A DNA stretch of 64,000 nt from Bacteroidota bacterium (GTDB taxonomy: Bacteria; Bacteroidota; Ignavibacteria; Tepidaquicellales; Tepidaquicellaceae): contig JAFDZP010000002.1 of the NCBI GenBank assembly GCA_018266835.1, positions 510,419 to 574,418 on the forward strand, written 5' to 3'. Position 1 is the stretch's first letter. Every line of letters starts with the position of its first letter. This document shows positions 1 to 64,000 of this stretch, one piece after another. The translations under genes were made by a program, and so were the position numbers. Under the pieces are notes generated by a model. That model was given only the letters and a program-made list of their open reading frames with translations, searched no databases and had not been told where the DNA came from.

Positions 1-929
1 TCCGGCGAAAGACCTACATCTGCCGTATTCAAATGAGTATGAATTTCATCCCATGATAAATATCCGGTAAACTTAACATTGTCATGAAGATTTAACTCTC
101 TATATATTTTTTTCAGCTCTTTAATGTAAGGACTGCGTTCGATATTATCAGGTCCTATAAGACAACAATAAAAATCTGTGAAATTTTTTTCAGTTATTAA
201 ATAGTGACACGCTTTTAAAATTACATCAACTCCGTCATCCTCTCCCATCATTCCAAAAAATATAAGCAAATTATTTCTACCCTGTTTTAAATTAACATCA
301 GGAGCAAAATCTAACCTGTTATCAAGTTCCGGTGCGTTTCTTACTATAAATATTTTAGCAGGATTTATTCTGTATTTTTCAATCAAATATTCTTTATATG
401 ACTGATTGGTGACAACAATGTAATCTGTAAATTTCAAATTCAATTTTTCTACAAACGATAATAATCCTATCAGAAAATTTTTAACAGAAGATTTCTTATT
501 TGTATATTTAGATTCAAATGCATTTACAAACAAATCATGAACATCAAAGATATACTTAGCTCCGAATGGTTTAAAGAAAATAAAAATCAAAAAAAATAAA
601 TCAGGAGGATTTGCTGAATGGAACACATTTACTCTTTTATTAAAATTGATTTTTAAAACTAAAACAAATGTTCTCGCAAGATAATTTAAATACTCTATAA
701 AGTATGAAATAAATCCGGTTCCTGTTACAAGTTGCTTATATCTGTAAATCCAAATGTCATCAATTACAACAAAATTTTCTTTATCGCTTTTGGCATCTTT
801 GGGTGAAATTATGCTTACATCAAATCCCATCTCCTTCACAGCTTTTGCCTCTTTCCAGACACGCTGATCATCGGGTACGGAGCAATTTTCTACAACTAAA
901 AGTACGTGTTTACCAGGAGAGTCCGGCAT
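1..929 (-). CDS. Glycosyltransferase family 4, partial (C-terminus off the left edge)
   Basis: Open reading frame from ATG at 929 to the left edge, 309 codons without a stop, so the 3' part of the gene is missing. It begins with a typical GT4 N-terminus (ENCSVPDDQRVWKEA near residues 14-28), contains a DVHDLF segment in the acceptor half, then a donor-half FIVRNAP motif (residues near 200) and ends at ADVGLSP, where the nucleotide-sugar-binding E-rich loop would follow. Such GT-B enzymes move a sugar from a nucleotide donor to a lipid-linked glycan at the inner face of the cytoplasmic membrane. Its start lies 20 bases inside the preceding algD-like gene, so it is the last visible gene of the polysaccharide operon. 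Donor and linkage cannot be told from sequence. Confidence 0.85.
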   Translation of the reverse strand, partial: MPDSPGKHVLLVVENCSVPDDQRVWKEAKAVKEMGFDVSIISPKDAKSDKENFVVIDDIWIYRYKQLVTGTGFISYFIEYLNYLARTFVLVLKINFNKRVNVFHSANPPDLFFLIFIFFKPFGAKYIFDVHDLFVNAFESKYTNKKSSVKNFLIGLLSFVEKLNLKFTDYIVVTNQSYKEYLIEKYRINPAKIFIVRNAPELDNRLDFAPDVNLKQGRNNLLIFFGMMGEDDGVDVILKACHYLITEKNFTDFYCCLIGPDNIERSPYIKELKKIYRELNLHDNVKFTGYLSWDEIHTHLNTADVGLSP

Positions 930-2217
930 AGTTATCTTTTGTTCTCAGACTTTTATCGATACGAACCAAATCTATAATAAATTTATTTTTTAGTTTTGCC
1001 AGATCTTTAAGGGCTATCAATTCCTGATTAGCAATAACAACTATATCAACTTCATCAATTAATTCCTTGTAAGATGAAATTAAATAATCTGATATTACAG
1101 GAAGCTCTTTAAAAAGAAATTCTTTATTTGCTCCGATTACTTTTTCTAAATCCAGATTCGGGTCATATATCTTCACATTGTATTTTTTATGAAGAAGTTT
1201 TTTTACCAGACTTACATAAGGACTATTTCTTACATCATCCGTTCCTGCTTTGAATGTGATTCCAAGAAATCCAATATTTTTCTTTTTAGCCCTTTCAATA
1301 AGTTTAAATGCTCTATCAATATTTTCATCATTTGAATTCGAAATGCTTTTCAGCAAAGGTATATTTAAGGAATTTTTTTCTGCTATACTTTGCAGCGCTT
1401 GTAAATCTTTAGGAAGACATGACCCGCCGTATGAAAACCCCGGCTTCAGATAAACATCAGAAATATTTAATTTTGTATCCTTTACGAATAACTCCATAAA
1501 ATTCTGCGAATCCATATCCAAAGATGAGCATATAATACCTATTTCATTTGCAAAACTCACTTTAAGCGCGTGGAAAGAATTATTTACAAATTTTATAAGT
1601 TCAGCATTTTTTGTATCTGTAAAAATGACTTCGGCATTTACACTTTTATAAATGGAAGCTAAAGTTTCCATTGCTGAAGAGTTTGAACCACCAATTAAAG
1701 AATATGGAGGATTATAATAATCCTTAACGGCAGAACCTTCTCTTAAAAACTCAGGATTTGAAAGTACTGAAAAATCTTTATCAACAATTTTCTTCGAACA
1801 GTCTGCAATAATTTTTTCAATCTTTGATATTGTTCCCGGAGGAATTGAAGACCTGACAGAGACAATATGAAAATTTTTTTTAATTTTAAGAGCCGCTCCT
1901 ATTTGCTCTGCAACTTTAAATATATGTGAGAGATCTAAATTTCCATCTTCACCCGGCGGAGTTCCAACGCAAATAATAGAGACTTCTGAATTCTTTACCG
2001 CGTACTCATAATCATTCATTGCAATTATTCTCTTCTCAGCAACACCTTCCCTGATAATTTCATGAAGACCTTTTTCCAATACAGTTGCGTTACCGGATTC
2101 AAGCAAAGTTAGTTTACTTTCATTTGAATCAACTCCAATTACAAAGTGCCCATCTGCAGCAAGACATCCAAGGCTTACGCATCCAACATAACCAATTCCA
2201 AATACAGAAATATTCAT
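910..2217 (-). CDS. algD: GDP-mannose 6-dehydrogenase (AlgD-like; UDP-glucose/GDP-mannose dehydrogenase family)
   Basis: NAD-dependent four-electron oxidation of a nucleotide hexose to the uronate. The Rossmann start MNISVFGIGYVGCVSLGCLA, the NPEFLREG motif (about residue 155) and the catalytic cysteine in GGSCLPKD (about residue 266) define the family. GGSCLPKD, the FKAGTDD segment, GANKE and the C-terminal Leu-Ser-Trp resemble Pseudomonas AlgD (remembered sequence) more than UDP-glucose dehydrogenase, which usually has GGSCFPKD. GDP-mannose is therefore the favoured substrate, giving GDP-mannuronic acid. This also fits the gmd gene in the same operon, which uses GDP-mannose. Length 435 residues is normal. 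The ATG shares one base with the stop of asnB, suggesting translational coupling. UDP-glucose dehydrogenase remains possible. Confidence 0.85.
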   Translation of the reverse strand: MNISVFGIGYVGCVSLGCLAADGHFVIGVDSNESKLTLLESGNATVLEKGLHEIIREGVAEKRIIAMNDYEYAVKNSEVSIICVGTPPGEDGNLDLSHIFKVAEQIGAALKIKKNFHIVSVRSSIPPGTISKIEKIIADCSKKIVDKDFSVLSNPEFLREGSAVKDYYNPPYSLIGGSNSSAMETLASIYKSVNAEVIFTDTKNAELIKFVNNSFHALKVSFANEIGIICSSLDMDSQNFMELFVKDTKLNISDVYLKPGFSYGGSCLPKDLQALQSIAEKNSLNIPLLKSISNSNDENIDRAFKLIERAKKKNIGFLGITFKAGTDDVRNSPYVSLVKKLLHKKYNVKIYDPNLDLEKVIGANKEFLFKELPVISDYLISSYKELIDEVDIVVIANQELIALKDLAKLKNKFIIDLVRIDKSLRTKDNYAGLSW

Positions 2218-4097
2218 TAATTGTTCAAATAATTTTCAAAAAAAGTTTTGTACCACGTTTCAAAAGAAAGTAATGCAAAAATATGGCGTAAATAATTTTT
2301 CTTTCCTGACTTATGCAAATCTATCATCTCATTCAAATAGTTAAGATTAAAAAAATTCCTGCTGGCTGAATCCTTATCGTTAAACATTTCCTTTGCGTCA
2401 TCGGCAAAACTTCCCTGCAGCCATTCATCCATAGGTGTCTCAAATCCTTTTTTCTTTCTGTTAATAATTTCAGGCGGTAACCATTTTTCGGCAGATTTCT
2501 TGTGAATATACTTATGCTTATTTCCTTTCAATTTGAAATTTGAAGGGAGTGTTTCTAAAAAAGCAATTAATTCTTTATCCAGATATGGTACCCGCATTTC
2601 AAGTGAGTTAGCCATAGTCATTTTATCTCCAAACATTAATAAGTCATCCGATAATTTCATTCGTGTATCTATATACAGTATTTTTGAGAGTGAATCTTCA
2701 AGTTTTTCAGTTCTTGAATATAAAGGTTTCAGCAAATCAATATCTTCATTTGATATTTTTTCTTTTACATCATCTTTTAATAGTTTTGCTTTCTGTTCCG
2801 GTGTGAATATAGTATATATTGCAAGAAACCTATCTATCTCATTTGTAAATTGAGAAGCATAGGATGCCCTTTTCAATCTTTCATTGCGAGGAAGAATATC
2901 GGAAATTAAATTTAACGGTAAAAGATTTAACAAAGATTGATATTTGCTCATCTTACTTTCACCATAATATCTTTTATATCCTGCTAATGGCTCATCGGCA
3001 CCTTGTCCCGCTAAAACGACCTTCACATTTTTAGAAGCTAATTGAGATAGATAATATAAAGCCGGTACCGTAGTTTCTGCGATCGGTTCTTCCAGATAAT
3101 AAAATGATTTCTGAAAAAAATTCAAATACTCCTCTTTGGATAATGTCCTTGTGTGTTGTTTTGAATTCAAAGCAACAGCGGTTCTATTCGCATCCTCAAT
3201 CTCATTATAATTTCCTCTTCCTGAAAAACCTATAGTGTAAGTATTAAACTTATCATCATAATTTTCCTTCATGAAGTGACCGAGCACTGCAGAATCAATT
3301 CCACCGCTTAAAAATAACCCAACAGGAACATCACTTGTTAGTTGCCTGCTAATTGATTTTTCAAGTAAACTTGAATACTCTTCTATAGCATCGGCCTCTT
3401 TAATATTTTTATTTGTTACAGGATAACTCTTATCAAAACTATCTAAATTATACTTTCCATTCAGATAATATTCGAGGTATTCACCCGGCTTAAGCTTAAA
3501 AATATTTTTAAAAAGAGTTTGCGGTGAAGGATTATACCTGTATGTCAAAAAGCTGTTGAATGCAGTGTAATCAAGCTCTGCTTTGTAATTTTTATTTTCA
3601 AGTATTGCCTTTATTTCAGAAGCAAAAGTAATTCCATTTGTTGTGAAAGAATAATACAATGGCTTCACTCCGAAATTATCTCTTGCCAGAATTATTTTTT
3701 TTTCATTCTTATCATAGATGGCAAATGCAAACATACCGTTTAGTTTGTTAAATCCTGCCGTACCATATTTTTGATAAATGTTTAAAATCGTTTCTGTATC
3801 TGACTGCGTATTAAATTTAAACCCTATTGATAAAAGCTCTTTTCTCAACTCCTTGAAATTGTATATCTCACCATTGAAAACAATTACTAAATTTTCTTCA
3901 ACATTATGCATGGGCTGCTTGCCTGATACTAAATCAATAATGCTTAAACGTCTGTGAACTAATCCTACACCTGATTCTTTCTCAAAATAAATTCCTTTAT
4001 CATCAGGTCCTCTGCGTTTAATTACCTCAGACATTTTTTCCAGCAATTCTACATTAAGATTTCTTGAAATATCTATCACTCCTGCAATACCGCACAT
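2217..4097 (-). CDS. asnB: Asparagine synthetase, glutamine-hydrolysing (AsnB family)
   Basis: Class II glutamine amidotransferase joined to an asparagine synthase domain, 626 residues, the normal length. The mature N-terminus begins with the catalytic Cys2 (MCGIAGVID). RRGPDDKG, RRLSIIDL and NGEIYNF mark the glutaminase half, and the ATP pyrophosphatase loop LSGGIDSAV lies near residue 262. In metabolism it amidates aspartate. Inside polysaccharide loci, relatives (WbpS, WbtH type) are known to amidate uronic acids, and here the next gene makes a nucleotide-linked uronic acid. It overlaps the acetyltransferase gene upstream and the dehydrogenase downstream by one base each. Whether it acts on aspartate or on a sugar cannot be decided from sequence. 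Confidence 0.9.
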   Translation of the reverse strand: MCGIAGVIDISRNLNVELLEKMSEVIKRRGPDDKGIYFEKESGVGLVHRRLSIIDLVSGKQPMHNVEENLVIVFNGEIYNFKELRKELLSIGFKFNTQSDTETILNIYQKYGTAGFNKLNGMFAFAIYDKNEKKIILARDNFGVKPLYYSFTTNGITFASEIKAILENKNYKAELDYTAFNSFLTYRYNPSPQTLFKNIFKLKPGEYLEYYLNGKYNLDSFDKSYPVTNKNIKEADAIEEYSSLLEKSISRQLTSDVPVGLFLSGGIDSAVLGHFMKENYDDKFNTYTIGFSGRGNYNEIEDANRTAVALNSKQHTRTLSKEEYLNFFQKSFYYLEEPIAETTVPALYYLSQLASKNVKVVLAGQGADEPLAGYKRYYGESKMSKYQSLLNLLPLNLISDILPRNERLKRASYASQFTNEIDRFLAIYTIFTPEQKAKLLKDDVKEKISNEDIDLLKPLYSRTEKLEDSLSKILYIDTRMKLSDDLLMFGDKMTMANSLEMRVPYLDKELIAFLETLPSNFKLKGNKHKYIHKKSAEKWLPPEIINRKKKGFETPMDEWLQGSFADDAKEMFNDKDSASRNFFNLNYLNEMIDLHKSGKKNYLRHIFALLSFETWYKTFFENYLNN

Positions 4098-4609
4098 TAT
4101 TTTCTTACCCTAATTAACTTAGCGGGATTTCCTGCAACAACACAATTTGCTTCAACATCTTTTGTAACAACGGAACCTGCGCCTATAACTGCACCGGAAC
4201 AAATTTTAATACCGGGAAGAATTACTGCTCGTGCACCGATCCATACATTATCTTCAATAATGGTCTGTGGATAATGCCTTACACCCTGCATTACCATAGG
4301 TACATTAATATCTTTTATATTATGACCGTAATTCATAATCATTACATAAGGTGCAATCATGACATTGCTTCCAATCTTACAATTTCTTATCCAGCAATTT
4401 TCGTTTATCTGCGAGTTGTCTCCGACTTCTATATCTCTCCCATCACCCCAGAAAATTGAACTTTCAATGGTTACATTATTGCCGACTGATTTCATAAAGC
4501 CTTTTGCAAAAAAAACTCTCACCGAATTAAATAATTTTCCCAACGGAAAATTCGAATTCGGAAGATGTTTCCCAATGAGATAATATAAAAATCTGAAAAT
4601 GGTTTTCAT
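4097..4609 (-). CDS. Hexapeptide-repeat acyltransferase (WcaF/maltose O-acetyltransferase-like)
   Basis: A 170-residue left-handed beta-helix transferase. Repeats of the [LIV]-G-x4 type run from about residue 45, and the C-terminal half has the signature PQTIIEDNVWIGARAVILPG followed by GAGSVVTKDV and GNPAKLIR, diagnostic of the WcaF/LacA/NodL family that uses acetyl-CoA. The likely role is O-acetylation of a sugar residue of the polysaccharide in the cytoplasm. The N-terminal 40 residues are an extra basic segment that may contact the membrane. It sits between the methyltransferase (no intergenic space) and asnB (one-base overlap), so it belongs to the same operon. Confidence 0.85.
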   Translation of the reverse strand: MKTIFRFLYYLIGKHLPNSNFPLGKLFNSVRVFFAKGFMKSVGNNVTIESSIFWGDGRDIEVGDNSQINENCWIRNCKIGSNVMIAPYVMIMNYGHNIKDINVPMVMQGVRHYPQTIIEDNVWIGARAVILPGIKICSGAVIGAGSVVTKDVEANCVVAGNPAKLIRVRK

Positions 4610-5359
4610 TTATTTTTCAGCAGTGACAAATATTTTATATCCTGATTGCTTAAAATTACTTTCTAGAAACAGTATAACAGGATACAAAGGTAATAGTGTC
4701 AGGTAAGCAAATATTCCGAATTTCTCTGAAAGCTTCTCGTAAAGAATTCCAAATCTTGAACCTATGATATAGTTAGCCTGCACATTTTTAAATCCCGTTT
4801 TCTCAAGTTTCATTATGATTCCATCTACATCGTATAACTGCGCGCAGTAACAATCCTGTATATGTTTCTTTTTATAATCATCTGAAATATATTTTGAATT
4901 TAAGCTGTCAACAGTAGCTGCTAGTATTCCACCGGGTTTAAGTACCCTGTACATTTCTTCAAAAGCGGTCACATCATTATAAAGATGTTCAAACACACAA
5001 ACACTTATTACTTTGTCAAAACTTTCTGATTTAAAACTTAATGCCTCAGCACTTTCAGCAACAAATTTAATTCCGGTGTATTTATTTTGAGCAATCCGCA
5101 GGTGCTCTTGATAAGGTTCTATTCCAACAATGGTACCGCATTTTTTAGAAAAATAATTTGTCCAGTATCCATCACCGCTTCCGATATCTAGTACATTGTC
5201 AGATTTTTTTAAAGAAGCTCCGCTTAATATGCAATTTATCTCAACTTTTCTGCATGCATTAATTTTCTTAACAAAAACATTTATGAAGTGAATGCTTTTG
5301 AAATAATTAATTATCTTTCTATAAGCAGAGTTGTGCGGTATTAATACTTCAGCCTGCAT
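4610..5359 (-). CDS. Class I SAM-dependent methyltransferase
   Basis: A 249-residue methyltransferase of the Methyltransf_11 type. Motif I is NVLDIGSGDGYW (about residue 57), followed by the acidic end of beta-2 in VGIEP, and the post-II region SFDKVISVCVFEHL. The enzyme binds S-adenosylmethionine and probably methylates a hydroxyl or carboxyl of a sugar of the glycan, judged only from its place in the operon. The C-terminus has a hydrophobic stretch (FAYLTLLPLYPVILFLES) that could tether it to the membrane, where lipid-linked intermediates lie. It directly abuts the next gene. Confidence 0.8.
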   Translation of the reverse strand: MQAEVLIPHNSAYRKIINYFKSIHFINVFVKKINACRKVEINCILSGASLKKSDNVLDIGSGDGYWTNYFSKKCGTIVGIEPYQEHLRIAQNKYTGIKFVAESAEALSFKSESFDKVISVCVFEHLYNDVTAFEEMYRVLKPGGILAATVDSLNSKYISDDYKKKHIQDCYCAQLYDVDGIIMKLEKTGFKNVQANYIIGSRFGILYEKLSEKFGIFAYLTLLPLYPVILFLESNFKQSGYKIFVTAEK

Positions 5360-5360
5360 T

Positions 5361-6521
5361 TTAATATAAATGAGCTAATGCCAGATACATTGGTGCATTC
5401 ACCCATCTATCCATCGGGGTTTTATAAGTAAATAATTTCGTTTTCATGAAATTGTAATAACCATTCTTGTTCCAAAGTACAGAATCTATTTTATCAAATG
5501 TTCTCTTAATATAATCATCATCTATATAATTTAATTTTTTAAGATAAAAAAGAGTTTGAATTGCCTGCGCACAATTCTGTCCATCAATTGGGTATATATT
5601 GCTGTTATAATATTTTGGTAAACCTTGTTCAGTAAACAGATTTTTCAGATAATATTTAATTCCTCTTTTCAATAGATCTTTAACTACATCTATTCCATTT
5701 TGTTGAGCAATAATCAACCCTTCTAAAATATAACCTGTGTGAAAACCGTCAATGAAATTTGCTGTAGAATCAGCTGAATAATACCAGGAACTGTTACTAT
5801 TTTGCCCGGTTTTCAAAAACTCAATTGTTTTATATATTAAATCATCATACTCGTTAGTGTTAAATGTTTTTTTATACCGTGATAAAAATCCTCCCATCAG
5901 TGCATTTACATTGTATATAGGACTTTCTAAATTTTTCCAGTAATTCCATATAACAGTATTTTCATTTTCTGTATATTTTAAATCTTTAAGTATGTAACTT
6001 AACCCCTCATCAACTACATTTTTTATTTCTAAACATTTTTTTGATTCATTCTTACTTAATAACGATTCATAATAATCAAGTAATGCATTAACGGCATTAA
6101 CGGTTTGAAACAAGTTAGGAGTATTTATATCAGCCTGAACAAATCGTGTTGTAAAATGAAATTTTAATCCCCAGCCAATTCCTGAATTTTGTTTAATACT
6201 TAAGTTTTTCAATAGTACAAAATATTCTAATGCCTTAATTAAGTATTTTTCATCTTTTGTTTTACTATAAAGTATTGATGATGCAGAGAGTAAATCTGAT
6301 ACTGATTTGGTGTGAATTAATTTTTTGATCCCAAATAAACCTCTTACATTAAACGGAAATAATCTTATTGACTGAAGCCAGATTCTCTCTAAAAATTTAT
6401 TACCTAGAAATAATTTTTTAAGTGGAGTATTTAATCCGTCATAAGGATCATAAGATAATAATCTGTTTTTTTCAAAATGTTTCTCAAGCGATTCCAGTCT
6501 CTGTATGATTAAACTTTTCAA
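5361..6521 (-). CDS. Polysaccharide-locus protein of unknown function, predicted alpha/alpha toroid (six-hairpin-like)
   Basis: I do not recognise an assigned function. The 386 residues carry an N-terminal YDPYDGLNTPL motif that I associate with proteins of exopolysaccharide and O-antigen loci, sometimes misnamed as delta-aminolevulinic acid dehydratase. The rest is helical with Gly/Trp-containing turns (GIGWGLKFHF near 120, FHTGYILEG near 260, GQNCAQAIQTLFYL near 320), the pattern of six-hairpin glycosidase folds. No catalytic acid pair can be assigned with confidence. Lacking a signal peptide, it is presumably cytoplasmic. It lies one base from the methyltransferase gene and 4 bases from the glycosyltransferase gene, so it is an operon member. 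Confidence 0.6.
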   Translation of the reverse strand: MKSLIIQRLESLEKHFEKNRLLSYDPYDGLNTPLKKLFLGNKFLERIWLQSIRLFPFNVRGLFGIKKLIHTKSVSDLLSASSILYSKTKDEKYLIKALEYFVLLKNLSIKQNSGIGWGLKFHFTTRFVQADINTPNLFQTVNAVNALLDYYESLLSKNESKKCLEIKNVVDEGLSYILKDLKYTENENTVIWNYWKNLESPIYNVNALMGGFLSRYKKTFNTNEYDDLIYKTIEFLKTGQNSNSSWYYSADSTANFIDGFHTGYILEGLIIAQQNGIDVVKDLLKRGIKYYLKNLFTEQGLPKYYNSNIYPIDGQNCAQAIQTLFYLKKLNYIDDDYIKRTFDKIDSVLWNKNGYYNFMKTKLFTYKTPMDRWVNAPMYLALAHLY

Positions 6522-6525
6522 ACAA

Positions 6526-7665
6526 TCAGTTAACTTCTGAAATTACTTTCCGAAGAATGCTCTGGTAAGAGAACTTTTGATTAAATTCAGAATTAACTTT
6601 CCTATCATAACTAATATTATTCAATTCCGGAAGTAATTTTTTTAACTCATCAAAATCATTATAATATAATCCTGTCTTATTTTTTTCCACAAGATGCTCA
6701 AGGGTAGAGTCGTATGGTACAATCGGGAATAAACCTGTTCCCATAGACTGCTGAATGGAAATTGTCGGAGCAAACCATAAAGAAAAATCAGCAGCATTGA
6801 AGAGTTTGTTATTTTCTTCCGCTGTTGTAAACTTGTGTAAAATAAGTCTGTCTCCCAAGTTCAATTTTTTCAAATTTTCTTCAACTTTCCTAGAATACTC
6901 AGTATCTGAAAATCCGGCAAGTAGGTATATATAATTAGAATTATTTTTCAAGAACTCAACAACCTGTTCAATCCAGTATTCAAAAAGTTTGCCGGGATAA
7001 ATCCGGCTTATTGTCATAATTAATTTTTCATCATCTTTAATCCCAAATTGTTTACGGCATTCTGTTCTAAATTCATTCGAATAAAAATACTTATTGTTAT
7101 CAAATCCTAATCCATACATTCTCAATTTATCTTCTATATTATTTTTAGAGATACCTTTAAGAATTGAAGATGTCTCGGGTGTATTAGATAAAATTAAATC
7201 CGAACGTTCAAAAACTTTGTTGTACCATTTAGCTTTTAATAGACGGAAAATTAATTTATTGCCCTTTGTTCCCTTTGCTTTTGAAACTCTGTTCTCTATA
7301 GTAGTATCACTGAAAACAGATACAACTTTTGCATTAGGGTTAATATATTTCATTAAAAAATAAGGAGCGCCAGAGCCGGGCAAAATTAAAAAAACTAAAT
7401 CAGGATTATAATTACTAAAAAATTCAGTTAAGTCCTCCTTAGGATAAAATGTATTTTTTATCCTGGTGAGTTTTTTAATTCGTCTTACTTCAAAATTATT
7501 AAATGAATCATCATATCTTTTTTTTAAATCAAGGTTACTTCTGTTAGTAGCTATTACTTTCACTTCATAATTCATTGAAGTCAATACTTCAGCAAATTGG
7601 ACTTCCTGATATCCGACACTATTCTCAAAGAAAGAACTTATTATGAGAATTTTTTTAATCAACAT
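6526..7665 (-). CDS. Glycosyltransferase family 4/1-like
   Basis: A 379-residue GT-B fold glycosyltransferase. The N-terminal domain begins IKKILIISSFFENSVGYQE, with the loop typical of GT4 acceptor domains. The C-terminal donor domain starts at KLIMTISRIYPGKLFEYWI (about residue 215) and includes the LLAGFSD strand and a GTGLFPIVPYDSTLEHLVE segment, the usual position of the nucleotide-sugar-binding acidic loop, although the classic EGFG sequence is replaced. It should add one sugar to the lipid-linked repeat unit on the cytoplasmic side. It directly abuts the LpxD-like gene (stop and start back to back). Substrate unknown. Confidence 0.8.
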   Translation of the reverse strand: MLIKKILIISSFFENSVGYQEVQFAEVLTSMNYEVKVIATNRSNLDLKKRYDDSFNNFEVRRIKKLTRIKNTFYPKEDLTEFFSNYNPDLVFLILPGSGAPYFLMKYINPNAKVVSVFSDTTIENRVSKAKGTKGNKLIFRLLKAKWYNKVFERSDLILSNTPETSSILKGISKNNIEDKLRMYGLGFDNNKYFYSNEFRTECRKQFGIKDDEKLIMTISRIYPGKLFEYWIEQVVEFLKNNSNYIYLLAGFSDTEYSRKVEENLKKLNLGDRLILHKFTTAEENNKLFNAADFSLWFAPTISIQQSMGTGLFPIVPYDSTLEHLVEKNKTGLYYNDFDELKKLLPELNNISYDRKVNSEFNQKFSYQSILRKVISEVN

Positions 7666-8622
7666 TTAATCCTCTGAAAGTAAATCTCTGAACTTATCCT
7701 GTAGTTTTTTAATGTCTGCAATCGGTCTTGCCGGATTCCCTGCCCATACTTCATCGGACGGTAAATTTTTTGTAACTACTGAGCCGAGTCCTGCATATGA
7801 ATTTTTTGCAAGAGTTAACTGATTTAATGTAGAAGATGATGGACCAAGCCAACTGTAATCTTCGATTCGCACACTGCCGCCTACCATATTATTGGCAGTG
7901 ATAATGCAATGTTTACCAATGATTGCATTGTGTCCTATATGAACAAGATTATCTATCTTAGTACCTTCTCCTATTATCGTATTTGCAAGAGCGCCTCTTA
8001 CAACCGTTGTGTTCGCACCTATATCCACGTTATCATGAATTTCAACTCCGCCAATGTGAATAAATTTTTCGTATTCATTTTTTTCATTTAGCTCATAACC
8101 AAAACCTTCTGAGCCAATGATTGTACCTGCGTTTACCGATACATTTTTTCCAATCTTAACATTATCAAAAATATAACAATGGCCGTGAATTATTGTGCCT
8201 TCATCAATTTCACTTTTTCCTATGTATGTAAAAGGACCGATATAAACATTTTTATTTATTTTCGCTTCTTTATGAATAACAGAAGAAGGGTGAATTCCAT
8301 ATTCAATCGCGGGTGAATACAATTTTTCTAAAATTCTTATCAATGTTAGCTTTGGACTCTCAACTTTTATCAGTAATTTTTCTTCTAATAATTTCCCGCT
8401 CAATTCACTATTCAGCGAACAAATTATTAAGTGTGCTTTAGTATTTTTAATTATCTGTGCAGGATTTTTTTTCCGCGGACTTATCCATACCAAAGAATTC
8501 TCATCTGCATCTGAAACAGTTTTTACATTATCAAAAGAATTATAGCTTTTGTTTCCTTCAAGCTTATAATTTTTTCCGAAACAGTCTTTTATTGATTCTA
8601 ATGTATGCATATTATTTGACAA
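7666..8622 (-). CDS. LpxD-like N-acyltransferase of the polysaccharide locus
   Basis: A 318-residue protein with the N-terminal uridine-binding-type domain of LpxD (residues 1-100) and a long left-handed beta-helix. The catalytic-type histidine pair lies in NLVHIGHNAIIG (about residue 226), and the C-terminus has GLGSVVTKNL then GNPARPIADI. LpxD normally transfers a hydroxyacyl chain to the 2-amino group of UDP-3-acyl-glucosamine. Here the gene is embedded in a polysaccharide operon and overlaps the PIG-L deacetylase gene by 11 bases. I infer that it re-acylates the amine exposed by that deacetylase rather than serving lipid A. It could instead be the cell's housekeeping LpxD; a search of the rest of the genome would tell. 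Confidence 0.75.
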   Translation of the reverse strand: MSNNMHTLESIKDCFGKNYKLEGNKSYNSFDNVKTVSDADENSLVWISPRKKNPAQIIKNTKAHLIICSLNSELSGKLLEEKLLIKVESPKLTLIRILEKLYSPAIEYGIHPSSVIHKEAKINKNVYIGPFTYIGKSEIDEGTIIHGHCYIFDNVKIGKNVSVNAGTIIGSEGFGYELNEKNEYEKFIHIGGVEIHDNVDIGANTTVVRGALANTIIGEGTKIDNLVHIGHNAIIGKHCIITANNMVGGSVRIEDYSWLGPSSSTLNQLTLAKNSYAGLGSVVTKNLPSDEVWAGNPARPIADIKKLQDKFRDLLSED

Positions 8623-9256
8623 CCCATCTGATTACTTCAAAAGCTTCCGCATACTTCACTCCGATTTGCACTCCTCTCGCGATAGCAAGACTTCTTATAA
8701 ATTCTTTCGAAGCATAGTTTTTTCCTTTTTGTGAATTATAACAATCCAATGCATTCAATTTTACATTAAGCTCATCTTCATTAAAAGATATAAAACAATT
8801 GGTTGTGAAGCTTAAATTATTCCACATCAGTTCATATCCGAGAATAGAAGTTTTTTTAAAAGCTCTTAATCCTTCCTGAGCAATCGTTGTATGGTCCTGA
8901 TGTAAATCGTTGAGTGATGGCATGAAGATTAAATCAGGCTCAATTTTTTTATTAAGCTTTACAAGGTCTTCAAGTATATCCTGACGTCTTTCAGCAAAAT
9001 ATCTTACACGGTACTTATAAAGAATCAGATTTTCATCTTTAATGCCCAGACATTTTGCTGCTGCTTTCACTTCAACTTCCAGAATATCTTTTGGATATGG
9101 CGGAGGTACTGACTCTTCCGATAAAGAGAATGCAGCATAGTAAACTTCAACATTCTCCTTAAGAAATCTTGCTATGCTTCCGCCGCATCCAAACTCACCG
9201 TCATCTGTGTGAGGAGCTAAGATTAAAATTTTATTTACACCTGAAAGTAAACTCAT
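8612..9256 (-). CDS. PIG-L family deacetylase (LmbE-like)
   Basis: A 214-residue zinc-dependent N-acetylglucosaminyl deacetylase of the PIG-L/LmbE/MshB fold. The metal site is visible as APHTDDGEFGCGG (about residues 14-26), a variant of the usual AHPDDE with Thr for Pro and Gly for Glu, and the second ligand motif is HQDH (about residue 125). Enzymes of this family remove the acetyl group from GlcNAc-type sugars on lipid or nucleotide carriers. The gene ends inside the start of the LpxD-like gene. A deacetylate-then-acylate pair is the simplest reading. Replacement of the Glu next to the two Asp residues deserves a structural check. Confidence 0.85.
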   Translation of the reverse strand: MSLLSGVNKILILAPHTDDGEFGCGGSIARFLKENVEVYYAAFSLSEESVPPPYPKDILEVEVKAAAKCLGIKDENLILYKYRVRYFAERRQDILEDLVKLNKKIEPDLIFMPSLNDLHQDHTTIAQEGLRAFKKTSILGYELMWNNLSFTTNCFISFNEDELNVKLNALDCYNSQKGKNYASKEFIRSLAIARGVQIGVKYAEAFEVIRWVVK

Positions 9257-9265
9257 TATAAATAA

Positions 9266-10567
9266 TTATACTTTTGAAATATTGTTCCTGCCTGCACTGT
9301 ATGCAGATATCATTGCAAAAAGAAAAACAAACAACTCCCTTAACCTGCCGAAGAAAAAACTTTCCTGAAACAAACCTATAACTAACAATCCTATCCAATA
9401 AATTACAAAAAATGATGAAGCATTGTTTAAGTAGGAATCATTTAATCTTTTAGCTAACCTTTTTGCGTTCAGTAACATTCTTAATGAATAAAAAGCCCAG
9501 AAGATAAAACACGATAAACCTATATATCCAAAATATACAAGCCAGTTCAAATATTGATTATCGGGGGAAGTGTACACCTTATCATTAATAAAGTCATTTG
9601 TTGTATATCCAAATAATCCCTGCTTTATTGTTTTCATATATGCAGGAATCCACTGCCACTTATCAAGTCTTACCTGTAAAGTCGGAGGAATGCTTCCATT
9701 GAGTATAAATAATTTGAACTCATAAAACCTTATGTAGTTATCGAAACTCAGGTAGTTTGCCACAAGAAAAAAAATAACACCGCTTCCTAAAAAAACTCCT
9801 GCAACTATTGAAAATATTTTTAGATTGATTCCCCTTTTGATATACAGCAAATATGTTACTGACATAAGAAAAAGGACTATCAGACTTGCTCTGTTACCGG
9901 ATAGAAAGATAAGTGTTATTCCCAAAAGCAGAATAATAATGCTCCAGTAATTTTTTAGCTCATTGTTTAAATATACAAGTATAAAAAGTGTAAAGCATAA
10001 AACTATTCCCATTCCGTTAAAGCTATCAAAGATACTTGTTACTCTGTTAAGTAACTCAAACTCGTAAATATTATCTGTACCTGTTTTATGAACTACATGA
10101 TAAAAATTCTTAATTATAAAATCTGCGGCAGGGTTGTGTGTGAACTGAAGAATTCCGATAATACTTACATACACTACAAAGAAAACTACAATGAAATTTA
10201 ATACTTTTAAATCATTAAAATAAGAATTTGAATCTTTGAAAACGGAGAAGACTAGAACAAATAAAAAAAATAATTTTATAAAATTTAAAGTGTTTGCAAC
10301 TTCATCCATCCCCAATGAAAATCCCGATAAATATTTACCCAGAGTACAAAGTATAACAATAAAAACCGGGATTAAAAATATTTTACTTTCTTTTGAATTA
10401 AATACTAACTTTGTACCGCTCAATACAATTAAAAGAAAAGCTGCTAAAAAAATTATATCTGAAACATATGCATGAAGCACTCTGAACACTGGACCTAACA
10501 GATAAAAAAAAACTACTATAAACATCAGCCATTTTTTCTTTTCAATTGAAAGGTCAAATATCTGCAT
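9266..10567 (-). CDS. O-antigen polymerase/ligase-like membrane protein (Wzy/WaaL)
   Basis: A 433-residue polytopic protein with about 10-12 hydrophobic segments and a large periplasmic loop in the C-terminal half (about residues 285-325, containing VRLDKWQWIPAYMK), the usual architecture of the O-antigen ligase/polymerase superfamily. It would polymerise or transfer undecaprenyl-linked repeat units at the periplasmic face of the inner membrane. Next to the Wzx-type flippase (one-base overlap), it completes a Wzx/Wzy-dependent pathway. Sequence alone does not separate polymerase from ligase; the neighbouring flippase favours polymerase. Confidence 0.8.
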   Translation of the reverse strand: MQIFDLSIEKKKWLMFIVVFFYLLGPVFRVLHAYVSDIIFLAAFLLIVLSGTKLVFNSKESKIFLIPVFIVILCTLGKYLSGFSLGMDEVANTLNFIKLFFLFVLVFSVFKDSNSYFNDLKVLNFIVVFFVVYVSIIGILQFTHNPAADFIIKNFYHVVHKTGTDNIYEFELLNRVTSIFDSFNGMGIVLCFTLFILVYLNNELKNYWSIIILLLGITLIFLSGNRASLIVLFLMSVTYLLYIKRGINLKIFSIVAGVFLGSGVIFFLVANYLSFDNYIRFYEFKLFILNGSIPPTLQVRLDKWQWIPAYMKTIKQGLFGYTTNDFINDKVYTSPDNQYLNWLVYFGYIGLSCFIFWAFYSLRMLLNAKRLAKRLNDSYLNNASSFFVIYWIGLLVIGLFQESFFFGRLRELFVFLFAMISAYSAGRNNISKV

Positions 10568-11859
10568 TACTTCGCAAGCTTAAATAAATTCCAGGGCATT
10601 GGTATCAGCTTATTAGAAATATAAAACGTAACGATGTATGAAATAATATTACTCAGTAAAAATGCCTGCGCTGCGCCAATCGCTCCGTTTGATTTTATAA
10701 GAAGGAAACAAAGTCCGATATTAACTGCTCCGGAAATAAAAGTGATTAGCATTAAAAGCTTTGACTTCTTTTCATAAAAAATATAATTCACGTGCATCTT
10801 GTATAATCCTGTGAAGGCATATGCAAAACTGATCCATATTATAAACTGACCTGAATTCTGATACTTGCTTCCCAATATAGTAGATGCAGCTAATGAACCT
10901 GCTATACCTACAATTCCGGCCACAATAAAAATAACTATGTAATACAGATATGTTTTTTTTACTAATGATTTTTTTATTTCCGGAGTCGGAGTTTTTAATT
11001 TTTCAAAGAGGTAAGGTGCAAAAGCCCTGTTAAAAGAATCCTGAACTAACGATACAACCATTCCAAGTGTAGCCCCGGCGCCAAATTCTCCCGTAGCTGC
11101 AATCCCGACGAGTGAATTCAAAATTAATCTGCTTGCTAAATCCGCTGCCCATGCGCCCAGGTTATGCATAGAAAGAGGCACTCCGTAATGCAGACTATCT
11201 TTTATATCATTCTTATCAAACGAAAAAGTAAAATAATTTCTTTTGACAAATATTATTAAGCTTATGATTGCGAATAAAACTGCGGTAATTACCTGACTGT
11301 AAACCAGTCCTTTCCAGCTTAAGTGAAGATTGATTACAAAAAATAAATTGAGCCCGTTCTTTAAAATTGTATATGAGATCTTAAAAAATCCGTACTTGTG
11401 TGGCTCACGAAATGACTGCCATAGATTTGCGTTTAAATCATTTACATATTGAAAAAAACATCCTGCAAAAACCCATAATAACCACTCAGAAGGGAATTTA
11501 ACGATGTCTGATATCTGGGGTGAAAAAAAATAGAACACAAGAAAAACTAAAAGAGATAGAGATAAGAAAACTAAAAAGCTGTTGAAGAAATATTCTTTAA
11601 ATTTTTCATAGGTAAGTTTAAAGTAACTTATTATAATAGAAGCATCGGTTCCAAGTGAAAGAAACGGAATGAAAAAACTTATTAAGGTCTGAAATGTGAC
11701 ATACACACCATATTCATCGGGAGAAAGAAATCTTGTAATTATGGGAAGAAATAAAAACGGGACCGCTCTATCAAAAACTGTAAATGCAGTATAAACGCTG
11801 GCATCTTTTGCTAATTTGCTGTTGGTAAGTTTTGAAAAATATAATTTTACTGCCTGCAA
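10567..11859 (-). CDS. wzx: Polysaccharide flippase (Wzx, MOP superfamily)
   Basis: A 430-residue membrane protein with about 12 transmembrane segments and the N-terminal pattern of polysaccharide biosynthesis transporters: a short basic tail, then DASVYTAFTVFDRAVPFLFLP, and FLSPDEYGVY after the first helix. Wzx proteins flip undecaprenyl-diphosphate-linked oligosaccharides to the periplasm. The gene sits one base from the 497-residue GT-B-like gene and overlaps the polymerase gene by one base. No other exporter is visible in this operon, so this is the likely export route for the glycan. Confidence 0.85.
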   Translation of the reverse strand: MQAVKLYFSKLTNSKLAKDASVYTAFTVFDRAVPFLFLPIITRFLSPDEYGVYVTFQTLISFFIPFLSLGTDASIIISYFKLTYEKFKEYFFNSFLVFLSLSLLVFLVFYFFSPQISDIVKFPSEWLLWVFAGCFFQYVNDLNANLWQSFREPHKYGFFKISYTILKNGLNLFFVINLHLSWKGLVYSQVITAVLFAIISLIIFVKRNYFTFSFDKNDIKDSLHYGVPLSMHNLGAWAADLASRLILNSLVGIAATGEFGAGATLGMVVSLVQDSFNRAFAPYLFEKLKTPTPEIKKSLVKKTYLYYIVIFIVAGIVGIAGSLAASTILGSKYQNSGQFIIWISFAYAFTGLYKMHVNYIFYEKKSKLLMLITFISGAVNIGLCFLLIKSNGAIGAAQAFLLSNIISYIVTFYISNKLIPMPWNLFKLAK

Positions 11860-11860
11860 G

Positions 11861-13354
11861 TTAGCTCTTTTTCTTTTCCTCTACTAAAGATAGCAGCATT
11901 TCAATTCCTGTCTTAAAATTTTCTTCGTTATTATTTTTCAATTCAGTATTTTTTTTATTCAACAAAAATTCTGCATCTTTAAAGAAAGAACTTTCATTTT
12001 CTGCATATCTTGCAATACAATTCTGAATTTGATTGCTGAATAATTCCACTCCCGATTTATCCAGAACAATACTCGGTACTCCAAGCATTTCTGCTTCCAG
12101 AACAGAACTCGAGAATTCCGTAACATGCAAATCCATATTTTTGAGGAGCAAAGGCAAAGGATATTCAATTACATTTTCAGAAATAACATTTGGGAAATTA
12201 TACTTTGCGATTTTTGCTGCCACCATTCCCTGAGCATCTTTATATTGCGGATGAAATCTCACCCACCATTTCCAGTTTGCGGGCGATTTTTTTATAACAT
12301 TAAAAAGTGTTTCCGAAATTTCAAACGATGCCTGATGTGTATACAGGATATTTATAGAATCTAAACTAGAATTTTTAATTGATTCAATTTCACTTGTAAA
12401 TTTTTTTATATTTTCGTTATTCTCATCTAACTCTAAAACCGGATTTCCGCCGGTGATGGCAGAATTCTTTTTAGAATTCATAGCCCATTTATCAATGCTG
12501 TTTTTTTCTACTTCGCACCAGCACCAGAAAATATCAGGAAGTAATTCATAACCATCAACAGGAAGTTTAGTCCATTTGGAATAAAGGAAATCATTTTCAG
12601 ATTGCACTCCATGCTGAACATCAATGCACTTCACATTTTGTCTGTGAGCAGCAAGAACTAACCCCATGGCTATATATGAGTAAAATCCTTCAACTATTAC
12701 AACGGAAGGATTAGTCTTCTTAAGAATTTTCTCGTAATAATATGAATAATTTAAAACTCTGAGTATTTTTTTTAAAAAGAAATCTTCACTGAGTTTTATT
12801 GTACCTAAAAAATTATTAAAATCTTTTAGCTTTGTAATATCTGCTTTTTCAAATCTCTTTTGAAAAAGAACATTCAGATTCATTAAGTTTATGCCCGTAC
12901 CAATATACTTTGAGCCTCTGTACCTCGGTATCTTTTGTTCATCCGGATATTCAAGCACCAATGAACTTACGTTTTCTTTCTCTAAATAATTTACAAATGA
13001 ATCTGAGAATGGATTAAACCACTTATCCCCGATTTTATAGTATCTAGTTGATGAAACGTTCAGAAATAATATATCATATTTACCTTTTGCATTCTGATTC
13101 TTTTTTGAATCATGAATAGAATTTATTTCCGAAAGGTATATTGAATTTAATGAATCTTTAACTAAAGAAGAGTTTGCTGAGGTAATCTGGTTTTTTTCAG
13201 AGTACAAATTCTCATAGGATAACTTCATCCCAAGAGCAATTCTTATTACCGGCCAGATGTAAAAATCATAAAGTTTCCATTCGTTAACAGGGAAGTCATT
13301 TTCAATCCTGTTGAGAAATTCTAAAATTGAAGAGTATTTTTCTTCTGTCCTCAA
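11861..13354 (-). CDS. GT-B-like surface-polysaccharide protein, function unassigned
   Basis: A 497-residue protein with no close family that I can name. Features seen: an N-terminal IWPVIRIALG segment, a central strand CIDVQHGVQS (about residue 245), a WWVRFHPQY segment (about residue 350) and TEFSSSVLEAEMLGVPSIV (about residue 420). QHG, an Arg-Phe-His-Pro strand and a late Glu-x-x-x-x-Gly-Val-Pro loop together resemble the two-Rossmann (GT-B) enzymes of capsule synthesis such as KpsC/KpsS and CDP-glycerol transferases. It is therefore probably a sugar or phosphopolyol transferase, on weak evidence. Its ATG overlaps the stop of the asparagine-synthetase-like gene by 4 bases. Confidence 0.6.
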   Translation of the reverse strand: MRTEEKYSSILEFLNRIENDFPVNEWKLYDFYIWPVIRIALGMKLSYENLYSEKNQITSANSSLVKDSLNSIYLSEINSIHDSKKNQNAKGKYDILFLNVSSTRYYKIGDKWFNPFSDSFVNYLEKENVSSLVLEYPDEQKIPRYRGSKYIGTGINLMNLNVLFQKRFEKADITKLKDFNNFLGTIKLSEDFFLKKILRVLNYSYYYEKILKKTNPSVVIVEGFYSYIAMGLVLAAHRQNVKCIDVQHGVQSENDFLYSKWTKLPVDGYELLPDIFWCWCEVEKNSIDKWAMNSKKNSAITGGNPVLELDENNENIKKFTSEIESIKNSSLDSINILYTHQASFEISETLFNVIKKSPANWKWWVRFHPQYKDAQGMVAAKIAKYNFPNVISENVIEYPLPLLLKNMDLHVTEFSSSVLEAEMLGVPSIVLDKSGVELFSNQIQNCIARYAENESSFFKDAEFLLNKKNTELKNNNEENFKTGIEMLLSLVEEKKKS

Positions 13355-15273
13355 TAAAGTTCTATAAAGAAAAGCACTCCGAGCTTATAAATGAAAGATG
13401 CATTTTCCAAATCCTGTTTACCTTCAATGAAATCCTTAACAATCCTTTTCATTTCTTCTGTATTAAAACTTTCAGGTGAGAAGTATTTTTCTAAATCAAT
13501 CTCAGAAAACATTTCTTTGTAATAATCACCAAAGACAGAATTATAAATTGTCTCGCAATACATATTCCACTTGCCGCCGGAGTAATTCCATTTCGAATCG
13601 GATTCCGATATATACGAATGTGCACCGGCTTCCTCTAAAATATTCATAGGTATATTCCATTTTTCTTTAGCAAGGTATCTGAGTGGATATTTCGTAGGTT
13701 TAAGCTCAAGTCCCCTGCCCCATGATTCGGGCATTGAGTACATATATTTTACAAGTGACATATCGAGAAATGGTATCTTACAATTTTCACCGGAGTTTCT
13801 TAACGGTACATGTTTTGATTCTATCTGAGGACTATGGAAGTGGTAATCCCTGTATAATTGCAAAAGATAGTAATATATATTTTCCGGCGTAACATTATTA
13901 ACAGGATTTCTGAATATCCCTTCTTTCAAACTTCCATTATTACTACTAATTAATAAATCTTTTGCAAATTTATTTCCATTTGCTTTTGCAAATGGAATAC
14001 GTTCACCTGAAAGCATGAATGATTTGAAATAAGAGTAAAGAAAATCTTTCTTATTAAATTTGGTAACATCTTCACAACAGCTCTCTCCATAATAATAAGT
14101 ATAGAATTGAAAAACTTTATCATCGTCATAAGTTCCATTCAATAGCTTAGAAAAGAATGATGGACCAAATAAATAGCTTTTCATTTTATCACCATACTCT
14201 CGAAGTTCCCTGTTATTATAAGTAACTGCTACAAACTGAGAGAAACCAAAATTATGAATCGAGTCTGAAGCCTCGCCGCTAAAAATACTTGCAGATTTTT
14301 TTTGCTCTGATATTTCATGGACTGCCTTTGGCATATCCACAAAAAAATATGTGTGGTAATTTTTTAGTTCTTCCCTTCTTGCTTCCCAGTCATTTAATAA
14401 GTTTTTATCGTTAAAATCTATTATTATTTTTTCCGAATTTATTCCATAGTAATCTGAAATTTTTTTTACTTTATCCGCTTCATATATATTGAATGACTCA
14501 CCGTTTCGTAATATGGTCTCACATATAACCGAGTTTATATTTTTATTATCGTAATTTTTTGTAAGATGATAAATTATTGATGTGGAATCCCATCCTCCGC
14601 TGTTTAACACAAAATTTTCATCGGAAGAACGAGATAGAATGGAATTTGTAAGCAGATTATCATATTCTTCTATTTGTGATTCATCGTAATTTTCAATCTT
14701 ATAATTTTCCTCAAAGAAAATGTGCTCAGTTTTACCTTGTGCAATTTTTACATACTCATTGCTTGAAAATCGATTTACACCTTCATAGAAAGTCTGATGA
14801 ATTGGTGTATATCCGACTGTAAGGTATGATAAAAACGCCTGCTGATTATATTTTATAGAAGTAAGTTCAGGGATAATTGTGTTCAGAGATGTTGCAGCAA
14901 CGAATGAATTTTCAGACTCAATGTAATAAAGGTTTTTCCGGTTTAAATAATCGCAAAAAATTACTGCTTCGTTTTTTTCTGGATCAACAAAAACAGCAGT
15001 ATATATTCCTTCAACTGAATTAATAAAATCAACAACATCAAATGAACTGAGCTGCTTCTTCAGAAATTCCCCATATTCATTTTTTCCTATCTGAGTAATA
15101 ACATCGAACTTCGAGTGATAATATATCTCGCCTTCAAAGTAGATTTGTTTTGAACCCTCTGCAGCTTTGATGACATGTTTATCATCTGAAATGATTAAAG
15201 AATCTGCATTCAGTTTTATTGCAGTGTGAGAATCATCTTCAGTAATGTAATTTTTTCTGTATGAAATTTTCAC
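13351..15273 (-). CDS. Asparagine-synthetase-like protein with a degenerate glutaminase domain
   Basis: A 640-residue protein with the two-domain layout of AsnB, but the N-terminus reads MKISYRKNY: the nucleophilic Cys2 and the glutaminase motifs are gone. The C-terminal ATP pyrophosphatase domain keeps its P-loop as LNSGGWDSTS (about residue 222), an EASDS motif (about residue 330), and IPFLDMSLVKYMY (about residue 500), which aligns with the late VPYLDKEL motif of AsnB. It probably still adenylates a carboxylate and uses ammonia, or ammonia supplied by a partner, to make an amide; in natural-product pathways such domains also form lactams. Second gene of the operon, 9 bases from gmd. AsnB, encoded in the same operon, could be its ammonia source. 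Confidence 0.75.
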   Translation of the reverse strand: MKISYRKNYITEDDSHTAIKLNADSLIISDDKHVIKAAEGSKQIYFEGEIYYHSKFDVITQIGKNEYGEFLKKQLSSFDVVDFINSVEGIYTAVFVDPEKNEAVIFCDYLNRKNLYYIESENSFVAATSLNTIIPELTSIKYNQQAFLSYLTVGYTPIHQTFYEGVNRFSSNEYVKIAQGKTEHIFFEENYKIENYDESQIEEYDNLLTNSILSRSSDENFVLNSGGWDSTSIIYHLTKNYDNKNINSVICETILRNGESFNIYEADKVKKISDYYGINSEKIIIDFNDKNLLNDWEARREELKNYHTYFFVDMPKAVHEISEQKKSASIFSGEASDSIHNFGFSQFVAVTYNNRELREYGDKMKSYLFGPSFFSKLLNGTYDDDKVFQFYTYYYGESCCEDVTKFNKKDFLYSYFKSFMLSGERIPFAKANGNKFAKDLLISSNNGSLKEGIFRNPVNNVTPENIYYYLLQLYRDYHFHSPQIESKHVPLRNSGENCKIPFLDMSLVKYMYSMPESWGRGLELKPTKYPLRYLAKEKWNIPMNILEEAGAHSYISESDSKWNYSGGKWNMYCETIYNSVFGDYYKEMFSEIDLEKYFSPESFNTEEMKRIVKDFIEGKQDLENASFIYKLGVLFFIELY

Positions 15274-15282
15274 TCAGAAAAA

Positions 15283-16311
15283 TTACATTATTTTTAAATC
15301 AGCTTTTACCATAATATCCACCAGCTCTTCAAATTTCACTTTCGGTTCCCAGCCTAAATTCTTTTTTGCTTTTGAAGCATCGCCTATCAAAAGATCTACT
15401 TCTGTAGGTCTGTAATATGTGGGGTCAACTGCTACTACAATTTTACCGGACTTTGTATCTTTACCAATTTCATTTTCTTCTTTTCCTTCCCATGCAATTT
15501 CAATTCCTACTGACTTAAATGCAAGTTCCGTAAATTCTTTTACTGTATGAGTTTCACCTGTTGCAAGTACATAATCTTCCGGTGTATCTTTCTGCATCAT
15601 CATCCACATTCCCTCACAGTATTCAGGCGCAAAACCCCAGTCTCTTTTTGAGTCCAGATTTCCAAGCGTTACTTTATCCTGCTTTCCTTTTGAAATTGCA
15701 GCGACTGCTCTGGTTATTTTTCTTGTTACGAAAGTCTCCCCTCTTCTTGGTGACTCATGATTAAATAAAATTCCGTTACATGCAAAAAGATTATATGCCT
15801 CACGATAGTTTACAACAATCCAGTAACCGTAAATTTTTGCAACTCCGTAAGGACTGCGGGGATAGAATGGTGTGGTTTCCTTTTGAGGTACTTCCTGAAC
15901 TTTTCCGTAAAGTTCACTGGTTGATGCCTGATAGAATTTTGTTTTTATTCCTGTCTCTCTTATTGCATCTAAAAATCTTAATGTGCCGATAGCATCAACT
16001 TCAGCAGTGTATTCCGGGACTTCAAATGAAACTTTTACGTGAGATTGCGCAGCAAGATTATATATTTCATCAGGATGAATTTTTTCAAGCAAGCGGTTCA
16101 AATTACTTGTATCTGTAATATCGCCGTGATAAAGAAAAAATGATTTGTTCATAATTTCCTTGTCCGTCATCAGATGGTCAATTCGCCCTGTATTAAACGA
16201 ACTGCTTCTTCTGATAATACCATGAACTTCATACCCTTTTTTTAATAAAATTTCTGCCAGATAGCTGCCATCCTGACCGGTCACACCTGAAATTAAAGCT
16301 TTTTTAGACAT
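15283..16311 (-). CDS. gmd: GDP-mannose 4,6-dehydratase
   Basis: A 342-residue extended short-chain dehydrogenase that converts GDP-D-mannose to GDP-4-keto-6-deoxy-D-mannose, precursor of fucose, rhamnose and perosamine. The NADP-binding loop [12 protein letters not shown] at the N-terminus, [14 protein letters not shown] (about residues 35-48), the STSELYGK catalytic strand and the YGVAK catalytic Tyr/Lys (about residue 155) are canonical. No GDP-fucose synthase, 4-reductase (Rmd) or PerA aminotransferase is visible, so the next step must be encoded elsewhere or beyond the left edge. It is the first gene of the polysaccharide operon, with about 250 bases of non-coding sequence upstream. Confidence 0.95.
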
Positions 16312-16444
16312 CTGCTTTTATATTTTAAATTTAAATTTAATTTTGTTTATAGCTCCGCTAATCCTATCACATGATGGAATAGAGATAGGAGCAGAAATTT
16401 TCGAATTTTTATCTTTTCTGCATTCAACAAATATCGAAAAATTA

Positions 16445-16472
16445 ATAGTATAGGCAAAGAAAAGACCTGCAA
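16445..16472 (-). promoter_or_regulatory. Candidate promoter of the polysaccharide operon
   Basis: On the minus strand, TTGCAG (16472-16467) and TACTAT (16450-16445) are separated by 16 bases. This would leave a leader of about 130 bases before the gmd start, holding an inverted repeat TCCTATC/GATAGGA (16362-16368 and 16384-16390). Prediction by pattern only. Confidence 0.35.
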
Positions 16473-16562
16473 TTTTGAAAATACCTTTAATGCGTTATTA
16501 ATTCAATTTAAAAAGAAAAAGAGGAAAAATAAACTTTTTTTGCAGAAATGTACTAAAGTTTG

Positions 16563-17009
16563 CTAATTATGCCCGGGTTTGTAGGTTTTTATTGTGATAA
16601 GATGAATAGTGACTGCAACAGCAATTAATAGTAATAGAATTGCTATATAATTAAAATATGAATAGGTCCTTAAAGTATAAATTGAAAGCAGGATTGAAAG
16701 CCAGAGAAATGAAATGGAAAATATTTTTACTGAAATAGTTGTGCCTTTTTTATCTTTGTAATTCTTAAGATGCTTACCGAAATATTTATTGGTATGAATC
16801 CACTCATCTAATTTAGGTGAACTTTTAGCGTAACAAAAGGAAGCTATTAAAAGAAAAACTGTAGTAGGCATTAGCGGGAGAATCATTCCTATAATTCCCA
16901 ACCCAAGCATGGTATGTCCGGCAAGTACTAATGCCTTTTTATTAAAATTACTTAACTCTTTTTTTTGTACTTCTTTATTTTCTGCCAAACCCAATAAAAT
17001 GTTTAACAA
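16563..17009 (-). CDS. DUF454 (YbaN-like) small membrane protein
   Basis: 148 residues with three hydrophobic helices. The family signature is clear: LGIIGMILPLMPTTVFLLIASFCYAKSSP is split by the turn Pro-Leu-Met-Pro-Thr-Thr, followed by the cytoplasmic WIHTNKYFGKHLKNYKDKKG segment. The function of DUF454 proteins is unknown. The gene starts 15 bases after the T9SS-sorted propeller gene, in the same direction, so it is probably the third gene of the trmB operon. The first ten residues are less conserved, and an internal start is possible. Confidence 0.8.
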   Translation of the reverse strand: MLNILLGLAENKEVQKKELSNFNKKALVLAGHTMLGLGIIGMILPLMPTTVFLLIASFCYAKSSPKLDEWIHTNKYFGKHLKNYKDKKGTTISVKIFSISFLWLSILLSIYTLRTYSYFNYIAILLLLIAVAVTIHLITIKTYKPGHN

Positions 17010-17024
17010 AAATAGATATAATAA

Positions 17025-19019
17025 TTATCTTAATAACATCATTTTTTTAGTATCAACAAAATCATCTGTAATCAATTTGTAGAAGTATATTCCGCTTGAG
17101 AGTTTTGATGCATCGAAGCTTACTTCATATACTCCCGGAGCAAACTTTTTATTTACCAATGTTGCAACTTCTTTACCAAGAACATCAAAGACTGTTATGT
17201 TCACATTTTTAGAGTTTACAACTTCAAATCTGATTTTTGTTTCAGGATTAAACGGATTCGGATAATTCTGATGCAATACAAAATCTTTTGAAACTGTTGT
17301 TCCTATATTTTGTATTCCTACTCTGTCCAAAGGATTTAAAGTAAATGCTAAATTATTAATTGTAAAATTATTTCCTGCAGATAAGGTTACGTTTGCCGAT
17401 GCCGATGTATATCCTACTCTGTTTACTATAATATCATAATTACCCGGAGGCAATGCTGACATACCATATGCTTCATTATTATCACTGACTGAAAAGCTTC
17501 TGTACAGACTTCCCTGTTTGGCGTAAATAATTGTCTTCGATTTAAAAGGCAATCCGTTTCCGTTTAATAATCCTGCGGGCAGATAATTTAAAACAGATGT
17601 ACCGCTTATTACTCCATTGGAAGGAGCAGGTGTAGCAGGTATTACATCAATATTTATATTTGATACATTGCCTCCGACATAAACTCGCTGTGAATTCTGC
17701 CATGAAATAGTTGAAGGGTAATATGTTGGTACGAAATTATCTTCTAAATCATTTGGAAATGCTAAAACGTCTACGGTATCCTGACGTGTTCTTACTAAGT
17801 TAAATGTGCCATTAGCTAAAATATTTGTACTGTCAATTGAAAGTACTTCTCTTGTATATAAATCTAATCTGATAGCTTTTATTTTTCCACCTGTAACTAT
17901 CACACCTGAGCCCGCATATCTAACTGTTCCGCTGATAGAATATGTATTTAAAGTCTGCCACTTTGCAATATGATTTGCAATTCGCCCGCCGGCATAAATA
18001 AACTCGCCGCCGGCATATAATGTAGTATCAGTAGTATAAAGAGCAGTTACCTTTTCACCCATACCTGTACTCATTGTTGACCATGAAGAACCGTTCCATT
18101 TCGCTATTCTGTTACAATAAAGATTATTACCTGCACCAACAAATTTTTGCTGGCCGCCCACTATCAGTTCTCCGTTATAAATTCCCATTGAATAAATTCT
18201 GTCCTCTACTCCGCCACCGACTGCTACCCAGTTAGTTCCGTCAAACATCGAAAGATAATTTGCGTTCACTCCACCGCCGACTGTAAATCTTCCGCCTGCA
18301 TAAATATATCCGTTGTAATATGAAAGTGAGTGAATCCTGTCATTAAAACTTGCAGTTCCAACCTGAGTCCAGTTCGCGCCGTCCCATTTTGCTATTTTAC
18401 TTGCAGCTGAACCGTTCGCATTATCAAATCTACCTGCCACTATCACATTTGAACCTATTAATGTTAAAGCTAAAACATCTTTATCAACACCGCCTGCGCA
18501 AGGTCTCCATGCACTGCCATCCCAATATCCAACGTTATTTAAAACTGTTGCACCTGAGTTTGTAAATTTACCACCTACATAAATGAAACCTGAATATTGT
18601 AATAATGCATTTACTTGACCATCAACACCTACTCCTAATGAAGTCCAATTAGTACCGTCCCATTGAGCTATGTTGCTGACTAATGTTGAACCCGATTGCG
18701 AAAATTTTCCTCCGGCAATCAATTTACCGTTAAAAACTGTAAGAGCATAAACCGTATCATTTAATCCTAAACCTAATGAAGACCAGGTTGAATTAGCCGG
18801 GTTCCATTGTGCAATATTATTTGCCGGAATACCGCCTGCCATTGAAAAGCCGCCGGAAACAATAATTTTATTTTGATAAGTTGTTATAGCATTCACAGGC
18901 CCGTTTACACCATTAGCAGTATTATCGCCCAAGCTTGACCATCCTGTTACCGGCTGAGAGAATGAAATATTTGCTGTAACAAAAAATATTATTAATAAAT
19001 AAACTTTTTTCATCTTCAT
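17025..19019 (-). CDS. Secreted beta-propeller protein with T9SS type A sorting domain
   Basis: 664 residues with a signal peptide (MKMKKVYLLIIFFVTANIS, cleavage near FSQPV). Residues 25-365 hold about seven repeats of roughly 45-50 residues of the form NxIAxWDGTxW-SLGxGV-x-VxALxxYNGxLxxGG, a Kelch-like propeller. Two carboxypeptidase-regulatory-like beta domains follow (about 365-470 and 495-565; the second ends LPPGNYDIIVNRVGY). The C-terminal 80 residues are a T9SS sorting domain (QNYPNPFNPETKI, then SSGIYFYKL). The protein should cross the inner membrane by Sec and the outer membrane by T9SS and be anchored or released at the surface. Its ATG overlaps the TrmB-like gene by 4 bases (ATGA), which is unusual for a surface protein and suggests direct regulation. 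Confidence 0.9.
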   Translation of the reverse strand: MKMKKVYLLIIFFVTANISFSQPVTGWSSLGDNTANGVNGPVNAITTYQNKIIVSGGFSMAGGIPANNIAQWNPANSTWSSLGLGLNDTVYALTVFNGKLIAGGKFSQSGSTLVSNIAQWDGTNWTSLGVGVDGQVNALLQYSGFIYVGGKFTNSGATVLNNVGYWDGSAWRPCAGGVDKDVLALTLIGSNVIVAGRFDNANGSAASKIAKWDGANWTQVGTASFNDRIHSLSYYNGYIYAGGRFTVGGGVNANYLSMFDGTNWVAVGGGVEDRIYSMGIYNGELIVGGQQKFVGAGNNLYCNRIAKWNGSSWSTMSTGMGEKVTALYTTDTTLYAGGEFIYAGGRIANHIAKWQTLNTYSISGTVRYAGSGVIVTGGKIKAIRLDLYTREVLSIDSTNILANGTFNLVRTRQDTVDVLAFPNDLEDNFVPTYYPSTISWQNSQRVYVGGNVSNINIDVIPATPAPSNGVISGTSVLNYLPAGLLNGNGLPFKSKTIIYAKQGSLYRSFSVSDNNEAYGMSALPPGNYDIIVNRVGYTSASANVTLSAGNNFTINNLAFTLNPLDRVGIQNIGTTVSKDFVLHQNYPNPFNPETKIRFEVVNSKNVNITVFDVLGKEVATLVNKKFAPGVYEVSFDASKLSSGIYFYKLITDDFVDTKKMMLLR

Positions 19020-19864
19020 TTAATTTTCAAATTTTTGAATTCATCTAGTGTTGAACTATTTTTCCAATATACTTCAAAAAGTTCAATCATACATAAAGCA
19101 AAATTTTTATTTCTGATAATTACATCAGTTCTGTTATTTTTAGGAATTGTTAAGTCGGATAAACTTAAAAACACAATTTGCTGATCAAAAATTGCAAGGT
19201 TTTGCGGAATACTTTTAGATAGTTTAATTTTTTCTCCCTGCTTTTCAAAATACATTAGTAAGTCTATCATATCTTCTTTATCCGGAGTAACCCACTGTCC
19301 TTCTTTATCAAGCTTAAAATTTAGAGAAGCTTCATAAATACTTCTAATCTTACCGCCTCTTTTATAAAAATTAATGACCTCTTCATCAAGTTGTTTTGAA
19401 ACGTGAGCTTCCATACGATTCATAAGTAACATCTCTTTTTTAGAACTCTTTAGAAGATCCATAAATTTAAGAACCCTAAATTTATTGAATCCCTTTATTA
19501 ATTCAACATCAACTTTATTTTCTGATGGAGCATTTGCTTTGTATAAAGATTTTAAAGTATCAAACGATGACTTTAGTTCCTCGCTTTTCTTTTTATGGTC
19601 GGTGTTTATGTCTCTTTGAATTCTCCCTTCAATCACATCCGGGTCAATCATTTCATAACGCAGCTTTGTAGATGTCTGAATCTCATTGCAGAATCCTTTT
19701 TCTGCAAACTGCTTCAGGATATCATATACCGATGTCCGGGGAATGTTAGCCTTCTCAGCAATTTCAGCAGCAGTCATATTATGACCGCTCATCAATACCG
19801 TGAAAACTTTCGACTCGTATATTGTGAATCCCAGTATTTCTAATTTTTTTATTATGTCTTCCAT
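19016..19864 (-). CDS. TrmB-family transcriptional regulator
   Basis: 282 residues. The N-terminal winged helix (residues 1-75) has the TrmB hallmark LGFTIYESKVFTVLMSG, then IPRTSVYDILKQFAEKGF as recognition helix and wing. A coiled-coil helix follows (90-120), then a PLD-like TrmB C-terminal domain (120-280) with ELIKGFNKFR and a conserved MLLMNRMEAH strand. TrmB proteins usually sense sugars or metabolites and are common in archaea, less so in bacteria. First gene of an operon with a surface propeller and a DUF454 protein. A near-perfect palindrome just downstream of its promoter suggests autoregulation. Confidence 0.8.
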   Translation of the reverse strand: MEDIIKKLEILGFTIYESKVFTVLMSGHNMTAAEIAEKANIPRTSVYDILKQFAEKGFCNEIQTSTKLRYEMIDPDVIEGRIQRDINTDHKKKSEELKSSFDTLKSLYKANAPSENKVDVELIKGFNKFRVLKFMDLLKSSKKEMLLMNRMEAHVSKQLDEEVINFYKRGGKIRSIYEASLNFKLDKEGQWVTPDKEDMIDLLMYFEKQGEKIKLSKSIPQNLAIFDQQIVFLSLSDLTIPKNNRTDVIIRNKNFALCMIELFEVYWKNSSTLDEFKNLKIK

Positions 19865-19887
19865 AAATCGTGGGGAACGATTTTTAA

Positions 19888-19938
19888 TTGTCGTAGCTTA
19901 TACTACAACAAATTATAGAGAATCTTCCTTAATGTCAA
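19888..19938 (-). promoter_or_regulatory. trmB-like promoter with overlapping palindromic operator
   Basis: On the minus strand TTGACA (19938-19933) and TATAAT (19917-19912) are 15 bases apart. Next to the -10 box lies an inverted repeat with 9-base arms TTGTCGTAG (19888-19896) and CTACAACAA (19903-19911), 8 of 9 complementary, spacer 6. The start codon is at 19864, so the palindrome covers the expected transcription start. This is a typical repressor position. Confidence 0.55.
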
Positions 19939-19966
19939 TGAATTTATTGGATGGTGACTAATGAGA

Positions 19967-21208
19967 TTACTTATATATAATATACTTATCTCTTATACTT
20001 TTAAAAACATCTAAATTTTTCTGATAAGAATCTGTAATTTCCGATAACGAAGCGTTTGAATTTACCATATTTCGGAATGTCTTTGTCCCCGCCAGCTTAT
20101 CTATAAAATTATCTTTACGCCAGGAAAACTTCGGGAATAACTTTTTTGCAGAAATCAAAATAGCTATTGCTGTCTGAACCGGCTGAAATATTTTTATATC
20201 CTGAACATTTATATAAACCCCCTCACATTGTTCGCCTACATATTTCGGCGGATTGGATGGACTCGAAATTGAATTCGGTATATAACTTCTTTTTTCAAAT
20301 TTAACTCCCCGCAGATTATACGTTTCAAGTTCGCTTATCAGTTTATCTGCATCTACATAAGGAGCGCCGATGTATTCAAACGGCTTATCAGTTCCTCTTC
20401 CTTCTGATAAATTCGTTCCTTCAAATATACACGTTCCTGTATAACAAACTGCCGAACTCGGGAAATATATACTCGGTGAAGGATTTACCCATTTAAGATT
20501 TAAATCCGTGTAATTTGTGTTTCGTGTATATCCGTTCATTTGCACGACTTCAAGATTCAGCTTTCCTCCAAAATAAGTATCATTCAGAAAATTCGAAAGC
20601 TCTCCGCAAGTAAGTCCGTATGAAATCGGCACATCAAGCAATCCGACAAAAGATTTGCAGTCATCTTCAAGCATAAATCCGTCAACATAATTTAAATTTA
20701 TCATTGAAGGTCTGTCGCATACTATAAATTTCTTGTTTGATTTCACTGCCGACTCCATACAATAATATAGAGTATTCACATATGTATAAAATCTTGCTCC
20801 AACATCCTGTATATCATATACTAAAGCATCCACATCATTTAAATCGTCCGATGATGGTTTCTTTTTATTTCCGTAAAGCGATACTACATTTATTCCTGTT
20901 TGAGTATCTACATAATTTCCCGTATTATCATCACCTCTGAATCCATGCTCCGGGCTGAATATCTTTACAACATTTGCTTTTCCTTTTATCGCATCTATAA
21001 TAAGGGTTCCGTCTGAAGTTATTCCGCTTTGATTTGTAATAATTCCAACACGGCTGTCCTTAAGCAAATCTATTTTTTCAGATAACAATACTTCATTGCC
21101 AAGTTTAAAACCTGTTGGATTAGAAACTATTGCCGGTGAAATATTATTATAATTTGTATTAAAGCCTGTGAAGAATAGTATTATTAGAATGAAAACGGAA
21201 ATTTTCAT
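19967..21208 (-). CDS. namZ: DUF1343 / NamZ-like exo-beta-N-acetylmuramidase
   Basis: 413 residues with an N-terminal hydrophobic signal (ISVFILIILFFTGF), so periplasmic or secreted. The DUF1343 motifs are present in order: VGIITNQSGIT (about residue 55), KIFSPEHGFRGD (about 85), SLYGNKKKPS, then VYDIQDVGARFYTYVNTLYY (about 130), and later EGTNLSEGRGTDKPFE (about 265). NamZ enzymes release terminal MurNAc from peptidoglycan fragments (established for the family). No other MurNAc-recycling gene lies nearby. The start is 26 bases past the pepA terminator, so it must have its own promoter, not located here. Confidence 0.85.
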   Translation of the reverse strand: MKISVFILIILFFTGFNTNYNNISPAIVSNPTGFKLGNEVLLSEKIDLLKDSRVGIITNQSGITSDGTLIIDAIKGKANVVKIFSPEHGFRGDDNTGNYVDTQTGINVVSLYGNKKKPSSDDLNDVDALVYDIQDVGARFYTYVNTLYYCMESAVKSNKKFIVCDRPSMINLNYVDGFMLEDDCKSFVGLLDVPISYGLTCGELSNFLNDTYFGGKLNLEVVQMNGYTRNTNYTDLNLKWVNPSPSIYFPSSAVCYTGTCIFEGTNLSEGRGTDKPFEYIGAPYVDADKLISELETYNLRGVKFEKRSYIPNSISSPSNPPKYVGEQCEGVYINVQDIKIFQPVQTAIAILISAKKLFPKFSWRKDNFIDKLAGTKTFRNMVNSNASLSEITDSYQKNLDVFKSIRDKYIIYK

Positions 21209-21233
21209 AGGAGAATAAATAGAATAGAAAAAA

Positions 21234-21261
21234 TTCTGCCCCGAAAAATCTCGGGGCAGAA
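21234..21261 (-). terminator. Rho-independent terminator of pepA
   Basis: Perfect 11-base stem (TTCTGCCCCGA at 21234-21244 with its complement at 21251-21261), loop of 6, followed on the minus strand by six T. It begins 9 bases after the pepA stop. Confidence 0.9.
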
Positions 21262-21269
21262 AATATAAT

Positions 21270-22772
21270 TTATGAATATCTCTTTCTTAAGAAATATGTA
21301 ATTAATCTAACGCCGACACCTGTTGCATACTTAGGAATATATTCGCTTGCTGAATTGCTCATTGCAGTTCCTGCAATATCCAAGTGAATCCACGGATAGC
21401 CTTCGACAAATCTCTTCAGAAACATACCGCCAACTATTGTACCTGCTGTTCTTGCAGGGGTTCCCATGTTGCTCATATCAGCCTGGTCAGTATCAATTAA
21501 TTTATCGTATTCATCCCATGTGGGAAGTTCCCACACTCTTTCAAATGTTGCCTGTCCTGCATCAAGAATTTCTTTTGTTAAGTCTGCATTGTTCGACATT
21601 GCAGTTGTTACAAAATGTCCGAGAGCTACAACTGTTGCTCCTGTTAATGTAGCCAGATCAATAATACACTTTGGTTTCATTTCAGTTGCATACGAAATTG
21701 CATCGGCAAGAATTACTCTGCCTTCTGCATCAGTATTGCCGACTTCAACAGTTCTTCCGCTGTAAGTCTTAATAATATCACCCGGCTTAATTGCATTTCC
21801 GCCCGGCATATTTTCAACGGATGGAATAAGTCCGACAAGATTTACTTTTAAATTTAATTGTGTAGCTGCTTCAAAAACTCCTATCACAGCGGCTGCGCCG
21901 CACATATCCATCTTCATTGCTTCCATCCCTGCAGCAGGCTTTATTGATATACCGCCTGAATCAAACGTTACACCTTTACCTACAACAACAACAGGGGCAT
22001 CACCTTTTTTTCCGCCGTTATATTTCATCTCAATAAGATAAGGATCGTTCTTACTTCCTTTACCGATTCCGATAATTCCGCCCATTCCCATCTTCTTCAG
22101 TTCATTCATACCGAATGCTCTTACAGAGTATCCTCTTTCCTTCCCTAATTTTTTTATTCTGTTTGCTAACTCCTCAGGGAATAAAACATTCGAAGGTTCA
22201 TTTCCAAAATCTCTTGCGCAAAGAACTGCTTTTCCTATAATGCTTCCTTTTCTTATTCCGTCTTCGATCTGCTTAGCAAAATTTTTGAGATTATTAGATG
22301 ATGAGAAAAATGTAATCTCTTCAATTTTTATTTTCTTCTCTTTTTTAGTTGTAAGGTATTTATCAAAAGCATACAAAGCCATCAGACATGCTTCAGTCTG
22401 AACTTTTGCGACAACATCAATAGTTCTTTTTAATGACTCATCCTGTACGATTTCAACTGCAACTTTTTTAATTTTATATTCATTCGCTTTCTTTACTGCT
22501 CTTGCGCATGCTTTTCTTACTTTCTCAAGTGTAAGCTCATCCTTTTTACCAAGCCCGGCAAGGATTATTCTTTTATCATTTGAGTAAATCATCTCTACTT
22601 CAGTATCTTTACCTGAGAAATCTTCGAGGGAGATTCCAAGTATTTTTGTGCTTAACGAGCTTTCAATTTGCTGTAACTCGGCGTTGAATAAATTTTTATC
22701 CTCATAGCAAAGAAAAACGAACGCATCAGTTTTTACTTTACTTGCAGGATTTTTATCAAATGTAATTTTCAT
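21270..22772 (-). CDS. pepA: Leucyl aminopeptidase (M17, PepA)
   Basis: 500 residues, the usual length. The catalytic domain carries the two-metal site: VGKGVTFDSGGISIKP (about residue 265), MDMCGAA (about 288) and the family signature NTDAEGRVILADA (about 342). The enzyme is a hexameric cytosolic zinc/manganese aminopeptidase that removes N-terminal residues from peptides. The N-terminal alpha/beta domain (1-165) is of the normal M17 type. It is the last gene of the GT2-lpxA-lpxA-CYTH-panB-nrnA-pepA run and is followed by a strong terminator. In some bacteria PepA also binds DNA; nothing here speaks to that. Confidence 0.95.
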   Translation of the reverse strand: MKITFDKNPASKVKTDAFVFLCYEDKNLFNAELQQIESSLSTKILGISLEDFSGKDTEVEMIYSNDKRIILAGLGKKDELTLEKVRKACARAVKKANEYKIKKVAVEIVQDESLKRTIDVVAKVQTEACLMALYAFDKYLTTKKEKKIKIEEITFFSSSNNLKNFAKQIEDGIRKGSIIGKAVLCARDFGNEPSNVLFPEELANRIKKLGKERGYSVRAFGMNELKKMGMGGIIGIGKGSKNDPYLIEMKYNGGKKGDAPVVVVGKGVTFDSGGISIKPAAGMEAMKMDMCGAAAVIGVFEAATQLNLKVNLVGLIPSVENMPGGNAIKPGDIIKTYSGRTVEVGNTDAEGRVILADAISYATEMKPKCIIDLATLTGATVVALGHFVTTAMSNNADLTKEILDAGQATFERVWELPTWDEYDKLIDTDQADMSNMGTPARTAGTIVGGMFLKRFVEGYPWIHLDIAGTAMSNSASEYIPKYATGVGVRLITYFLRKRYS

Positions 22773-22816
22773 TTTGTTGAGTTTACTTTTCCCCTATTGT
22801 AGTTAATTAAAATCTA

Positions 22817-23803
22817 TTAAATATATTTATCTTTTAAAGATAAAATTCTTTCTTTTACTTGTTCTAAATTCATATCAAAAATTCTTGCGCCTGAAGCATT
22901 CTTATGTCCTCCGCCGCCAAACTCTCTTGCAAAGCCGTTCATATCTATATTGCCTTTGGAACGGAACGAAAGCTTTATTCCGACTTTAAGCTCCACTACA
23001 ACAATTCCCGCTCTTACTTTATCAATATCCATTGTATAGCCTGAGAGACCTTCCATGTCATCTTCAGCAAGATGTAATTCATCAAAATCTTTTCGTCTGA
23101 CATAACCTAAACACAATTTACCTTCGTTAAAAAACTCTAGCCCTTCTATAAATCTGCCTATGAGTTTCAATTTCTTTAAGCTTGTATTGCCAAATACTTT
23201 ATCATATATCTCAACAGGGTCAGCGCCTTTTTTTATTAATTCAGCCGCAACAGAAAATGTTTTATCATCTGTTCTTGGAAAACGAAAACCGCCTGTATCC
23301 GTCATTATTCCTGTATATAAAAGCGTTGCAATCCTTTCATCTATTAATGAAGCATCAATCTCAGTATAAAAATCATAAAGCAGCTGGCAGTTAGCCGGAT
23401 AGCTTGTATCGGAAACAAAAGCAGTGTAATCTTCTTCATTTATTCCCATATGATGGTCAATACATACTTTCGGCTTAGGGGAATTTCTTAAAATACTCTC
23501 CATCGATTTAGTTCTGGCAAACTCATTGGTATCCATTACTAAAATCAGATCACATTCATTTATAATTTTTTCGTTCTCTTCCTGATTTTCCGAGAAAACT
23601 CTGATTATGCCGGGGTCGAGAAACTTGAAATTCTGGGGAGTCGGGGAATGATTTATTATTACAGGATTTTTATTTTTTTGTTTCAGAAAATAGTACATCG
23701 ACATTACACTTCCGATAGCATCTCCATCGGGTACTATGTGCGTTGTGATTACTATATTCTCATACTCATCAATTATCTGAAAAACATTTTTAAAACTATT
23801 CAA
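22817..23803 (-). CDS. nrnA: DHH/DHHA1 phosphoesterase, NrnA-like (nanoRNase / pAp phosphatase)
   Basis: 328 residues. The DHH motifs are complete: THIVPDGDAIGS (about residue 20), MDTNEFAR (about 85), CIDHHMG (about 115) and DTGGFRFPRT (about 170), with the DHHA1 substrate motif EFGGGGHKNASGA near the C-terminus. Family members degrade 2-5 nucleotide RNAs and dephosphorylate 3'-phosphoadenosine 5'-phosphate using manganese. It starts 3 bases downstream of the panB stop, so the two are co-transcribed; this pairing has no evident metabolic logic. Confidence 0.9.
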   Translation of the reverse strand: MNSFKNVFQIIDEYENIVITTHIVPDGDAIGSVMSMYYFLKQKNKNPVIINHSPTPQNFKFLDPGIIRVFSENQEENEKIINECDLILVMDTNEFARTKSMESILRNSPKPKVCIDHHMGINEEDYTAFVSDTSYPANCQLLYDFYTEIDASLIDERIATLLYTGIMTDTGGFRFPRTDDKTFSVAAELIKKGADPVEIYDKVFGNTSLKKLKLIGRFIEGLEFFNEGKLCLGYVRRKDFDELHLAEDDMEGLSGYTMDIDKVRAGIVVVELKVGIKLSFRSKGNIDMNGFAREFGGGGHKNASGARIFDMNLEQVKERILSLKDKYI

Positions 23804-23806
23804 TCT

Positions 23807-24625
23807 TTAGTAGCTTTCCTTTTCCGTTGGGAATTTATTTTCTTTTATATCCTTACTGTATCTTCTGAATGCGTCTTTCATTTCCTTTGCAAGGTGCATA
23901 TATCTTCTTACAAATCTTGGTTTGAAATCTTCCAGCATACCGAGCATATCATGCGTAACTAAAACCTGTCCGTCACAGTCGGGTCCTGCGCCTATACCTA
24001 TGGTCGGTATCTTCAAAGATTTTGAAATAATTTTACCTAATGCAGCCGGAACTTTCTCAAGTACAAGTCCGAAACATCCTGCTTTCTCTAACAACAATGC
24101 GTCACGTTTTATTGCTTCTGCTTCGGCTCTATCAACACCGCGTGTTTTATAACTTCCGAATTTATTTATTGATTGAGGAGTTAAGCCTAAGTGTCCCATT
24201 ACAGGGATACCTATCTCAACAATTCTTCTTATCGTTTCAATTAGATATTTTCCGCCTTCCATCTTAACAGCATCGCATCCTGTTTCCTTCATAAGTCTTC
24301 CTGCATTTCTGATTGCTTCTTCGGGCCCTATCTGATAACTCATGAACGGCATATCAGCAACTACCAGCGCATTGTTTACAGCCTTCTTCACCATATTAGT
24401 ATGGTAAATAATCTGCTCAAGTGTTACGGGCAAAGTAGTTTCGTTTCCCTGGATAACGTTACCGAGCGAATCACCAACGAGTATCATTTCTATTCCTGCC
24501 TCGTCAAGAAATTTTGCAGTGAGATAATCATATGCAGTGAGCATTGTGATTTTCTCTTTCTTCTTTTTTCTTTCGAGTAAAACTTTTGTCGTAATATGTT
24601 TTGAAACGTCTTTACCGCTTTGCAT
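23807..24625 (-). CDS. panB: 3-methyl-2-oxobutanoate hydroxymethyltransferase (PanB)
   Basis: 272 residues. The enzyme transfers a hydroxymethyl group from methylene-tetrahydrofolate to 2-oxoisovalerate, the first committed step to pantothenate and CoA. Conserved blocks: KITMLTAYDYLTAKFLDEAG, VGDSLGNVIQGNETTLPVT with the Mg-binding Asp, VVADMPFMSYQ, AVKMEGG, GHLGLTPQS and the PTIGIGAGPDCDGQVLV segment with the catalytic Glu position earlier in VLEKVP. Length is standard apart from a short basic N-terminal extension of about 20 residues. PanC and PanD are not nearby. Confidence 0.95.
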   Translation of the reverse strand: MQSGKDVSKHITTKVLLERKKKKEKITMLTAYDYLTAKFLDEAGIEMILVGDSLGNVIQGNETTLPVTLEQIIYHTNMVKKAVNNALVVADMPFMSYQIGPEEAIRNAGRLMKETGCDAVKMEGGKYLIETIRRIVEIGIPVMGHLGLTPQSINKFGSYKTRGVDRAEAEAIKRDALLLEKAGCFGLVLEKVPAALGKIISKSLKIPTIGIGAGPDCDGQVLVTHDMLGMLEDFKPRFVRRYMHLAKEMKDAFRRYSKDIKENKFPTEKESY

Positions 24626-24659
24626 TTTTTGAGGTTTAGTTGTACTATTACTTATGCTG

Positions 24660-25190
24660 TTATTTATGCTTTTTGGTTTCTGCCAAAAGCATATCTGAGT
24701 ATGAGTGTTTTATGAAAACATTTTCGTCAAGACCAAAGTGTTCTATCATGTCTTTCATTTGTTTCTTTGCTTTCTCCAGTGAAGAAAAAATTACTTCAAA
24801 CTCAAGAAAGACTCCGAGATTTTTTACTTTATCTAAATGGATTCTGATATTATCATAAATGAATACCTCTCTTTTCTTGGAAACAACTACCAGCTCTTCA
24901 AACAGATTATCTAAAATCTCTTTCAGTTCATTATGGTCTTTTGTGCGGACAAGAAGATACTCGGAAATTCTTTTGCTTTCCTCTTCAGGTCTGTCATAAA
25001 ATATCAGGCTTCCGAAATTATTATTTATAATTCTTAATTTAAGCCTTGCTGTCTTAACTTTATAGTAGTAATCTTTCTGCGCTTCGGCATATTGGTTCTG
25101 TGACTGGAATTTACCTCTCAGGGAAAGGGCTTTTTTCTTTATCTGGTTGTAGTTCTCGACGGGAAATTTTATTTCGTAATTTTTCGGCAT
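24660..25190 (-). CDS. CYTH-domain protein (class IV adenylate cyclase / triphosphatase-like)
   Basis: 176 residues. The predicted triphosphate tunnel fold begins with KNYEIKFPV, a reduced form of the family ExExK motif in which only the second Glu and the Lys remain visible. Following strands have KDYYYKVKTARLKLRI (basic phosphate-binding residues), the RISEYLLVRTKD block and an acidic C-terminal half with HLDKVKNLGVFLEFEV, the usual Lx-G-xFxEhE signature. Members bind ATP, thiamine triphosphate or inorganic triphosphate; substrate is not deducible. It lies between panB and the second lpxA. Confidence 0.75.
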   Translation of the reverse strand: MPKNYEIKFPVENYNQIKKKALSLRGKFQSQNQYAEAQKDYYYKVKTARLKLRIINNNFGSLIFYDRPEEESKRISEYLLVRTKDHNELKEILDNLFEELVVVSKKREVFIYDNIRIHLDKVKNLGVFLEFEVIFSSLEKAKKQMKDMIEHFGLDENVFIKHSYSDMLLAETKKHK

Positions 25191-25199
25191 TATTTTCTT

Positions 25200-25973
25200 T
25201 TATCTAATGATACCTCTTTTGCTTGAAGAAATGAAATTTAAAATATTTGAAATTTCATTTGTGATTTCTAAATCGGATTTAATTTTTTCAACTGCATCGC
25301 TCACATTATACTCAGAACCGTAAATTAAATCGTAAGCTTTTCTTATGTTATCAATCGCTTCATTTGAAAGTCCCCTTCTTCTTAATCCGACTTTATTGAG
25401 TCCTATAAATCTTGACGGCTCTCTTGAAACCATTATATAAGGAGGAACATCCTTCACAACTTTAATGCATGTGCCAATCATACAGTAATCGCCAATCTTC
25501 ACAAACTGATGTATTCCCGTAAGCGCGCCAACGTTAACATAATTTCCTATCACAACATGTCCGCCGCAGTTTGCGCTGTTAGTTAAAATCACATTATCGC
25601 CAATTACATTATCATGCGCTACATGGGAGAAATTCATTATGTAACAGTTCTTGCCGACATTCGTTGTTTCAAGCGAACCGTTCTTACCTGTCGTTCCTCT
25701 GCATAGAGTTGCAAGTTCTTTTATGACTGTACCTTCGCCTATTTCACAAGTAGTCTTCTCGCCTTTATAACCTAAGTCATGCGGAGCTATACTTATCTGA
25801 GCCGATGAGTGAATTTTCACTCCGTCTGCTATCCTTGCGCCGTTTGCAATATAAACATTATTTCCGACTTCTACATTATCCCCTATTATTACATCTTCTT
25901 CAATTACAGTGAAACTTCCGCACTGTAAATTTTTTCCTATGATTGCTTTATCATGTATTTCAATGTTCTTCAT
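25200..25973 (-). CDS. lpxA: LpxA-like acyl-ACP:UDP-GlcNAc O-acyltransferase, second paralogue
   Basis: 257 residues, the normal LpxA length. Left-handed beta-helix repeats (residues 1-185) are followed by the helical C-terminus. The catalytic-type His lies in NFSHVAHDNVIG (about residue 114), with GIHQFVKIG and KVGLRRRGLS matching the E. coli enzyme's layout. LpxA starts lipid A synthesis by adding a hydroxyacyl chain to O3 of UDP-GlcNAc. This copy is preceded within 17 bases by a second LpxA. It has more substitutions than its neighbour around the acyl-binding region (GALTGIHQF rather than GGMVGVHQF; TCIKVVKDVPPYI), so it may differ in acyl length or sugar. Confidence 0.85.
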   Translation of the reverse strand: MKNIEIHDKAIIGKNLQCGSFTVIEEDVIIGDNVEVGNNVYIANGARIADGVKIHSSAQISIAPHDLGYKGEKTTCEIGEGTVIKELATLCRGTTGKNGSLETTNVGKNCYIMNFSHVAHDNVIGDNVILTNSANCGGHVVIGNYVNVGALTGIHQFVKIGDYCMIGTCIKVVKDVPPYIMVSREPSRFIGLNKVGLRRRGLSNEAIDNIRKAYDLIYGSEYNVSDAVEKIKSDLEITNEISNILNFISSSKRGIIR

Positions 25974-25989
25974 TTCGTGATTCTTTGCA

Positions 25990-26751
25990 TTAACCTCTTA
26001 TTATTCCTCTCGTGCTGCCTTCAACAAACTTTATTATCTGCATTACTTCCTCCGTGCAGTTTCCTTCTTTTAGTTTCTTAATTCCGTCAGAAACATTCAG
26101 TCCGCTTCTGTAAATGGTATCATATGCTGCTGATATACTTTTTATCGCTTCATCCGAAAATCCTCTTCTGCGTAATCCTATTAAATTTAATCCTTCGTAT
26201 CTTAACGGTTCATGTCCCGCAGTAATAAACGGTGGAACATCTTTTGAAACTCTGAATCCGAATCCTATAATTGAATGCATTCCTATCTTCACAAACTGAT
26301 GAACTCCAACCATGCCACCTATGATAACCGAATCTTCAATCTCTACATGTCCGCCGAACTGCACGCTGTTAGCAATGATAACATTATCCCCTACGATACA
26401 ATCGTGGGCAATATGCGCATAGCTCATTATTAAACAATTCTTACCTATACGTGTTGTATTTGAATATGTTGTTCCTTTGTTCAGTGTTGCATACTCTCTT
26501 ACAACTGAACCTTCGCCTATTTCAAGAAGAGTATCTTCGCCTTTGTATTTCAAATCCTGAGGGACGGTGCTTACAACTGCTCCATGAAAAACTTTAACAT
26601 CTTTAGCTATTCTCGCTCCGTTACCTATGAAGGAGTTTGAACCTATGATACAGTTATCACCGATCTCAACATCATCTTCAATAACAGCAAAATCTTTTAT
26701 CGTTACGTTGTTTCCTATCTTAGCCTTATTGCTGATTGAAGCAAATTTCAT
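25990..26751 (-). CDS. lpxA: Acyl-ACP:UDP-GlcNAc O-acyltransferase (LpxA), first paralogue
   Basis: 253 residues, beta-helix plus C-terminal helices. The catalytic base His is in SYAHIAHDCIVG (about residue 113). GGHVEIEDSVIIGGMVGVHQF, DVPPFITAGHEPLRYEGLN, GLRRRGFSDEAI and the end STRGIIRG follow the canonical enzyme closely. It should catalyse the first step of lipid A synthesis in the cytoplasm. In many Bacteroidota the gene follows an lpxC-fabZ fusion, which is not seen here; the upstream neighbour is a GT2 gene 30 bases away. Confidence 0.9.
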   Translation of the reverse strand: MKFASISNKAKIGNNVTIKDFAVIEDDVEIGDNCIIGSNSFIGNGARIAKDVKVFHGAVVSTVPQDLKYKGEDTLLEIGEGSVVREYATLNKGTTYSNTTRIGKNCLIMSYAHIAHDCIVGDNVIIANSVQFGGHVEIEDSVIIGGMVGVHQFVKIGMHSIIGFGFRVSKDVPPFITAGHEPLRYEGLNLIGLRRRGFSDEAIKSISAAYDTIYRSGLNVSDGIKKLKEGNCTEEVMQIIKFVEGSTRGIIRG

Positions 26752-26781
26752 TAAGATTAATTAAAACTAAATTTTAGAAAA

Positions 26782-27888
26782 TTAAAATAATTTTTCGATC
26801 TGAACGTCGTCATCCTGAGCGTTGTACTTAGTCATCATTTCGGCAAGAAGCCCTATAGAGAATAACTGAACACCAACTATGATCAAGAATATTCCGCCGA
26901 GGAATAAAGGCCTGTCGCTTAAGCTCTTGCCTTCAAAGTACTTCAATGCAATTAAATACAAACTGATGAGAGTTCCAAGTCCTGCGCTCATCATTCCCAA
27001 TGCGCCGAAGAAGTGCAGTGGTTTTTTCATGAACCTGTGAGTGAATGTAAGTGTTAACACATCAAAAAATCCGCTCAAAAATCTTCCGGGACCGAACTTT
27101 GTCTTTCCGTGTTTTCTTGCATGATGCTTAACGACTTTCTCCGTGACTTTGAATCCCGATAAGTGAGCAATGGCAGGAATATACCTGTGCATTTCGCCGT
27201 AAACTCTCACTGACTTCACAACATCTTTTCTGTATGCTTTCAGTCCGCAGTTAAAGTCATGCAGTCTTATTCCTGATAGTTTAGATGTAACATAATTAAA
27301 AAATCTTGATGTGTATTTTTTTATGAAGGGGTCGTATCTTACTTTTTTCCATCCTGAAACTAAATCGTAGCCCGAGTTAATCATGTTAATCAGTTCAGGA
27401 ATTTCATTCGGGTCATCCTGCAAATCTGCATCCATTGTTATTACAATGCTGCCTTTAGTTGCTCTGAATCCTTTATTAAGCGCTGCTGATTTTCCGTAGT
27501 TTCTTCTGAACTTTATACAGTGAAATCTTGGATTTTTCCTGTGAAGATTTCTTATTACATCAAATGATTTATCTGTACTGCCGTCATCAACAAAAATTAC
27601 TTCAAAATTATAATTTATGGTTGAAAAAACATTTTCAATTTTAGATGCGAGTTCCTGAAGTGAATCCTCTTCATTTAAAAGAGGAACAACAATAGAAACT
27701 AACGGGAAATTATTAGCGGGACGCTTTTCCTGGATAGGTTCTTTCTTCTGTTGTACCGGGTTTTCAGGCAATTCTTTTTTAGGCTGATTAACTGAATGGG
27801 GTCTCGGTCTGTGATAGTGCCGTCTTCTATTGTTGTCGTTTGGTTTATCTGATTGATTTCCCGACAAATTGCTTTTCTGTAACTTCAT
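26782..27888 (-). CDS. Glycosyltransferase family 2, polyprenyl-phosphate glycosyltransferase type (DPM1/ArnC/GtrB-like)
   Basis: 368 residues. After an unusual low-complexity basic N-terminus (residues 1-60, rich in Arg, His, Pro, Lys and Gln) comes a GT-A domain: PLLNEEDSLQEL, VDDGSTDKSF (about 102), then the metal site DADLQDDPNEIPEL (about 155). Two C-terminal transmembrane segments (about 290-315 and 325-350) resemble GtrB/ArnC enzymes that load a sugar onto undecaprenyl or dolichyl phosphate at the inner membrane. The downstream partners are lipid A genes, so a lipid A or glycan modification is plausible. The basic tail is not part of the family. Confidence 0.85.
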   Translation of the reverse strand: MKLQKSNLSGNQSDKPNDNNRRRHYHRPRPHSVNQPKKELPENPVQQKKEPIQEKRPANNFPLVSIVVPLLNEEDSLQELASKIENVFSTINYNFEVIFVDDGSTDKSFDVIRNLHRKNPRFHCIKFRRNYGKSAALNKGFRATKGSIVITMDADLQDDPNEIPELINMINSGYDLVSGWKKVRYDPFIKKYTSRFFNYVTSKLSGIRLHDFNCGLKAYRKDVVKSVRVYGEMHRYIPAIAHLSGFKVTEKVVKHHARKHGKTKFGPGRFLSGFFDVLTLTFTHRFMKKPLHFFGALGMMSAGLGTLISLYLIALKYFEGKSLSDRPLFLGGIFLIIVGVQLFSIGLLAEMMTKYNAQDDDVQIEKLF

Positions 27889-28491
27889 TTATTCGTTTAG
27901 TCCTGCTCTTATATTCTGTATATCGAATTTAATTTATTAGTTTTATAAAGCCTTAAAAATAACCTTATTTCAAGTGAAATACAATGAAGAAAGGGGAAGT
28001 TTACCAATGAGGTTTGCTCGTTCGTAGTATTTTCACTCCATTTATTTGATACATCTTAATTGATTGTAAAAAAAAATATAAGGATTATTATAACCGGAGA
28101 ATTTAATCAATAAAATTTAATCAATAGAATTTATTAAAAAATTTTTCAAAAACTTGTCAAGTGGTTAAATAAAAAAATACCCTATATATACTTATAAGTA
28201 ATCTACACTATTAAAAATATTTTTTATTAGTTAACTTTGAGAAGTTTTTGAGAGCAATTTAATGACATAAAATTTTTCAAAACTCAATATTGATTTAATA
28301 GTAATTTGAGTCATTTCTTACGAGGGGGCGTAAGTTACGGCATATGTTTTTACAGCATTTATTGTTTACTAAAAAACCAATTGATTTTTTTAAGATTTGC
28401 ATCACTACCAAACGCTATAAATTGTTTTTAAAATGAAATTAAGGTATTTTTCAAAAAATATTCTCAAATCTTAATTTTTAATTATTTAACA
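27889..28491. other. Divergent intergenic region between GT2 and livJ (603 bases)
   Basis: No coding sequence recognised. It should hold promoters for both flanking genes. Short palindromes seen: ACTTGTCAAGT at 28152-28162, ACTTATAAGT at 28190-28199, and CTTACG/CGTAAG with an AGGGGG loop at 28317-28334, followed at once by TTACG, which can pair alternatively. The stretch is very AT-rich, and no unambiguous -35/-10 pair stands out. Confidence 0.5.
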
Positions 28492-29637
28492 ATGAAAAAT
28501 TTTGCAAAATTTTCTATAATTGCAATTTTTATTGCAATCGGGTTTACATTATACTCATGCAATAAGAATGGCGGAGGAAATGAAATCCTCATCGGACAAT
28601 TTGCCTCTTTAACAGGCAGCGAAGCTACTTTTGGTATTTCATCTGATAACGGACTAAAGCTGGCTGTTGAAGAAATAAATAAATCCGGCGGACTTTTAGG
28701 AAAACAAGTAAAATTAGTAACTGAAGATAATCAGGGAAAACCTCAGGAAACTCAAACCGTTGTTCAAAAATTAATCAACAGAGATAAAGTTGTTGCAATC
28801 ATCGGTGAAGTTGCTTCCTCAAGAAGTAAAGCCGGCGCACCAATCTGCCAGCAGAATAAAATCCCTATGATTTCACCTGCATCTACAAATCCCGAAGTAA
28901 CTGCAATCGGTGATTATATTTTCAGAGTATGCTTCATCGATCCTTTCCAGGCAACTGTAATGAGCAAGTTTGCTTTGAACTCAATGAAAGTAAAAAAGAT
29001 TGCAATGTTAGTTGACCAGAAGAATGCTTACTCAACAGGACTTGCAGAGAACTTCAGAAAAATTTTCACAAGCATGGGCGGTGAAATTCTTGAAGAGCAA
29101 AAATATTCAGCAGGAGATAAAGATTTTAAAGCACAGTTAACAAGCATTAAAGCAAAAAGCCCTGAAGCTATTTTCATTCCGGGATATTACACTGACGTAA
29201 ATTTAATTTCAATTCAGGCAAGAGAAATTGGTTTAACATGTCCTCTCTTCGGAAGCGATGGATGGGAATCAGAAAAATTAACTGAAGGTAAAGCAAAAGA
29301 TGCTCTTGAAGGATGCTTCTTCTCAACACACGTTTCAACAGAAGATCCTAATCCAAAAATTCAGGACTTCATAAAAAAATACAGAGCAAAATATAATTCT
29401 GAACCCGATGCAATGAGCTTCTTAGCTTACGATGCAGGCATGATGTTATTTGATGCAATCAAAAAAGCTAACTCAACAGAAGGCGAAAAAGTTAAGAACG
29501 AACTTGCAAAAGAAAAAGATTTCCCAGGAGTAACTGGAAACATCACAATGAACGAACAAAGAAATGCAGTAAAACCTGCTGTAGTTCTTGAAATCAAAGA
29601 CGGAAAATTTAAGTATAAAGAAACAATAGCACCGTAA
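28492..29637 (+). CDS. livJ: Branched-chain amino acid ABC transporter substrate-binding lipoprotein (LivJ-like)
   Basis: 381 residues. A lipoprotein signal (AIGFTLYSCNKN, lipid-modified Cys near residue 23) precedes a type I periplasmic binding protein: ILIGQFASLTGSEATFG, AVEEINKSGGLLGK, QTVVQKLINRDKVVAIIGE, PMISPASTNPEVT and the AYDAGMMLFDAIKKA C-terminal block. It binds leucine-type amino acids or related small molecules (amides, urea) and delivers them to a LivHM permease. A four-helix-bundle gene separates it from livH. The absence of LivM, LivG and LivF nearby means the rest of the transporter must be elsewhere. Confidence 0.9.
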   Translation: MKNFAKFSIIAIFIAIGFTLYSCNKNGGGNEILIGQFASLTGSEATFGISSDNGLKLAVEEINKSGGLLGKQVKLVTEDNQGKPQETQTVVQKLINRDKVVAIIGEVASSRSKAGAPICQQNKIPMISPASTNPEVTAIGDYIFRVCFIDPFQATVMSKFALNSMKVKKIAMLVDQKNAYSTGLAENFRKIFTSMGGEILEEQKYSAGDKDFKAQLTSIKAKSPEAIFIPGYYTDVNLISIQAREIGLTCPLFGSDGWESEKLTEGKAKDALEGCFFSTHVSTEDPNPKIQDFIKKYRAKYNSEPDAMSFLAYDAGMMLFDAIKKANSTEGEKVKNELAKEKDFPGVTGNITMNEQRNAVKPAVVLEIKDGKFKYKETIAP

Positions 29638-29652
29638 GCGGTTTAAAAGTTA

Positions 29653-29675
29653 AAAGTTTGTAATGTTCATAAAGT
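29653..29675 (+). repeat. Left arm of the inverted repeat flanking the four-helix-bundle gene
   Basis: 23 bases beginning AAAGTTTGTAA and ending in the first two bases of the GTG start codon. It matches the reverse complement of 30037-30059 at 21 of 23 positions. A transcript could close the two arms into a long stem around the gene. Confidence 0.8.
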
Positions 29676-30018
29676 GAAAGCTGAAAGATTTGAAGATTTA
29701 CTGGTATGGCAAAAAGCAAAGGAACTTGCTATTTCTATTTTCAAAAAATTTGAACTAAGCAAAAACTATTCTTTTCGAGATCAGATTCAAAGGGCGGCAG
29801 TTTCGATTTCAAACAATATTGCTGAAGGATTTGAAAGAAAAGGAAATAAAGAACTAAAACATTTTCTATTTATTGCAAAAGGAAGCTGCGGAGAAGTAAG
29901 AAGTATGCTTTATTTATGTTTGGAGTTGAATTACATTTCTAAAGATGAATTTGATGTTTTAATTAATGAAGCTTTAACAATTTCAAGAATGTTATCTGCT
30001 TTCATAAAAACTTTATAA
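29674..30018 (+). CDS. Four-helix-bundle protein (S23 / 23S-rRNA intervening-sequence protein family)
   Basis: 114 residues beginning at GTG. Family motifs: ERFEDLLVWQKAKELA, the SFRDQIQRAAVSISNNIAEGFERKGNKE core (split here as two blocks) and FIAKGSCGEVRSMLYLCLEL. These proteins form homopentamers of four-helix bundles and are known mainly as the reading frame of intervening sequences inserted in 23S rRNA genes; their role is unknown. Here no rRNA is present. The gene lies between livJ and livH and is bracketed by a 23-base inverted repeat and 45-base tandem repeats, so it looks like an inserted element rather than a transporter subunit. Confidence 0.9.
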   Translation: MKAERFEDLLVWQKAKELAISIFKKFELSKNYSFRDQIQRAAVSISNNIAEGFERKGNKELKHFLFIAKGSCGEVRSMLYLCLELNYISKDEFDVLINEALTISRMLSAFIKTL

Positions 30019-30021
30019 CCT

Positions 30022-30111
30022 TTATTCCAAGTATCGGCTTTATGAACCTTACAAACTTTATAAACCTTATTCTGAGCACCGACTTTATGAACCTTATAAA
30101 CTTTACAAACT
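30022..30111 (+). repeat. Two 45-base tandem repeats downstream of the four-helix-bundle gene
   Basis: Units 30022-30066 and 30067-30111 both begin TTATTC, share a CTTTATGAACCTTA core, then AAACTTTA and AAAC, and differ at the variable bases after TTATTC. A third TTATTC begins at 30112, directly before the livH ATG at 30121. The right arm of the inverted repeat (30037-30059) lies in the first unit. Confidence 0.85.
30037..30059 (+). repeat. Right arm of the inverted repeat flanking the four-helix-bundle gene
   Basis: 23 bases, complementary to 29653-29675 at 21 of 23 positions. The second 45-base unit carries another, less exact copy. Confidence 0.8.
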
Positions 30112-30120
30112 TTATTCTAC

Positions 30121-31017
30121 ATGTCTGAATTTATACAGCAAATAATTAACGGATTATCATTAGGCGCAATATACGCTTTGATAGCGTTAGGTTACACAAT
30201 GGTATACGGAATTCTCAAGTTTATCAATTTCGCCCACGGTGAAATTTTTATGCTTGGCGCATTCAGCGGATTTTATATTGCCCGCATGATGGGCTTGAAC
30301 GAAAGCTCTATTGTAGGCGCTTTGGTTGTTCTTCTTCTTTCGATGTCAGTTTGCGCTTTGATCGGTGTTACAATTGAAAAACTTGCATATAAACCGTTAC
30401 GTTCCGCTTCGAAGTTGACCGTACTTATCACTGCAATCGGAGTTTCGTTGTTCCTGCAATACACAGGACAGTTAGTCTTCGGCGCTGACCCGAAATCTTT
30501 CCCGACAATTTTAAATAATATAAATTTTAAAATCGGGGGAGCAAATATCGGCTCAAACCAAATTGTAGTAATAGTTTCTTCATTATTACTTATGCTTGGA
30601 TTGAGACAGGTCGTGCAGAAAACAAAAATCGGAACTGCAATCAGAGCAGTATCAAACAACCTCACTGCAGCTTCTTTAATGGGAATTAACATCAACAATG
30701 TTATCTCATTTACATTTGTTCTCGGTTCATCACTTGCAGCAGCAGCAGGAATTTTGTACAGTATTAATTATCCAAGCATTGACCCGCTTATGGGTATTCT
30801 TCCCGGACTTAAAGCTTTCATCGCAGCAGTTCTTGGAGGTATTGGAAATTTTCCCGGCGCTGTTTTAGGCGGACTTGTTATCGGACTAATTGAAACTTTC
30901 ACAGTCGGTTATCTTTCACCGACTTACAGAGATGCAATCGCTTTCGCAATTCTTATAATCATTCTTCTTGTAAAGCCGACAGGTTTACTTGGTAAAAAGG
31001 AAGTAGAGAAAGTTTAA
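30121..31017 (+). CDS. livH: Branched-chain amino acid ABC transporter permease (LivH-like)
   Basis: 298 residues, about eight transmembrane helices. Signatures of LivH: INGLSLGAIYALIALGYTMV at the N-terminus, INFAHGEIFMLGAF, VEKLAY-like segment with IEKLAYKPLR, the ATP-binding-protein contact loop IRAVSNNLTAASLMGINI (about 180) and the GGIGNFPGAVLGGLVIGLIE end block. It forms the inner-membrane channel with LivM. No Shine-Dalgarno-like sequence is visible because the ATG directly follows the 45-base repeats. A terminator follows, so no livM/G/F is co-transcribed from here. Confidence 0.9.
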   Translation: MSEFIQQIINGLSLGAIYALIALGYTMVYGILKFINFAHGEIFMLGAFSGFYIARMMGLNESSIVGALVVLLLSMSVCALIGVTIEKLAYKPLRSASKLTVLITAIGVSLFLQYTGQLVFGADPKSFPTILNNINFKIGGANIGSNQIVVIVSSLLLMLGLRQVVQKTKIGTAIRAVSNNLTAASLMGININNVISFTFVLGSSLAAAAGILYSINYPSIDPLMGILPGLKAFIAAVLGGIGNFPGAVLGGLVIGLIETFTVGYLSPTYRDAIAFAILIIILLVKPTGLLGKKEVEKV

Positions 31018-31050
31018 AATATTTTATTAAGTTTTAATACAAACAAAAAA

Positions 31051-31079
31051 GGCAGAGAATTTATTCTCTGCCTTTTTTT
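31051..31079 (+). terminator. Rho-independent terminator of the liv genes
   Basis: Stem GGCAGAGAAT (31051-31060) pairs with 31063-31072, followed by seven T. It lies 33 bases after the livH stop. Confidence 0.9.
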
Positions 31080-31130
31080 ATTTAATAAAATCCCAACTAG
31101 TTACGATGCTCCTGCTTCGTAACGTATAAA

Positions 31131-34100
31131 TTATCTTCCCAGCAATACATCTACTGCCTTCTCCAATTGCTGGTCTCTTCCTTTAGCTAATAAATCATAC
31201 TGATTGAATACCATGTAATCCGGATCAAGCTGCTGATTTTCTGTCAATGTTCCGTTTGATAATCTGTATCCAACTTCAGGAATTCCGAATACAAACGATG
31301 GATTTTGCAATGTCTCCCACCATACCGATGTTCCCGTTCCCGGTACCGGCATTCCGATTGTCTTTCCTATGTTAAGCTCTTTATATGCTACAGGGAATAA
31401 ATGCGCGTCTGAGTAATTCCCTTCATTCATTATTACAGCAGATGGCTTTATCCATCTTGAGTACGGAACGTAACCAATTCTTTGACCTCTTGGTAAAAAC
31501 TCAAAATATTTTCTACCGCTTAAAAATACTGCAAGCTGGTCATGTAAATTTCCGCCGCCGTTAAATCTCGTGTCGACTACAAGACCTTCCTTCCCCTGAT
31601 ATTCACCTATAACTTTATCAAATACATCCCTGAAACTTGGGTCACTCATGCTTCTTACATGAACATAGCCAAGTCTTCCGTTTGAAAGACTATCCGTTAA
31701 TTTTTGTTCGAGCTTTATCCATCTCTTGTACAATAATTCAAACTGTTCACCTGTAGAGATCGGCTTTACAGTTTCATCCCATCTGTCACCAGTTGATTCA
31801 TTATATAAACTAAGCAGTGTGTACTTCCCTGATTTTCTGTTCAACAATCTGTCTAATGGATACTCATTTGTAATTTCAGCTCCGTCAACTTTCTCTATTA
31901 TCGTTCCTGATTTTATTTTTGTAGAGGCGTTTTGCAGCGGACCTCTTTCAATCACTTCAATTATCTTCATTCCCTTACCTGAATAACTCTGGTCGTAAAA
32001 CACTCCAAGCTCTGCTGTCTGGTCACCGTTATTATTTCTGGAATTATATCTGCATCCCGTATGTGAAGCGTTTAGCTCTCCCAGCATTTCAGAGCACATC
32101 TCTGCAAAGTCACGTCCGTTATTTATATAAGGTAAAAACTTAGCATATTCTTTTTTATAATAATCCCATTTCACACCATGCAGATCAGTCTTGTAAAATT
32201 TCTTTACAACCTGTCTCCATATATGCTCAAATATATATTGCCTTTCTGCCTGCTCGTTCAAATTCATTTCAGCATTAAATCCTAATCGCTTTACTTCGCC
32301 TGATTCGGGATTTACTTTTGAGATATTCCCGTCACTTATTACGTAAATATTTTTTCCGTCCTTATCCATCATAAGTCCGCCGCCGTTTCCGCCAAGCTTT
32401 GCAAGCGTCTTAGTTTCGTTCTCTCTTATTTTTCTCATCCATAGGTCATATCCGCCTTCAAACTTAGTAAGATAAAAAACTCTTTCTCCATCGGGAGAAA
32501 TGACTGCATCTGAAATTTCAGAGGAGAAATTCGTCAGCCTTACTTTTCTGTCATCGATGTAATCCAGATTATATTTTATAGACTCATCTTTTACTTCTTC
32601 TTTGTTATCCTGTTTTTCTTTTTTTTCTTTCTCTTCTTTTTCTTTTAAAAGCTGGTACTCTTCTTTATTTAATTTAAATCTGTCGAAGTCTTCCTGATTA
32701 AAAAACATTGCATATATATCGGACTGCGCTCCCCAGTTTGCAGCGCTGCGCAATCCGTTCTCTGTCGATAAGTACATCATCATCTTTCCGCCCATCATAA
32801 ACTTCTGGTTGAAGTTATCATAACCTGTGTGCGTCAATTGTATTATAGGTTCTTTACCGCTTGCATCTGCCAATCCGATTTGTGTCTGCCATTGGTTTGG
32901 GTCAAGATAAGATACTAAAAGCCACTTGCTATCAGGTGACCAGTCAAACCACTGGTCGCCGTCTGAGTAAGAATAATTTCTATCTGCAGGTAAAATATTT
33001 CTAATTGCTTTGGTTTCAAGATTTACAATATTAACTGCGGTTCTCTCTTCTAAGTAAGCGACTTCCTTTCCGTCGGGAGAATATCTCGGGAAGAATGATT
33101 CCTTTCCGTTTACAACAACCGGTTCTTCTTTCAATAATGTTGAATTGAAAAAATAACTTTCCTCAGGTCTTGCAATCGTCGTCTGATAAATTCCCCAAAC
33201 ACTGTCTCTTTCAGATGCATATAAAATACTTTTGCCGTCGGGAGAAAAGCTAACGCTTCTTTCCTGTCCGGGAGTGTTTGTAATTCTCTTTGTAAGTCCG
33301 CTTTCCATTGATGCGACAAAAACTTCGCCTCTTACAATAAATACAAACTCTTTGCCATTTGGCGAGGGGTCCATCTCAGTTGCGCCGTTTGAAAAACTCA
33401 TCATGCTTTCTGCGTTCGATTTCTCTTCCAGGTTAACTCTTACACTCACTTCACTTGGCTGACCGCCGTCTCTCATTGTATAAAGTTTTCCGTCATAAGC
33501 AAAACACAACATCCCGTCCTTGGAGATTGTTAAAAATCTTACAGGGTTATTTTCAAAAAAAGTTATCTGTGTTGTATTGGATGGATTTCTGAAATCCATC
33601 TTCCACACATTGAACGTTCCGCTTCTTTCACTTAAAAAATAAACTGTATTTTCGTCGGGAGAGAAAACAGGAGTTCTGTCTTCGCCCGCAAAATCTGTAA
33701 GCTTTGTAAATGATTCATTTGTTTTATCATAGCACCATAAGTCCCTTGCAAAAGATGAAGCCTGATGCTTTCTCCATTTATCTTCGTATCCTTTTTTATC
33801 ATGGAATAAAATCCTGTTGCCGGATTTATCCATTACCGCATCCTCACATGCCGCAGATAAAATCTGCTTCACCGGTCCGCCATCAATACTTACACTGTAT
33901 AATTCAGGCAATGCTCCTGTAGGAAAACTCATTGAAGTGTTTAAGTCCATTCTTACTCCGCTGAAAATTACATTCTGTCCGTCGGGAGTAAAGCACGAGG
34001 GATATTCTCCGTTAGAGTAATATGTTAATCTTTTCGGAACTCCGCCATTTGCAGAAATCAAATATACATCGAAGTTACCACTTCGGTCAGATGCGAATGC

Positions 34101-34328
34101 AATGTTTCTTCCGTCCGGTGACCACACCGGCATAAAGTCATATGCTTCGTGGATTGTTAACGGTGAAGCACTGCCGCCTGATACAGGAACAGTGTAAATA
34201 TCACCCTTGTATTCAAAAGCAATTGTCTGACCGTCAGGGGAGATGGCAGGGTAACGCATCCATAATACGGATTGGGAATAGCTATACGAATAGAAAAAAA
34301 GTGCAACAAGAATGAGGAGCTTTTTCAT
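31131..34328 (-). CDS. Tricorn-type S41 peptidase with WD40-like propeller and PDZ domain
   Basis: 1065 residues with a signal peptide (MKKLLILVALFFYSYSYSQS), so periplasmic or exported. Residues 25-540 are TolB/PD40-like propeller blades with the repeated motif W/FSPDGKxIxYxSxR. A highly charged Lys/Glu linker follows (about 555-590), then more propeller blades, a PDZ-like segment near IIEVIERGPLQNASTKIKSG (about 785-805), and an S41 catalytic domain with DTRFNGGGNLHDQL and the nucleophile Ser in NEGNYSDAHLFP (about 970). Tricorn relatives degrade peptides released by other proteases. Neighbours give no further hint. Confidence 0.9.
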   Translation of the reverse strand: MKKLLILVALFFYSYSYSQSVLWMRYPAISPDGQTIAFEYKGDIYTVPVSGGSASPLTIHEAYDFMPVWSPDGRNIAFASDRSGNFDVYLISANGGVPKRLTYYSNGEYPSCFTPDGQNVIFSGVRMDLNTSMSFPTGALPELYSVSIDGGPVKQILSAACEDAVMDKSGNRILFHDKKGYEDKWRKHQASSFARDLWCYDKTNESFTKLTDFAGEDRTPVFSPDENTVYFLSERSGTFNVWKMDFRNPSNTTQITFFENNPVRFLTISKDGMLCFAYDGKLYTMRDGGQPSEVSVRVNLEEKSNAESMMSFSNGATEMDPSPNGKEFVFIVRGEVFVASMESGLTKRITNTPGQERSVSFSPDGKSILYASERDSVWGIYQTTIARPEESYFFNSTLLKEEPVVVNGKESFFPRYSPDGKEVAYLEERTAVNIVNLETKAIRNILPADRNYSYSDGDQWFDWSPDSKWLLVSYLDPNQWQTQIGLADASGKEPIIQLTHTGYDNFNQKFMMGGKMMMYLSTENGLRSAANWGAQSDIYAMFFNQEDFDRFKLNKEEYQLLKEKEEKEKKEKQDNKEEVKDESIKYNLDYIDDRKVRLTNFSSEISDAVISPDGERVFYLTKFEGGYDLWMRKIRENETKTLAKLGGNGGGLMMDKDGKNIYVISDGNISKVNPESGEVKRLGFNAEMNLNEQAERQYIFEHIWRQVVKKFYKTDLHGVKWDYYKKEYAKFLPYINNGRDFAEMCSEMLGELNASHTGCRYNSRNNNGDQTAELGVFYDQSYSGKGMKIIEVIERGPLQNASTKIKSGTIIEKVDGAEITNEYPLDRLLNRKSGKYTLLSLYNESTGDRWDETVKPISTGEQFELLYKRWIKLEQKLTDSLSNGRLGYVHVRSMSDPSFRDVFDKVIGEYQGKEGLVVDTRFNGGGNLHDQLAVFLSGRKYFEFLPRGQRIGYVPYSRWIKPSAVIMNEGNYSDAHLFPVAYKELNIGKTIGMPVPGTGTSVWWETLQNPSFVFGIPEVGYRLSNGTLTENQQLDPDYMVFNQYDLLAKGRDQQLEKAVDVLLGR

Positions 34329-34445
34329 TTGGGATTTTTAGGATTTAGAGAGTAAAAATGATAAGTTTTATTACGAAAATAAATGGATTTTGTTGGGATG
34401 ATAAATCACCGATTGAATGTGATTAGGACATGAGAGTAATTAAAC

Positions 34446-34579
34446 GGCCTTATAAATTTTCCGTAAAGAAAATCACGAGAACAAGCGAGGCGAGACGTAT
34501 GTCTGAGCGAGCGATAGCGAAGCGAGTTTACGTCGCAGCCCGCTTTTCGGAGTGATTTTTAGGGAAATTTATAGGAGCC
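34446..34579. repeat. REP-like long imperfect palindrome with a GC-rich core
   Basis: Outer arms 34446-34476 and 34552-34579 share GTGATTTT and ATTTATA blocks in inverted order with a few gaps. The core (34477-34551) is far more GC-rich than its surroundings, with repeated GCGA steps such as GAGCGAGCGATAGCGAAGCGA-like text and an inner GACGTA/TACGTC pair (34494-34499, 34529-34534). Confidence 0.6.
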
Positions 34580-34620
34580 TTGATTTTTTTGGTTCTTTTT
34601 GTATCAAGACAAAAAGGACA

Positions 34621-34637
34621 GTAAAGCAAAGCTTTAC
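34621..34637 (-). terminator. Candidate terminator of engB
   Basis: Perfect stem GTAAAGC (34621-34627) with GCTTTAC (34631-34637), 3-base loop, 8 bases past the engB stop. A T-run follows on the minus strand only after five other bases, so termination is plausible but not strong. Confidence 0.45.
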
Positions 34638-34645
34638 AATATAGA

Positions 34646-35293
34646 TTATTCATTATCGGTAGCATCTTCAGCTTTTATAGCAGCTAAGTTAGAGTCCAGA
34701 AATCTCAGTATCTCGGGTTTGCCTTTTTTATTGAGTGAGGATGTTTCAATCATTACGGGAAGCTCGTCCCAGTATTTCCCAAGCTCTTCTTTGAAGGCTT
34801 CTATATTTTTATTTATCTTCGATTCACTTTCTTTATCCGTCTTGGTAAAAGTTAAAACAATCGGTATTCCGTTCTCTCCGCATTTGTTTATAAATTCAAT
34901 ATCTATTTTCTGAGGAGGAATTCGTGAGTCAATGAGTATAAATAAATACCGGAGGTTCTCTCGCTTCATTGCATATTCCCAGAGCGCTTTCTCCCATGCT
35001 TCACGCATTTTTATTGAGCGTGATGCATAGCCGTAACCGGGAAGATCAACAAGGTAATAGCTTTTTGAATTTTTTTCTTTGTTGTCTTTATTAATGAGGA
35101 AGTGATTTATAGTAACGGTCTTTCCCTGCTTAGCAGATGTCTTCGCAAGTCCGTTTTTATTTGTTATCATGTTAATAAGCGAGGACTTTCCTACATTCGA
35201 GCGGCCGATGAAGGCAAACTCAGGAATTGTAGGCGGCGGGCATTGCGCCATCCGCACTGCGCTTTTGATATACTCTGCTGACAGGATTTTCAT
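34646..35293 (-). CDS. engB: Ribosome-biogenesis GTPase EngB (YsxC/YihA)
   Basis: 215 residues. The GTPase boxes are complete: G1 GRSNVGKSSLIN (about residue 29), G2 region GLAKTSAKQGKTVTINHF, G3 DLPGYGYASR and G4 FTKTDKES. EngB is an essential circular GTPase for maturation of the large ribosomal subunit. Length and layout are normal, with a short C-terminal extension rich in acidic residues. Transcribed alone; a palindromic region lies downstream. Confidence 0.95.
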   Translation of the reverse strand: MKILSAEYIKSAVRMAQCPPPTIPEFAFIGRSNVGKSSLINMITNKNGLAKTSAKQGKTVTINHFLINKDNKEKNSKSYYLVDLPGYGYASRSIKMREAWEKALWEYAMKRENLRYLFILIDSRIPPQKIDIEFINKCGENGIPIVLTFTKTDKESESKINKNIEAFKEELGKYWDELPVMIETSSLNKKGKPEILRFLDSNLAAIKAEDATDNE

Positions 35294-35353
35294 AGAGTGT
35301 AAAATAACTTCTTTATATCAAAAGAAATATGTAATTAACTTCTTACTATTGAT

Positions 35354-35400
35354 TTGACAAAAAAAATACTATATTATAAAGTTCTCGATTTGGGAACTTT
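35354..35400 (+). promoter_or_regulatory. higBA promoter with palindromic operator
   Basis: TTGACA (35354-35359) and TATAAA (35375-35380) are 15 bases apart. Overlapping the -10 box is an inverted repeat with 9-base arms AAAGTTCTC (35378-35386) and GGGAACTTT (35392-35400), 8 of 9 complementary, spacer 5. The position suits an antitoxin autorepression site. Confidence 0.5.
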
Positions 35401-35415
35401 ATTAAGGTTTAATTT

Positions 35416-35709
35416 GTGAGAATTATATCCAGAAAGATTTTAAGAGAATTTTGGGAGAAACACAAAGATTGCGAACAGCAGTTAAAGTCGTGGTATAAAG
35501 AAGCAGAAGAGTCTGATTGGAAATCACCAAAAAATATTAAAAAAGATTATCCTTCTGCAAGTGTATTAGCAGATAACAGAGTTGTCTTTAATATTAAAGG
35601 AAATACTTAAAGACTCATTGTAAAAATTAATTATGATTACGGAATTATTTGGATAAGATTTATTGGTACACATGCAGAATACGATAAAATAAACGCAGAA
35701 AAAATTTAA
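35416..35709 (+). pseudogene. higB: HigB-family mRNA interferase, interrupted by an in-frame stop
   Basis: Reading from GTG at 35416 gives a 64-residue product (RIISRKILREFWEKH, ending VVFNIKGNT) that stops at TAA, 35608-35610. The same frame continues without another stop to 35709 and encodes RLIVKINYDYGIIWIRF and GTHAEYDKINAEKI, exactly the missing C-terminal half of HigB toxins. The family normally has Tyr at the stop position (remembered pattern GNKYRLVVKINY), so one base change, TAC or TAT to TAA, explains it. The toxin is probably inactive. A sequencing error or stop readthrough is the alternative. The antitoxin gene starts 3 bases later and is intact. Confidence 0.85.
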
Positions 35710-35712
35710 ATT

Positions 35713-36069
35713 ATGGACATAAAACCTATTAAAACAAAAAAAGATTATCAGGCTGCTTTAACTAATTTAGAAAAAATATTTGACGCCCAAAAAGGCTCAA
35801 AAGAAGGCGATAATCTTGAAATTCTTTCCTTGTTAATTGAAAATTATGAGAAAGAAAAATTTAAAATTGATTCTCCTGATCCCATTGAAGCAATAAAATT
35901 CAGAATGGAACAAATGGGGTATAATCAAAATGATTTAACAGGAATGATCGGCTCTAAAAGCAGAGTCAGTGAAGTTTTAAATCGAAAGAGAAAATTAACA
36001 CTTTCTATGGTAAGAAAACTTCATAAAAAGCTGAATATTCCGTCCGAGATTTTGATAAGAGAATATTAA
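35713..36069 (+). CDS. higA: HigA-family antitoxin (HTH, Xre-like)
   Basis: 118 residues. The N-terminal part (1-60) is the dimerisation and toxin-binding region; residues 60-118 form a helix-turn-helix, MEQMGYNQNDLTGMIG then SKSRVSEVLNRKRKLTL and the C-terminal LHKKLNIPSEILI. It represses its own promoter and neutralises HigB by protein contact. It remains intact although the toxin frame upstream is broken, and the palindrome at 35378-35400 is its likely operator. It could persist as a plain regulator or as an anti-addiction remnant. Confidence 0.9.
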   Translation: MDIKPIKTKKDYQAALTNLEKIFDAQKGSKEGDNLEILSLLIENYEKEKFKIDSPDPIEAIKFRMEQMGYNQNDLTGMIGSKSRVSEVLNRKRKLTLSMVRKLHKKLNIPSEILIREY

Positions 36070-36072
36070 TTC

Positions 36073-37644
36073 CTACTTCACCAATACCATCTTCTTTGTT
36101 TCAGTAAATCCTGCTGTCTGAAGTTTATAAAAATATGTACCGCTTGCAAGATATAGCCCGTTGAAATTATATCTGTATGAACCGCGAACCATATTCTCAT
36201 TTATTAATGTATACATTTCTCTTCCTATCATATCAAATATTTTCAATGTCGCAAAAGTATTTTCAGGCAAAGTAAACTCTATTGTAGTATTCGGGTTAAA
36301 AGGATTCGGATAATTTTGCGCTAATGAGTATTTAACCGGCAATTGAGTTGATATCGGATCTAATCCTGTTGTCTGAGAATATTTTATTAACAAAATATCT
36401 GCTGCACTTCCGTTCCCTTCGCTGAAACCCGATACGTAAACACTGTTTGATGAATCAACTAAAATGGAATTTGTACAATTAGTGCCCTGCAAAGGATTGC
36501 GATAAATTTGTTTCCATTGCTGAACACCGTATGTATTATACTTTATTGTAACGCAGTCCATATTATCAGGAGCCGAACTCCATCCTGTTACATAAACATT
36601 TGAAGCAGCATCAACGGCAATTCCGTAAACTTCATCCCGGTCATTTGCTTCGCCGTTATAAATTGCGCACCATTGCTGCTCACCATTGTTGTTATACTTC
36701 ATCGTTGTAAAGTCATCCCCGCTTTCACCTGTGATATAGATGTTTCGTTCGGCGTCGATAATTAAACCCCTAACAGATTCCCTCCAGCTTGCTGCTCCAT
36801 GATAAATCGCAGCCCATTGCTGTTCTCCAGATAAATTATATTTTAAAGTTACAAAGTCATTCTCTGAAAGTCCTGAACTGTTACTTTCACCTGCTACATA
36901 AATATTTCCGATTGCATCTGACTTTACAAATACACCTCTGTAAACTGCTTTGGGTGCAAACTGATAACTTCTTTCCCAAAGTAAATTTCCGGTACTATTA
37001 TATTTCCATGTACCTATATCGGCGTTTTCATCTCTGGCTAATTCACCTGTTAAAATAATGTTTCCCGATTGGTCAAGCGTTATATCCAATGCATATGCTC
37101 TTTCTGTGCTGTTAATATTTTCCCAGACAAGAGTTCCTGATGAACTATATTTTCGCAGGGATTGGTGATAATTATTTTGACTGTCAACGCTTTCTCCGCA
37201 AATGTATAAATTCCCGTTTGAATCAGTTATTAACAAGCCGCCAAAATCCACCATCCATAACAGTTCACCTGAAGAGCTGTATTTAATAGTCAGCATTCCT
37301 GATGCAAGATTCGAATCACTTCTGCCTCCCAGAAAAATATTACCTGCATCGTCAATCGTCATTGCATAAGAATCATCAGTTAAGTGATTCGGTCCGTCGT
37401 AAGTTCTTGACCATAGCAGAGTGCCCGATGAATTATATTTCAGCAGGCAAAAATCTATATTTCCGTTTGGACCGTTGCTATAGCCTGAAACATAAATGTT
37501 TCCGAAGCGGTCAACTTTTGATTTGTTTGAGGCATCGAAAGAATTTCCGGTACCATTGAATTTTGTTATCCATTGCTGCGAACTTTGAGAGAATGAATAA
37601 ACTGAGGAAAGTACAAATAGAATTGTAACGAGCAGGGTTTTCAT
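36073..37644 (-). CDS. Secreted SBBP-repeat propeller protein with T9SS type A sorting domain
   Basis: 523 residues with a signal peptide (LLVTILFVLSSVYSFSQS). Residues 25-430 hold repeats of about 50 residues built on DxxGNIYVxGxS and TIKYNxxGxxQW, the SBBP beta-propeller pattern. Residues 440-523 are a T9SS sorting domain: AQNYPNPFNPNTTIEF, then GREMYTLIN and SGTYFYKLQTAGF. The product is predicted to be displayed or released at the outer surface; no enzymatic site is visible. Its 3' end is 3 bases from the higA stop (convergent), and its 5' side faces the repeat-rich intergenic region. Confidence 0.9.
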   Translation of the reverse strand: MKTLLVTILFVLSSVYSFSQSSQQWITKFNGTGNSFDASNKSKVDRFGNIYVSGYSNGPNGNIDFCLLKYNSSGTLLWSRTYDGPNHLTDDSYAMTIDDAGNIFLGGRSDSNLASGMLTIKYSSSGELLWMVDFGGLLITDSNGNLYICGESVDSQNNYHQSLRKYSSSGTLVWENINSTERAYALDITLDQSGNIILTGELARDENADIGTWKYNSTGNLLWERSYQFAPKAVYRGVFVKSDAIGNIYVAGESNSSGLSENDFVTLKYNLSGEQQWAAIYHGAASWRESVRGLIIDAERNIYITGESGDDFTTMKYNNNGEQQWCAIYNGEANDRDEVYGIAVDAASNVYVTGWSSAPDNMDCVTIKYNTYGVQQWKQIYRNPLQGTNCTNSILVDSSNSVYVSGFSEGNGSAADILLIKYSQTTGLDPISTQLPVKYSLAQNYPNPFNPNTTIEFTLPENTFATLKIFDMIGREMYTLINENMVRGSYRYNFNGLYLASGTYFYKLQTAGFTETKKMVLVK

Positions 37645-37706
37645 TAGAGACCTCGTTTTAATGTTTTTCTGTTAACTCTGAATTAACAAAAAAGTTTCTT
37701 ATTTTA

Positions 37707-37735
37707 AATATATGAATAAGTGCTGATATTATCAA
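37707..37735 (-). promoter_or_regulatory. Candidate promoter of the SBBP-repeat T9SS gene
   Basis: Minus strand: TTGATA (37735-37730) and TATATT (37712-37707) with an exact 17-base spacer, about 60 bases before the start codon. Confidence 0.45.
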
Positions 37736-37849
37736 TGTCAGATAGGAATTTTTGTCATAATTTGTATCTCTTAAATTTTTTCACCCTATACCTGCTAATA
37801 GGGAGAAGCAATTTGAACTGCTAAAAAATATTTTATATATTGCAGAGTG

Positions 37850-37891
37850 CAATTAGCAATTAACAATTAACAATTAGCAGTTAGCAATTAG
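37850..37891. repeat. Six tandem heptads CAATTAR
   Basis: Six consecutive 7-base units (CAATTAG, CAATTAA, CAATTAA, CAATTAG, CAGTTAG, CAATTAG). Confidence 0.85.
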
Positions 37892-37908
37892 CTGAAGTGA
37901 AATATATA

Positions 37909-37968
37909 ATCAGTGACATCATAAAAATCATATTTATCGGTGTTAATAAAACCCGACTTTTTTCCGAC
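37909..37968. repeat. 60-base direct repeat, copy 1
   Basis: Begins ATCAGTGACATCATAAA and ends in the first bipartite CCGAC box. It matches 38197-38256 at 56 of 60 positions. Confidence 0.9.
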
Positions 37969-38359
37969 CAAAACACAAATGATAAAAATCGGAGATTGTT
38001 TTTACAATATCGGAGTTTGGAAAACCCGACAATAATCCGTCAAAATTTGAAATTTAAAATCTGAAATTTGAAATTATGAAAATCCGACTTTTTCCCGACT
38101 TTTTCACAAATAAAAAAATCGAGTATTGTTTTTTCAACCCAGGTGAATTAAAATCCGACAATAACCCGACATTTTTTGAAATCTGATTGTGAGAATATCA
38201 GTGACATCATAAAGATCATATTTATCCGTGTTAAGAAAATCCGACTTTTTTCCGACTTTATTCAAATAGTGAATTGGTGAAATGGTCAAATAGTGATTTT
38301 GGTGTTATTTCGAGCTTTTTCTTGTTTTGTGGCAGAATAAAACCCGACCAAAACCCGAC
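37948..38359 (+). repeat. Array of six 21-base bipartite CCGAC boxes
   Basis: Copies at 37948-37968, 38021-38041, 38079-38099, 38150-38170, 38236-38256 and 38339-38359. All are exactly 21 bases and fit AAAAYCCGAC-N5-YCCGAC; only the second copy departs, with CCGTC in its right half. The half-sites are 11 bases apart, one helical turn, and all face the same way, while the distances between copies vary (58-103 bases). The array lies upstream of the ECF-like sigma gene. Confidence 0.9.
38197..38256. repeat. 60-base direct repeat, copy 2
   Basis: Partner of 37909-37968 with four substitutions. It ends in the fifth CCGAC box. Confidence 0.9.
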
Positions 38360-38443
38360 TAATTCATAATTCATAATTTTGAATTCATAATTGAAGACCC
38401 AACTTTAAAGTATTTTTCCCGTTCATACGTCTATAATAGTATA

Positions 38444-39049
38444 ATGGAAAAGGAAACTCCCGCTGAAATGGAACAGGCATTAATTCAAAGCGATGTTACT
38501 CACATTCAGAACGCTGAAATCGGTGAAGCCGTAATAAGCGAGCGGGCTAAACTGTTATCATTTATAAAAAGTAAGGTCCCCGCAGGAGAAGAGGCAGAGG
38601 ACATTCTGCAGGATGTTTTCTACGAGCTGATTGAAAGCAGGCGGCTGATGAAGCCGATTGAAAAACTCGCTTCATGGCTCTATACCGTTGCGCGCAATAA
38701 AATAAATGACTTATACCGCAAAAAGAAAACGGTATCATTGGAAGATGAATTTGAAATAAGCGGAAGCGATGAAGTCCTGATGCTTGCAGATGTACTGCCT
38801 GCATTTGAAAATTCAATCGAAGATAAGTTGCTTCAAAGCGCATTGATAGACCTGATGGAAGAAGCGCTTGATGAGCTGCCGGAAAATCAGAGCAGAGCTT
38901 TTATAATGCACGAGCTTGAAGGAAAGAGCCTGAATGAAATTGCGGAGGAAATGGATGTTCCGCTTAAGACTGTGATTTCCAGAAAGCGGTATGCAGTGCT
39001 TCATCTTCGTGAAAAAATGCAGGAGCTTTACAAGGAGCTATTCCATTAA
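38444..39049 (+). CDS. RNA polymerase sigma factor, ECF-like
   Basis: 201 residues. Region 2 (about 35-95) contains the core-binding and -10 recognition helices: GEEAEDILQDVFYELIES and ASWLYTVARNKINDLYRKKK. Region 4 (about 140-195) has LPENQSRAFIMHELEGKSLNEIAEEM and the recognition helix KTVISRKRYAVLHLREKM. No sigma-1 or sigma-3 domain. The small membrane protein gene 36 bases downstream may encode its regulator. The 800-base upstream region with CCGAC boxes may carry its control elements. Confidence 0.9.
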   Translation: MEKETPAEMEQALIQSDVTHIQNAEIGEAVISERAKLLSFIKSKVPAGEEAEDILQDVFYELIESRRLMKPIEKLASWLYTVARNKINDLYRKKKTVSLEDEFEISGSDEVLMLADVLPAFENSIEDKLLQSALIDLMEEALDELPENQSRAFIMHELEGKSLNEIAEEMDVPLKTVISRKRYAVLHLREKMQELYKELFH

Positions 39050-39085
39050 ATTAAAAATTAATAGAGAACTTTATAATATAATAAT

Positions 39086-39433
39086 ATGAGAAAAGGATTC
39101 TGGTTATTCAGAGGAATTAAATTTGTAATATTTTTATGCCTGTATCTGCTTATTGCAGGATTTATAACAATGAATTTGTGGAACTGGCTGGTGCCGGAAT
39201 TATTCCACGGTCCCTTAATAACGTTCTGGCAGACGGCAGGCTTGCTGGTGCTTTCTAAAATCTTATTTGGCGGATTCGGTAAAAGAGGTTTCGGACACAG
39301 AAGAGAATACAACCGAAAGTGCTCAAACTGGAAAGAAAAAATGGAAGAACGAATGAAAGGAATGAGCGAAGAAGAGCGCGAAAAAGTAAGAGAGAAATTC
39401 GGTAAGAAATTCAACTTCACAGTAAATATTTAG
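39086..39433 (+). CDS. Small membrane protein with a charged cytoplasmic tail, unknown function
   Basis: 115 residues. Two hydrophobic segments (about 8-35 and 45-65) are followed by a Gly/Phe-rich turn and a strongly charged helical tail (KMEERMKGMSEEEREKVREK). I do not recognise a family. It lies 36 bases after the sigma factor in the same direction, the usual place of an anti-sigma or stress-sensing partner, and the tail could bind a cytoplasmic protein. This is inference from position only. Confidence 0.7.
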   Translation: MRKGFWLFRGIKFVIFLCLYLLIAGFITMNLWNWLVPELFHGPLITFWQTAGLLVLSKILFGGFGKRGFGHRREYNRKCSNWKEKMEERMKGMSEEEREKVREKFGKKFNFTVNI

Positions 39434-39443
39434 CAAAAAGAGA

Positions 39444-39528
39444 AAACTTTATGAGGATTTCTCCGTAAATAAGAGAAATTCTCGCACGGTATATCCGCTC
39501 TGTTCAAGAGCGGAACTTCATAAATTTT
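39444..39528 (+). ncRNA. Candidate structured RNA with a three-way junction
   Basis: Three helices close one junction. P1: TTTATGA (39448-39454) with 39518-39524, extended by AAA/TTT. P2: GGATTTCTC (39455-39463) with 39473-39481, one G-U pair, 9-base loop. P3: TCCGCTCT (39494-39501) with 39507-39514, 5-base loop. It lies between the 115-residue and 81-residue genes. Found by eye, not by covariance. Confidence 0.4.
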
Positions 39529-39559
39529 ATCATTTCAAAAAATTAAACAGCTTACCACT

Positions 39560-39805
39560 ATGACGGGCTTGGAATGCCAGACAGTTTTAGTATTTAAGAC
39601 CAATATTCAGAATGAATTTCAGAGGTCTTACGTGCAGATAATTATGAATTCCATTTACGGAGTACATGACTGCACAGTTGATTTAGATGATGTTGATAAA
39701 GTACTGAGACTTGAAATAGACTGCGACATGATTGAAGATTCAGTAGATGAAAACTTTGTAATCGAAAAGATAAACTCGCTCGGGTTTATGTGCAGAAGCC
39801 TCTAG
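39560..39805 (+). CDS. Small conserved-looking protein, possible HMA-like fold
   Basis: 81 residues. The pattern VFKTNIQNEFQRSYVQIIMN, then VHDCTVDLDDVDKVLRLEI and FVIEKINSLGFMC suggests a beta-alpha-beta-beta-alpha-beta ferredoxin-like fold as in heavy-metal-associated domains, but no CxxC metal site is present. Function unknown. It follows the sigma factor and small membrane protein and the candidate structured RNA. An ATG at 39560 is used; the next Met is inside the first helix. Confidence 0.6.
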   Translation: MTGLECQTVLVFKTNIQNEFQRSYVQIIMNSIYGVHDCTVDLDDVDKVLRLEIDCDMIEDSVDENFVIEKINSLGFMCRSL

Positions 39806-39915
39806 AATTAAGAATTCAGAATTATGAATGCAGAATGCAGAATTTGAAGTACAGCAACAAAATGAATCTATTGTTTATATTCTGAATTCTGAATTATACA
39901 TTCTAAATTCTTCAG
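39804..39915. repeat. Imperfect inverted repeat between convergent genes
   Basis: Left arm (39804-39843) and right arm (39878-39915) both contain AGAATTCAGAAT-type blocks in opposite orientation, with several mismatches. It may act as a two-way terminator or be a decayed dispersed repeat. Confidence 0.5.
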
Positions 39916-40214
39916 TATTGTAATTTTTGTTTTACTTCAGGCTGAGCATTACGCTTTTCAAGCATCTGTTTATGCGCATCTAAATCAACAGTCTTGTGAA
40001 CAAGTTTTGTTGATGCGGGATATTCTTCAATTTTATCAGCAGGACGGGCAGGTCTTCTTTGAAATCCGCCTCCGCAGTTAGGGCATACATTTTTTAATAA
40101 CTCTTTTGCGCATACATCGCAAAAGGTACATTCAAATGAGCAAATCATTGCGTTATCTGCATTGTATGGTAAGGCTTTGTTACAATTTTCACAGCAAGGT
40201 CTAAGTTCAAGCAT
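39912..40214 (-). CDS. DUF1272 zinc-ribbon-like protein
   Basis: 100 residues. The family signature is complete: MLELRPCCENCNKALP, then AMICSFECTFCDVCAKELL and VCPNCGGGFQRRPARP. The paired Cys-x-x-Cys motifs (CENC, CTFCDVC, CPNC) should bind two zinc ions. Function unknown. The C-terminal 35 residues, beyond the domain, are charged and unstructured. It stands alone between plus-strand genes and the GNAT gene. Confidence 0.9.
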   Translation of the reverse strand: MLELRPCCENCNKALPYNADNAMICSFECTFCDVCAKELLKNVCPNCGGGFQRRPARPADKIEEYPASTKLVHKTVDLDAHKQMLEKRNAQPEVKQKLQY

Positions 40215-40253
40215 AGTTTTTATTAGTTGTTGTATATAGATAGAGCATTTAGT

Positions 40254-40691
40254 TTACACAATCAATTCCATTCTGTATAAATCCAGTCCCTCGCCCCAGA
40301 AATCTTTTTGCATTTCAGCGAGCTTAAAACCAAACTTCTCATAAAATGCAAAGGCATGCTGTGAAGTCCATGAAGATATAATTTTGACATCTGTATTCTT
40401 TTTAATTTCGTTAAGCCGGAACATTGTCATCTGCGTTCCAAGTCCCATTTTCTGATACTTAGGATTAAAGAACTGCCATGATAACCGTGCAACGGATGTA
40501 TCTTCTGTAATATGATATCCGCCGAAGCCGACAGGGACGCCTTCGAATTCGTATGTGAAATAAGTTCTTTTATGATGGTTGATAAACTGTATGAGTTCAA
40601 TTTCTTCGGAAGGATCGAATGCCTGAGGGACATTCAACCGGAAAATATGAATGAGCATTTTGAAGTCATCATCTTTGTATGGACGTATCAT
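40254..40691 (-). CDS. GNAT-family N-acetyltransferase
   Basis: 145 residues. The GNAT core is visible: IRPYKDDDFKMLIHIF at the start, VGFGGYHI strand, and motif A YQKMGLGTQMTMFRL (acetyl-CoA binding loop QxxGxG) near residue 82, with a typical HAFAFYEKFGFKLAE C-terminal block. It acetylates an amine of unknown identity. It ends 40 bases from the DUF1272 gene and starts 11 bases from the ABC-like membrane gene, so the three may be co-transcribed. Confidence 0.85.
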   Translation of the reverse strand: MIRPYKDDDFKMLIHIFRLNVPQAFDPSEEIELIQFINHHKRTYFTYEFEGVPVGFGGYHITEDTSVARLSWQFFNPKYQKMGLGTQMTMFRLNEIKKNTDVKIISSWTSQHAFAFYEKFGFKLAEMQKDFWGEGLDLYRMELIV

Positions 40692-40702
40692 TTTGCACAG
40701 AA

Positions 40703-41563
40703 TTATTCTTTCTTCAATCTTCTGGAAATATCCTGTAATGAGGTCCAGCTTTCAAGAAGTTCGGGGAGAGTTTCAGATGCTGTTACGAAGGTCCATAAGT
40801 AAGCAACGATGGAAAAAAGCTCTCCGGCGGAAAATTCATCTAAGTCGATAGAGATATAAATAACAGCGATGAATATAAACAGAAGCACGAATCTCATAAG
40901 TCCGAAATTAAGCGCGCCCCAGTTTGAAATTTTTACCTGCGGCTTTGCAAGGTCGTCATAATATTTCTCGACTTCCTTCGGATCTTTTTTGGAAATGATA
41001 TCAACAACGTCTTCATATTTATCATGATATTCTTTCTGATGAACAGAGACTTTATTTACATAAAGCTTATTAATGAAATACAGAGGGATAATTATAACTC
41101 CGCAGGTAACAGAAATACGCCAGTCAAATAAATACATGGCTATAACAGCACCGAAGATGGCGACTAATTGGTCTATTATTTCAGGCATTCTGTATTGTAG
41201 AAATGCAATGTACTGATATGACAACTCAGCGCGTGCAGCAGTCTGTGAAACAGTAAGATTTTTCTCTAGAGAATCCTGAGAGACATAGGTAGCAATTTTT
41301 GTAAAGATATGAGTGAAGAGCTTAGTATCATAAACACGACGATAAGCACCAACGGAGGAATTAAGCACAAATAGTCCGACCCAGGCGAAAATCGGCCAGA
41401 ACGTATTTAAAGTGGGGTCGATGTAAGCTTTATCGATTAAGTCATCAATAACAAGTCCCAGTAAATACGGCTCAATTATCCATGCAAGATTTTCAATTAC
41501 CACTAGAATAACGGCAAATGAAATCTTCGTTCTGTACCTTTTAAATAATTCTCGTAAATGCAT
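40703..41563 (-). CDS. Stand-alone ABC-exporter transmembrane domain
   Basis: 286 residues. It reproduces the six-helix ABC type I exporter membrane domain (MHLRELFKRYRTKISFAVILV first helix, DTKLFTHIFTKIATYVSQD intracellular loop, MYLFDWRISVTCGVIIIPLYF, and last helix LFSIVAYLWTFVTASETLPEL) and ends where the nucleotide-binding domain normally begins. No Walker A or ABC signature follows in any frame, and no separate ATPase gene is adjacent. It is therefore not a truncation by frameshift; it must use an ATPase from elsewhere or work otherwise. Confidence 0.8.
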   Translation of the reverse strand: MHLRELFKRYRTKISFAVILVVIENLAWIIEPYLLGLVIDDLIDKAYIDPTLNTFWPIFAWVGLFVLNSSVGAYRRVYDTKLFTHIFTKIATYVSQDSLEKNLTVSQTAARAELSYQYIAFLQYRMPEIIDQLVAIFGAVIAMYLFDWRISVTCGVIIIPLYFINKLYVNKVSVHQKEYHDKYEDVVDIISKKDPKEVEKYYDDLAKPQVKISNWGALNFGLMRFVLLFIFIAVIYISIDLDEFSAGELFSIVAYLWTFVTASETLPELLESWTSLQDISRRLKKE

Positions 41564-41564
41564 C

Positions 41565-41912
41565 TTACTTAGTTATACTCTGTCTGTCTCTTTTACGTTT
41601 CATGAATCCTAAAATGAACAAAATAGTCGAAATGGCAGAGGTAACAGCCATAATGATAACGTATGTATTGCTTCTTTTAATTCCCACGATAAAAAATGCA
41701 ATAGCTGCAAGGAGTGTAAGAACTACTCCGATATGCGCAGTAACATGATTTTCGTTTTTTGTGGGGAAGGAGAGAATTATAAGTAAAATTCCGATTCCGA
41801 CACCAATGAAAGCAGTAGGGCTTCTGTGGTCAGGCTCTGCCATCAGATAAGGGATAAGACTTAAGAGCAATAAAATCAGCCCGTTAAGAAGCATTATCAG
41901 GTATTCTTTCAT
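41565..41912 (-). CDS. Small four-helix membrane protein, unknown function
   Basis: 115 residues with four hydrophobic segments (about 3-22, 33-50, 58-75, 82-102) and a basic C-terminal tail (KRKRDRQS). No family recognised. It starts the run leading to the stand-alone ABC membrane domain, one base apart, so it may be its partner. This is position-based inference. Confidence 0.65.
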   Translation of the reverse strand: MKEYLIMLLNGLILLLLSLIPYLMAEPDHRSPTAFIGVGIGILLIILSFPTKNENHVTAHIGVVLTLLAAIAFFIVGIKRSNTYVIIMAVTSAISTILFILGFMKRKRDRQSITK

Positions 41913-41992
41913 ATTGATTATTTGATTTATACAATATTCCGATGTTTGAACGATTTTTCAATTCAATAATTTACGTCAAAGTTTATTTTGTA

Positions 41993-42059
41993 TTGACAAC
42001 GCAAGTAGTTTTCCTTATTTTGTAAGGTATATTAATTAAATTACCTTATTTTATTAGGT
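41993..42059 (+). promoter_or_regulatory. Promoter of the Lrp/AsnC gene with two palindromic operators
   Basis: TTGACA (41993-41998) and TATTTT (42016-42021), spacer 17. Operator 1: CCTTA-N5-TAAGG (42013-42027), covering the -10 box. Operator 2: ACCTTA-N5-TTAGGT (42043-42059), one mismatched pair, ending at the start codon. The two centres are 31 bases apart, about three helical turns. Confidence 0.6.
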
Positions 42060-42563
42060 TTGACAATTTCTAAACTTCACGAAGATATTAAGCTTGATGC
42101 GATTGACTACTCGATATTAAGCGAGCTTCAGAAAAATGCTCATATAAAAAGAAATGAACTTGCCGAAAAAATAGGGTTATCTCTTCCTTCAACAATAGAC
42201 AGAATATACAAGCTCGAAAACCACGGCTATATAAATTCTTACACAGCTGTTTTAAATCATAAGAAATTACACTTCGATATTACGGGATTTATATTTGTTG
42301 TAAGCGAATCATCCAAACATTACACAAGCTTTATTGAACACTGCCAGAACACTAAAGAAATTTTAGAATGCCACTCAATTACAGGTGAAGGTTCGCACGT
42401 ATTAAAAATCAGAACAGAGAATACAACTACATTGGAAAAACTGTTATCGAAGATTCAGTCATGGCAGGGTGTGAAATCCACCCGTACAAGTATTGTGCTC
42501 AGCACGTTAAAGGAAACACTTAACTTAGATATACATTACAAAAACGGAACAAAGACTCACTAA
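42060..42563 (+). CDS. Lrp/AsnC-family transcriptional regulator
   Basis: 167 residues beginning at TTG. The N-terminal helix-turn-helix (DAIDYSILSELQKNAHIKRNELAEKIGLS then LPSTIDRIYKLENHGYI) is split from the C-terminal ligand-binding RAM domain (about 75-155) by a short linker. The RAM domain keeps the CHSITGEGSHVLKIRT glycine turn. Lrp/AsnC proteins sense amino acids as octamers or tetramers. The next gene, 38 bases on, is glnA, so control of glutamine synthesis is likely. Two palindromes at its own promoter suggest autoregulation. TTG fits because upstream in-frame ATG is absent and operator 2 ends there. Confidence 0.9.
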   Translation: MTISKLHEDIKLDAIDYSILSELQKNAHIKRNELAEKIGLSLPSTIDRIYKLENHGYINSYTAVLNHKKLHFDITGFIFVVSESSKHYTSFIEHCQNTKEILECHSITGEGSHVLKIRTENTTTLEKLLSKIQSWQGVKSTRTSIVLSTLKETLNLDIHYKNGTKTH

Positions 42564-42601
42564 AAAATATTAACTAAATCTATAAATTAAATATAACCCA
42601 A

Positions 42602-44047
42602 ATGGCCTCAGCAGAACAACACAAAGAAAAGCTTGCAAAGATAGGCGATGTCTTCAAGCTCATCAAAGACAAAGATATCAAAATGATTGACTTCAGATTT
42701 ACCGATATGGTTGGCGGTTGGCAGCATTTTTCAGTGCCTACACACAGACTTACAGAAGAAAGTTTTTATGAAGGATTCGGATTCGACGGTTCATCTATCA
42801 GAGGATGGAAACAAATCAATGAATCAGATATGCTTGTTATGCCTGATCCTACAACTGCACAAGTTGACCCTTTCATTAAGGTCACAACACTCAGCATGAT
42901 CTGTGATATCTTCGATCCTATCTCAAAGCAATATTATGATATGGACCCAAGATACGTATGTAAAAAGGCTTTGGAATATTTGCAATCAACAGGTATTGCT
43001 GACTCTGTTTTCTTCGGACCTGAAGCAGAATTTTTTATCTTAGATCACGTTGCTTACAATGTAAATGAATATTCAAGCTGGTATAAAATTGACTCAGTAG
43101 AAGGTTTCTGGAATACAGGAACTGAACACGAAGCAAACCTTGGACATAAAATCAGAATTAAAGAAGGTTACTTCCCTGTTCCTCCTGCAGATTCTACCAA
43201 TGATTTAAGAAATGAAATGGTTGTGAACTTAATGAATGCAGGCATCGATGTTGAAACACAGCATCACGAAGTTGCAACTGCAGGTCAGGCTGAAATTGAT
43301 TTCAAATACTGCCCTATGCTTAAGTGCGCAGACGATTTACAGATGTTCAAATACGTTGTAAAGAATACTGCAAAGGCTGCAGGTAAGACTGCTACATTTA
43401 TGCCAAAGCCGATCTTCGGTGATAACGGAAGCGGTATGCATACACACATCAGCTTATGGAAAGACGGAAAACCGCTTTTCGCAGGTGATAAATATGCTGG
43501 CTTAAGTGAAATGGCATTACATTTCATAGGAGGATTATTGAAACACGCTCCTGCTTTGCTTGCTATTACAAACCCTACAACAAATTCATACAAGAGATTA
43601 GTACCGGGTTATGAAGCACCTGTAAATCTTGTTTACTCTATGAGAAACAGAAGCGCTGCAATAAGAATCCCTATGTACTCGGATAATCCGAAAGCAAAGA
43701 GAGTTGAATTCAGATGTCCCGATGGTTCTGCAAATCCTTACTTGGCATTCAGCGCATTATTGCTTGCAGGTATTGATGGTATATTGAATAAAATTGATCC
43801 GGGTCAGCCGATGGATAAAGATGTTTATCATTTAAGCGCAGTTGAAGCAGCAAAGATAAATCATGCACCTGATTCTTTAAGAAACGCTTTACAGAACTTA
43901 GCAAAAGACCATGAGTTCTTAAAAGCAGGAAATGTATTTACTCAGGAATTTGTTGATACATGGATTGATTATAAAATGAATAAAGAGGTAAAAGAAGTTC
44001 AGTTGAGACCTCATCCGTTTGAATTCCATTTATACTACGAAGTATAA
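42602..44047 (+). CDS. glnA: Glutamine synthetase type I
   Basis: 481 residues. Signatures: the beta-grasp loop FGFDGSSIRGWKQINESDM (about 58-77), GPEAEFFI metal ligands, the ATP-binding NGSGMHTHISLWKDG (about 277), NPTTNSYKRLVPGYEAP (about 320) and RVEFRCPDGSANPYLAF (about 362). The enzyme joins ammonia to glutamate with ATP. A Tyr in DKDVYHLS lies near the site that is adenylylated in GSI-beta enzymes, but the surrounding sequence differs, so I cannot say it is modified. Probably co-transcribed with the Lrp-type gene upstream. Confidence 0.97.
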   Translation: MASAEQHKEKLAKIGDVFKLIKDKDIKMIDFRFTDMVGGWQHFSVPTHRLTEESFYEGFGFDGSSIRGWKQINESDMLVMPDPTTAQVDPFIKVTTLSMICDIFDPISKQYYDMDPRYVCKKALEYLQSTGIADSVFFGPEAEFFILDHVAYNVNEYSSWYKIDSVEGFWNTGTEHEANLGHKIRIKEGYFPVPPADSTNDLRNEMVVNLMNAGIDVETQHHEVATAGQAEIDFKYCPMLKCADDLQMFKYVVKNTAKAAGKTATFMPKPIFGDNGSGMHTHISLWKDGKPLFAGDKYAGLSEMALHFIGGLLKHAPALLAITNPTTNSYKRLVPGYEAPVNLVYSMRNRSAAIRIPMYSDNPKAKRVEFRCPDGSANPYLAFSALLLAGIDGILNKIDPGQPMDKDVYHLSAVEAAKINHAPDSLRNALQNLAKDHEFLKAGNVFTQEFVDTWIDYKMNKEVKEVQLRPHPFEFHLYYEV

Positions 44048-44074
44048 TAAATAAAGTATAATTCGTAAATAAAG

Positions 44075-44107
44075 ACCCGGTGAGATTAATTTTTCTTCGG
44101 GTTTTTT
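44075..44107 (+). terminator. Candidate terminator of glnA
   Basis: ACCCG (44075-44079) pairs with CGGGT (44098-44102), followed by a T-run to 44107. The stem is short, the loop large (18 bases). Confidence 0.5.
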
Positions 44108-44248
44108 GTTAACACAGATTTCTATGATTGCTATGATGACACTGATAAAACAAATTGCCCATATAGCATTATTAAAATCGTAACTCCCACCTTCCCGAAA
44201 TTAACGGGAACTTATTTCTATCAGCCAAGTATCAATAGAAAAAAAGTT

Positions 44249-45178
44249 ATGAAAACTCCAAAACTATTTTTCATACTCTCCCTTACAATTTTACTGCCGC
44301 TTTTTTCCTGCGGGAAGTTCACAGATAAAACAGCCGGCAATAATTCCAATGATGATACAAAACTATCAGTAACAAACCCTCCTGTTAATGATCCTGGTAC
44401 AGATAAAGTAAAGATGAAAGATTTATCCGTGCAAAAGGAATTTAAAAAGGATAGTGATTTCAGGCAAGTTTCAGATGTTCTCGATGTTGTAAACAGAATG
44501 GTAATAAAAACCGGAACCATGAATCTTGAGACAGAAAAATATGACGAGAGCATAAATCAGATCAGTGACTACGTTAAGAAGGCGGGAGGATTTATTACAA
44601 ACTCAAGCTCACAGGTAAATGCTTCAGGTAAAAAGCAGGGAGCTATAACTATAAGAATTACCTCTGATAAATATGATGCGATGGTTAAGGATATGAGTAA
44701 CTTTGGAAAAGTCCTGAACTCACAGATAAACGGAAGCGATGTTACCTCTGAATATATTGACTTGCAGGCTAGAATGAATACACAAGGCGAGCTTGAAAAA
44801 AGATTACTCACTTTGTTAAATGATAAGACTGCAAAATTAATTGATGTAGTTTCTGTCGAAGAAAAGCTCGCATCGGTAAGAGAAAGTATTGAAAAGATTC
44901 AGGGAAGAATGAAGTTCTTAAAAAATCAGACTGACTTTTCCACACTTACTGTTTCAGTTTACGAGCCCTCTTTAATGACAACTTCCAGCGGCGGCGGATT
45001 TTTCTACGAGATTGGAAGAGGGTTCAGTAAAGGACTTAAAGGATTTACGGAAATTCTGTCAGGCATGATTACATTCTTCATAGCATTAATGCCGGTAGTG
45101 ATTTTATTATTAATTTTAGCTTACATAGCAATTTTGATCTACAAAAAATCAAAGGCAAGAAAACTTAAAACTGCTTAA
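44249..45178 (+). CDS. DUF4349 lipoprotein
   Basis: 309 residues. A lipobox (LLPLFSCGKF, Cys near 21) is followed by a linker and the DUF4349 domain (about 85-260): RMVIKTGTMNLETEKYDESI, GGFITNSSSQ, ITIRITSDKYDAMVKDM, and a central coiled coil (QARMNTQGELEKRLLTLL then VVSVEEKLASVRESIEKIQG). It ends in a transmembrane helix and short basic tail. Family function is unknown; an envelope location is expected. It stands alone between glnA and a structured intergenic region. Confidence 0.9.
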   Translation: MKTPKLFFILSLTILLPLFSCGKFTDKTAGNNSNDDTKLSVTNPPVNDPGTDKVKMKDLSVQKEFKKDSDFRQVSDVLDVVNRMVIKTGTMNLETEKYDESINQISDYVKKAGGFITNSSSQVNASGKKQGAITIRITSDKYDAMVKDMSNFGKVLNSQINGSDVTSEYIDLQARMNTQGELEKRLLTLLNDKTAKLIDVVSVEEKLASVRESIEKIQGRMKFLKNQTDFSTLTVSVYEPSLMTTSSGGGFFYEIGRGFSKGLKGFTEILSGMITFFIALMPVVILLLILAYIAILIYKKSKARKLKTA

Positions 45179-45210
45179 ATAATTTTAACACCTCTATTTT
45201 CCTTCATAAT

Positions 45211-45258
45211 CCTTCCTGAGTAATTGCAGCCGTTTGAGAGCGGAAAAACTCAGGAGGG
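45211..45258 (+). other. Strong hairpin downstream of the DUF4349 gene
   Basis: 11-base stem CCTTCCTGAGT (45211-45221) with 45248-45258, one G-U pair, enclosing a smaller CCGTT/AGCGG stem. A mixed T-rich stretch follows (CATTTCTTTTAT). It could terminate the lipoprotein transcript or fold in the leader of the radical SAM gene. Confidence 0.6.
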
Positions 45259-45338
45259 CATTTCTTTTATACCGTATTATTTTATACCTTTTTTATTTAT
45301 GGTATTTATTGTAAATTTCTCTAAGAAAATTTAGGGGC

Positions 45339-46394
45339 TTGAAAGATTTTAAAGGAAGAGGAACGGATATAAATCCCGGTAACAGATTTATAAATGTGAA
45401 ATTAGAAGTTCTCGATGAATATCTTGAACATACCAAAGACGAGGATGAAGGAAGACCGGTAACTGAATTCATCAATGACAACTCGAAAAGCATTTTATCA
45501 AAAAATGACAGTCCTGATTTAGGATTTGAATACAGCATAAATCCTTACCGCGGTTGCGAGCATGGCTGCATTTATTGTTATGCTAGACCTACTCACGAGT
45601 ATCTTGGATTTTCCTCAGGTCTGGATTTTGAGACTAAGATAATGGTGAAAAAAGATGCGCCGGAATTACTTGAAAAAGGATTTCAAGGCAAGAGCTATAT
45701 TCCACAAGTAATAGTTCTTTCAGGAAACACTGACTGTTATCAGCCTGTCGAAAGAAAATTGCAAATCACAAGAAGGCTTCTTGAAGTATTTTTGAAATAC
45801 AAGAATCCCGTCGGCATCATAACTAAAAACTCGCTCATTGAAAGAGATTTAGATATTCTTACCGAATTACATAATTTAAATTTAGTAGGAGTAACAATTT
45901 CAATTCCAACGCTCAATAAAGAAATTGCAAGTGTTATGGAACCCAGAACATCAACACCTTCCAGAAGATTACAGACAGTAGAAAATTTATCCAAAGCAGG
46001 AATATTTGTGAATGTAAATATTGCTCCTGTAATACCGGGTTTAACAGATGATACTATTCCGTTTGTTATAAAATCTGCAGCAGATGCAGGCGCGAAAAGT
46101 GTTGCCAGAGTAATCCTGCGATTGCCATGGCAGAATAAAGAACTATTCACAAACTGGGTTAATCAGAATTTTCCCGATAGAGCAAGCAAAATTTTGAACA
46201 GAGTTAAAAGTTTAAGAGGCGGAGAGCTTTACAATTCCGACTGGGGAACACGAATGCGAGGAGAAGGAGAATGGGCAGAGACGGTTAAACAGATTTTTAA
46301 GATCAACTCTCAGAAATATAATCTTAATAAAGAACACGCAGGTTTAAGAACAGATTTATTTGATAGAAATCCTGAACAGGAAAAATTGTTTTAG
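45339..46394 (+). CDS. PA0069-type radical SAM protein (spore-photoproduct-lyase-like)
   Basis: 351 residues, beginning at TTG. The SAM cluster motif is SINPYRGCEHGCIYCYARPT (Cys-x3-Cys-x2-Cys; about residue 70). VIVLSGNTDCYQPVE, VGIITKNSLIERDLDIL and ISIPTLNKEIASVMEP follow as barrel strands. The family is related to spore photoproduct lyase but its substrate is not established. The TTG was chosen because no upstream ATG is in frame; the AGGGG just before it is too close for a normal ribosome-binding site, so the start is uncertain. Its 3' end overlaps the convergent membrane gene by 4 bases. Confidence 0.85.
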   Translation: MKDFKGRGTDINPGNRFINVKLEVLDEYLEHTKDEDEGRPVTEFINDNSKSILSKNDSPDLGFEYSINPYRGCEHGCIYCYARPTHEYLGFSSGLDFETKIMVKKDAPELLEKGFQGKSYIPQVIVLSGNTDCYQPVERKLQITRRLLEVFLKYKNPVGIITKNSLIERDLDILTELHNLNLVGVTISIPTLNKEIASVMEPRTSTPSRRLQTVENLSKAGIFVNVNIAPVIPGLTDDTIPFVIKSAADAGAKSVARVILRLPWQNKELFTNWVNQNFPDRASKILNRVKSLRGGELYNSDWGTRMRGEGEWAETVKQIFKINSQKYNLNKEHAGLRTDLFDRNPEQEKLF

Positions 46395-46960
46395 GAAGCC
46401 CACAATTTCCAGGAATCCGGCAATTGGAGAAAGATACTGTATTGAATAAAGTATATAATCATTGCAATGAAAAGGAAAAGTAACATTATAATGCTTGCGA
46501 ATTTTAACTTCTTTAACAATATATAAGATATTGTCATTGATAACCACATACTCGGTGCAATAAGAAAAGTATTTAAAGCTTGTTTATCTCTGACTTCGCC
46601 GTAATAAAAAGTAGAACCAAAATATAATTCATACCATACCAAACAAACTATTGATAGACTTAAAAGCAAAAGTAAAATTAATGATAATTTATATGGAGGT
46701 TCTTTTTTTATAAAGATATAAATTATATTAATAAGAAATACAGCAGACATAATTAACAAAAAAACTATTTTGAAATTGTAGATATTTCTAATAGTTTCAT
46801 TTTGCATGTATTTATAATATGGTTCAAAAACAAATGGAGAATTAAGATCTGCAACATTTACAAATACAGACAATAATAATAAAAAGCAAAACAATGAGTA
46901 CGGTATTAAATGAAATACGTTGTATTCGCTTTTAAATTCTTTGAACCAATAATAAATCAT
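46391..46960 (-). CDS. Membrane protein of unknown function
   Basis: 189 residues with about five hydrophobic helices (20-38, 62-85, 92-110, 130-148, 155-175). No family recognised. Its ATG shares one base with the stop of the UPF0145 gene, so the two are translated together. Its 3' end overlaps the convergent radical SAM gene. Composition (Ile, Leu, Phe, Tyr) is that of an inner-membrane protein. Confidence 0.65.
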   Translation of the reverse strand: MIYYWFKEFKSEYNVFHLIPYSLFCFLLLLSVFVNVADLNSPFVFEPYYKYMQNETIRNIYNFKIVFLLIMSAVFLINIIYIFIKKEPPYKLSLILLLLLSLSIVCLVWYELYFGSTFYYGEVRDKQALNTFLIAPSMWLSMTISYILLKKLKFASIIMLLFLFIAMIIYFIQYSIFLQLPDSWKLWAS

Positions 46961-47289
46961 TATGCAGCTTCTATCACAACTGCAGTACCGTATGCAAGCA
47001 CTTCTGTTACTCCCTGCATAACTTCATTTGCATCGTATCTCATGCCAATAATTCCGTTTGCACCTATTTCTTCCGCATGTTTAATCATAATATCAAAAGC
47101 TTCCTGACGCGCATGTTCGCAAAGTTCTGTATATAAAGTTATGTTACCGCCTGCTAAAGTCTGAAATGCAGCACCGATGTTTGCAAAGAAATTTCTTGAA
47201 CGCACTGTAATTCCTCTTACTATACCAAGCTGTCTTGTAATTTTACATCCGTGAATTTCAAAAGAAGTTGTAATAAATCTTGTATCCAT
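46960..47289 (-). CDS. UPF0145 (YbjQ-like) protein
   Basis: 109 residues. Signature elements of the UPF0145/YbjQ family: ITTSFEIHGCKITRQLGIVRGITV, RSRNFFANIGAAFQTLAGGNI, YTELCEHARQEAFDIMIKHA and GANGIIGMRYDANEV (each a separate block here). The proteins form beta-rich oligomers; the function is unsettled. It starts a two-gene unit with a small membrane protein. Confidence 0.9.
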   Translation of the reverse strand: MDTRFITTSFEIHGCKITRQLGIVRGITVRSRNFFANIGAAFQTLAGGNITLYTELCEHARQEAFDIMIKHAEEIGANGIIGMRYDANEVMQGVTEVLAYGTAVVIEAA

Positions 47290-47349
47290 TTTTTATTGCA
47301 ATTTAATTGTGAGATACGATTAATATATTAAATATCTACAAAAAAATTT

Positions 47350-47760
47350 ATGTCATTAAAAGTTTCTATTTTTTCGTTCGGCTATAATAAAAGCGGACTG
47401 CCTGCCGACCAAAGCGGTAACGGAGGCGGATTTATATTTGATTGCAGGTTCATGCATAACCCCGGAAGGCTTGAAGAATTCAAATTCAAAACAGGAAAAG
47501 AGGAAGATGTGATTCAGTTTATAGAAAATCAAACTTTAATGCCTCAGTTTCTTGAAAGCGTTTTCAAAATAATTGATATGGCAGTGGATAATTATATCGA
47601 AAGAAATTTTTCCAGTTTATTGATCGGATTTGGCTGCACAGGCGGACAGCATCGTTCCGTATATGCAAGCGAATCATTAGCCAAACACATACACAAAAAA
47701 TATCCCACTGTATCCTTAGAAATAACTCATAGAGAATTAGGACTTGTAGAGAACTTCTAA
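47350..47760 (+). CDS. RapZ C-terminal-domain protein, stand-alone
   Basis: 136 residues that match only the C-terminal RNA-binding domain of RapZ: VSIFSFGYNKSGLP, FIFDCRFMHNPGR, IERNFSSLLIGFGCTGGQHRSV and LEITHRELGL. The ATPase half of RapZ (Walker A at the N-terminus) is absent, and no such gene precedes it. In E. coli this domain binds the small RNA GlmZ; in other phyla the stand-alone form has no known role. First gene of a plus-strand run with an MFS transporter 12 bases downstream. Confidence 0.85.
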   Translation: MSLKVSIFSFGYNKSGLPADQSGNGGGFIFDCRFMHNPGRLEEFKFKTGKEEDVIQFIENQTLMPQFLESVFKIIDMAVDNYIERNFSSLLIGFGCTGGQHRSVYASESLAKHIHKKYPTVSLEITHRELGLVENF

Positions 47761-47772
47761 AATATTTTAATC

Positions 47773-49050
47773 TTGAAAATAGAGAAATATAACTCATTAG
47801 AAGAACGTCAGCTTGAAAAGAAAACATTTCGTCTTCATCTTATATCTCAATTTTTTAACGGAATTTCATTGGGCATCCTGCTCTTGCAGGAAGTCATTTT
47901 AAAAAAATCTCTCGAAGCCAGTAACTTTGAAGTTACTGTTCTTATTTTCATGACCAGCATGGCTTTTCTCTTCTCTATTTACGGAGCAGAGATTATCAAC
48001 CGTGCATCAAGACCGGGACTGACTGCTTTTCTTATTGGCAGTTCAGGTAAGTTATTTTTGTTTTTAATTCCCATATTTGATTCCCCCTTCATTTTTATTT
48101 TTGCAATTGCAGTAATGAGCATAATCGATTCATTATTATTACCAACCTGGAATATTGTTTACAAGCATAATTATACCGCGGAAAAAAGAAGTTCACTTTA
48201 TTCATATGCTTCAAGTCTCTCCACTGCCGCCCTGTTATTGATGGCAACTATCTTCGGATATTTTCTTGATTTCAATCACGATCTTTATAAGATATTATTC
48301 CCCGTCGCGGGAGTCCTTGGTATTCTGATGTATTTTAATTTGATGAAGATGCTGAATTTTTTCTTTAAAGAAGAAAAAGAAAAAGTTGAAAGAAATTTCA
48401 GAATGGATTTTTCATTACTGAAAGATATAATCATTTTACCCATAAGAAATTCAATCAGAATTTTAAAAACTAACAGAAGATTTTTAATATTTGAAATAAA
48501 TTTTTTTGTTTATGGAATGGCATTTATGATTGCAAGTCCTGCAATACCGGTTTTTCTTGTCGATGGTCTGAATCTGGCATATACTCCAATTTCATTTGCA
48601 AAGGGGTTAATTTTTCATTCTGCATTAATAATATTCACACCAATATCAGGAAAGTTTTTAGGAGTAAATAACCCTACTAAATTTTCCGGATATATGTTTT
48701 TACTCCTCATATTTTTCCCGTTATTTCTGCTTGCAGCTAAATATTTTCCCCTTTGGGGAGTCTACAACTCAACTGTTGAGATTCTTTTCTTCGCTTTCTT
48801 TTTATTTGGTACTGCAATGAGCGGAGTGACAATTGCATGGAATCTCAGCTCAATTTATTATGCACCGCACAATGAAGTTTCAAATTATCAGGCAGTGCAC
48901 GTTACACTTACCGGTGTACGCGGTTTATTCTCGCCCATTCTTGGTTATATAATAATGCAGGTGTTTTCATTGGAAGCTGCGTTGATTTTAGCCTCCCTTC
49001 TTTTTGGCACAGCAGGTATTTTAATGCTTATGGAAAGTAAAAGAACATAA
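47773..49050 (+). CDS. Major facilitator superfamily transporter
   Basis: 425 residues beginning at TTG, 12 predicted helices. MFS-like features: a first helix FFNGISLGILLLQEV, an intracellular EIINRASRPGLTAFLIGSSG loop after the second helix, a large central loop (about 200-235, EEKEKVERNFRMDFSLLKD) and symmetrical second half. Substrate unknown. The neighbouring propeller and YjbQ genes follow within 10 bases each, so the four genes form one operon. Confidence 0.8.
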   Translation: MKIEKYNSLEERQLEKKTFRLHLISQFFNGISLGILLLQEVILKKSLEASNFEVTVLIFMTSMAFLFSIYGAEIINRASRPGLTAFLIGSSGKLFLFLIPIFDSPFIFIFAIAVMSIIDSLLLPTWNIVYKHNYTAEKRSSLYSYASSLSTAALLLMATIFGYFLDFNHDLYKILFPVAGVLGILMYFNLMKMLNFFFKEEKEKVERNFRMDFSLLKDIIILPIRNSIRILKTNRRFLIFEINFFVYGMAFMIASPAIPVFLVDGLNLAYTPISFAKGLIFHSALIIFTPISGKFLGVNNPTKFSGYMFLLLIFFPLFLLAAKYFPLWGVYNSTVEILFFAFFLFGTAMSGVTIAWNLSSIYYAPHNEVSNYQAVHVTLTGVRGLFSPILGYIIMQVFSLEAALILASLLFGTAGILMLMESKRT

Positions 49051-49059
49051 CGCACATAT

Positions 49060-50118
49060 ATGAATCAATTGCTCAAAGTCCTTACTCCTCTTTTCCTGAT
49101 TATTGTATATATAGTGTTCACTACTTTATATAATAAAGCTATTGAACCGGTGCGGGGTTACCCTATCTGGATGAAGGATACAGCAGGAATGTATTCACAG
49201 CAAACTTCAGGTTTGTACTTTATTGGAAGAGTAGAAAAAAAGAAGTTTTTTTTAAGCGCAAATGATAATGGAAGAATAGATAGAATTTCAGTCGATGATT
49301 CATATTTTCCACCTAAATTTGATATTCAGGTTTTACATTTTGAAGTTTCTTCAACAGCTAAATATTTTCAAACACTTGCAAAGCTGGATTTTGAAGATAT
49401 TGTTTATGATAAACTAACGAATAAAATTTTTGTTTCAATAGAGGGAAATAGCGGTATAAATGATATGAACCCGCCTCAAATTACCACATCTAAAAAAACA
49501 GAACAAGTCTGTGAACTTTCATTCAACAAAACGATTCTTGATTGTGACACATTAAAAAACATTCGTAAAATTTCTATGCCTGATACTATTTTTAAGTACA
49601 CCAATGATAATATCGGGTTCGAAGGGATGGGAATTACGGACAATTACTTTTTTATGGGTCTGGAAAACATTACTGATGAAGATGGCCAGTTTTCCGATAG
49701 CACTTATTTATATATAGTCGGCAGAAAAACGAATGATGTAAAAGTAATTCCGAGTAAGTTATTTAATGCTAAGACAGTAACATCTCTTTGCGCAGTTGAT
49801 GATTATAATTTGTATGGTGTTGATCGTGATTCAAAAAAAATTTTTAACATTAAATTCAATAAGGATTTTACTATAAAAGAGGTAAAGTCACAACCATTTG
49901 AGCTTACAATGCCCGGACATACAGATATTTCAATGGAAAGAATGGCAGGTGTGGAAGCTATTGCATTAGATGATGAAGGATATATTTATACCGATATGGA
50001 CCCGTGGTCCGATTTATTCAGATCAAATTTTACTCCAAAGAATTTTTTTACTGCTGAAGACTTATGGTGTATTTCTAAGCTTGTTCCGGTTTTATATAAA
50101 TATAAAAATCCATTTTAA
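49060..50118 (+). CDS. Membrane-anchored or secreted beta-propeller-like protein
   Basis: 352 residues. An N-terminal hydrophobic anchor ([20 protein letters not shown]) precedes a domain of repeated beta strands with the pattern [52 protein letters not shown] and [13 protein letters not shown]. Asp/Glu-Gly and Glu-Asn pairs at strand ends resemble the phytase-like esterase propellers, but I cannot identify an active site. Assignment by pattern only. Operon neighbour of an MFS transporter and YjbQ. Confidence 0.5.
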
Positions 50119-50123
50119 TAAAT

Positions 50124-50540
50124 ATGAAAAGTTATCGTAAAGAGCTTTGGTTTGATATAAAAAACCGCAGAGAATTTATTAACATAACGCCAACAATGGA
50201 GAAGTGCCTTGCTGATAGCGGAATTAAAGAAGGTCTGTTGCTTTGTAATGCTATGCATATCACTTCAAGTATTTTTATAAATGATGATGAAAGCGGTCTG
50301 CATAATGATTTTGAAGTCTGGCTGGAAAAACTCGCTCCGGAAAAACCTTATTCACAATATAAACATAACAGTTACGAAGATAACGCCGATGCGCATTTAA
50401 AGAGAACAATAATGGGGCGTGAAGTAGTTATCGCAATAACAAACGGTAAAATGGATTTTGGTCCATGGGAACAGGTTTTCTATGGGGAGTTTGACGGTAA
50501 AAGAAAGAAAAGAGTTCTTGTAAAAATTATCGGTGAGTAG
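50124..50540 (+). CDS. yjbQ: YjbQ/UPF0047 family protein
   Basis: 138 residues. Conserved blocks: [19 protein letters not shown] with its Asn/His metal site, [22 protein letters not shown], and [13 protein letters not shown]. YjbQ proteins are small trimeric enzymes with reported weak thiamine-phosphate-synthase activity; the natural role is unclear. Last gene of the RapZ-C/MFS/propeller operon. Confidence 0.9.
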
Positions 50541-50551
50541 TGTAAACCTAT

Positions 50552-50580
50552 AAAAAAGAGGAGCTGTATACAACTCCTCT
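50552..50580 (-). terminator. Terminator of the DUF4412-like lipoprotein gene
   Basis: Stem AGAGGAG (50557-50563) with CTCCTCT (50574-50580); on the minus strand a run of six T follows. It lies 24 bases past the lipoprotein stop and may also serve the convergent yjbQ operon weakly. Confidence 0.8.
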
Positions 50581-50604
50581 CATTTGTTCTATTATTTTTA
50601 GAAA

Positions 50605-51285
50605 CTACTTTTTTAGTTTAGTCATTCCACTAACATCTGTGTATTCAATGTCTTTAGGCGGATCCATAGAAGCTTCACTAACATCAGCTTTCATTTCCAG
50701 ACTTGTTGCAGTCATAGTCATAGCAGGTGTGGATATTTTCATCGGTATAGCACCTTTCCATACAGAAATTTTTACGTCTTTACCAGTTTCGTAGATGTCA
50801 CATTCTTTTCCTAAAATTGTTTCAGTGCCAACTTTCTTTTTATCTTTGAGATAATCCATCATGTTGTTGTAATCAATATCTTTACCTTCCTTAGCTCCCT
50901 CTTCTCTGTATTTAGCAATGTCTATCTTCGTTCCCATTTTTTTACCCATCACATCCATTACCATATAGGCATATTTATCATCAAAATAATTATCTGTTTT
51001 CATTTTTGCCCCTTGTATATCCATTACTAAGTTCTGCATAAATCTCTTACCTTTTTTGTAAGTAGTGAGATCTCCTTTCACTTTTCCGGTAAGTTCATAT
51101 TTAATCGTAAAATCAGAAAGAGAGCTGACCTCTGTATTTCCTGATGATTCAGTTTTACTATCGGTTGATGTTTTAGTGTCGGAAGTTTTTGAATCGGTAG
51201 TAGTTGATTCTTTTTTTCCACATGAATAAAGACAGAACAAGGATAACACTATTATTACTATGGAAAATCTGTTAAAAGTTTTCAT
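50605..51285 (-). CDS. Lipoprotein with DUF4412-like domain
   Basis: 226 residues. A lipobox (SLFCLYSCGKKE) is followed by a Ser/Thr/Lys/Asp-rich linker (about 23-50) and then a beta-rich domain with LTTYKKGKRFMQNLVMD, AYMVMDVMGKKMGTKID and GKECDIYETGKDVKISVWKG, the last block typical of DUF4412/LolA-like proteins. Function unknown; outer-membrane or periplasmic location is likely. It lies just downstream of trxA but after the trxA terminator. Confidence 0.75.
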   Translation of the reverse strand: MKTFNRFSIVIIVLSLFCLYSCGKKESTTTDSKTSDTKTSTDSKTESSGNTEVSSLSDFTIKYELTGKVKGDLTTYKKGKRFMQNLVMDIQGAKMKTDNYFDDKYAYMVMDVMGKKMGTKIDIAKYREEGAKEGKDIDYNNMMDYLKDKKKVGTETILGKECDIYETGKDVKISVWKGAIPMKISTPAMTMTATSLEMKADVSEASMDPPKDIEYTDVSGMTKLKK

Positions 51286-51316
51286 AGAAGTGTTTTAAGT
51301 TAAGAAATGATATAGA

Positions 51317-51342
51317 AAAACGGCAGGTGTAGTACCTGCCGT
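51317..51342 (-). terminator. Rho-independent terminator of trxA
   Basis: Perfect 9-base stem ACGGCAGGT (51320-51328) with 51334-51342, 5-base loop, followed on the minus strand by T residues. It lies 12 bases past the trxA stop. Confidence 0.9.
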
Positions 51343-51354
51343 GGAATAGAAATA

Positions 51355-51684
51355 TTATGCTGTTACGCCTGTTTGCGCATCCATTTTTGAAGTGATTACA
51401 TTTTTAGGAACTGCACCTACTATCTGGTCAACTACTTTACCGTCTTTAAAGATAAGAAGTGTAGGAATGCTTCTTATTCCGTATTTCATTGCAACGTTAG
51501 GATTATTATCAATATCCATTTTGCCGACTTTAAATTTACCGTCGTATTCCTTTGCTACTTCTTCTACTACCGGAGCAATTAATTTGCATGGTCCGCACCA
51601 TACTGCCCAGAAGTCTATTAATACGGGTTTATCTGAATTTATAACTTCTGAATCGAAGTTTGCATCTGTTATTTCAAGAGCCAT
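51355..51684 (-). CDS. trxA: Thioredoxin
   Basis: 109 residues with the catalytic WCGPCK motif (about residue 31) inside LIDFWAVWCGPCKLIAP, the cis-Pro loop IRSIPTLLIFKDG (about 75), and normal length. It reduces protein disulfides in the cytosol with thioredoxin reductase, which is not in the window. It lies 58 bases downstream of dnaE on the same strand and has its own strong terminator. Confidence 0.97.
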   Translation of the reverse strand: MALEITDANFDSEVINSDKPVLIDFWAVWCGPCKLIAPVVEEVAKEYDGKFKVGKMDIDNNPNVAMKYGIRSIPTLLIFKDGKVVDQIVGAVPKNVITSKMDAQTGVTA

Positions 51685-51742
51685 TTTATTTATATCCTTT
51701 CTATTTAATTGATTATAATTTTAATTTTTATTTTGGCGGGGA

Positions 51743-54700
51743 TTAATTTAGCTTTAAGTTATCTGCTCCAACAATTTGTTTCAAGTTGGAAATTAATTCC
51801 GAATGAGGTCTTACCCTGTTATACCGGGCCCTCAATATTTTTGAACTTCCATTATTCTTAATCTGAAAAAAGACATTACAGTTCCCTTCATTTGCATCTA
51901 CTAATTCATGTATCTTTTCTAATTTGGATGAATCAAAAGTTTTTTCATCTAAAATCAGCATCATATTTTTAGAACAAATTTCATGAAGACTCTCAATTGG
52001 ATATATTTTTTCAATAGTAAGTTTGATTTTGTCACCGTTTTCCTCAGGCTTACCTTCAACAATTACTAAGGCTTCATTTTGGAATAAATAGCTCTTTGCC
52101 TCAAACAAATCGGAAAATGCTACACATTCGCCGTCACCAGTAAAATCTACTAAAGTGAAAACAACAAAACGTTTCCCTTTTTTGGAGAGTTTTACATCCA
52201 CTCCGCTTACAACACCTGCCATACGGACTTTCTGAACCTTTGTGAAATCTATTTCAGCAACTTCATCTCCGAATCTTAAATCAACATACTGATTTATTTC
52301 TTTCTCATATTTTGCTAAAGGATGACCGGTTAAATAGAATCCTAAAGCCAGTTTTTCCTTGTTGAATTTTTCGGCATCGCTGTATTCTTCAAACTCTCTC
52401 CATCTGTATCCGTCGGGCTGAGTAAGCTCCGCTCCAAACATAGATTCCTGTCCAATAACATCAGCATCATTTTTATGACGTCCTGCATAAATTGCTGCAG
52501 CTTCAGAATTGAGATACAGTTTGTTTCTATTCGGTTCCATAGAATCAAAAGCACCGGCATGAATTAAGCTTTCAATTGTTTTCTTATTTACAAGGCGGAG
52601 ATCAACCCTTATTAGAAAATCCACAAATGATTTATATTCACCATTCTCTTTTCTCTCATTTACAATATTTATTGCAGCTTTCTCACCAACATTTTTTAAA
52701 GCGCTTAAACCGTATCTTATTTCGCCTACGTACTTATCTGTCTTATTATAATTTATAGAGAAATCCATAAAGCTGAGATTTACATCAGGCTGTTTTAAAT
52801 CCACCTTCATCTTTTTGCATTCATTGGCAAAAAGCTGAAGTTCAACTTCATCATCTTTTCTGCATTCCATCGAAACTGATAAAAACTCCAATGGGAAATG
52901 AGCTTTAAGATATGCAGTGTAAAATGCAAGAATTGAATAAGCTACTCCATGAGATTTATTAAACCCATAATCGGCGAAGTCTTCCATCAATTTGAAAAGC
53001 TCTTCGGCAATTTTCTTACTCATCTTTTTTTCAAGCGAACCCTTAACAAACTTCGCCTTAACATCTTTCATGATTTCCTTATCTTTCTTACCCATGGCTT
53101 TTCTCATATTGTCGGCTTCTGCCATAGAGAAACCTGCGAACTCACGCGCAATCTGCATTACCTGTTCCTGATAAACAATAATTCCGTATGTTTCCTGTAG
53201 CGAGTTTTCAAGAATAGGGTGAAGATAAGTAATCGGTTTTTTTCCGTGACGTTTATCAATAAAATCGGGAATAAGTTTCATAGGACCCGGACGATACAAA
53301 GCATTCATCGCTGCCAGGTCATTTATATTTTTTGGTTTAAGCTTTGAAAGATACTCTCTCATTTTGCTTTTTGAAAACTGAAAAATACCTATGGTAGATC
53401 CAGCTGAAAAAAGTTCATAAGTTTTAGGATCATCAAGCGGAATTTTTGCTGTAGTTAATTCAAGATTGTACTTCTCATTTACCAAAGCAAGAATTTTCCC
53501 TATGATTTTTAACTCCTTTAATCCAAGGAAGTCAATTTTAATCATACCAGCATCTTCAAGCAGCTTCATATCATACTGTGTACAGAAAAGATTATCTTCA
53601 CCTGTAACTTTTGCCAAAGGAACATAATCTGTTATATCGGATGGAGCTATAACAATTCCTGAAGCATGCAGAGAAGAATTTTTATTCAGGTTCTCCAGAG
53701 TTCTTGAATAATCGTAAAGTTTTTTTCTCGCAGCTTTTTGTTCTGCTGTTCCTGTTTCAAAATACTTTTTGAAATCAGGGACTTCTTCCATACACTCGGA
53801 AAGTTTTTTTACTTTTCCGAAAATAATAGGAATAGATTTGGTAAGTTCGTTAATTTCATTGTAAGGAACATTTAATACACGACCAACATCTTTTAATACA
53901 CCTCTCGGCGCAAGTCTGTTGAATGTTACTATCTGAGCAACGGAGTTATCTCCATATTTTTCTTTTGCATATTGTATAACTTCATCTCTTCTATCGTCCT
54001 GAAAATCAATGTCAATATCGGGCATTGATATTCTTTCGGGATTTAAAAATCTTTCAAAGAATAGTCCATACTCAAGTGGATCAACGTCTGTAATACCGAC
54101 TGCATAGCAGACCAGACTTCCTGCGCAGCTTCCTCTTCCGGGTCCGACTAATATTCCGCGTTCTCTTGCCGTATTAATAAAATCCTGCACAATTAAAAAG
54201 TAACCCGAGAAATCCATATTCTTGATAACATTCAGCTCGTAATTAATACGATCTATATAAGCCTTATCAAAATCAGGTTTACGTTTTTTTATACCTTCGA
54301 AAGAAAGCTTTTCCAAATAATCATCAAGTGTCTGTACCTTTTCCTCTTTGGGAATTGGGTAGCGGGGCATGTGGTTCTTGGAAGTATCAAGAACAAGATT
54401 ACACTTCTCAGTAACCTCTAAAGTAGATGTAATTGCTTCAGGAAAATCGCGGAATATATCCGTCATTTCCTTTGTAGATTTAAAATATATCTGGTCAGTG
54501 CCGTATTTAAAATCTCTGGTCAGATCTATTGCGTTTGCATTCTTTGATTGCTTTGCGCTTAAATGGAGATATATATTATGTGCAACTGCGTCTTCTTTTT
54601 TTATGTAATGAACATCATTCGTAGCAATTAATTTTAATCCGAACTCTTTAGCAAGTTTTGGCATAGCAGCCATCACTTTTCGTTCGGCATCATTTTTCAT

Positions 54701-55300
54701 CTGATGGTCCTGTATCTCCAGGTAAAAATCTTCTCCGAAAATATCTTTATATATGCCTGTCATCTTGCGGGCTGTTTCCATGTCACCGCGTGTAATATAG
54801 CAGGAAATTACACCGCCTGCACATGCAGTTGTACATACAAGTCCTTCCCGGTATTTATTAAGAACTTCTAAATCAATTCTCGGCTTATAATAATATCCTT
54901 CAGTATGCCCGATTGAACAAAGCTTTATTAAATTCCTATACCCAACTTCGTCTTTTGCCAGAAGTATAAGGTGAGCGTAATTTATGCTTGAAGAAGTTAA
55001 TCCGTCAGAGTTTTCCGCAGGTTCATCTTCAGAGTGACTTCTTACAACATTCTTTTTAATCTTATCAAATCTTGTAGCTGCTTGCGCAACATAAACTTCG
55101 CAGCCAATAATAGGCTTGATGCCCTTCTTGCGTGCTTTTTTATAAAAATCCATTACTCCGTACATAACGCCATGGTCAGTAAGAGCGACGGCTTTCATAT
55201 TATTTTCTACTGCGGCATTTACTAATCCGTCAACAGTGGAAATAGCATCTAAAAGTGAGTAGTGAGTGTGATTATGTAGGTGAACAAATTCCTGTGCCAT
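51743..55300 (-). CDS. dnaE: DNA polymerase III alpha subunit
   Basis: 1185 residues. PHP domain at the N-terminus (FVHLHNHTHYSLLDA, then ALTDHGVMYGVMDFYKKA). Catalytic palm: FERFLNPERISMPDIDIDF (about residue 415-430) with the catalytic Asp pair and a third Asp in the fingers region (about 575). Helix-hairpin-helix (about 870-905) and OB-fold (about 1000-1080) domains complete the DnaE1 layout. It is the replicative polymerase; proofreading is done by a separate epsilon subunit. Length and order are those of the main replicase rather than DnaE2. No operon partner is apparent. Confidence 0.97.
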   Translation of the reverse strand: MAQEFVHLHNHTHYSLLDAISTVDGLVNAAVENNMKAVALTDHGVMYGVMDFYKKARKKGIKPIIGCEVYVAQAATRFDKIKKNVVRSHSEDEPAENSDGLTSSSINYAHLILLAKDEVGYRNLIKLCSIGHTEGYYYKPRIDLEVLNKYREGLVCTTACAGGVISCYITRGDMETARKMTGIYKDIFGEDFYLEIQDHQMKNDAERKVMAAMPKLAKEFGLKLIATNDVHYIKKEDAVAHNIYLHLSAKQSKNANAIDLTRDFKYGTDQIYFKSTKEMTDIFRDFPEAITSTLEVTEKCNLVLDTSKNHMPRYPIPKEEKVQTLDDYLEKLSFEGIKKRKPDFDKAYIDRINYELNVIKNMDFSGYFLIVQDFINTARERGILVGPGRGSCAGSLVCYAVGITDVDPLEYGLFFERFLNPERISMPDIDIDFQDDRRDEVIQYAKEKYGDNSVAQIVTFNRLAPRGVLKDVGRVLNVPYNEINELTKSIPIIFGKVKKLSECMEEVPDFKKYFETGTAEQKAARKKLYDYSRTLENLNKNSSLHASGIVIAPSDITDYVPLAKVTGEDNLFCTQYDMKLLEDAGMIKIDFLGLKELKIIGKILALVNEKYNLELTTAKIPLDDPKTYELFSAGSTIGIFQFSKSKMREYLSKLKPKNINDLAAMNALYRPGPMKLIPDFIDKRHGKKPITYLHPILENSLQETYGIIVYQEQVMQIAREFAGFSMAEADNMRKAMGKKDKEIMKDVKAKFVKGSLEKKMSKKIAEELFKLMEDFADYGFNKSHGVAYSILAFYTAYLKAHFPLEFLSVSMECRKDDEVELQLFANECKKMKVDLKQPDVNLSFMDFSINYNKTDKYVGEIRYGLSALKNVGEKAAINIVNERKENGEYKSFVDFLIRVDLRLVNKKTIESLIHAGAFDSMEPNRNKLYLNSEAAAIYAGRHKNDADVIGQESMFGAELTQPDGYRWREFEEYSDAEKFNKEKLALGFYLTGHPLAKYEKEINQYVDLRFGDEVAEIDFTKVQKVRMAGVVSGVDVKLSKKGKRFVVFTLVDFTGDGECVAFSDLFEAKSYLFQNEALVIVEGKPEENGDKIKLTIEKIYPIESLHEICSKNMMLILDEKTFDSSKLEKIHELVDANEGNCNVFFQIKNNGSSKILRARYNRVRPHSELISNLKQIVGADNLKLN

Positions 55301-55439
55301 AGTATAAATTATAAATTATTTTGCAGAGTTATAATAGAATATTTTTTGGCTATTCCCTTTCTTTAGAATATTTTCGGTATTGCAAATCTGAATATTTATG
55401 ATAATCTTGCAAAGTATTAACATCCCTATCTATTCTATT

Positions 55440-55457
55440 TTAGTATTTTAATACTAA
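55440..55457. promoter_or_regulatory. Perfect 8-base inverted repeat upstream of the barrel/sigma cluster
   Basis: TTAGTATT (55440-55447) and AATACTAA (55450-55457), 2-base spacer. It lies 109 bases before the ATG at 55566 and 140 bases upstream of dnaE on the other strand; it could be an operator for either. Confidence 0.35.
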
Positions 55458-55565
55458 TCTTTTCCGGCTCCCATTTTTTTTTCAATATTCTGAAAACTTT
55501 TATAGTTTGAATTCAAAGATATTTTAAAGTAACTTAATCAAAATTTAACCTTTAAAAGGATTACT

Positions 55566-56249
55566 ATGAAGAAAATTCAACACCTTTTAATTATCTTTTC
55601 TTTAGTTTTTTTGTTTTTTCCGGATGTAAACACTTACTCCCAAACAAAAACTATAACAACTAGTTCCCCCAGAAATTATGCATTAACACTTAAGTTAAGT
55701 ACCCTTGGCGTGGGGCTTGACGGAACAACAAACATCGCTAACAATCTGAATGTACGGATTGGCGGACAATTTTTTAAATTTTCTGTAGATGGCGGTAAAA
55801 CCGGAGATGATTATATATACACAGCAAAAACAACTTTGTTATCTTTTTCAGCTCTATTAGATTATTTTCCTGGAGGTTCCATATTTAAAATAAGCGGCGG
55901 GCTTCTTGTGAATCTCAATAAAGTTGATATTGATATGACTCCGGGGCAAACATATGTTGTAAACGGAAAAACTTATAATAAAGACAATTTAGGGAAAGTA
56001 AATTCATATACAGATTTTACAAAAGTAAATCCTTATCTGGGAATAGGGTTATGTAATCCTTTAAATTATAAAAAGTTCGGCTTCACGATGGATATAGGAA
56101 CTGTTTATCAGTTTGAACCGCAAGTGACAATGACGGCAACAGGTTTAATTTCACCTACAGCAAGCCAGGCAAATATTGTTCAGGATAATATTAAATGGTT
56201 TAAAGTTTACCCTGTTGTAACTTTAGGTTTAACATATAAGTTTAACTAA
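55566..56249 (+). CDS. Outer-membrane beta-barrel protein, small
   Basis: 227 residues with a signal peptide (LLIIFSLVFLFFPDVNTYSQ). The mature part alternates short strands ending in aromatic residues (LNVRIGGQFFKFSV, LLSFSALLDYFPGG, LGIGLCNPLNYKKFGFTMDIG) and ends YPVVTLGLTYKFN, a C-terminal Phe-type barrel strand. This is the pattern of OmpW/outer-membrane beta-barrel proteins of eight strands. First gene of a run with a lipoprotein 19 bases on and an ECF sigma factor further downstream. Confidence 0.75.
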   Translation: MKKIQHLLIIFSLVFLFFPDVNTYSQTKTITTSSPRNYALTLKLSTLGVGLDGTTNIANNLNVRIGGQFFKFSVDGGKTGDDYIYTAKTTLLSFSALLDYFPGGSIFKISGGLLVNLNKVDIDMTPGQTYVVNGKTYNKDNLGKVNSYTDFTKVNPYLGIGLCNPLNYKKFGFTMDIGTVYQFEPQVTMTATGLISPTASQANIVQDNIKWFKVYPVVTLGLTYKFN

Positions 56250-56268
56250 AAATTTTAAAAGAATTATA

Positions 56269-57816
56269 ATGATTAAAAAAATATCCCTTAATATTTTAGC
56301 TTTTGCAATTATAGTATCTTCCGTACTGTATTTTCAAAGCTGTGATATAAAAAGCCCCACGGAAAATGTTCAGGTTTTGTTTAATACCGATGGACCGACT
56401 ACAGGAGGTTCAATAGCCTTTCTTGATGCGAAAACATCTGCAATGATTACTTCTCCAAACGTTACTGTTTCATTCATTGGAGATAATGCCGGTAAAATTA
56501 CCGATATGGCTAAGAATGTTACACCACAATTTACTTCAAGCAATGGTATAATTTCTTTTGGACTTGTTGAAGGGACACAGTTACCCTTAAATGTCACCGT
56601 ACTTATTTCTTCAAACGGTTTTTTAACAACAAGCCTTCCGGTTACAATAAGTTCTCAGGGATTTTCAGCATATAATCTTTACATGGTAAATATTGCTAAC
56701 CCGCCTGACGGAGTTTCAATCGCCCAGATTAATAACGCAGGAACTTGTATTAATGGGGTTATTTCCTCTGAATCAGTCCTGACTACTACATTAACAAACG
56801 GTACAGGCGGAATATGCAAAATACGTGTTCCTGCCGGAACAATTATTACTGATAATTCACCGTCACCAATTAATCTAAATGGTCAGCTTAATGCACTTGT
56901 TGCATATTTTGACCCGACAAAAGAAACAGCACTACGCTGCTTCCCGGGTGGACTTAATTTAAGTAATGATACTGTTATGAAAAGCGCAGGATTTGCTTTA
57001 TTCGAAATTAAAGATGCCGCAGGAAGAATTGCAAAATATTTCCCTGGAACTCAGCCGACAATTACTATAGAAATTCCTGCAAATGCAGTTAATTTACAGG
57101 GTGCTCCAATTCAAATTGGCGACGCAATTCCGGTATTCAGCTATGAAACCTCTGCAGGTACCTGGTCACACGAACCTATAGGCATTGTTTCTGCAGGCAG
57201 CAATAGCAATAAAGCAATCTCATTCAATACACCACATTTATCTTATTGGAATCTTGATTACTTCCAGGGAGGAAACTGCACTCTTGGAAGAACTATCAGA
57301 TTCAATCAAACAGGCGGATGTTCTTCAGTACCTTTGGAAGTAAAATTGTACTTTGTTGCAGGGACAACTGAAACGTACTATAAGACTGTTATCAAATCTG
57401 CCTCAGATAACACTTTGGCATTTAATTATGCACCGGCTGCAAATATGAAGATAAAGCTTTATTACAACGGAAATCTGATTTATACAAGTGACCCGGTAAG
57501 TCTTTGTACAGGCGGAGATTTAACTCTAACATATAATGTACCAACACTACAATCAATTACAGGAACAGTAACCGGTATTTGTACAAACAATTCTAATGTT
57601 GTTATACATCCGAGTTTCCCGGTTTATTACAAGCGCTCCGGTACAACAGCATGGTACTATTTAGGTTATATGGTGAATGGAAGCCTTACCCAATATTGCG
57701 GTGAGTTCGGTACATATGACTTTATGACATATTACAACAATTCAGCATTATATGCTAATAATATAAGTATAAATACAGTCAATCCTTCTTTTTCATTTTA
57801 CCTTTCTTGCCAGTAA
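56269..57816 (+). CDS. Large surface lipoprotein, unknown function
   Basis: 515 residues. A lipobox (VSSVLYFQSCDIKSP, Cys near 25) precedes several beta-sandwich-like stretches: residues 35-140 (Ig-like, with VTVSFIGDNAG), 150-330 (a segment ending AISFNTPHLSYWNLDYF that resembles the ends of GAIN/ZU5-like sequences by eye) and repeat-like domains at 335-515 (Cys-rich, NCTLGR and ICTNNSNVV). I cannot assign a family. It probably sits on the outer membrane with the barrel encoded upstream. Confidence 0.7.
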   Translation: MIKKISLNILAFAIIVSSVLYFQSCDIKSPTENVQVLFNTDGPTTGGSIAFLDAKTSAMITSPNVTVSFIGDNAGKITDMAKNVTPQFTSSNGIISFGLVEGTQLPLNVTVLISSNGFLTTSLPVTISSQGFSAYNLYMVNIANPPDGVSIAQINNAGTCINGVISSESVLTTTLTNGTGGICKIRVPAGTIITDNSPSPINLNGQLNALVAYFDPTKETALRCFPGGLNLSNDTVMKSAGFALFEIKDAAGRIAKYFPGTQPTITIEIPANAVNLQGAPIQIGDAIPVFSYETSAGTWSHEPIGIVSAGSNSNKAISFNTPHLSYWNLDYFQGGNCTLGRTIRFNQTGGCSSVPLEVKLYFVAGTTETYYKTVIKSASDNTLAFNYAPAANMKIKLYYNGNLIYTSDPVSLCTGGDLTLTYNVPTLQSITGTVTGICTNNSNVVIHPSFPVYYKRSGTTAWYYLGYMVNGSLTQYCGEFGTYDFMTYYNNSALYANNISINTVNPSFSFYLSCQ

Positions 57817-57842
57817 GGTAAAAAAATTAAATTAATTTTAAA

Positions 57843-57877
57843 AACCTGTTGGGTAATAATCCGACAGGTTTTTTTAT
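57843..57877 (+). terminator. Terminator of the barrel/lipoprotein pair
   Basis: Stem AACCTGTTGG (57843-57852) with 57861-57870, one G-U pair, followed by nine T. It separates the pair from the sigma factor gene. Confidence 0.9.
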
Positions 57878-57958
57878 TTATATTAGTTTGCGACTTTTTC
57901 TATATTACTTCGTCTAATAAGTATTAAAATATTTTAATTCCGGAACCGGATAATACCA

Positions 57959-58567
57959 ATGTATCGCGATACAGACCTATTTCTTGAGCATTTACGTCCT
58001 CATTATAATGATGCAGTAAAATATTGCAGGGCATTAACGTATCGTATTTCTATTGACGATGCTGAAGATTTATTCCAGCAGTCGGTTTTGAAAGGGTTAG
58101 AAAACTTCCCGAAGCTCAAAGAAAGGGATAAATTTAAAAGCTGGTTCTTTAAGATAATCACGAACGAGTTTATAAATCAAACTAGGAAATCTTTCTGGAA
58201 GAGATACTTACCATTGGATGAAAAAATAAACCATTCAAAACCTCCCGAAATTTTCGAAGAGATTGCAAAAAATGAAACAAATAACATTCTATATAAAGCT
58301 TTGGGAATGTTAAACAAAAAAGAAAGGACTTGTATTCTTTTATTTGAACTTGCCGAATTTTCTATTGAAGAAATAAAGAAGATTCAGGGAGAAATGAGCT
58401 TATCCGCGGTGAAGTCAAGACTCAGCAGAGCAAGAAGCAAACTGAAAGAACACATAATTAAAATGGAATCGACTCAGGAAATACGTTTCACACAAACAGA
58501 TATACAAAATTTAGGAGATTTAGAAAATGAAACTCTCAAACTCATTTCAGAATTCAAACATGAATAG
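57959..58567 (+). CDS. ECF sigma factor
   Basis: 202 residues. Region 2: ISIDDAEDLFQQSVLKGLEN and FKSWFFKIITNEFINQTRK; region 4: LNKKERTCILLFELAEFS, IEEIKKIQGEMSLSAVKSRLSRARSKLKEHI with the recognition helix near the end. A 30-residue C-terminal tail follows. ECF factors usually answer envelope signals. The next gene overlaps it and carries a membrane segment, as expected for an anti-sigma partner. Confidence 0.9.
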   Translation: MYRDTDLFLEHLRPHYNDAVKYCRALTYRISIDDAEDLFQQSVLKGLENFPKLKERDKFKSWFFKIITNEFINQTRKSFWKRYLPLDEKINHSKPPEIFEEIAKNETNNILYKALGMLNKKERTCILLFELAEFSIEEIKKIQGEMSLSAVKSRLSRARSKLKEHIIKMESTQEIRFTQTDIQNLGDLENETLKLISEFKHE

Positions 58568-59546
58568 CAAAGATAAATACTGGCAGAAGCTAAAAGAAGG
58601 AAATCACGATAACACTTTTCCAAAAGTCGAAGTATGGTTGAACAATCTGAATTCTGAAAAATCTCAATCCTTTAACTTAAACGGAATTCAAACCATGAAA
58701 AACTTTTTTGCTCTAAATAAATTTAAACTGGTATATTCAGTTCTTATTCTTGCAGTAGTTTTTGCAGCCTGTAATATGCCTGTAACACAAAATAAAACAA
58801 TCGGTAATGCACTTAACTGGAAAGTATCAAAGACAAGTAAAGAGGCCATTGAAAAAATAAATTCACTGCCTTGGATTGATAAGTCAAAATTATCAGTTCA
58901 GGAACAAACTTCAGATGATAAATCATTTTTGACTTACAGTCTCATATTGGACAATAAATCAAGTAATGAAATGCAAAATTATATGAAAGAGCTGCAAAAA
59001 ATTCCCAGTGTTAATTCAGTTCAATTGTTTCCGCTTAATCAAACAACGAAGCTTCCTTTATATGCTGCCGCACTTCATTCATTTTTCAGAGTTGAATCTG
59101 ATGCTACAAATAAAAGTGACGCTGAGGTAACAAATGAATTACAAAAACAGCTGAATGCAGCAGGAATTGAAGATATTAAAGTCGGTTACAAAACTATGCC
59201 TGACGGACAGCGAATGCTTGACGTTCAGCCGACAGAAAAGGGATTAAACAGAAAAGAAGGTGACCCTGAGAACAAAGATTTTGAATTGAGTGTTAAAGAC
59301 GGCAATAATGAGCAGTTCATTAAAACACGTCACAAAAGTGACGCTTCTTTAGATCTTAAAGGAAAGACAGATGAAGAAATAAAGAGAATAATTTCGGAAG
59401 ATATGAAGAAAAACGGTGCCGATGTAAAACCGGAAGATTTAAAAATTGAAAGGGATGAAAAAGGTAATGTTAAAGTAGAAGTCACAAGTAAACAGGATTC
59501 AAAAGGACAGAAGATGGAGAATAAAATAGAACTGAAAGTAAAATAA
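58560..59546 (+). CDS. Membrane anti-sigma-like protein, unknown family
   Basis: 328 residues counted from the ATG at 58560, which overlaps the sigma stop (ATGAATAG). An alternative ATG at 58527 adds 11 residues. The N-terminal 50 residues are cytoplasmic (SKDKYWQKLKEGNHDN...), followed by one transmembrane helix (LVYSVLILAVVFAACNMPV), and then a periplasmic part rich in Lys, Glu and Asp with repeated SLDLKGKTDEEIKRIISEDM and a polar C-terminus. No known anti-sigma motif is recognisable; the role is inferred from the overlap and topology. Confidence 0.65.
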   Translation: MNSKDKYWQKLKEGNHDNTFPKVEVWLNNLNSEKSQSFNLNGIQTMKNFFALNKFKLVYSVLILAVVFAACNMPVTQNKTIGNALNWKVSKTSKEAIEKINSLPWIDKSKLSVQEQTSDDKSFLTYSLILDNKSSNEMQNYMKELQKIPSVNSVQLFPLNQTTKLPLYAAALHSFFRVESDATNKSDAEVTNELQKQLNAAGIEDIKVGYKTMPDGQRMLDVQPTEKGLNRKEGDPENKDFELSVKDGNNEQFIKTRHKSDASLDLKGKTDEEIKRIISEDMKKNGADVKPEDLKIERDEKGNVKVEVTSKQDSKGQKMENKIELKVK

Positions 59547-59570
59547 ATTATTCTGAACTCATTCTAATTT

Positions 59571-59604
59571 AAAACCTCTTAGGTATTAAGCCGGAGAGGT
59601 TTTT
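59571..59604 (+). terminator. Terminator between the anti-sigma-like gene and the sirtuin gene
   Basis: 9-base stem AAAACCTCT (59571-59579) with 59595-59603, followed by T. It overlaps the sirtuin stop codon at 59603 and may work in both directions. Confidence 0.7.
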
Positions 59605-60292
59605 ATTTGGTTAAAATTTTCATAAGCTCTTCCATTCCATCCGTAGCTTTCCTTTCAATGTATGTTGTATTTGGCGGTGGGTAATAAATATCGGGTTTGC
59701 TAGGGTCAATAACATATTTTTTCGATTCTGCCGGAACAAATTCAATAAGACTTGCCGCAGGGTAAACTACCATTGATGTTCCTACAACAAGAAAAATATC
59801 TGCCTTAACACAATATCTGATTGCTTCTTCTATCATAGGTACTGCCTCACCAAACCAGACGATATGAGGTCTAAGCTGAGAACCTTTTTCACATTTATCT
59901 CCCAGTACAAGTTCACTTCCTTCAATATCATATATTAAATTAGAATCTAAAGTGCTGCGTGCTTTTTTAATTTCGCCATGTAAATGAACTATATGTGATG
60001 ATCCGCCTCGTTCATGCAGGTCATCTATATTTTGTGTTATAATTGTAACATCATATTTTTCTTCAAGTGAAGCTAGCGCGATATGAGCAGAATTTGGTTC
60101 TGCTTTTAAGATTTGTCTTCTTCTTTGATTATAGAAATCAATTACTAACTCTTTATTATTTCTCCAGCCGGAAGGTGAAGCTACTTCAGTAACATCATAT
60201 CCTTCCCATAAGCCGCCGGAATCTCTGAAGGTAGAAATTCCTGATTCAGCTGATATTCCTGCGCCTGTAAGAACAACCAATTTCTTCTTCAC
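59603..60292 (-). CDS. cobB: Sirtuin-type NAD-dependent protein deacylase
   Basis: 229 residues. NAD-binding loop TGAGISAESGISTFRDSGGLWEGYD, TQNIDDLHERGGSSHIVHLHGE (catalytic His), then FGEAVP and VGTSMVVYPAAS. The zinc ribbon is degenerate: the region after the catalytic His (about 105-135) has only one Cys, in GDKCEKG, instead of four. FYNQRRRQ gives the Tyr-x-x-Arg pair that in SIRT5-type enzymes recognises succinyl and malonyl groups. The predicted activity is removal of acidic acyl groups from lysines. It follows the DUF1186-like gene by 18 bases. Confidence 0.9.
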   Translation of the reverse strand: MKKKLVVLTGAGISAESGISTFRDSGGLWEGYDVTEVASPSGWRNNKELVIDFYNQRRRQILKAEPNSAHIALASLEEKYDVTIITQNIDDLHERGGSSHIVHLHGEIKKARSTLDSNLIYDIEGSELVLGDKCEKGSQLRPHIVWFGEAVPMIEEAIRYCVKADIFLVVGTSMVVYPAASLIEFVPAESKKYVIDPSKPDIYYPPPNTTYIERKATDGMEELMKILTK

Positions 60293-60310
60293 ATCAAAGT
60301 ACTTTATTCA

Positions 60311-61147
60311 TCAATTTTTAACTAATGTTCTTCTTTTATAACGAAATATCTCTTTTAAATCTTCCATTTTATTATAGTACATCTGTGTATTTAATATAAA
60401 ATCATATCTTTCATATATATCAAACAATTTACTTTTGAAATCACTTTCTTTTTCTATTCTAAGCTCCGTCGTAAAATCTTCAATGTCGCCGCAAATAAAT
60501 TTATTAACTTTCCCGGCATCAAATAATATTCTGACTTCATTAAAAAGTTCTACTCCCTTGAAATCGAGTATACCTGCAACAACTATTGCTGCAAGATCAT
60601 ATGGATAATGATAATCTGCATAAGATAAACTCATTATTTGCTTTAAGACTTCACTATACCAATTTATTATTTCATTCCTTCTTGACGGCTGATGCAGAGC
60701 AATTTGTGATATTGCCTTTAGTATTACCCTGTTAGTCTCTTCTGAATTTATCTGGCTTAAAAGATATTTTTGTAAAAATTTTGTAGAGCTGTTTCCCAGT
60801 GTATATACTGATTCCCAAACCAGTTCTTTTGAATATTTCCCGCACCAGAAATTAAGAAATTCCTTTGAACGTGAAAGAAAGGCAAGTATTATATAAAGAC
60901 TGCTTTCAGATTTTAACTCAGACAGCAGAAAAATTGCATGAATCGGGAAGCACTTTTTGAACTCCGGAAGGTTTCTTGTTTTATAGAACTCAAAATATTC
61001 AATCGAGGATTTGATTATTGACTCTAAATCTTCAATGAGGGGTTTACTGGGTAACTCAAGAATTTCCTGAATTACGCTTTGGTCTATCCTCATTCCGTTT
61101 GTGTAAAGGGATAAAAGCTGAGGAAAATTTAAATCAACTTTGTTCAT
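60311..61147 (-). CDS. DUF1186-like helical-repeat protein
   Basis: 278 residues from the ATG at 61147. An upstream ATG at 61213 is in frame, but its first 12 residues fall inside the terminator of the preceding cytochrome gene, so 61147 is preferred. The sequence is a series of antiparallel helices with FPIHAIFLLSELKSESSLYI and LVWESVYTLGNSSTKFLQKYL, reminiscent of DUF1186 proteins (HEAT-like). Function unknown. It precedes the sirtuin gene on the same strand. Confidence 0.6.
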   Translation of the reverse strand: MNKVDLNFPQLLSLYTNGMRIDQSVIQEILELPSKPLIEDLESIIKSSIEYFEFYKTRNLPEFKKCFPIHAIFLLSELKSESSLYIILAFLSRSKEFLNFWCGKYSKELVWESVYTLGNSSTKFLQKYLLSQINSEETNRVILKAISQIALHQPSRRNEIINWYSEVLKQIMSLSYADYHYPYDLAAIVVAGILDFKGVELFNEVRILFDAGKVNKFICGDIEDFTTELRIEKESDFKSKLFDIYERYDFILNTQMYYNKMEDLKEIFRYKRRTLVKN

Positions 61148-61169
61148 ATCTGGGAATAGGTTGTTGAAC

Positions 61170-61206
61170 AAAAAAAAACCGTAAAATTTATTAAACTTTA
61201 CGGTTT
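61170..61206 (-). terminator. Rho-independent terminator of the cytochrome oxidase operon
   Basis: 10-base stem (61176-61185 with 61197-61206) followed on the minus strand by about nine T (61178-61170). It lies 24 bases past the cytochrome c gene stop. Confidence 0.9.
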
Positions 61207-61229
61207 CGACCAAAATTATTTAATAAATT

Positions 61230-62588
61230 TTATTTTGTATATTCTTTGACTTTTGTTAAAATGTACTGAGCTACTGCTTCAGCTTCCTTTGGTTTCAATC
61301 CCTGATTCGGCATTGCCGGATAATCGGGATTCATTTTAACAGGATTGTAAACAAAAGCTGCTACTTTTTTAACATTGCCGTTATATTTCGGTAAGGTCTC
61401 TTTATAAGGAGGACCTACTAACTTTGTATCAAACTTATGACAGGCAGAACATTTAGCATTAAATATATCTTCACCGCTTATGCCTGTATCTTTTACTTCT
61501 ATTTTATTGTGTTTCTTTTCGTACTCTTCAGCTAAAATATGAACTTTATGAAATTGCTCTTTTAAAGCTCCGTTTATTGCTGAAACATCTTTTAATGAAA
61601 ATAACGAAAAAGTTACAATCATTAAGTAGAACATTGCACCGGAATATTTAATTTCTGAGTTCCTTATAAGAGCGTACAAGAAATTAGCAGTCAATAATAT
61701 CGATACTAATGCAAGAGCACCTATTATGAACAAAGACGACGAAAATGCGTGAGTGTGATAAGTTAGAAAACTACACAGAAATAAAACAGGTAATATAACA
61801 GTAGAATAAAATGCTAAAGAACCTGCAAATTTCTTTACATATGCTCTATAATTATCGCTTCTGTCCTTAATTCCACCCTGCCATCCGAAGAAATAGAATA
61901 ATATCGCTATTCCGGTAAATGCCAAAGATGCGCAAATAAAGAATAAGAAATTAACGAGAACCGGACCGCTGAACATATAAATTATAGGTGAAGCTGTTTC
62001 CCATTGAGTAGGATTAACTATTAAAGTTGAACCTCCAATAAAAAATAATGAAGCTACAAACAAACAGACTAATCCCCAACCACCGAATGTTGTTTTTGTT
62101 TGTTTTAGACCCGATTCATATTCAGTTACTTCTTCAGGAATTTTACCTTCGTGTTTATCGCTTTCAATAACTTCTTTTAATGAGTCAACTATTTCTTCAA
62201 TATCAAAATTAGCTTTATACTTATACACAAGTGTTATACCCAGATAGTAAAGAATTGATGATGCAATCATCATTCCTACAACTGCTGTTTTTGTTTCATA
62301 CATGAACTGCATGTAAACAAATGTTGCTGAAAGCACAGGAATGACTCCAAGTCCGAGCCCGACACCTTTACTGAATATCAGTTTGTCTAAGATATCACAA
62401 GCAAAGCGATAGTAAATTGTTCTGCGGTTATTTCTTCCTTTACGGTTGAAATAAACAGAGAAAATCGTTCCGCCGATTGTTGCTCCCATATAAGGAAAGA
62501 ACAATGCAAGTGAAATAAATAAAACAAATCTTAATACCTGTAAGTGAGTTTCATTTGCCGGTATTACAATTTCGTTAAGAAAATCCAT
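61230..62588 (-). CDS. Polytopic membrane protein with C-terminal cytochrome c domain
   Basis: 452 residues. About eight to nine transmembrane helices (30-345) are followed by a periplasmic-type class I cytochrome c domain with the heme site CSACH (380-384) and the axial Met in AMPNQG (Met about 426), ending in a Lys-rich helix. I know no standard family with this fusion; it may be an electron-transfer partner of the oxidase encoded upstream. The gene is co-transcribed with ctaB (22 bases apart). It may stand in place of a separate cytochrome c or of a subunit such as CoxC, which is not in view. Confidence 0.75.
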   Translation of the reverse strand: MDFLNEIVIPANETHLQVLRFVLFISLALFFPYMGATIGGTIFSVYFNRKGRNNRRTIYYRFACDILDKLIFSKGVGLGLGVIPVLSATFVYMQFMYETKTAVVGMMIASSILYYLGITLVYKYKANFDIEEIVDSLKEVIESDKHEGKIPEEVTEYESGLKQTKTTFGGWGLVCLFVASLFFIGGSTLIVNPTQWETASPIIYMFSGPVLVNFLFFICASLAFTGIAILFYFFGWQGGIKDRSDNYRAYVKKFAGSLAFYSTVILPVLFLCSFLTYHTHAFSSSLFIIGALALVSILLTANFLYALIRNSEIKYSGAMFYLMIVTFSLFSLKDVSAINGALKEQFHKVHILAEEYEKKHNKIEVKDTGISGEDIFNAKCSACHKFDTKLVGPPYKETLPKYNGNVKKVAAFVYNPVKMNPDYPAMPNQGLKPKEAEAVAQYILTKVKEYTK

Positions 62589-62610
62589 TAATAAATCCTT
62601 TCAAAAACTT

Positions 62611-63495
62611 TTATAGTATTTTTACTAATTTATCTATTGAAACAGATGTAATTATTACAAGTGTATAAATATTTATTCTAACAAATGTGTTAAGTAAATT
62701 TTTCTTTTCAGCAGGTGAAGTAAGAAATTTATAAGACTCGTAAATGAACCATACTGATAAAGCAAAAATTACAAAACTTGTGATATTAAAATTCAGCATT
62801 CCTGAAACAGGAATTAAAAGAGCAACACTAACAGTCGGTAAAATCCAAAAGAAAGTAATCTTCTTTAACTGCTCAGAAGAAAATTTACTTTTCAATGTAG
62901 GATAACCGCCTTTTTCATAATCTTCACCGTAAATCATAACTAAAATCCAGAAGTGAGGAATCTGCCACATGAACATATATAGTGCAAGCACCCAGATGTT
63001 TGGATTTGCTATATCCGCTCCGCTTGCAACCCATCCTGCTACAGGAGGCAAAGCTCCTACTAATGCACCCGGAATAATAGCGAAGGGAGTAACTTTTTTT
63101 AACGGAGTATAAATTCCGTTATACCAGAATAATGTTACAAGTCCTACTATTAAACACTCAATATTAGAACCTAAAAGAATTACAACACTTCCTAAAATTA
63201 TTATTGATAAAGAAACAAGTAATGCCGTTCTTCTCAAAATTAATCCGGCAGGAATAGGACGGGATTTTGTTCTATCCATTAAGATATCTGAATCTGATTC
63301 CTGAACCTGATTCAAAGCTGAAGCTCCACATGCTAAAAGAAATATACCAACAACCGGATAAATAATATCGGCACCTAACATGTAGGAACCGGTAATAAAT
63401 CCCAGTGCAGTTGTAAGAGCAACAAAGAAAGTTATCTTCACTTTGCAAAGGTCACTGATGACTTTTATAGTGGATCTGAATGAAGATGATACCAA
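62611..63495 (-). CDS. ctaB: Protoheme IX farnesyltransferase (heme o synthase)
   Basis: 294 residues beginning at TTG; no in-frame ATG lies between it and the upstream stop. The prenyltransferase motif DSDILMDRTKSRPIPAG (about residue 72) matches the UbiA-type NDxxDxxMxRTxxRP consensus. About eight transmembrane helices. CtaB attaches farnesyl to heme b to give heme o, precursor of heme a for terminal oxidase. Its position just after coxB is standard for a cytochrome c oxidase operon. Confidence 0.95.
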   Translation of the reverse strand: MVSSSFRSTIKVISDLCKVKITFFVALTTALGFITGSYMLGADIIYPVVGIFLLACGASALNQVQESDSDILMDRTKSRPIPAGLILRRTALLVSLSIIILGSVVILLGSNIECLIVGLVTLFWYNGIYTPLKKVTPFAIIPGALVGALPPVAGWVASGADIANPNIWVLALYMFMWQIPHFWILVMIYGEDYEKGGYPTLKSKFSSEQLKKITFFWILPTVSVALLIPVSGMLNFNITSFVIFALSVWFIYESYKFLTSPAEKKNLLNTFVRINIYTLVIITSVSIDKLVKIL

Positions 63496-63567
63496 TTCTT
63501 CTCTTACTATTATTGTTTCTTTATGTGTGTTTACTGTTTCGATTGTATTATTCTAAAACTTTTTAAA

Positions 63568-64000
63568 CTATTTTTTAACAGAATCTTTTTTAATTGCATC
63601 GGGTGGAGTCTTCATATCTTTCTTAGTTGTGTCAGTTCCTTTTTTTGTTGTATCAACAGGAGTTGATGTAGTCTTTAACGAATCCTTCATACCGCCAGTC
63701 TTAAGTGAATCTGTGGTCTTTTTAGTTGTGTCTGGAACAGGTAATTCTTTTACCCACTTCTCAAATTTATCAACAGGAATGACCATCAATACTGCATACA
63801 TATATGAGTGATTCATTCCGCAGTACTCAGCACAGGCTATATCATATCTTCCTTCATGCTCAGGGTTAAACCAGAGTCTGTTTGTCTTTCCGGGTATAGC
63901 ATCTTCTTTAACTCTTTGTGATGGAATATAGAAACTGTGATTAACATCGTTTGATTGAATTTCCATCTTGATATTCTTACCTACAGGCACAAAAAGAGTA
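63568..64000 (-). CDS. coxB: Cytochrome c oxidase subunit II, partial (N-terminus off the right edge)
   Basis: The frame is open to the right edge, so the N-terminal membrane part is missing. The visible part begins TLFVPVGKNIKMEIQSNDV and holds the CuA site: CAEYCGMNHSYM, preceded by HSFYIP, with Cys, Glu, Cys, His and Met ligands in standard spacing. The protein accepts electrons from cytochrome c at the periplasmic face. Unusual is a C-terminal tail of about 55 residues rich in Thr, Lys, Asp and Ser with three DTTKK repeats, not part of the family. Confidence 0.95.
   Translation of the reverse strand, partial: TLFVPVGKNIKMEIQSNDVNHSFYIPSQRVKEDAIPGKTNRLWFNPEHEGRYDIACAEYCGMNHSYMYAVLMVIPVDKFEKWVKELPVPDTTKKTTDSLKTGGMKDSLKTTSTPVDTTKKGTDTTKKDMKTPPDAIKKDSVKK

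Follow-up and report, generated by a model that had tools for sequence, protein, structure and literature searches.

Some 23S rRNA genes, such as those of Leptospira and Coxiella, contain intervening sequences (IVSs) with an open reading frame for an S23 protein. These IVSs are about 430–480 nt long, have complementary ends and show a sporadic distribution. In the Coxiella IVS, tandem GACAGAT heptamers are found directly before the S23 start, and the ends are complementary (PMC4990558). Mobility of IVSs was suggested long ago, according to a citation given in the same paper (PMC4990558).

Heptanucleotide repeats have been described in cyanobacteria (the STRRs of Calothrix and Nostoc), in Xanthomonas (GGGAATC) and in Beggiatoaceae (TAACTGA; PMC4692102, PMC4679880, PMC4853749). 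They lie in intergenic gaps near the upstream gene and often form inverted pairs (PMC4692102, PMC4679880). They are known in bacteria without an identified maker (PMC4692102).

The two subjects meet in the window described here, the whole 64,000-nt stretch of DNA that was analysed, where an S23 gene separates two genes of a liv operon. The parts of the locus are the following.

28492..29637, + strand: livJ-like branched-chain amino-acid binding protein; its stop codon is the left edge of the insertion
29638..29675, + strand: left arm, a degenerate nonamer array (TTTAAAAGT TAAAAGTTT GTAATGTTC ATAAAGT), the reverse complement of the right array
29674..30018, + strand: S23 / 23S_rRNA_IVP four-helix-bundle gene, GTG start, 114 aa, the only gene of the element
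30011..30118, + strand: right arm, about 12 degenerate nonamers CTTTATRAA
30121..31017, + strand: livH-like permease; its start codon is the right edge of the insertion

The insert between livJ and livH is 483 nt long in the window genome. A first-pass annotation of this DNA had placed an S23 reading frame inside an inverted repeat of 21 matching bases in 23, and the coordinates and the matches to PF05635 and TIGR02436 both agree with it. The best-pairing stretch of the left arm, 29653-29675, pairs with 30082-30104 at 21/23 positions, and 29653-29674 pairs with 30038-30059 at 21/22. On its inner side the left arm reaches the S23 GTG start, and the right array starts within the final S23 codons. 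Two 45-base tandem units, also recorded in the first-pass annotation, are indeed present (30005-30049 and 30050-30094, 82% alike) and are followed by a weak third copy. Each 45-mer resolves into five nonamers of the degenerate form CTTTATRAA, which the left arm repeats in reverse complement.

At the S23 locus of the window the arm-to-arm alignment score is 39. Within the 64 kb, 1,006 pairs of control windows spaced alike reach at most 28, and 2,000 dinucleotide shuffles at most 31.

The likeness to IVSs proposed in the first-pass annotation is borne out by the Coxiella 23S rRNA IVS, which has the same layout of heptamers before the S23 ORF and terminal inverted repeats (PMC4990558). Complementary ends around an S23 ORF are found in the window element and at S23 loci generally. 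Unlike the 23S rRNA IVSs, the window element lies between livJ and livH, two protein genes of an operon, and has nonamer arms. It is not inside an rRNA gene, and an Rfam search of 28-32 kb gave no known RNA family.

The likeness to STRRs and other heptanucleotide repeats lies in the unit length, the intergenic position and the frequent inverted pairing. S23 arms generally consist of tandem 7-nt units in intergenic gaps, and the window copy has 9-nt units. Unlike STRRs as described, the heptad arrays here are the arms of an S23 element. A search of the open-access literature found no paper linking heptanucleotide repeats to S23 genes. The analysis brings the 23S rRNA IVS with its S23 gene and the heptanucleotide repeat, both already known, together in one family of elements. 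Two further heptad arrays, of the CAATTAG and TTTGAAA types, occur in a single intergenic gap of the window (37846-37893 and 38043-38075) without an S23 gene.

The window feature is probably one copy of a mobile, IVS-type "S23 element" of about 430–600 bp, with S23 as its sole gene and mirror-image arrays of 7–9-nt units as its ends. Such an element would insert into the gap that separates a stop codon from the start codon of the following gene, and would usually be read with both genes.

Evidence for insertion can be found in relatives. livJ and livH are normally adjacent, as the first-pass annotation held, and where both genes were read in genomes of the family, the empty junction is a 4-nt overlap in six genomes and a 3-nt gap in one. 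In a congener (G001), the junction holds an S23 gene with octamer arms (TAGTGAAA) and a protein 22% identical to that of the window. Genome G008 also has octamer arms there, with an S23 protein 51% identical to that of G001; the proteins of these two genomes are 22-28% identical to the window protein. In G009 the junction contains nonamers and a broken S23 gene, whose C-terminus resembles that of the window's S23. Three genomes (G015, G017 and G018) carry inserts of 137-139 nt that are inverted heptad arrays without S23, and G024 carries heptads only. Because different S23 genes, different arms and S23-less arrays are found at the same place, the junction has been struck more than once, by different elements.

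An S23 gene or its remnant at livJ-livH in four genomes might suggest a domesticated gene that has a fixed part in regulating the uptake of branched-chain amino acids in this lineage. This is very improbable. The S23 proteins of congeners are only 22–28% identical and their arms differ in unit length, many relatives have no S23 at livJ-livH, and the same kind of element is found in cas, nrd, tra and other operons. The idea was rejected on the different S23 subfamilies and the empty junctions at the same place, with no ortholog conserved across the family. In the liv operon the insertion would probably be a near-neutral passenger, read through with livJ and livH.

Other junctions of the family show a similar variety. 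Between preT and preA there is an S23 gene in the window genome, 8 nt in G013, and solo heptads in G001 and G019. A third junction, in genus g69, is occupied by S23 in two species, and in six it has arrays or is nearly empty. At the preT-preA element of the window's own genome (C2, L001:1859-1900), the right arm enters the start of preA and apparently adds an N-terminal extension (MEKQKPATGNGRLATN). In two other genomes (G024 and G025, loci L344 and L345) the preT-preA gap is flanked by a different inverted repeat (AACCTGACAGGTTT), perhaps another small element.

Filled and empty forms of a site can also be compared on cyanobacterial plasmids, where S23 genes sit in cas6/cas4, cmr2/cmr3, nrdB/nrdA, tra and other gaps, with arm units such as GGGAGTA and GGGAACA on Nostoc plasmids. 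The clearest target site is on plasmid C of Trichormus variabilis, which contains an apparently recent S23 insert adding about 430 bp; the site is empty in plasmids of Tolypothrix, Nostoc linckia and Aulosira that are about 98% identical. The empty form reads AAAAAGTAATTAACAAATA, and the filled form AAAAAGTAAT-AAATCAGAATTCAG...S23...GAGTTCTTCTTT-GTAATTAACAAATA. Since GTAAT occurs once in the empty form and on both sides of the filled one, it is probably a 5-bp target duplication. The same insertion site holds an arm-only copy in Brasilonema and an internally deleted one in Nostoc C052.

At a second site TTCTA suggests itself as a target duplication, more weakly than GTAAT, and the remaining empty/filled pairs are too diverged for target duplications to be read. 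These further pairs are nrdB-nrdA, cmr2-cmr3, integrase-hyp, TraM-hyp, preT-preA and the G093 site; at the integrase site the insert exactly fills the interval between stop and start codons. Terminal inverted repeats and paired empty and filled sites, two marks of a transposable element, are both found. Mobility would be the best reading of these comparisons, which concern sites rather than directly observed events.

Some plasmid loci deserve separate mention. In related Nostoc plasmids, neighbouring junctions of one operon are filled by different S23 elements (L373/L385 versus L375), and each filled junction is empty in the other plasmid. CRISPR operons are among the hosts (L365, L369 and L371): the order cas6-S23-cas4 is found on two plasmids, and cmr2-S23-cmr3 in Picosynechococcus PCC 7003, with the same site empty in PCC 7002. 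Annotations of a "four helix bundle protein" in cas, nrd, tra and liv operons could in many cases be explained as insertions, not as operon functions. The S23 element would be a widespread, little-recognised element that lands repeatedly in gaps between cotranscribed bacterial genes.

Mirror-image arrays are common around S23 genes. Arms were compared at every S23 gene fetched, by aligning the 200 nt upstream with the reverse complement of the 200 nt downstream. Among 193 S23 loci from the window's family, its phylum and many other phyla, 61-82% have them, depending on the set. In the family (n=89) the median arm score is 41; windows elsewhere in these loci give 17, pairings of arms from different loci 18 and the direct orientation 19, and 82% of loci exceed the 99th percentile of windows elsewhere. 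The phylum set (n=29) gives 27 against 16, with 62% above that percentile. The GTDB-wide set (n=75), which is biased towards consensus-like S23 proteins because the scan was made with a narrower S23 alignment, gives 31 against 16, with 61% above it; this set spans Bacteroidota, Chloroflexota, Acidobacteria, Clostridia, CPR, Nitrospira and one Methanophagales archaeon. At least a quarter of S23 loci are without clear inverted arms, through decay or as members of another class.

The repeat unit is private to each locus and common to its two arms. Self-matching of S23 flanks is strongest at a lag of 7, recurs at its multiples 14 and 21, and shows a smaller peak at 8; strong arrays are present in 32-34% of flanks against 3% of control windows. 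Where the period is clear (126 loci), the unit is 7 nt long in 107, 8 in 15, 9 in 3 and 10 in 1. Nearest S23 relatives share unit length in 107 cases, compared with 92.5 +/- 4.4 in shuffles. Outside the window's family the heptads follow a theme AG-xxxxx, with AG every seven bases and the G at 95%. A pooled EM motif gives an AAATT-like consensus in the AT-rich family, and a strong single position only in the remaining set.

Two ways of keeping the arms alike can be considered. The first-pass annotation suggested that the element may fold in a liv transcript and set how livJ and livH are separated or processed; the arms would form a stem in the liv mRNA, to be cut by RNase III as in 23S rRNA IVSs. 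Several observations would fit such an RNA-level IVS. The arms pair in the predicted fold, and RNase III cuts the Coxiella IVS, which is laid out alike (PMC4990558). The upstream gene mostly runs in the same direction as the element, at 177 of 186 loci, with about 90 nt from the stop of that gene to the S23 domain. The excess is moderate, because comparison genes at the GTDB-wide loci reach 65/80.

Covariation was another mark of pairing named in the first-pass annotation, and the arms do co-vary. At orthologous sites, own arms beat exchanged arms in 25 of 25 pairs with 50-60% protein identity and in 34 of 36 pairs with 60-70%, so that the two arms change together. This part of the proposal stands as an observation, but it does not single out RNA, since DNA-level copying of one arm into the other explains it equally well.

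The two can be told apart by the mismatches, as selection for an RNA stem predicts that these favour G-U-compatible changes on the transcribed strand. No such preference is seen among transition mismatches of 129 paired-arm loci (181 compatible, 187 incompatible, p=0.79), and the RNA fold of the window element is no better than that of shuffles (z = -0.82). In addition, the element is antisense to its operon on two cyanobacterial plasmids, as at nrdB-nrdA, and solo arrays in a single orientation are common. Selection for an RNA stem was rejected on the wobble and folding results, and an RNA-level IVS processing livJ and livH is unlikely.

In the mobile-element reading, the arms would stay matched because the DNA of one is copied into the other, either while the element inserts or later. 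As copying would lead one to expect, 14 of 73 loci preserve the sequence of variant units from arm to arm better than unit shuffles do (p<=0.05), a modest effect; the unit shuffle is the fair version of this test, a best-register version being biased. S23 elements in an mRNA context also differ from 23S rRNA IVSs: they would insert as DNA, and a genome holds several copies of them along with arm-only relatives. IVSs with an S23 ORF would appear to be members of the same kind that have landed in rRNA, a link that would join them to a genome-wide element family.

The S23 protein itself belongs to a well-defined family. The window protein matches PF05635 with 122.4 bits (cut-off 33.8) and TIGR02436 with 113 bits (cut-off 24). 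Of 198 genomes sampled from the window's phylum, 157 have PF05635, often with 5-16 copies each; the family has no known function. An AlphaFold2 model (pLDDT 94) has the fold of 2GSC and 2RLD (TM 0.8-0.9), and both of these crystal structures of S23 proteins contain five chains. A structure exists for XCC0516 of Xanthomonas, the genus with the published GGGAATC arrays. A pentameric toroid is stated for the Xanthomonas S23 protein in PMC4990558.

Six polar residues (Q37, R40, S44, N48, E51 and E74) are 95-99% conserved in 183 proteins. Because five of them are spaced 3-4 apart along helix 32-53, they should share one face. A conserved polar face fits a ring that binds nucleic acid or is active, with one short unit per subunit. 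PF05635 is the only domain in the element's ORF, and genes for a transposase, an integrase or a reverse transcriptase are all missing from the element; likewise, structure comparison of the model matched no transposase-like fold. PADLOC gave no match, and so no sign of membership in a defence system. Phage cargo was also considered and rejected, one query of 50,697 phage records giving no S23 match.

How such a protein might move an element can be sketched. The pentamer ring would bind the short units, one per subunit, and act on both arms, mobilising the element and its arm-only relatives much as a RAYT acts on REPs. Cutting and joining may be done by S23 itself or by a borrowed enzyme, as with Avd and its reverse transcriptase. 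The link between S23 and the arrays thereby offers the family a testable role, that of a mobility factor for inverted short-repeat arrays.

Avd of diversity-generating retroelements (DGRs) has the same fold. It is a more distant match to the window model than the S23 structures (4DWL, TM 0.76), and sequence similarity to PHROG 3206 (Avd) is detectable (E=1.8e-15 for an S23 paralogue, 1.4e-4 for the window protein). Unlike DGR Avd systems, the S23 element has no template or variable repeat and no reverse transcriptase inside. No reverse transcriptase is named among the annotated neighbours at 14 plasmid S23 loci, and the neighbours of the window element are livJ and livH. Avd systems as described are not known to lie between inverted arrays. 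The link between S23 and the arrays suggests an origin for Avd. In a broader and more tentative proposal, possible though short of probable, S23 proteins would be the founding members of a class of mobility proteins whose pentamer rings recognise tandem 7-9-nt units and drive the insertion of short elements with re-templated inverted arrays into intercistronic gaps and rRNA; these would be the source of much of the bacterial heptanucleotide load, and DGR Avd would be a captured S23.

Arm-only arrays make a comparison with REP/REPIN-RAYT systems, and with MITEs and their parent IS, a natural one: one gene-bearing type is accompanied by many arm-only, inverted intergenic copies with the same terminal unit. 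Unlike RAYT and IS proteins, S23 folds as a four-helix bundle and has neither an HUH nor a DDE domain, and unlike REPs and MITEs the S23 arms are tandem arrays whose unit varies from locus to locus. The HUH (Y1) transposase and REP hairpins that define REP/RAYT systems are absent from the window element.

The nonamer pattern of the window occurs in about 14 separate places of its own genome, one of them with S23; the reversed pattern gives 0 and 1 matches. At three of the places the arrays form inverted pairs, ordered as they are in the window. An S23 gene is missing from all 13 loci that were fetched.

Across 198 genomes of the phylum, the heptad-array pattern is present in 20%, 29%, 56% and 89% of genomes with 0, 1-2, 3-6 and 7 or more S23 copies, respectively. 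The S23 arms themselves enter the correlation with copy number (Spearman 0.53), and phylogeny and base composition confound it. Heptad density was taken from genome samples and from a pattern search, in which the reversed pattern also matches heptad arrays of other units and was counted as signal, not background. S23 elements may account for many seven-base repeat arrays of bacterial genomes that have had no explanation.

Alternatively, the arrays could be common heptanucleotide repeats of the host, arising by polymerase slippage where intercistronic gaps are under weak constraint, with S23 a passenger that lands or is kept beside them. Arrays without S23 do exist, and since 8 of 41 S23-free genomes have them, slippage or loss of S23 must explain some. 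As an account of the elements, slippage is rather improbable. It does not yield mirror-image arrays across a 350-nt gene with a unit private to the locus (arm score 41, against 18 across loci), empty/filled pairs show gene and arms arriving together, and array frequency climbs with S23 copy number. A perfect 14-nt tandem repeat of another kind (CTAATTTGCCGTTG) is found in the window's own genome at L240:7191-7264, with no obvious relation to S23 arms.

Follow-up and report, generated by a model that had tools for sequence, protein, structure and literature searches.

Intergenic arrays of a 21-bp bipartite box and recurrent modules in a Bacteroidota genome and its sister species

The six-box array and the adjoining genes

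The window, meaning the whole 64,000-nucleotide stretch of DNA analysed, belongs to a genome of 4.0 Mb (G000), and the sister species (G001) was its sole congener in the set searched. Between an EngB-type GTPase gene (34646-35293; TIGR03598) and an ECF-type sigma factor gene (38444-39049, + strand) the window carries a short ORF, a HTH_3 protein and a Por-secretion beta-propeller protein (35416-37644), together with an array of short boxes. The short ORF and the HTH_3 protein presumably resemble a HigBA pair, of which only HTH_3 was found. The stretch from the propeller gene to the ECF gene showed no terminator-like site. The downstream gene had been called ECF-like in the initial annotation, and domain matches agree: it contains Sigma70_r2 and Sigma70_r4 domains and scores above the cut-off of TIGR02937 (sigma70-ECF).

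Pattern matching confirmed six boxes of 21 bp on the + strand that match AAAAYCCGAC-N5-YCCGAC, namely AAAACCCGACTTTTTTCCGAC (box 1, 37948-37968), AAAACCCGACAATAATCCGTC (box 2, 38021-38041), AAAATCCGACTTTTTCCCGAC (box 3, 38079-38099), AAAATCCGACAATAACCCGAC (box 4, 38150-38170), AAAATCCGACTTTTTTCCGAC (box 5, 38236-38256) and AAAACCCGACCAAAACCCGAC (box 6, the final box, 38339-38359). The half-sites are 11 bp apart and the start-to-start distances between boxes vary (73, 58, 71, 86 and 103 bp), both as previously described. Five of the six boxes are exact. Box 2 is a mixed CCGAC/CCGTC box with CCGTC as its second half; it does depart from the pattern, but not by simple decay, CCGTC being a second box type found genome-wide. 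Chance had been dismissed as the source of the boxes, and rightly: six matches to the 17-base core YCCGAC-N5-YCCGAC were found in the window at up to one mismatch, against a mean of 0.10 in 100 dinucleotide shuffles, none of which reached six.

The sequence between the boxes is composed of modules, all described here on the + strand and recognised by repeat comparison. A microsatellite-like module, CAATTAGCAATTAACAATTA, occupies 37850-37890 (D8). The module ATCAGTGACATCATAAAAATCATATTTATCGGTGTTA occurs at 37909-37947 and again at 38197-38235 (D3, 93%), in each case directly followed by a box. The 60-base duplication reported earlier is therefore real (37909-37968 and 38197-38256, 93% identity), and it stops exactly where box 5 ends. 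An inverted-repeat module with an ATTG-N6-CAAT core is present at 37984-38009 and in a second copy at 38114-38137, which is 83% identical to 37984-38007 (D6); the longer units said to be common to pairs of boxes are likewise real. The remaining modules are AATTTGAAATTTAAAATCTGAAATTTG (38044-38077, D11) and TCAAATAGTGAATTGGTGAAATGG (38262-38299, D9).

A palindrome and a promoter-like sequence ahead of the array (37784-37842) had been missed. The leader palindrome, CCCTATACCTGCTAATAGGG, lies at 37784-37803 (+) and was recognised from its sequence and from genome-wide leader counts. It is followed at 37812-37842 (+) by a promoter-like TTTG-N18-TATATATTG that reads into the array and represents the conserved TTT..TATaTT 3' of the palindrome; the promoter-like match in the window is TTGAAC-17-TATATT (9/12).

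Box classes, modules and breakpoints

The analysis covered 72 arrays in G000 (71 fetched clusters and the window array) and 21 in the sister species, all selected by box patterns; array totals are therefore lower bounds (at least 72 in G000). At up to two mismatches, at least 133 boxes were detected in the 4.0 Mb of G000, against 5 for a reversed-pattern control. The boxes are clustered and almost all intergenic, with a positional preference, and only 17 of 287 fall in any ORF of at least 90 amino acids.

Within the G000 arrays the geometry of the box is tightly kept. A second half-site (at least 5/6) occurs at exactly +11 from 61 of the 70 first-half anchors (AAAAYCCGAC). Half-sites are far better kept than the spacer: information per position is about 0.9-2.0 bits in the second half, 0.45-0.64 bits in the N5 spacer (A/T only) and mostly less than 0.2 bits in the flanks past the A/T run. 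Every exact box (217/217 in the 72 arrays) lies on the majority strand of its own array.

Half-sites fall into discrete classes, CCGAC, CCGTC and TGNNAC, which almost never mix. The second box class, AATCCGTCAAAAAYCCGTC, and the third, AATGYGACAATAATGYGAC (80 places), which grades into AATGTTACAATAATGTTAC (at least 41 places), have the same geometry as the first class and occur in the same clusters. Mixed CC/TG boxes account for 2 of the 217 exact boxes versus 108 expected, and mixed CCGAC/CCGTC boxes for 2 of 99 versus 33 expected; a direct genome search for mixed boxes returned none with CC then TG and two with TG then CC. Each class has spacers of its own, AATAA with TG, AAAAA with CCGTC, and TTTTT, TATTT or CAAAA with CCGAC. 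Between the halves of the TG class, and at the first base of CCGAC half-sites, there is no matching beyond chance, so the halves match by lineage class, which could reflect the copying of whole boxes. Class matching agrees with separate recognition specificities as well as with box lineages that are copied as a whole.

Boxes alternate with modules of 40-90 bp from recurrent repeat families. A total of 217 modules were delimited between boxes (length quartiles 42, 52 and 90 bp), and 130 of them contain at least one recurrent, named motif, most commonly the ATTG-N6-CAAT inverted repeat (61), followed by the CCCCCTCC/GGAGGGGG hairpin (25). Modules mostly share the strand of the boxes, with same-to-opposite ratios in the G000 arrays of 14:0, 12:0, 19:1 and 9:0 for example families, among them ATCAGTGACATCATAAAAATCATATTTATCGGTGTTA (14 same, 0 opposite) and AATTTGAAATTTAAAATCTGAAATTTG (19 same, 1 opposite). 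The microsatellite-like CAATTAGCAATTAACAATTA family is on the box strand in 12 G000 arrays and on the other in 2; the C5/G5 hairpin is the exception to the rule (16:7). The 64-kb window contains no member of the hairpin, CCTGACAGG or CGTAATT families; AATTAACAATTAGC and AATCTGAAATCTG occur there only inside or adjoining the array, and ATTG-N6-CAAT, TCATAA..ATCATA and TTCGCC..GGCGAA are found elsewhere in it too.

Comparison between arrays yielded 315 alignments (at least 45 bp and at least 80% identity). One whole box was contained in 218 of them, two or more boxes in 15 and no box in 82. On the right, 82 alignments stop where a box ends in both copies, versus 14 expected from random shifts, and on the left, 118 begin at a box start, versus 15.8 expected; both edges fall at box borders in 11 of the 315. 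Arrays therefore seldom have module order in common; what they share is single units. Since every array has boxes, matches run through a box where the neighbouring sequence differs, and this could account for part of the edge signal.

These observations bear on a neutral origin, whereby a directional ancestral array was copied and then scrambled by slippage and ordinary homologous recombination, with the box a mere joint that no protein recognises. Such an origin calls for no assumed function; each box class behaves like a separate lineage that keeps spacers of its own, and tandem duplications of a box with its module are common in the arrays. However, TTTTT and CAAAA spacers both stand between unchanged CCGAC half-sites, half-site information is two to four times that of the spacer, and the spacing stays at 11. 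Furthermore, orthologous end boxes stay put in the two species even where both half-sites have changed, as in TCCGTCAAAAACCCGTC versus TGCGACAAAAATGCGAC (arrays L119 and L174), after which the sequence is alignable. We consider neutral spread unlikely.

Leader, genomic context and sister species

The palindrome found ahead of the window array has the rough form CCCTATTAnnnnTAATAGGG, also CCTATTAGTACTAATAGG (CCTATTA..TAATAGG). Of the 72 G000 arrays, 58 have it in the 520 bp on the left side of the first box (control windows 4/279), and none has it in the 450 bp on the right side of the last box. At a fixed distance after the palindrome follows TTT..-N-TATaTT. The Bacteroidota promoter consensus is TTTG/TAnnTTTG, and the TTT..-N-TATaTT of the leader resembles a Bacteroidota promoter; judged by its sequence, the leader is a putative promoter reading into the array. 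Among the matches listed, the palindrome occurs at no fewer than 73 sites in G000 and 28 in the sister species, and at 0 to 3 in 27 other relatives (their controls 0 to 6). Twenty loci fetched by the palindrome alone were kept out of the array counts. In 14 of the 72 G000 arrays no leader palindrome was found at up to two mismatches, and in the sister species it accompanies only 8 of 21 arrays; both counts weigh against the explanation preferred below. At two loci of the sister species (L230 and L231) the palindrome is followed by a T-run, terminator-like, with no array. A different leader, ATGACTTTATA..CCATATTTTATTATGG, precedes nine of its arrays (L170, L172, L173, L175, L177, L180, L181, L184 and L185), and these loci have in common a conserved stretch that reaches up to about 290 bp.

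A leader of this kind raises the possibility that the arrays are non-coding RNA genes under one regulator, with the boxes serving as single-stranded sites for an RNA-binding protein; the boxes would then all lie on the transcribed strand because they act in the transcript. The promoter-like sequence pointing into the array (left 58/72, right 0/72), the location of all exact boxes and most modules on the strand of the leader, and the frequent occurrence of such a leader ahead of a second element, which has a conserved hairpin, are in keeping with this account. On the other hand, the window array folds no better than its shuffles (z 0.41), no pairing or covariation was found in the inverted-repeat module beyond its core, and the exact 11-base spacing is easier to explain with double-stranded DNA, while strand uniformity is also expected from orientation-preserving exchange between arrays. 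A search of Rfam gave no match in the window. The RNA account is, in our judgement, possible but doubtful. With respect to the initial annotation, its view of the box as a constrained bipartite site stands, whereas the folding and pairing results lend no support to its alternative of a structured repeat element in the RNA sense, and its tie of the boxes to the ECF sigma gene does not hold, as the comparison with the sister species indicates.

In the sister species the ECF sigma gene has an orthologue with 72% identity, and the block directly before the start codon is kept there; in the window this block lies at 38397-38443 (+), outside the array. The orthologue adjoins the gene for the EngB-type GTPase, and at that locus the window array and the genes of 35416-37644 have no match; neither a box nor the leader palindrome is present in the 1000 bp upstream of it. 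The absence of the array from this gene indicates that the array is not a conserved part of its regulation.

Context counts across the 72 arrays, made with longest-ORF calls rather than annotated genes, gave 25 arrays with both flanking genes reading with the boxes, 24 with divergent genes, 20 with both genes reading against the boxes and 3 with convergent genes. Both flanking genes are opposite to the boxes in 20 of 72, and the arrays therefore keep no fixed orientation relative to the downstream gene. An avoidance of convergent gene pairs (3/72) is suggestive only. In three G000 arrays (L076, L083 and L124) the same-orientation boxes enclose a NUDIX-like, a LexA and a small-protein gene, respectively, which read with them; these names were read from the sequence.

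The idea that the boxes are operators, either of the ECF sigma gene, as first proposed, or of whichever gene lies downstream of each array, can be weighed against these results. The last box lies 84 bp before the start codon of the sigma gene, and the scarcity of convergent neighbours would suit such a role. Nevertheless, the orthologous ECF gene has no boxes although its start-adjacent block is conserved, both neighbours read the other way in more than a quarter of the arrays (20/72), and the downstream genes are unrelated, for instance LexA in L083 and NUDIX-like in L076, as named from their sequences. Regulation of the ECF gene by the boxes was accordingly rejected, and operators in general are very improbable. 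Such boxes should not be annotated as operators of the next gene.

The 21 arrays of the sister species consist mostly of TGTTAC boxes. Since TGTTAC boxes give loose matches on either strand, the automatic orientation of four of these arrays (L169, L176, L178 and L182) was reversed on visual inspection. The sequence TTATTTTGCAG is found at the array edge in 11 arrays of the sister species and 20 of G000. Eleven of the 21 arrays adjoin genes whose orthologues carry an array in G000, with different box sequences; by our reading, 9 of these 11 shared positions have matches on both sides. In several of nine pairs compared by eye, the flanking sequence can be aligned as far as the palindrome, or again after the last box, and the content differs.

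The arrays appear confined to these two species. In 98 other genomes of the class there were at most 3 box matches each, versus 91 in G000, and among the matches listed AATGTTACAATAATGTTAC occurred only in G000 and the sister species of 59 genomes. Species-level genome contigs gave 26 stretches with one match each, four of them from the sister species, in a search from which the window's own genome records were possibly excluded. Plasmids gave no box match, and on viral contigs the two box patterns gave 0 and 8 single matches. Spread to other lineages was rejected on the basis of these few or no matches. Mobility of the RAYT/REP type was also rejected, the Y1 transposase family PF01797 having 0 matches in G000 and 4 in the sister species. 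By eye, no recombinase was seen among the genes between distant exact boxes, and no protein that binds the box came to light; these negative results, with that for the Y1 family, count against the explanation preferred below.

A proposed directional mosaic element and its comparison with known systems

Overall, our analysis favours, with a probability of about 0.5, a genus-restricted, directional mosaic repeat element that is led by a promoter, built of units joined at the boxes, and whose box is recognised by a protein. The window boxes would be one of at least 72 copies of this non-coding element. In most copies a palindromic site resembling an operator would come first, together with an inward-pointing promoter-like sequence, followed by one-way units, each a 21-bp bipartite box with a 40-90 bp module from a common pool. 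The arrays would grow and reshuffle by joining or exchanging units at the boxes, presumably by active joining rather than ordinary recombination between 21-bp repeats. A protein that recognises two half-sites on one face of the helix, one turn apart, would keep the geometry exact; candidates are the enzyme responsible for joining units, an accessory factor in that step, or a factor that binds the DNA of the array. Firing of the promoter and occupancy of the box by a protein are likewise inferred; the comparisons show directly the anatomy, the uniform strand, the breakpoints at box edges, the matched half-site classes and the positions common to the two species.

A more far-reaching version has one regulator and one promoter type driving dozens of dispersed arrays. 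Modules would be added, deleted and swapped by a recombinase or DNA-binding protein dedicated to reading the direct-repeat box, with a site dialect that varies by species; we regard this version as rather unlikely. That such non-coding cassette arrays constitute a previously undescribed class belongs to the same reading and is put forward just as tentatively; searches of the open-licence literature turned up no description of arrays of this kind from the lineage.

An integron cassette array has a promoter at one end, recombination-type sites in one orientation and variable units, with an attC-type site and IntI. The arrays described here share with it the single orientation of the boxes (217/217), the leader at one end (left 58/72, right 0/72) and the variable units, and the three genes embedded in arrays (for LexA, a NUDIX-like protein and, in L124, a small protein) have the same direction as the boxes. 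Unlike integron cassettes, the units are mostly non-coding and shorter than 100 bp, the box is not inverted, and there are dozens of loci rather than one. CRISPR arrays have a leader with a promoter, directional repeats and a near-constant spacer length. The likeness extends to the leader (promoter-like here), the directional repeats and the variable sequence between them; in contrast, the box distances vary (58-103 bp in the window; module quartiles 42, 52 and 90 bp) and the modules are recurrent repeats.

The nearest likeness in working is to the neisserial intergenic mosaic elements (NIMEs), which are made of dRS3 and RS repeats (PMC3898611). There, dRS3 is a 20-bp repeat, ATTCCC-N8-GGGAAT, with inverted 6-bp ends; it serves as an integration site for filamentous phage, and with interchangeable repeats of 30-160 bp it makes up intergenic arrays of 200-2700 bp, in hundreds of copies. 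In common with that description are bipartite repeats of about 20 bp with conserved 6-bp ends that alternate between genes with longer interchangeable repeats. The half-sites here are, however, direct repeats (YCCGAC-N5-YCCGAC) one helical turn apart where dRS3 is inverted, the boxes of an array lie on a single strand, a palindrome and promoter-like leader precede most arrays, and the box has no phage integrase associated with it. The arrays work like NIMEs, but lack the defining inverted-repeat site, and hence they are not filed as NIMEs. The TAACTGA heptamers (PMC4679880) are direct repeats of Beggiatoaceae, Cyanobacteria and Bacteroidetes, arranged head-to-tail and usually beside start codons. 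They resemble the boxes as short direct repeats at many intergenic places of one genome that are sparse in its relatives; they differ in having no leader, modules or half-site classes, whereas a box here normally consists of two 6-bp half-sites spaced 11 bp apart.

Only a few bacteria are known to have intergenic mosaic repeats. In this genus, two species carry arrays of one kind at shared positions although the box sequences differ, the direction is set by a promoter-like leader, and the box classes hardly mix. This makes it feasible to look directly for the joining site, for the protein that partners it and for the regulator of the leader.

The second element that often stands behind the same kind of leader as the box arrays is also genus-restricted. 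An E-value search of Rfam with seven of its loci gave no match above the gathering score. Its window copy, at 28315-28334 (+), has a hairpin, ACTTACGAGGGGGCGTAAGT, between direct repeats near TGTTTTWACARTAATTTA, and a leader-like palindrome lies at 28181. It is represented by 38 copies in G000 and 56 in the sister species, of which 60 were printed, and by none in 97 other genomes searched.
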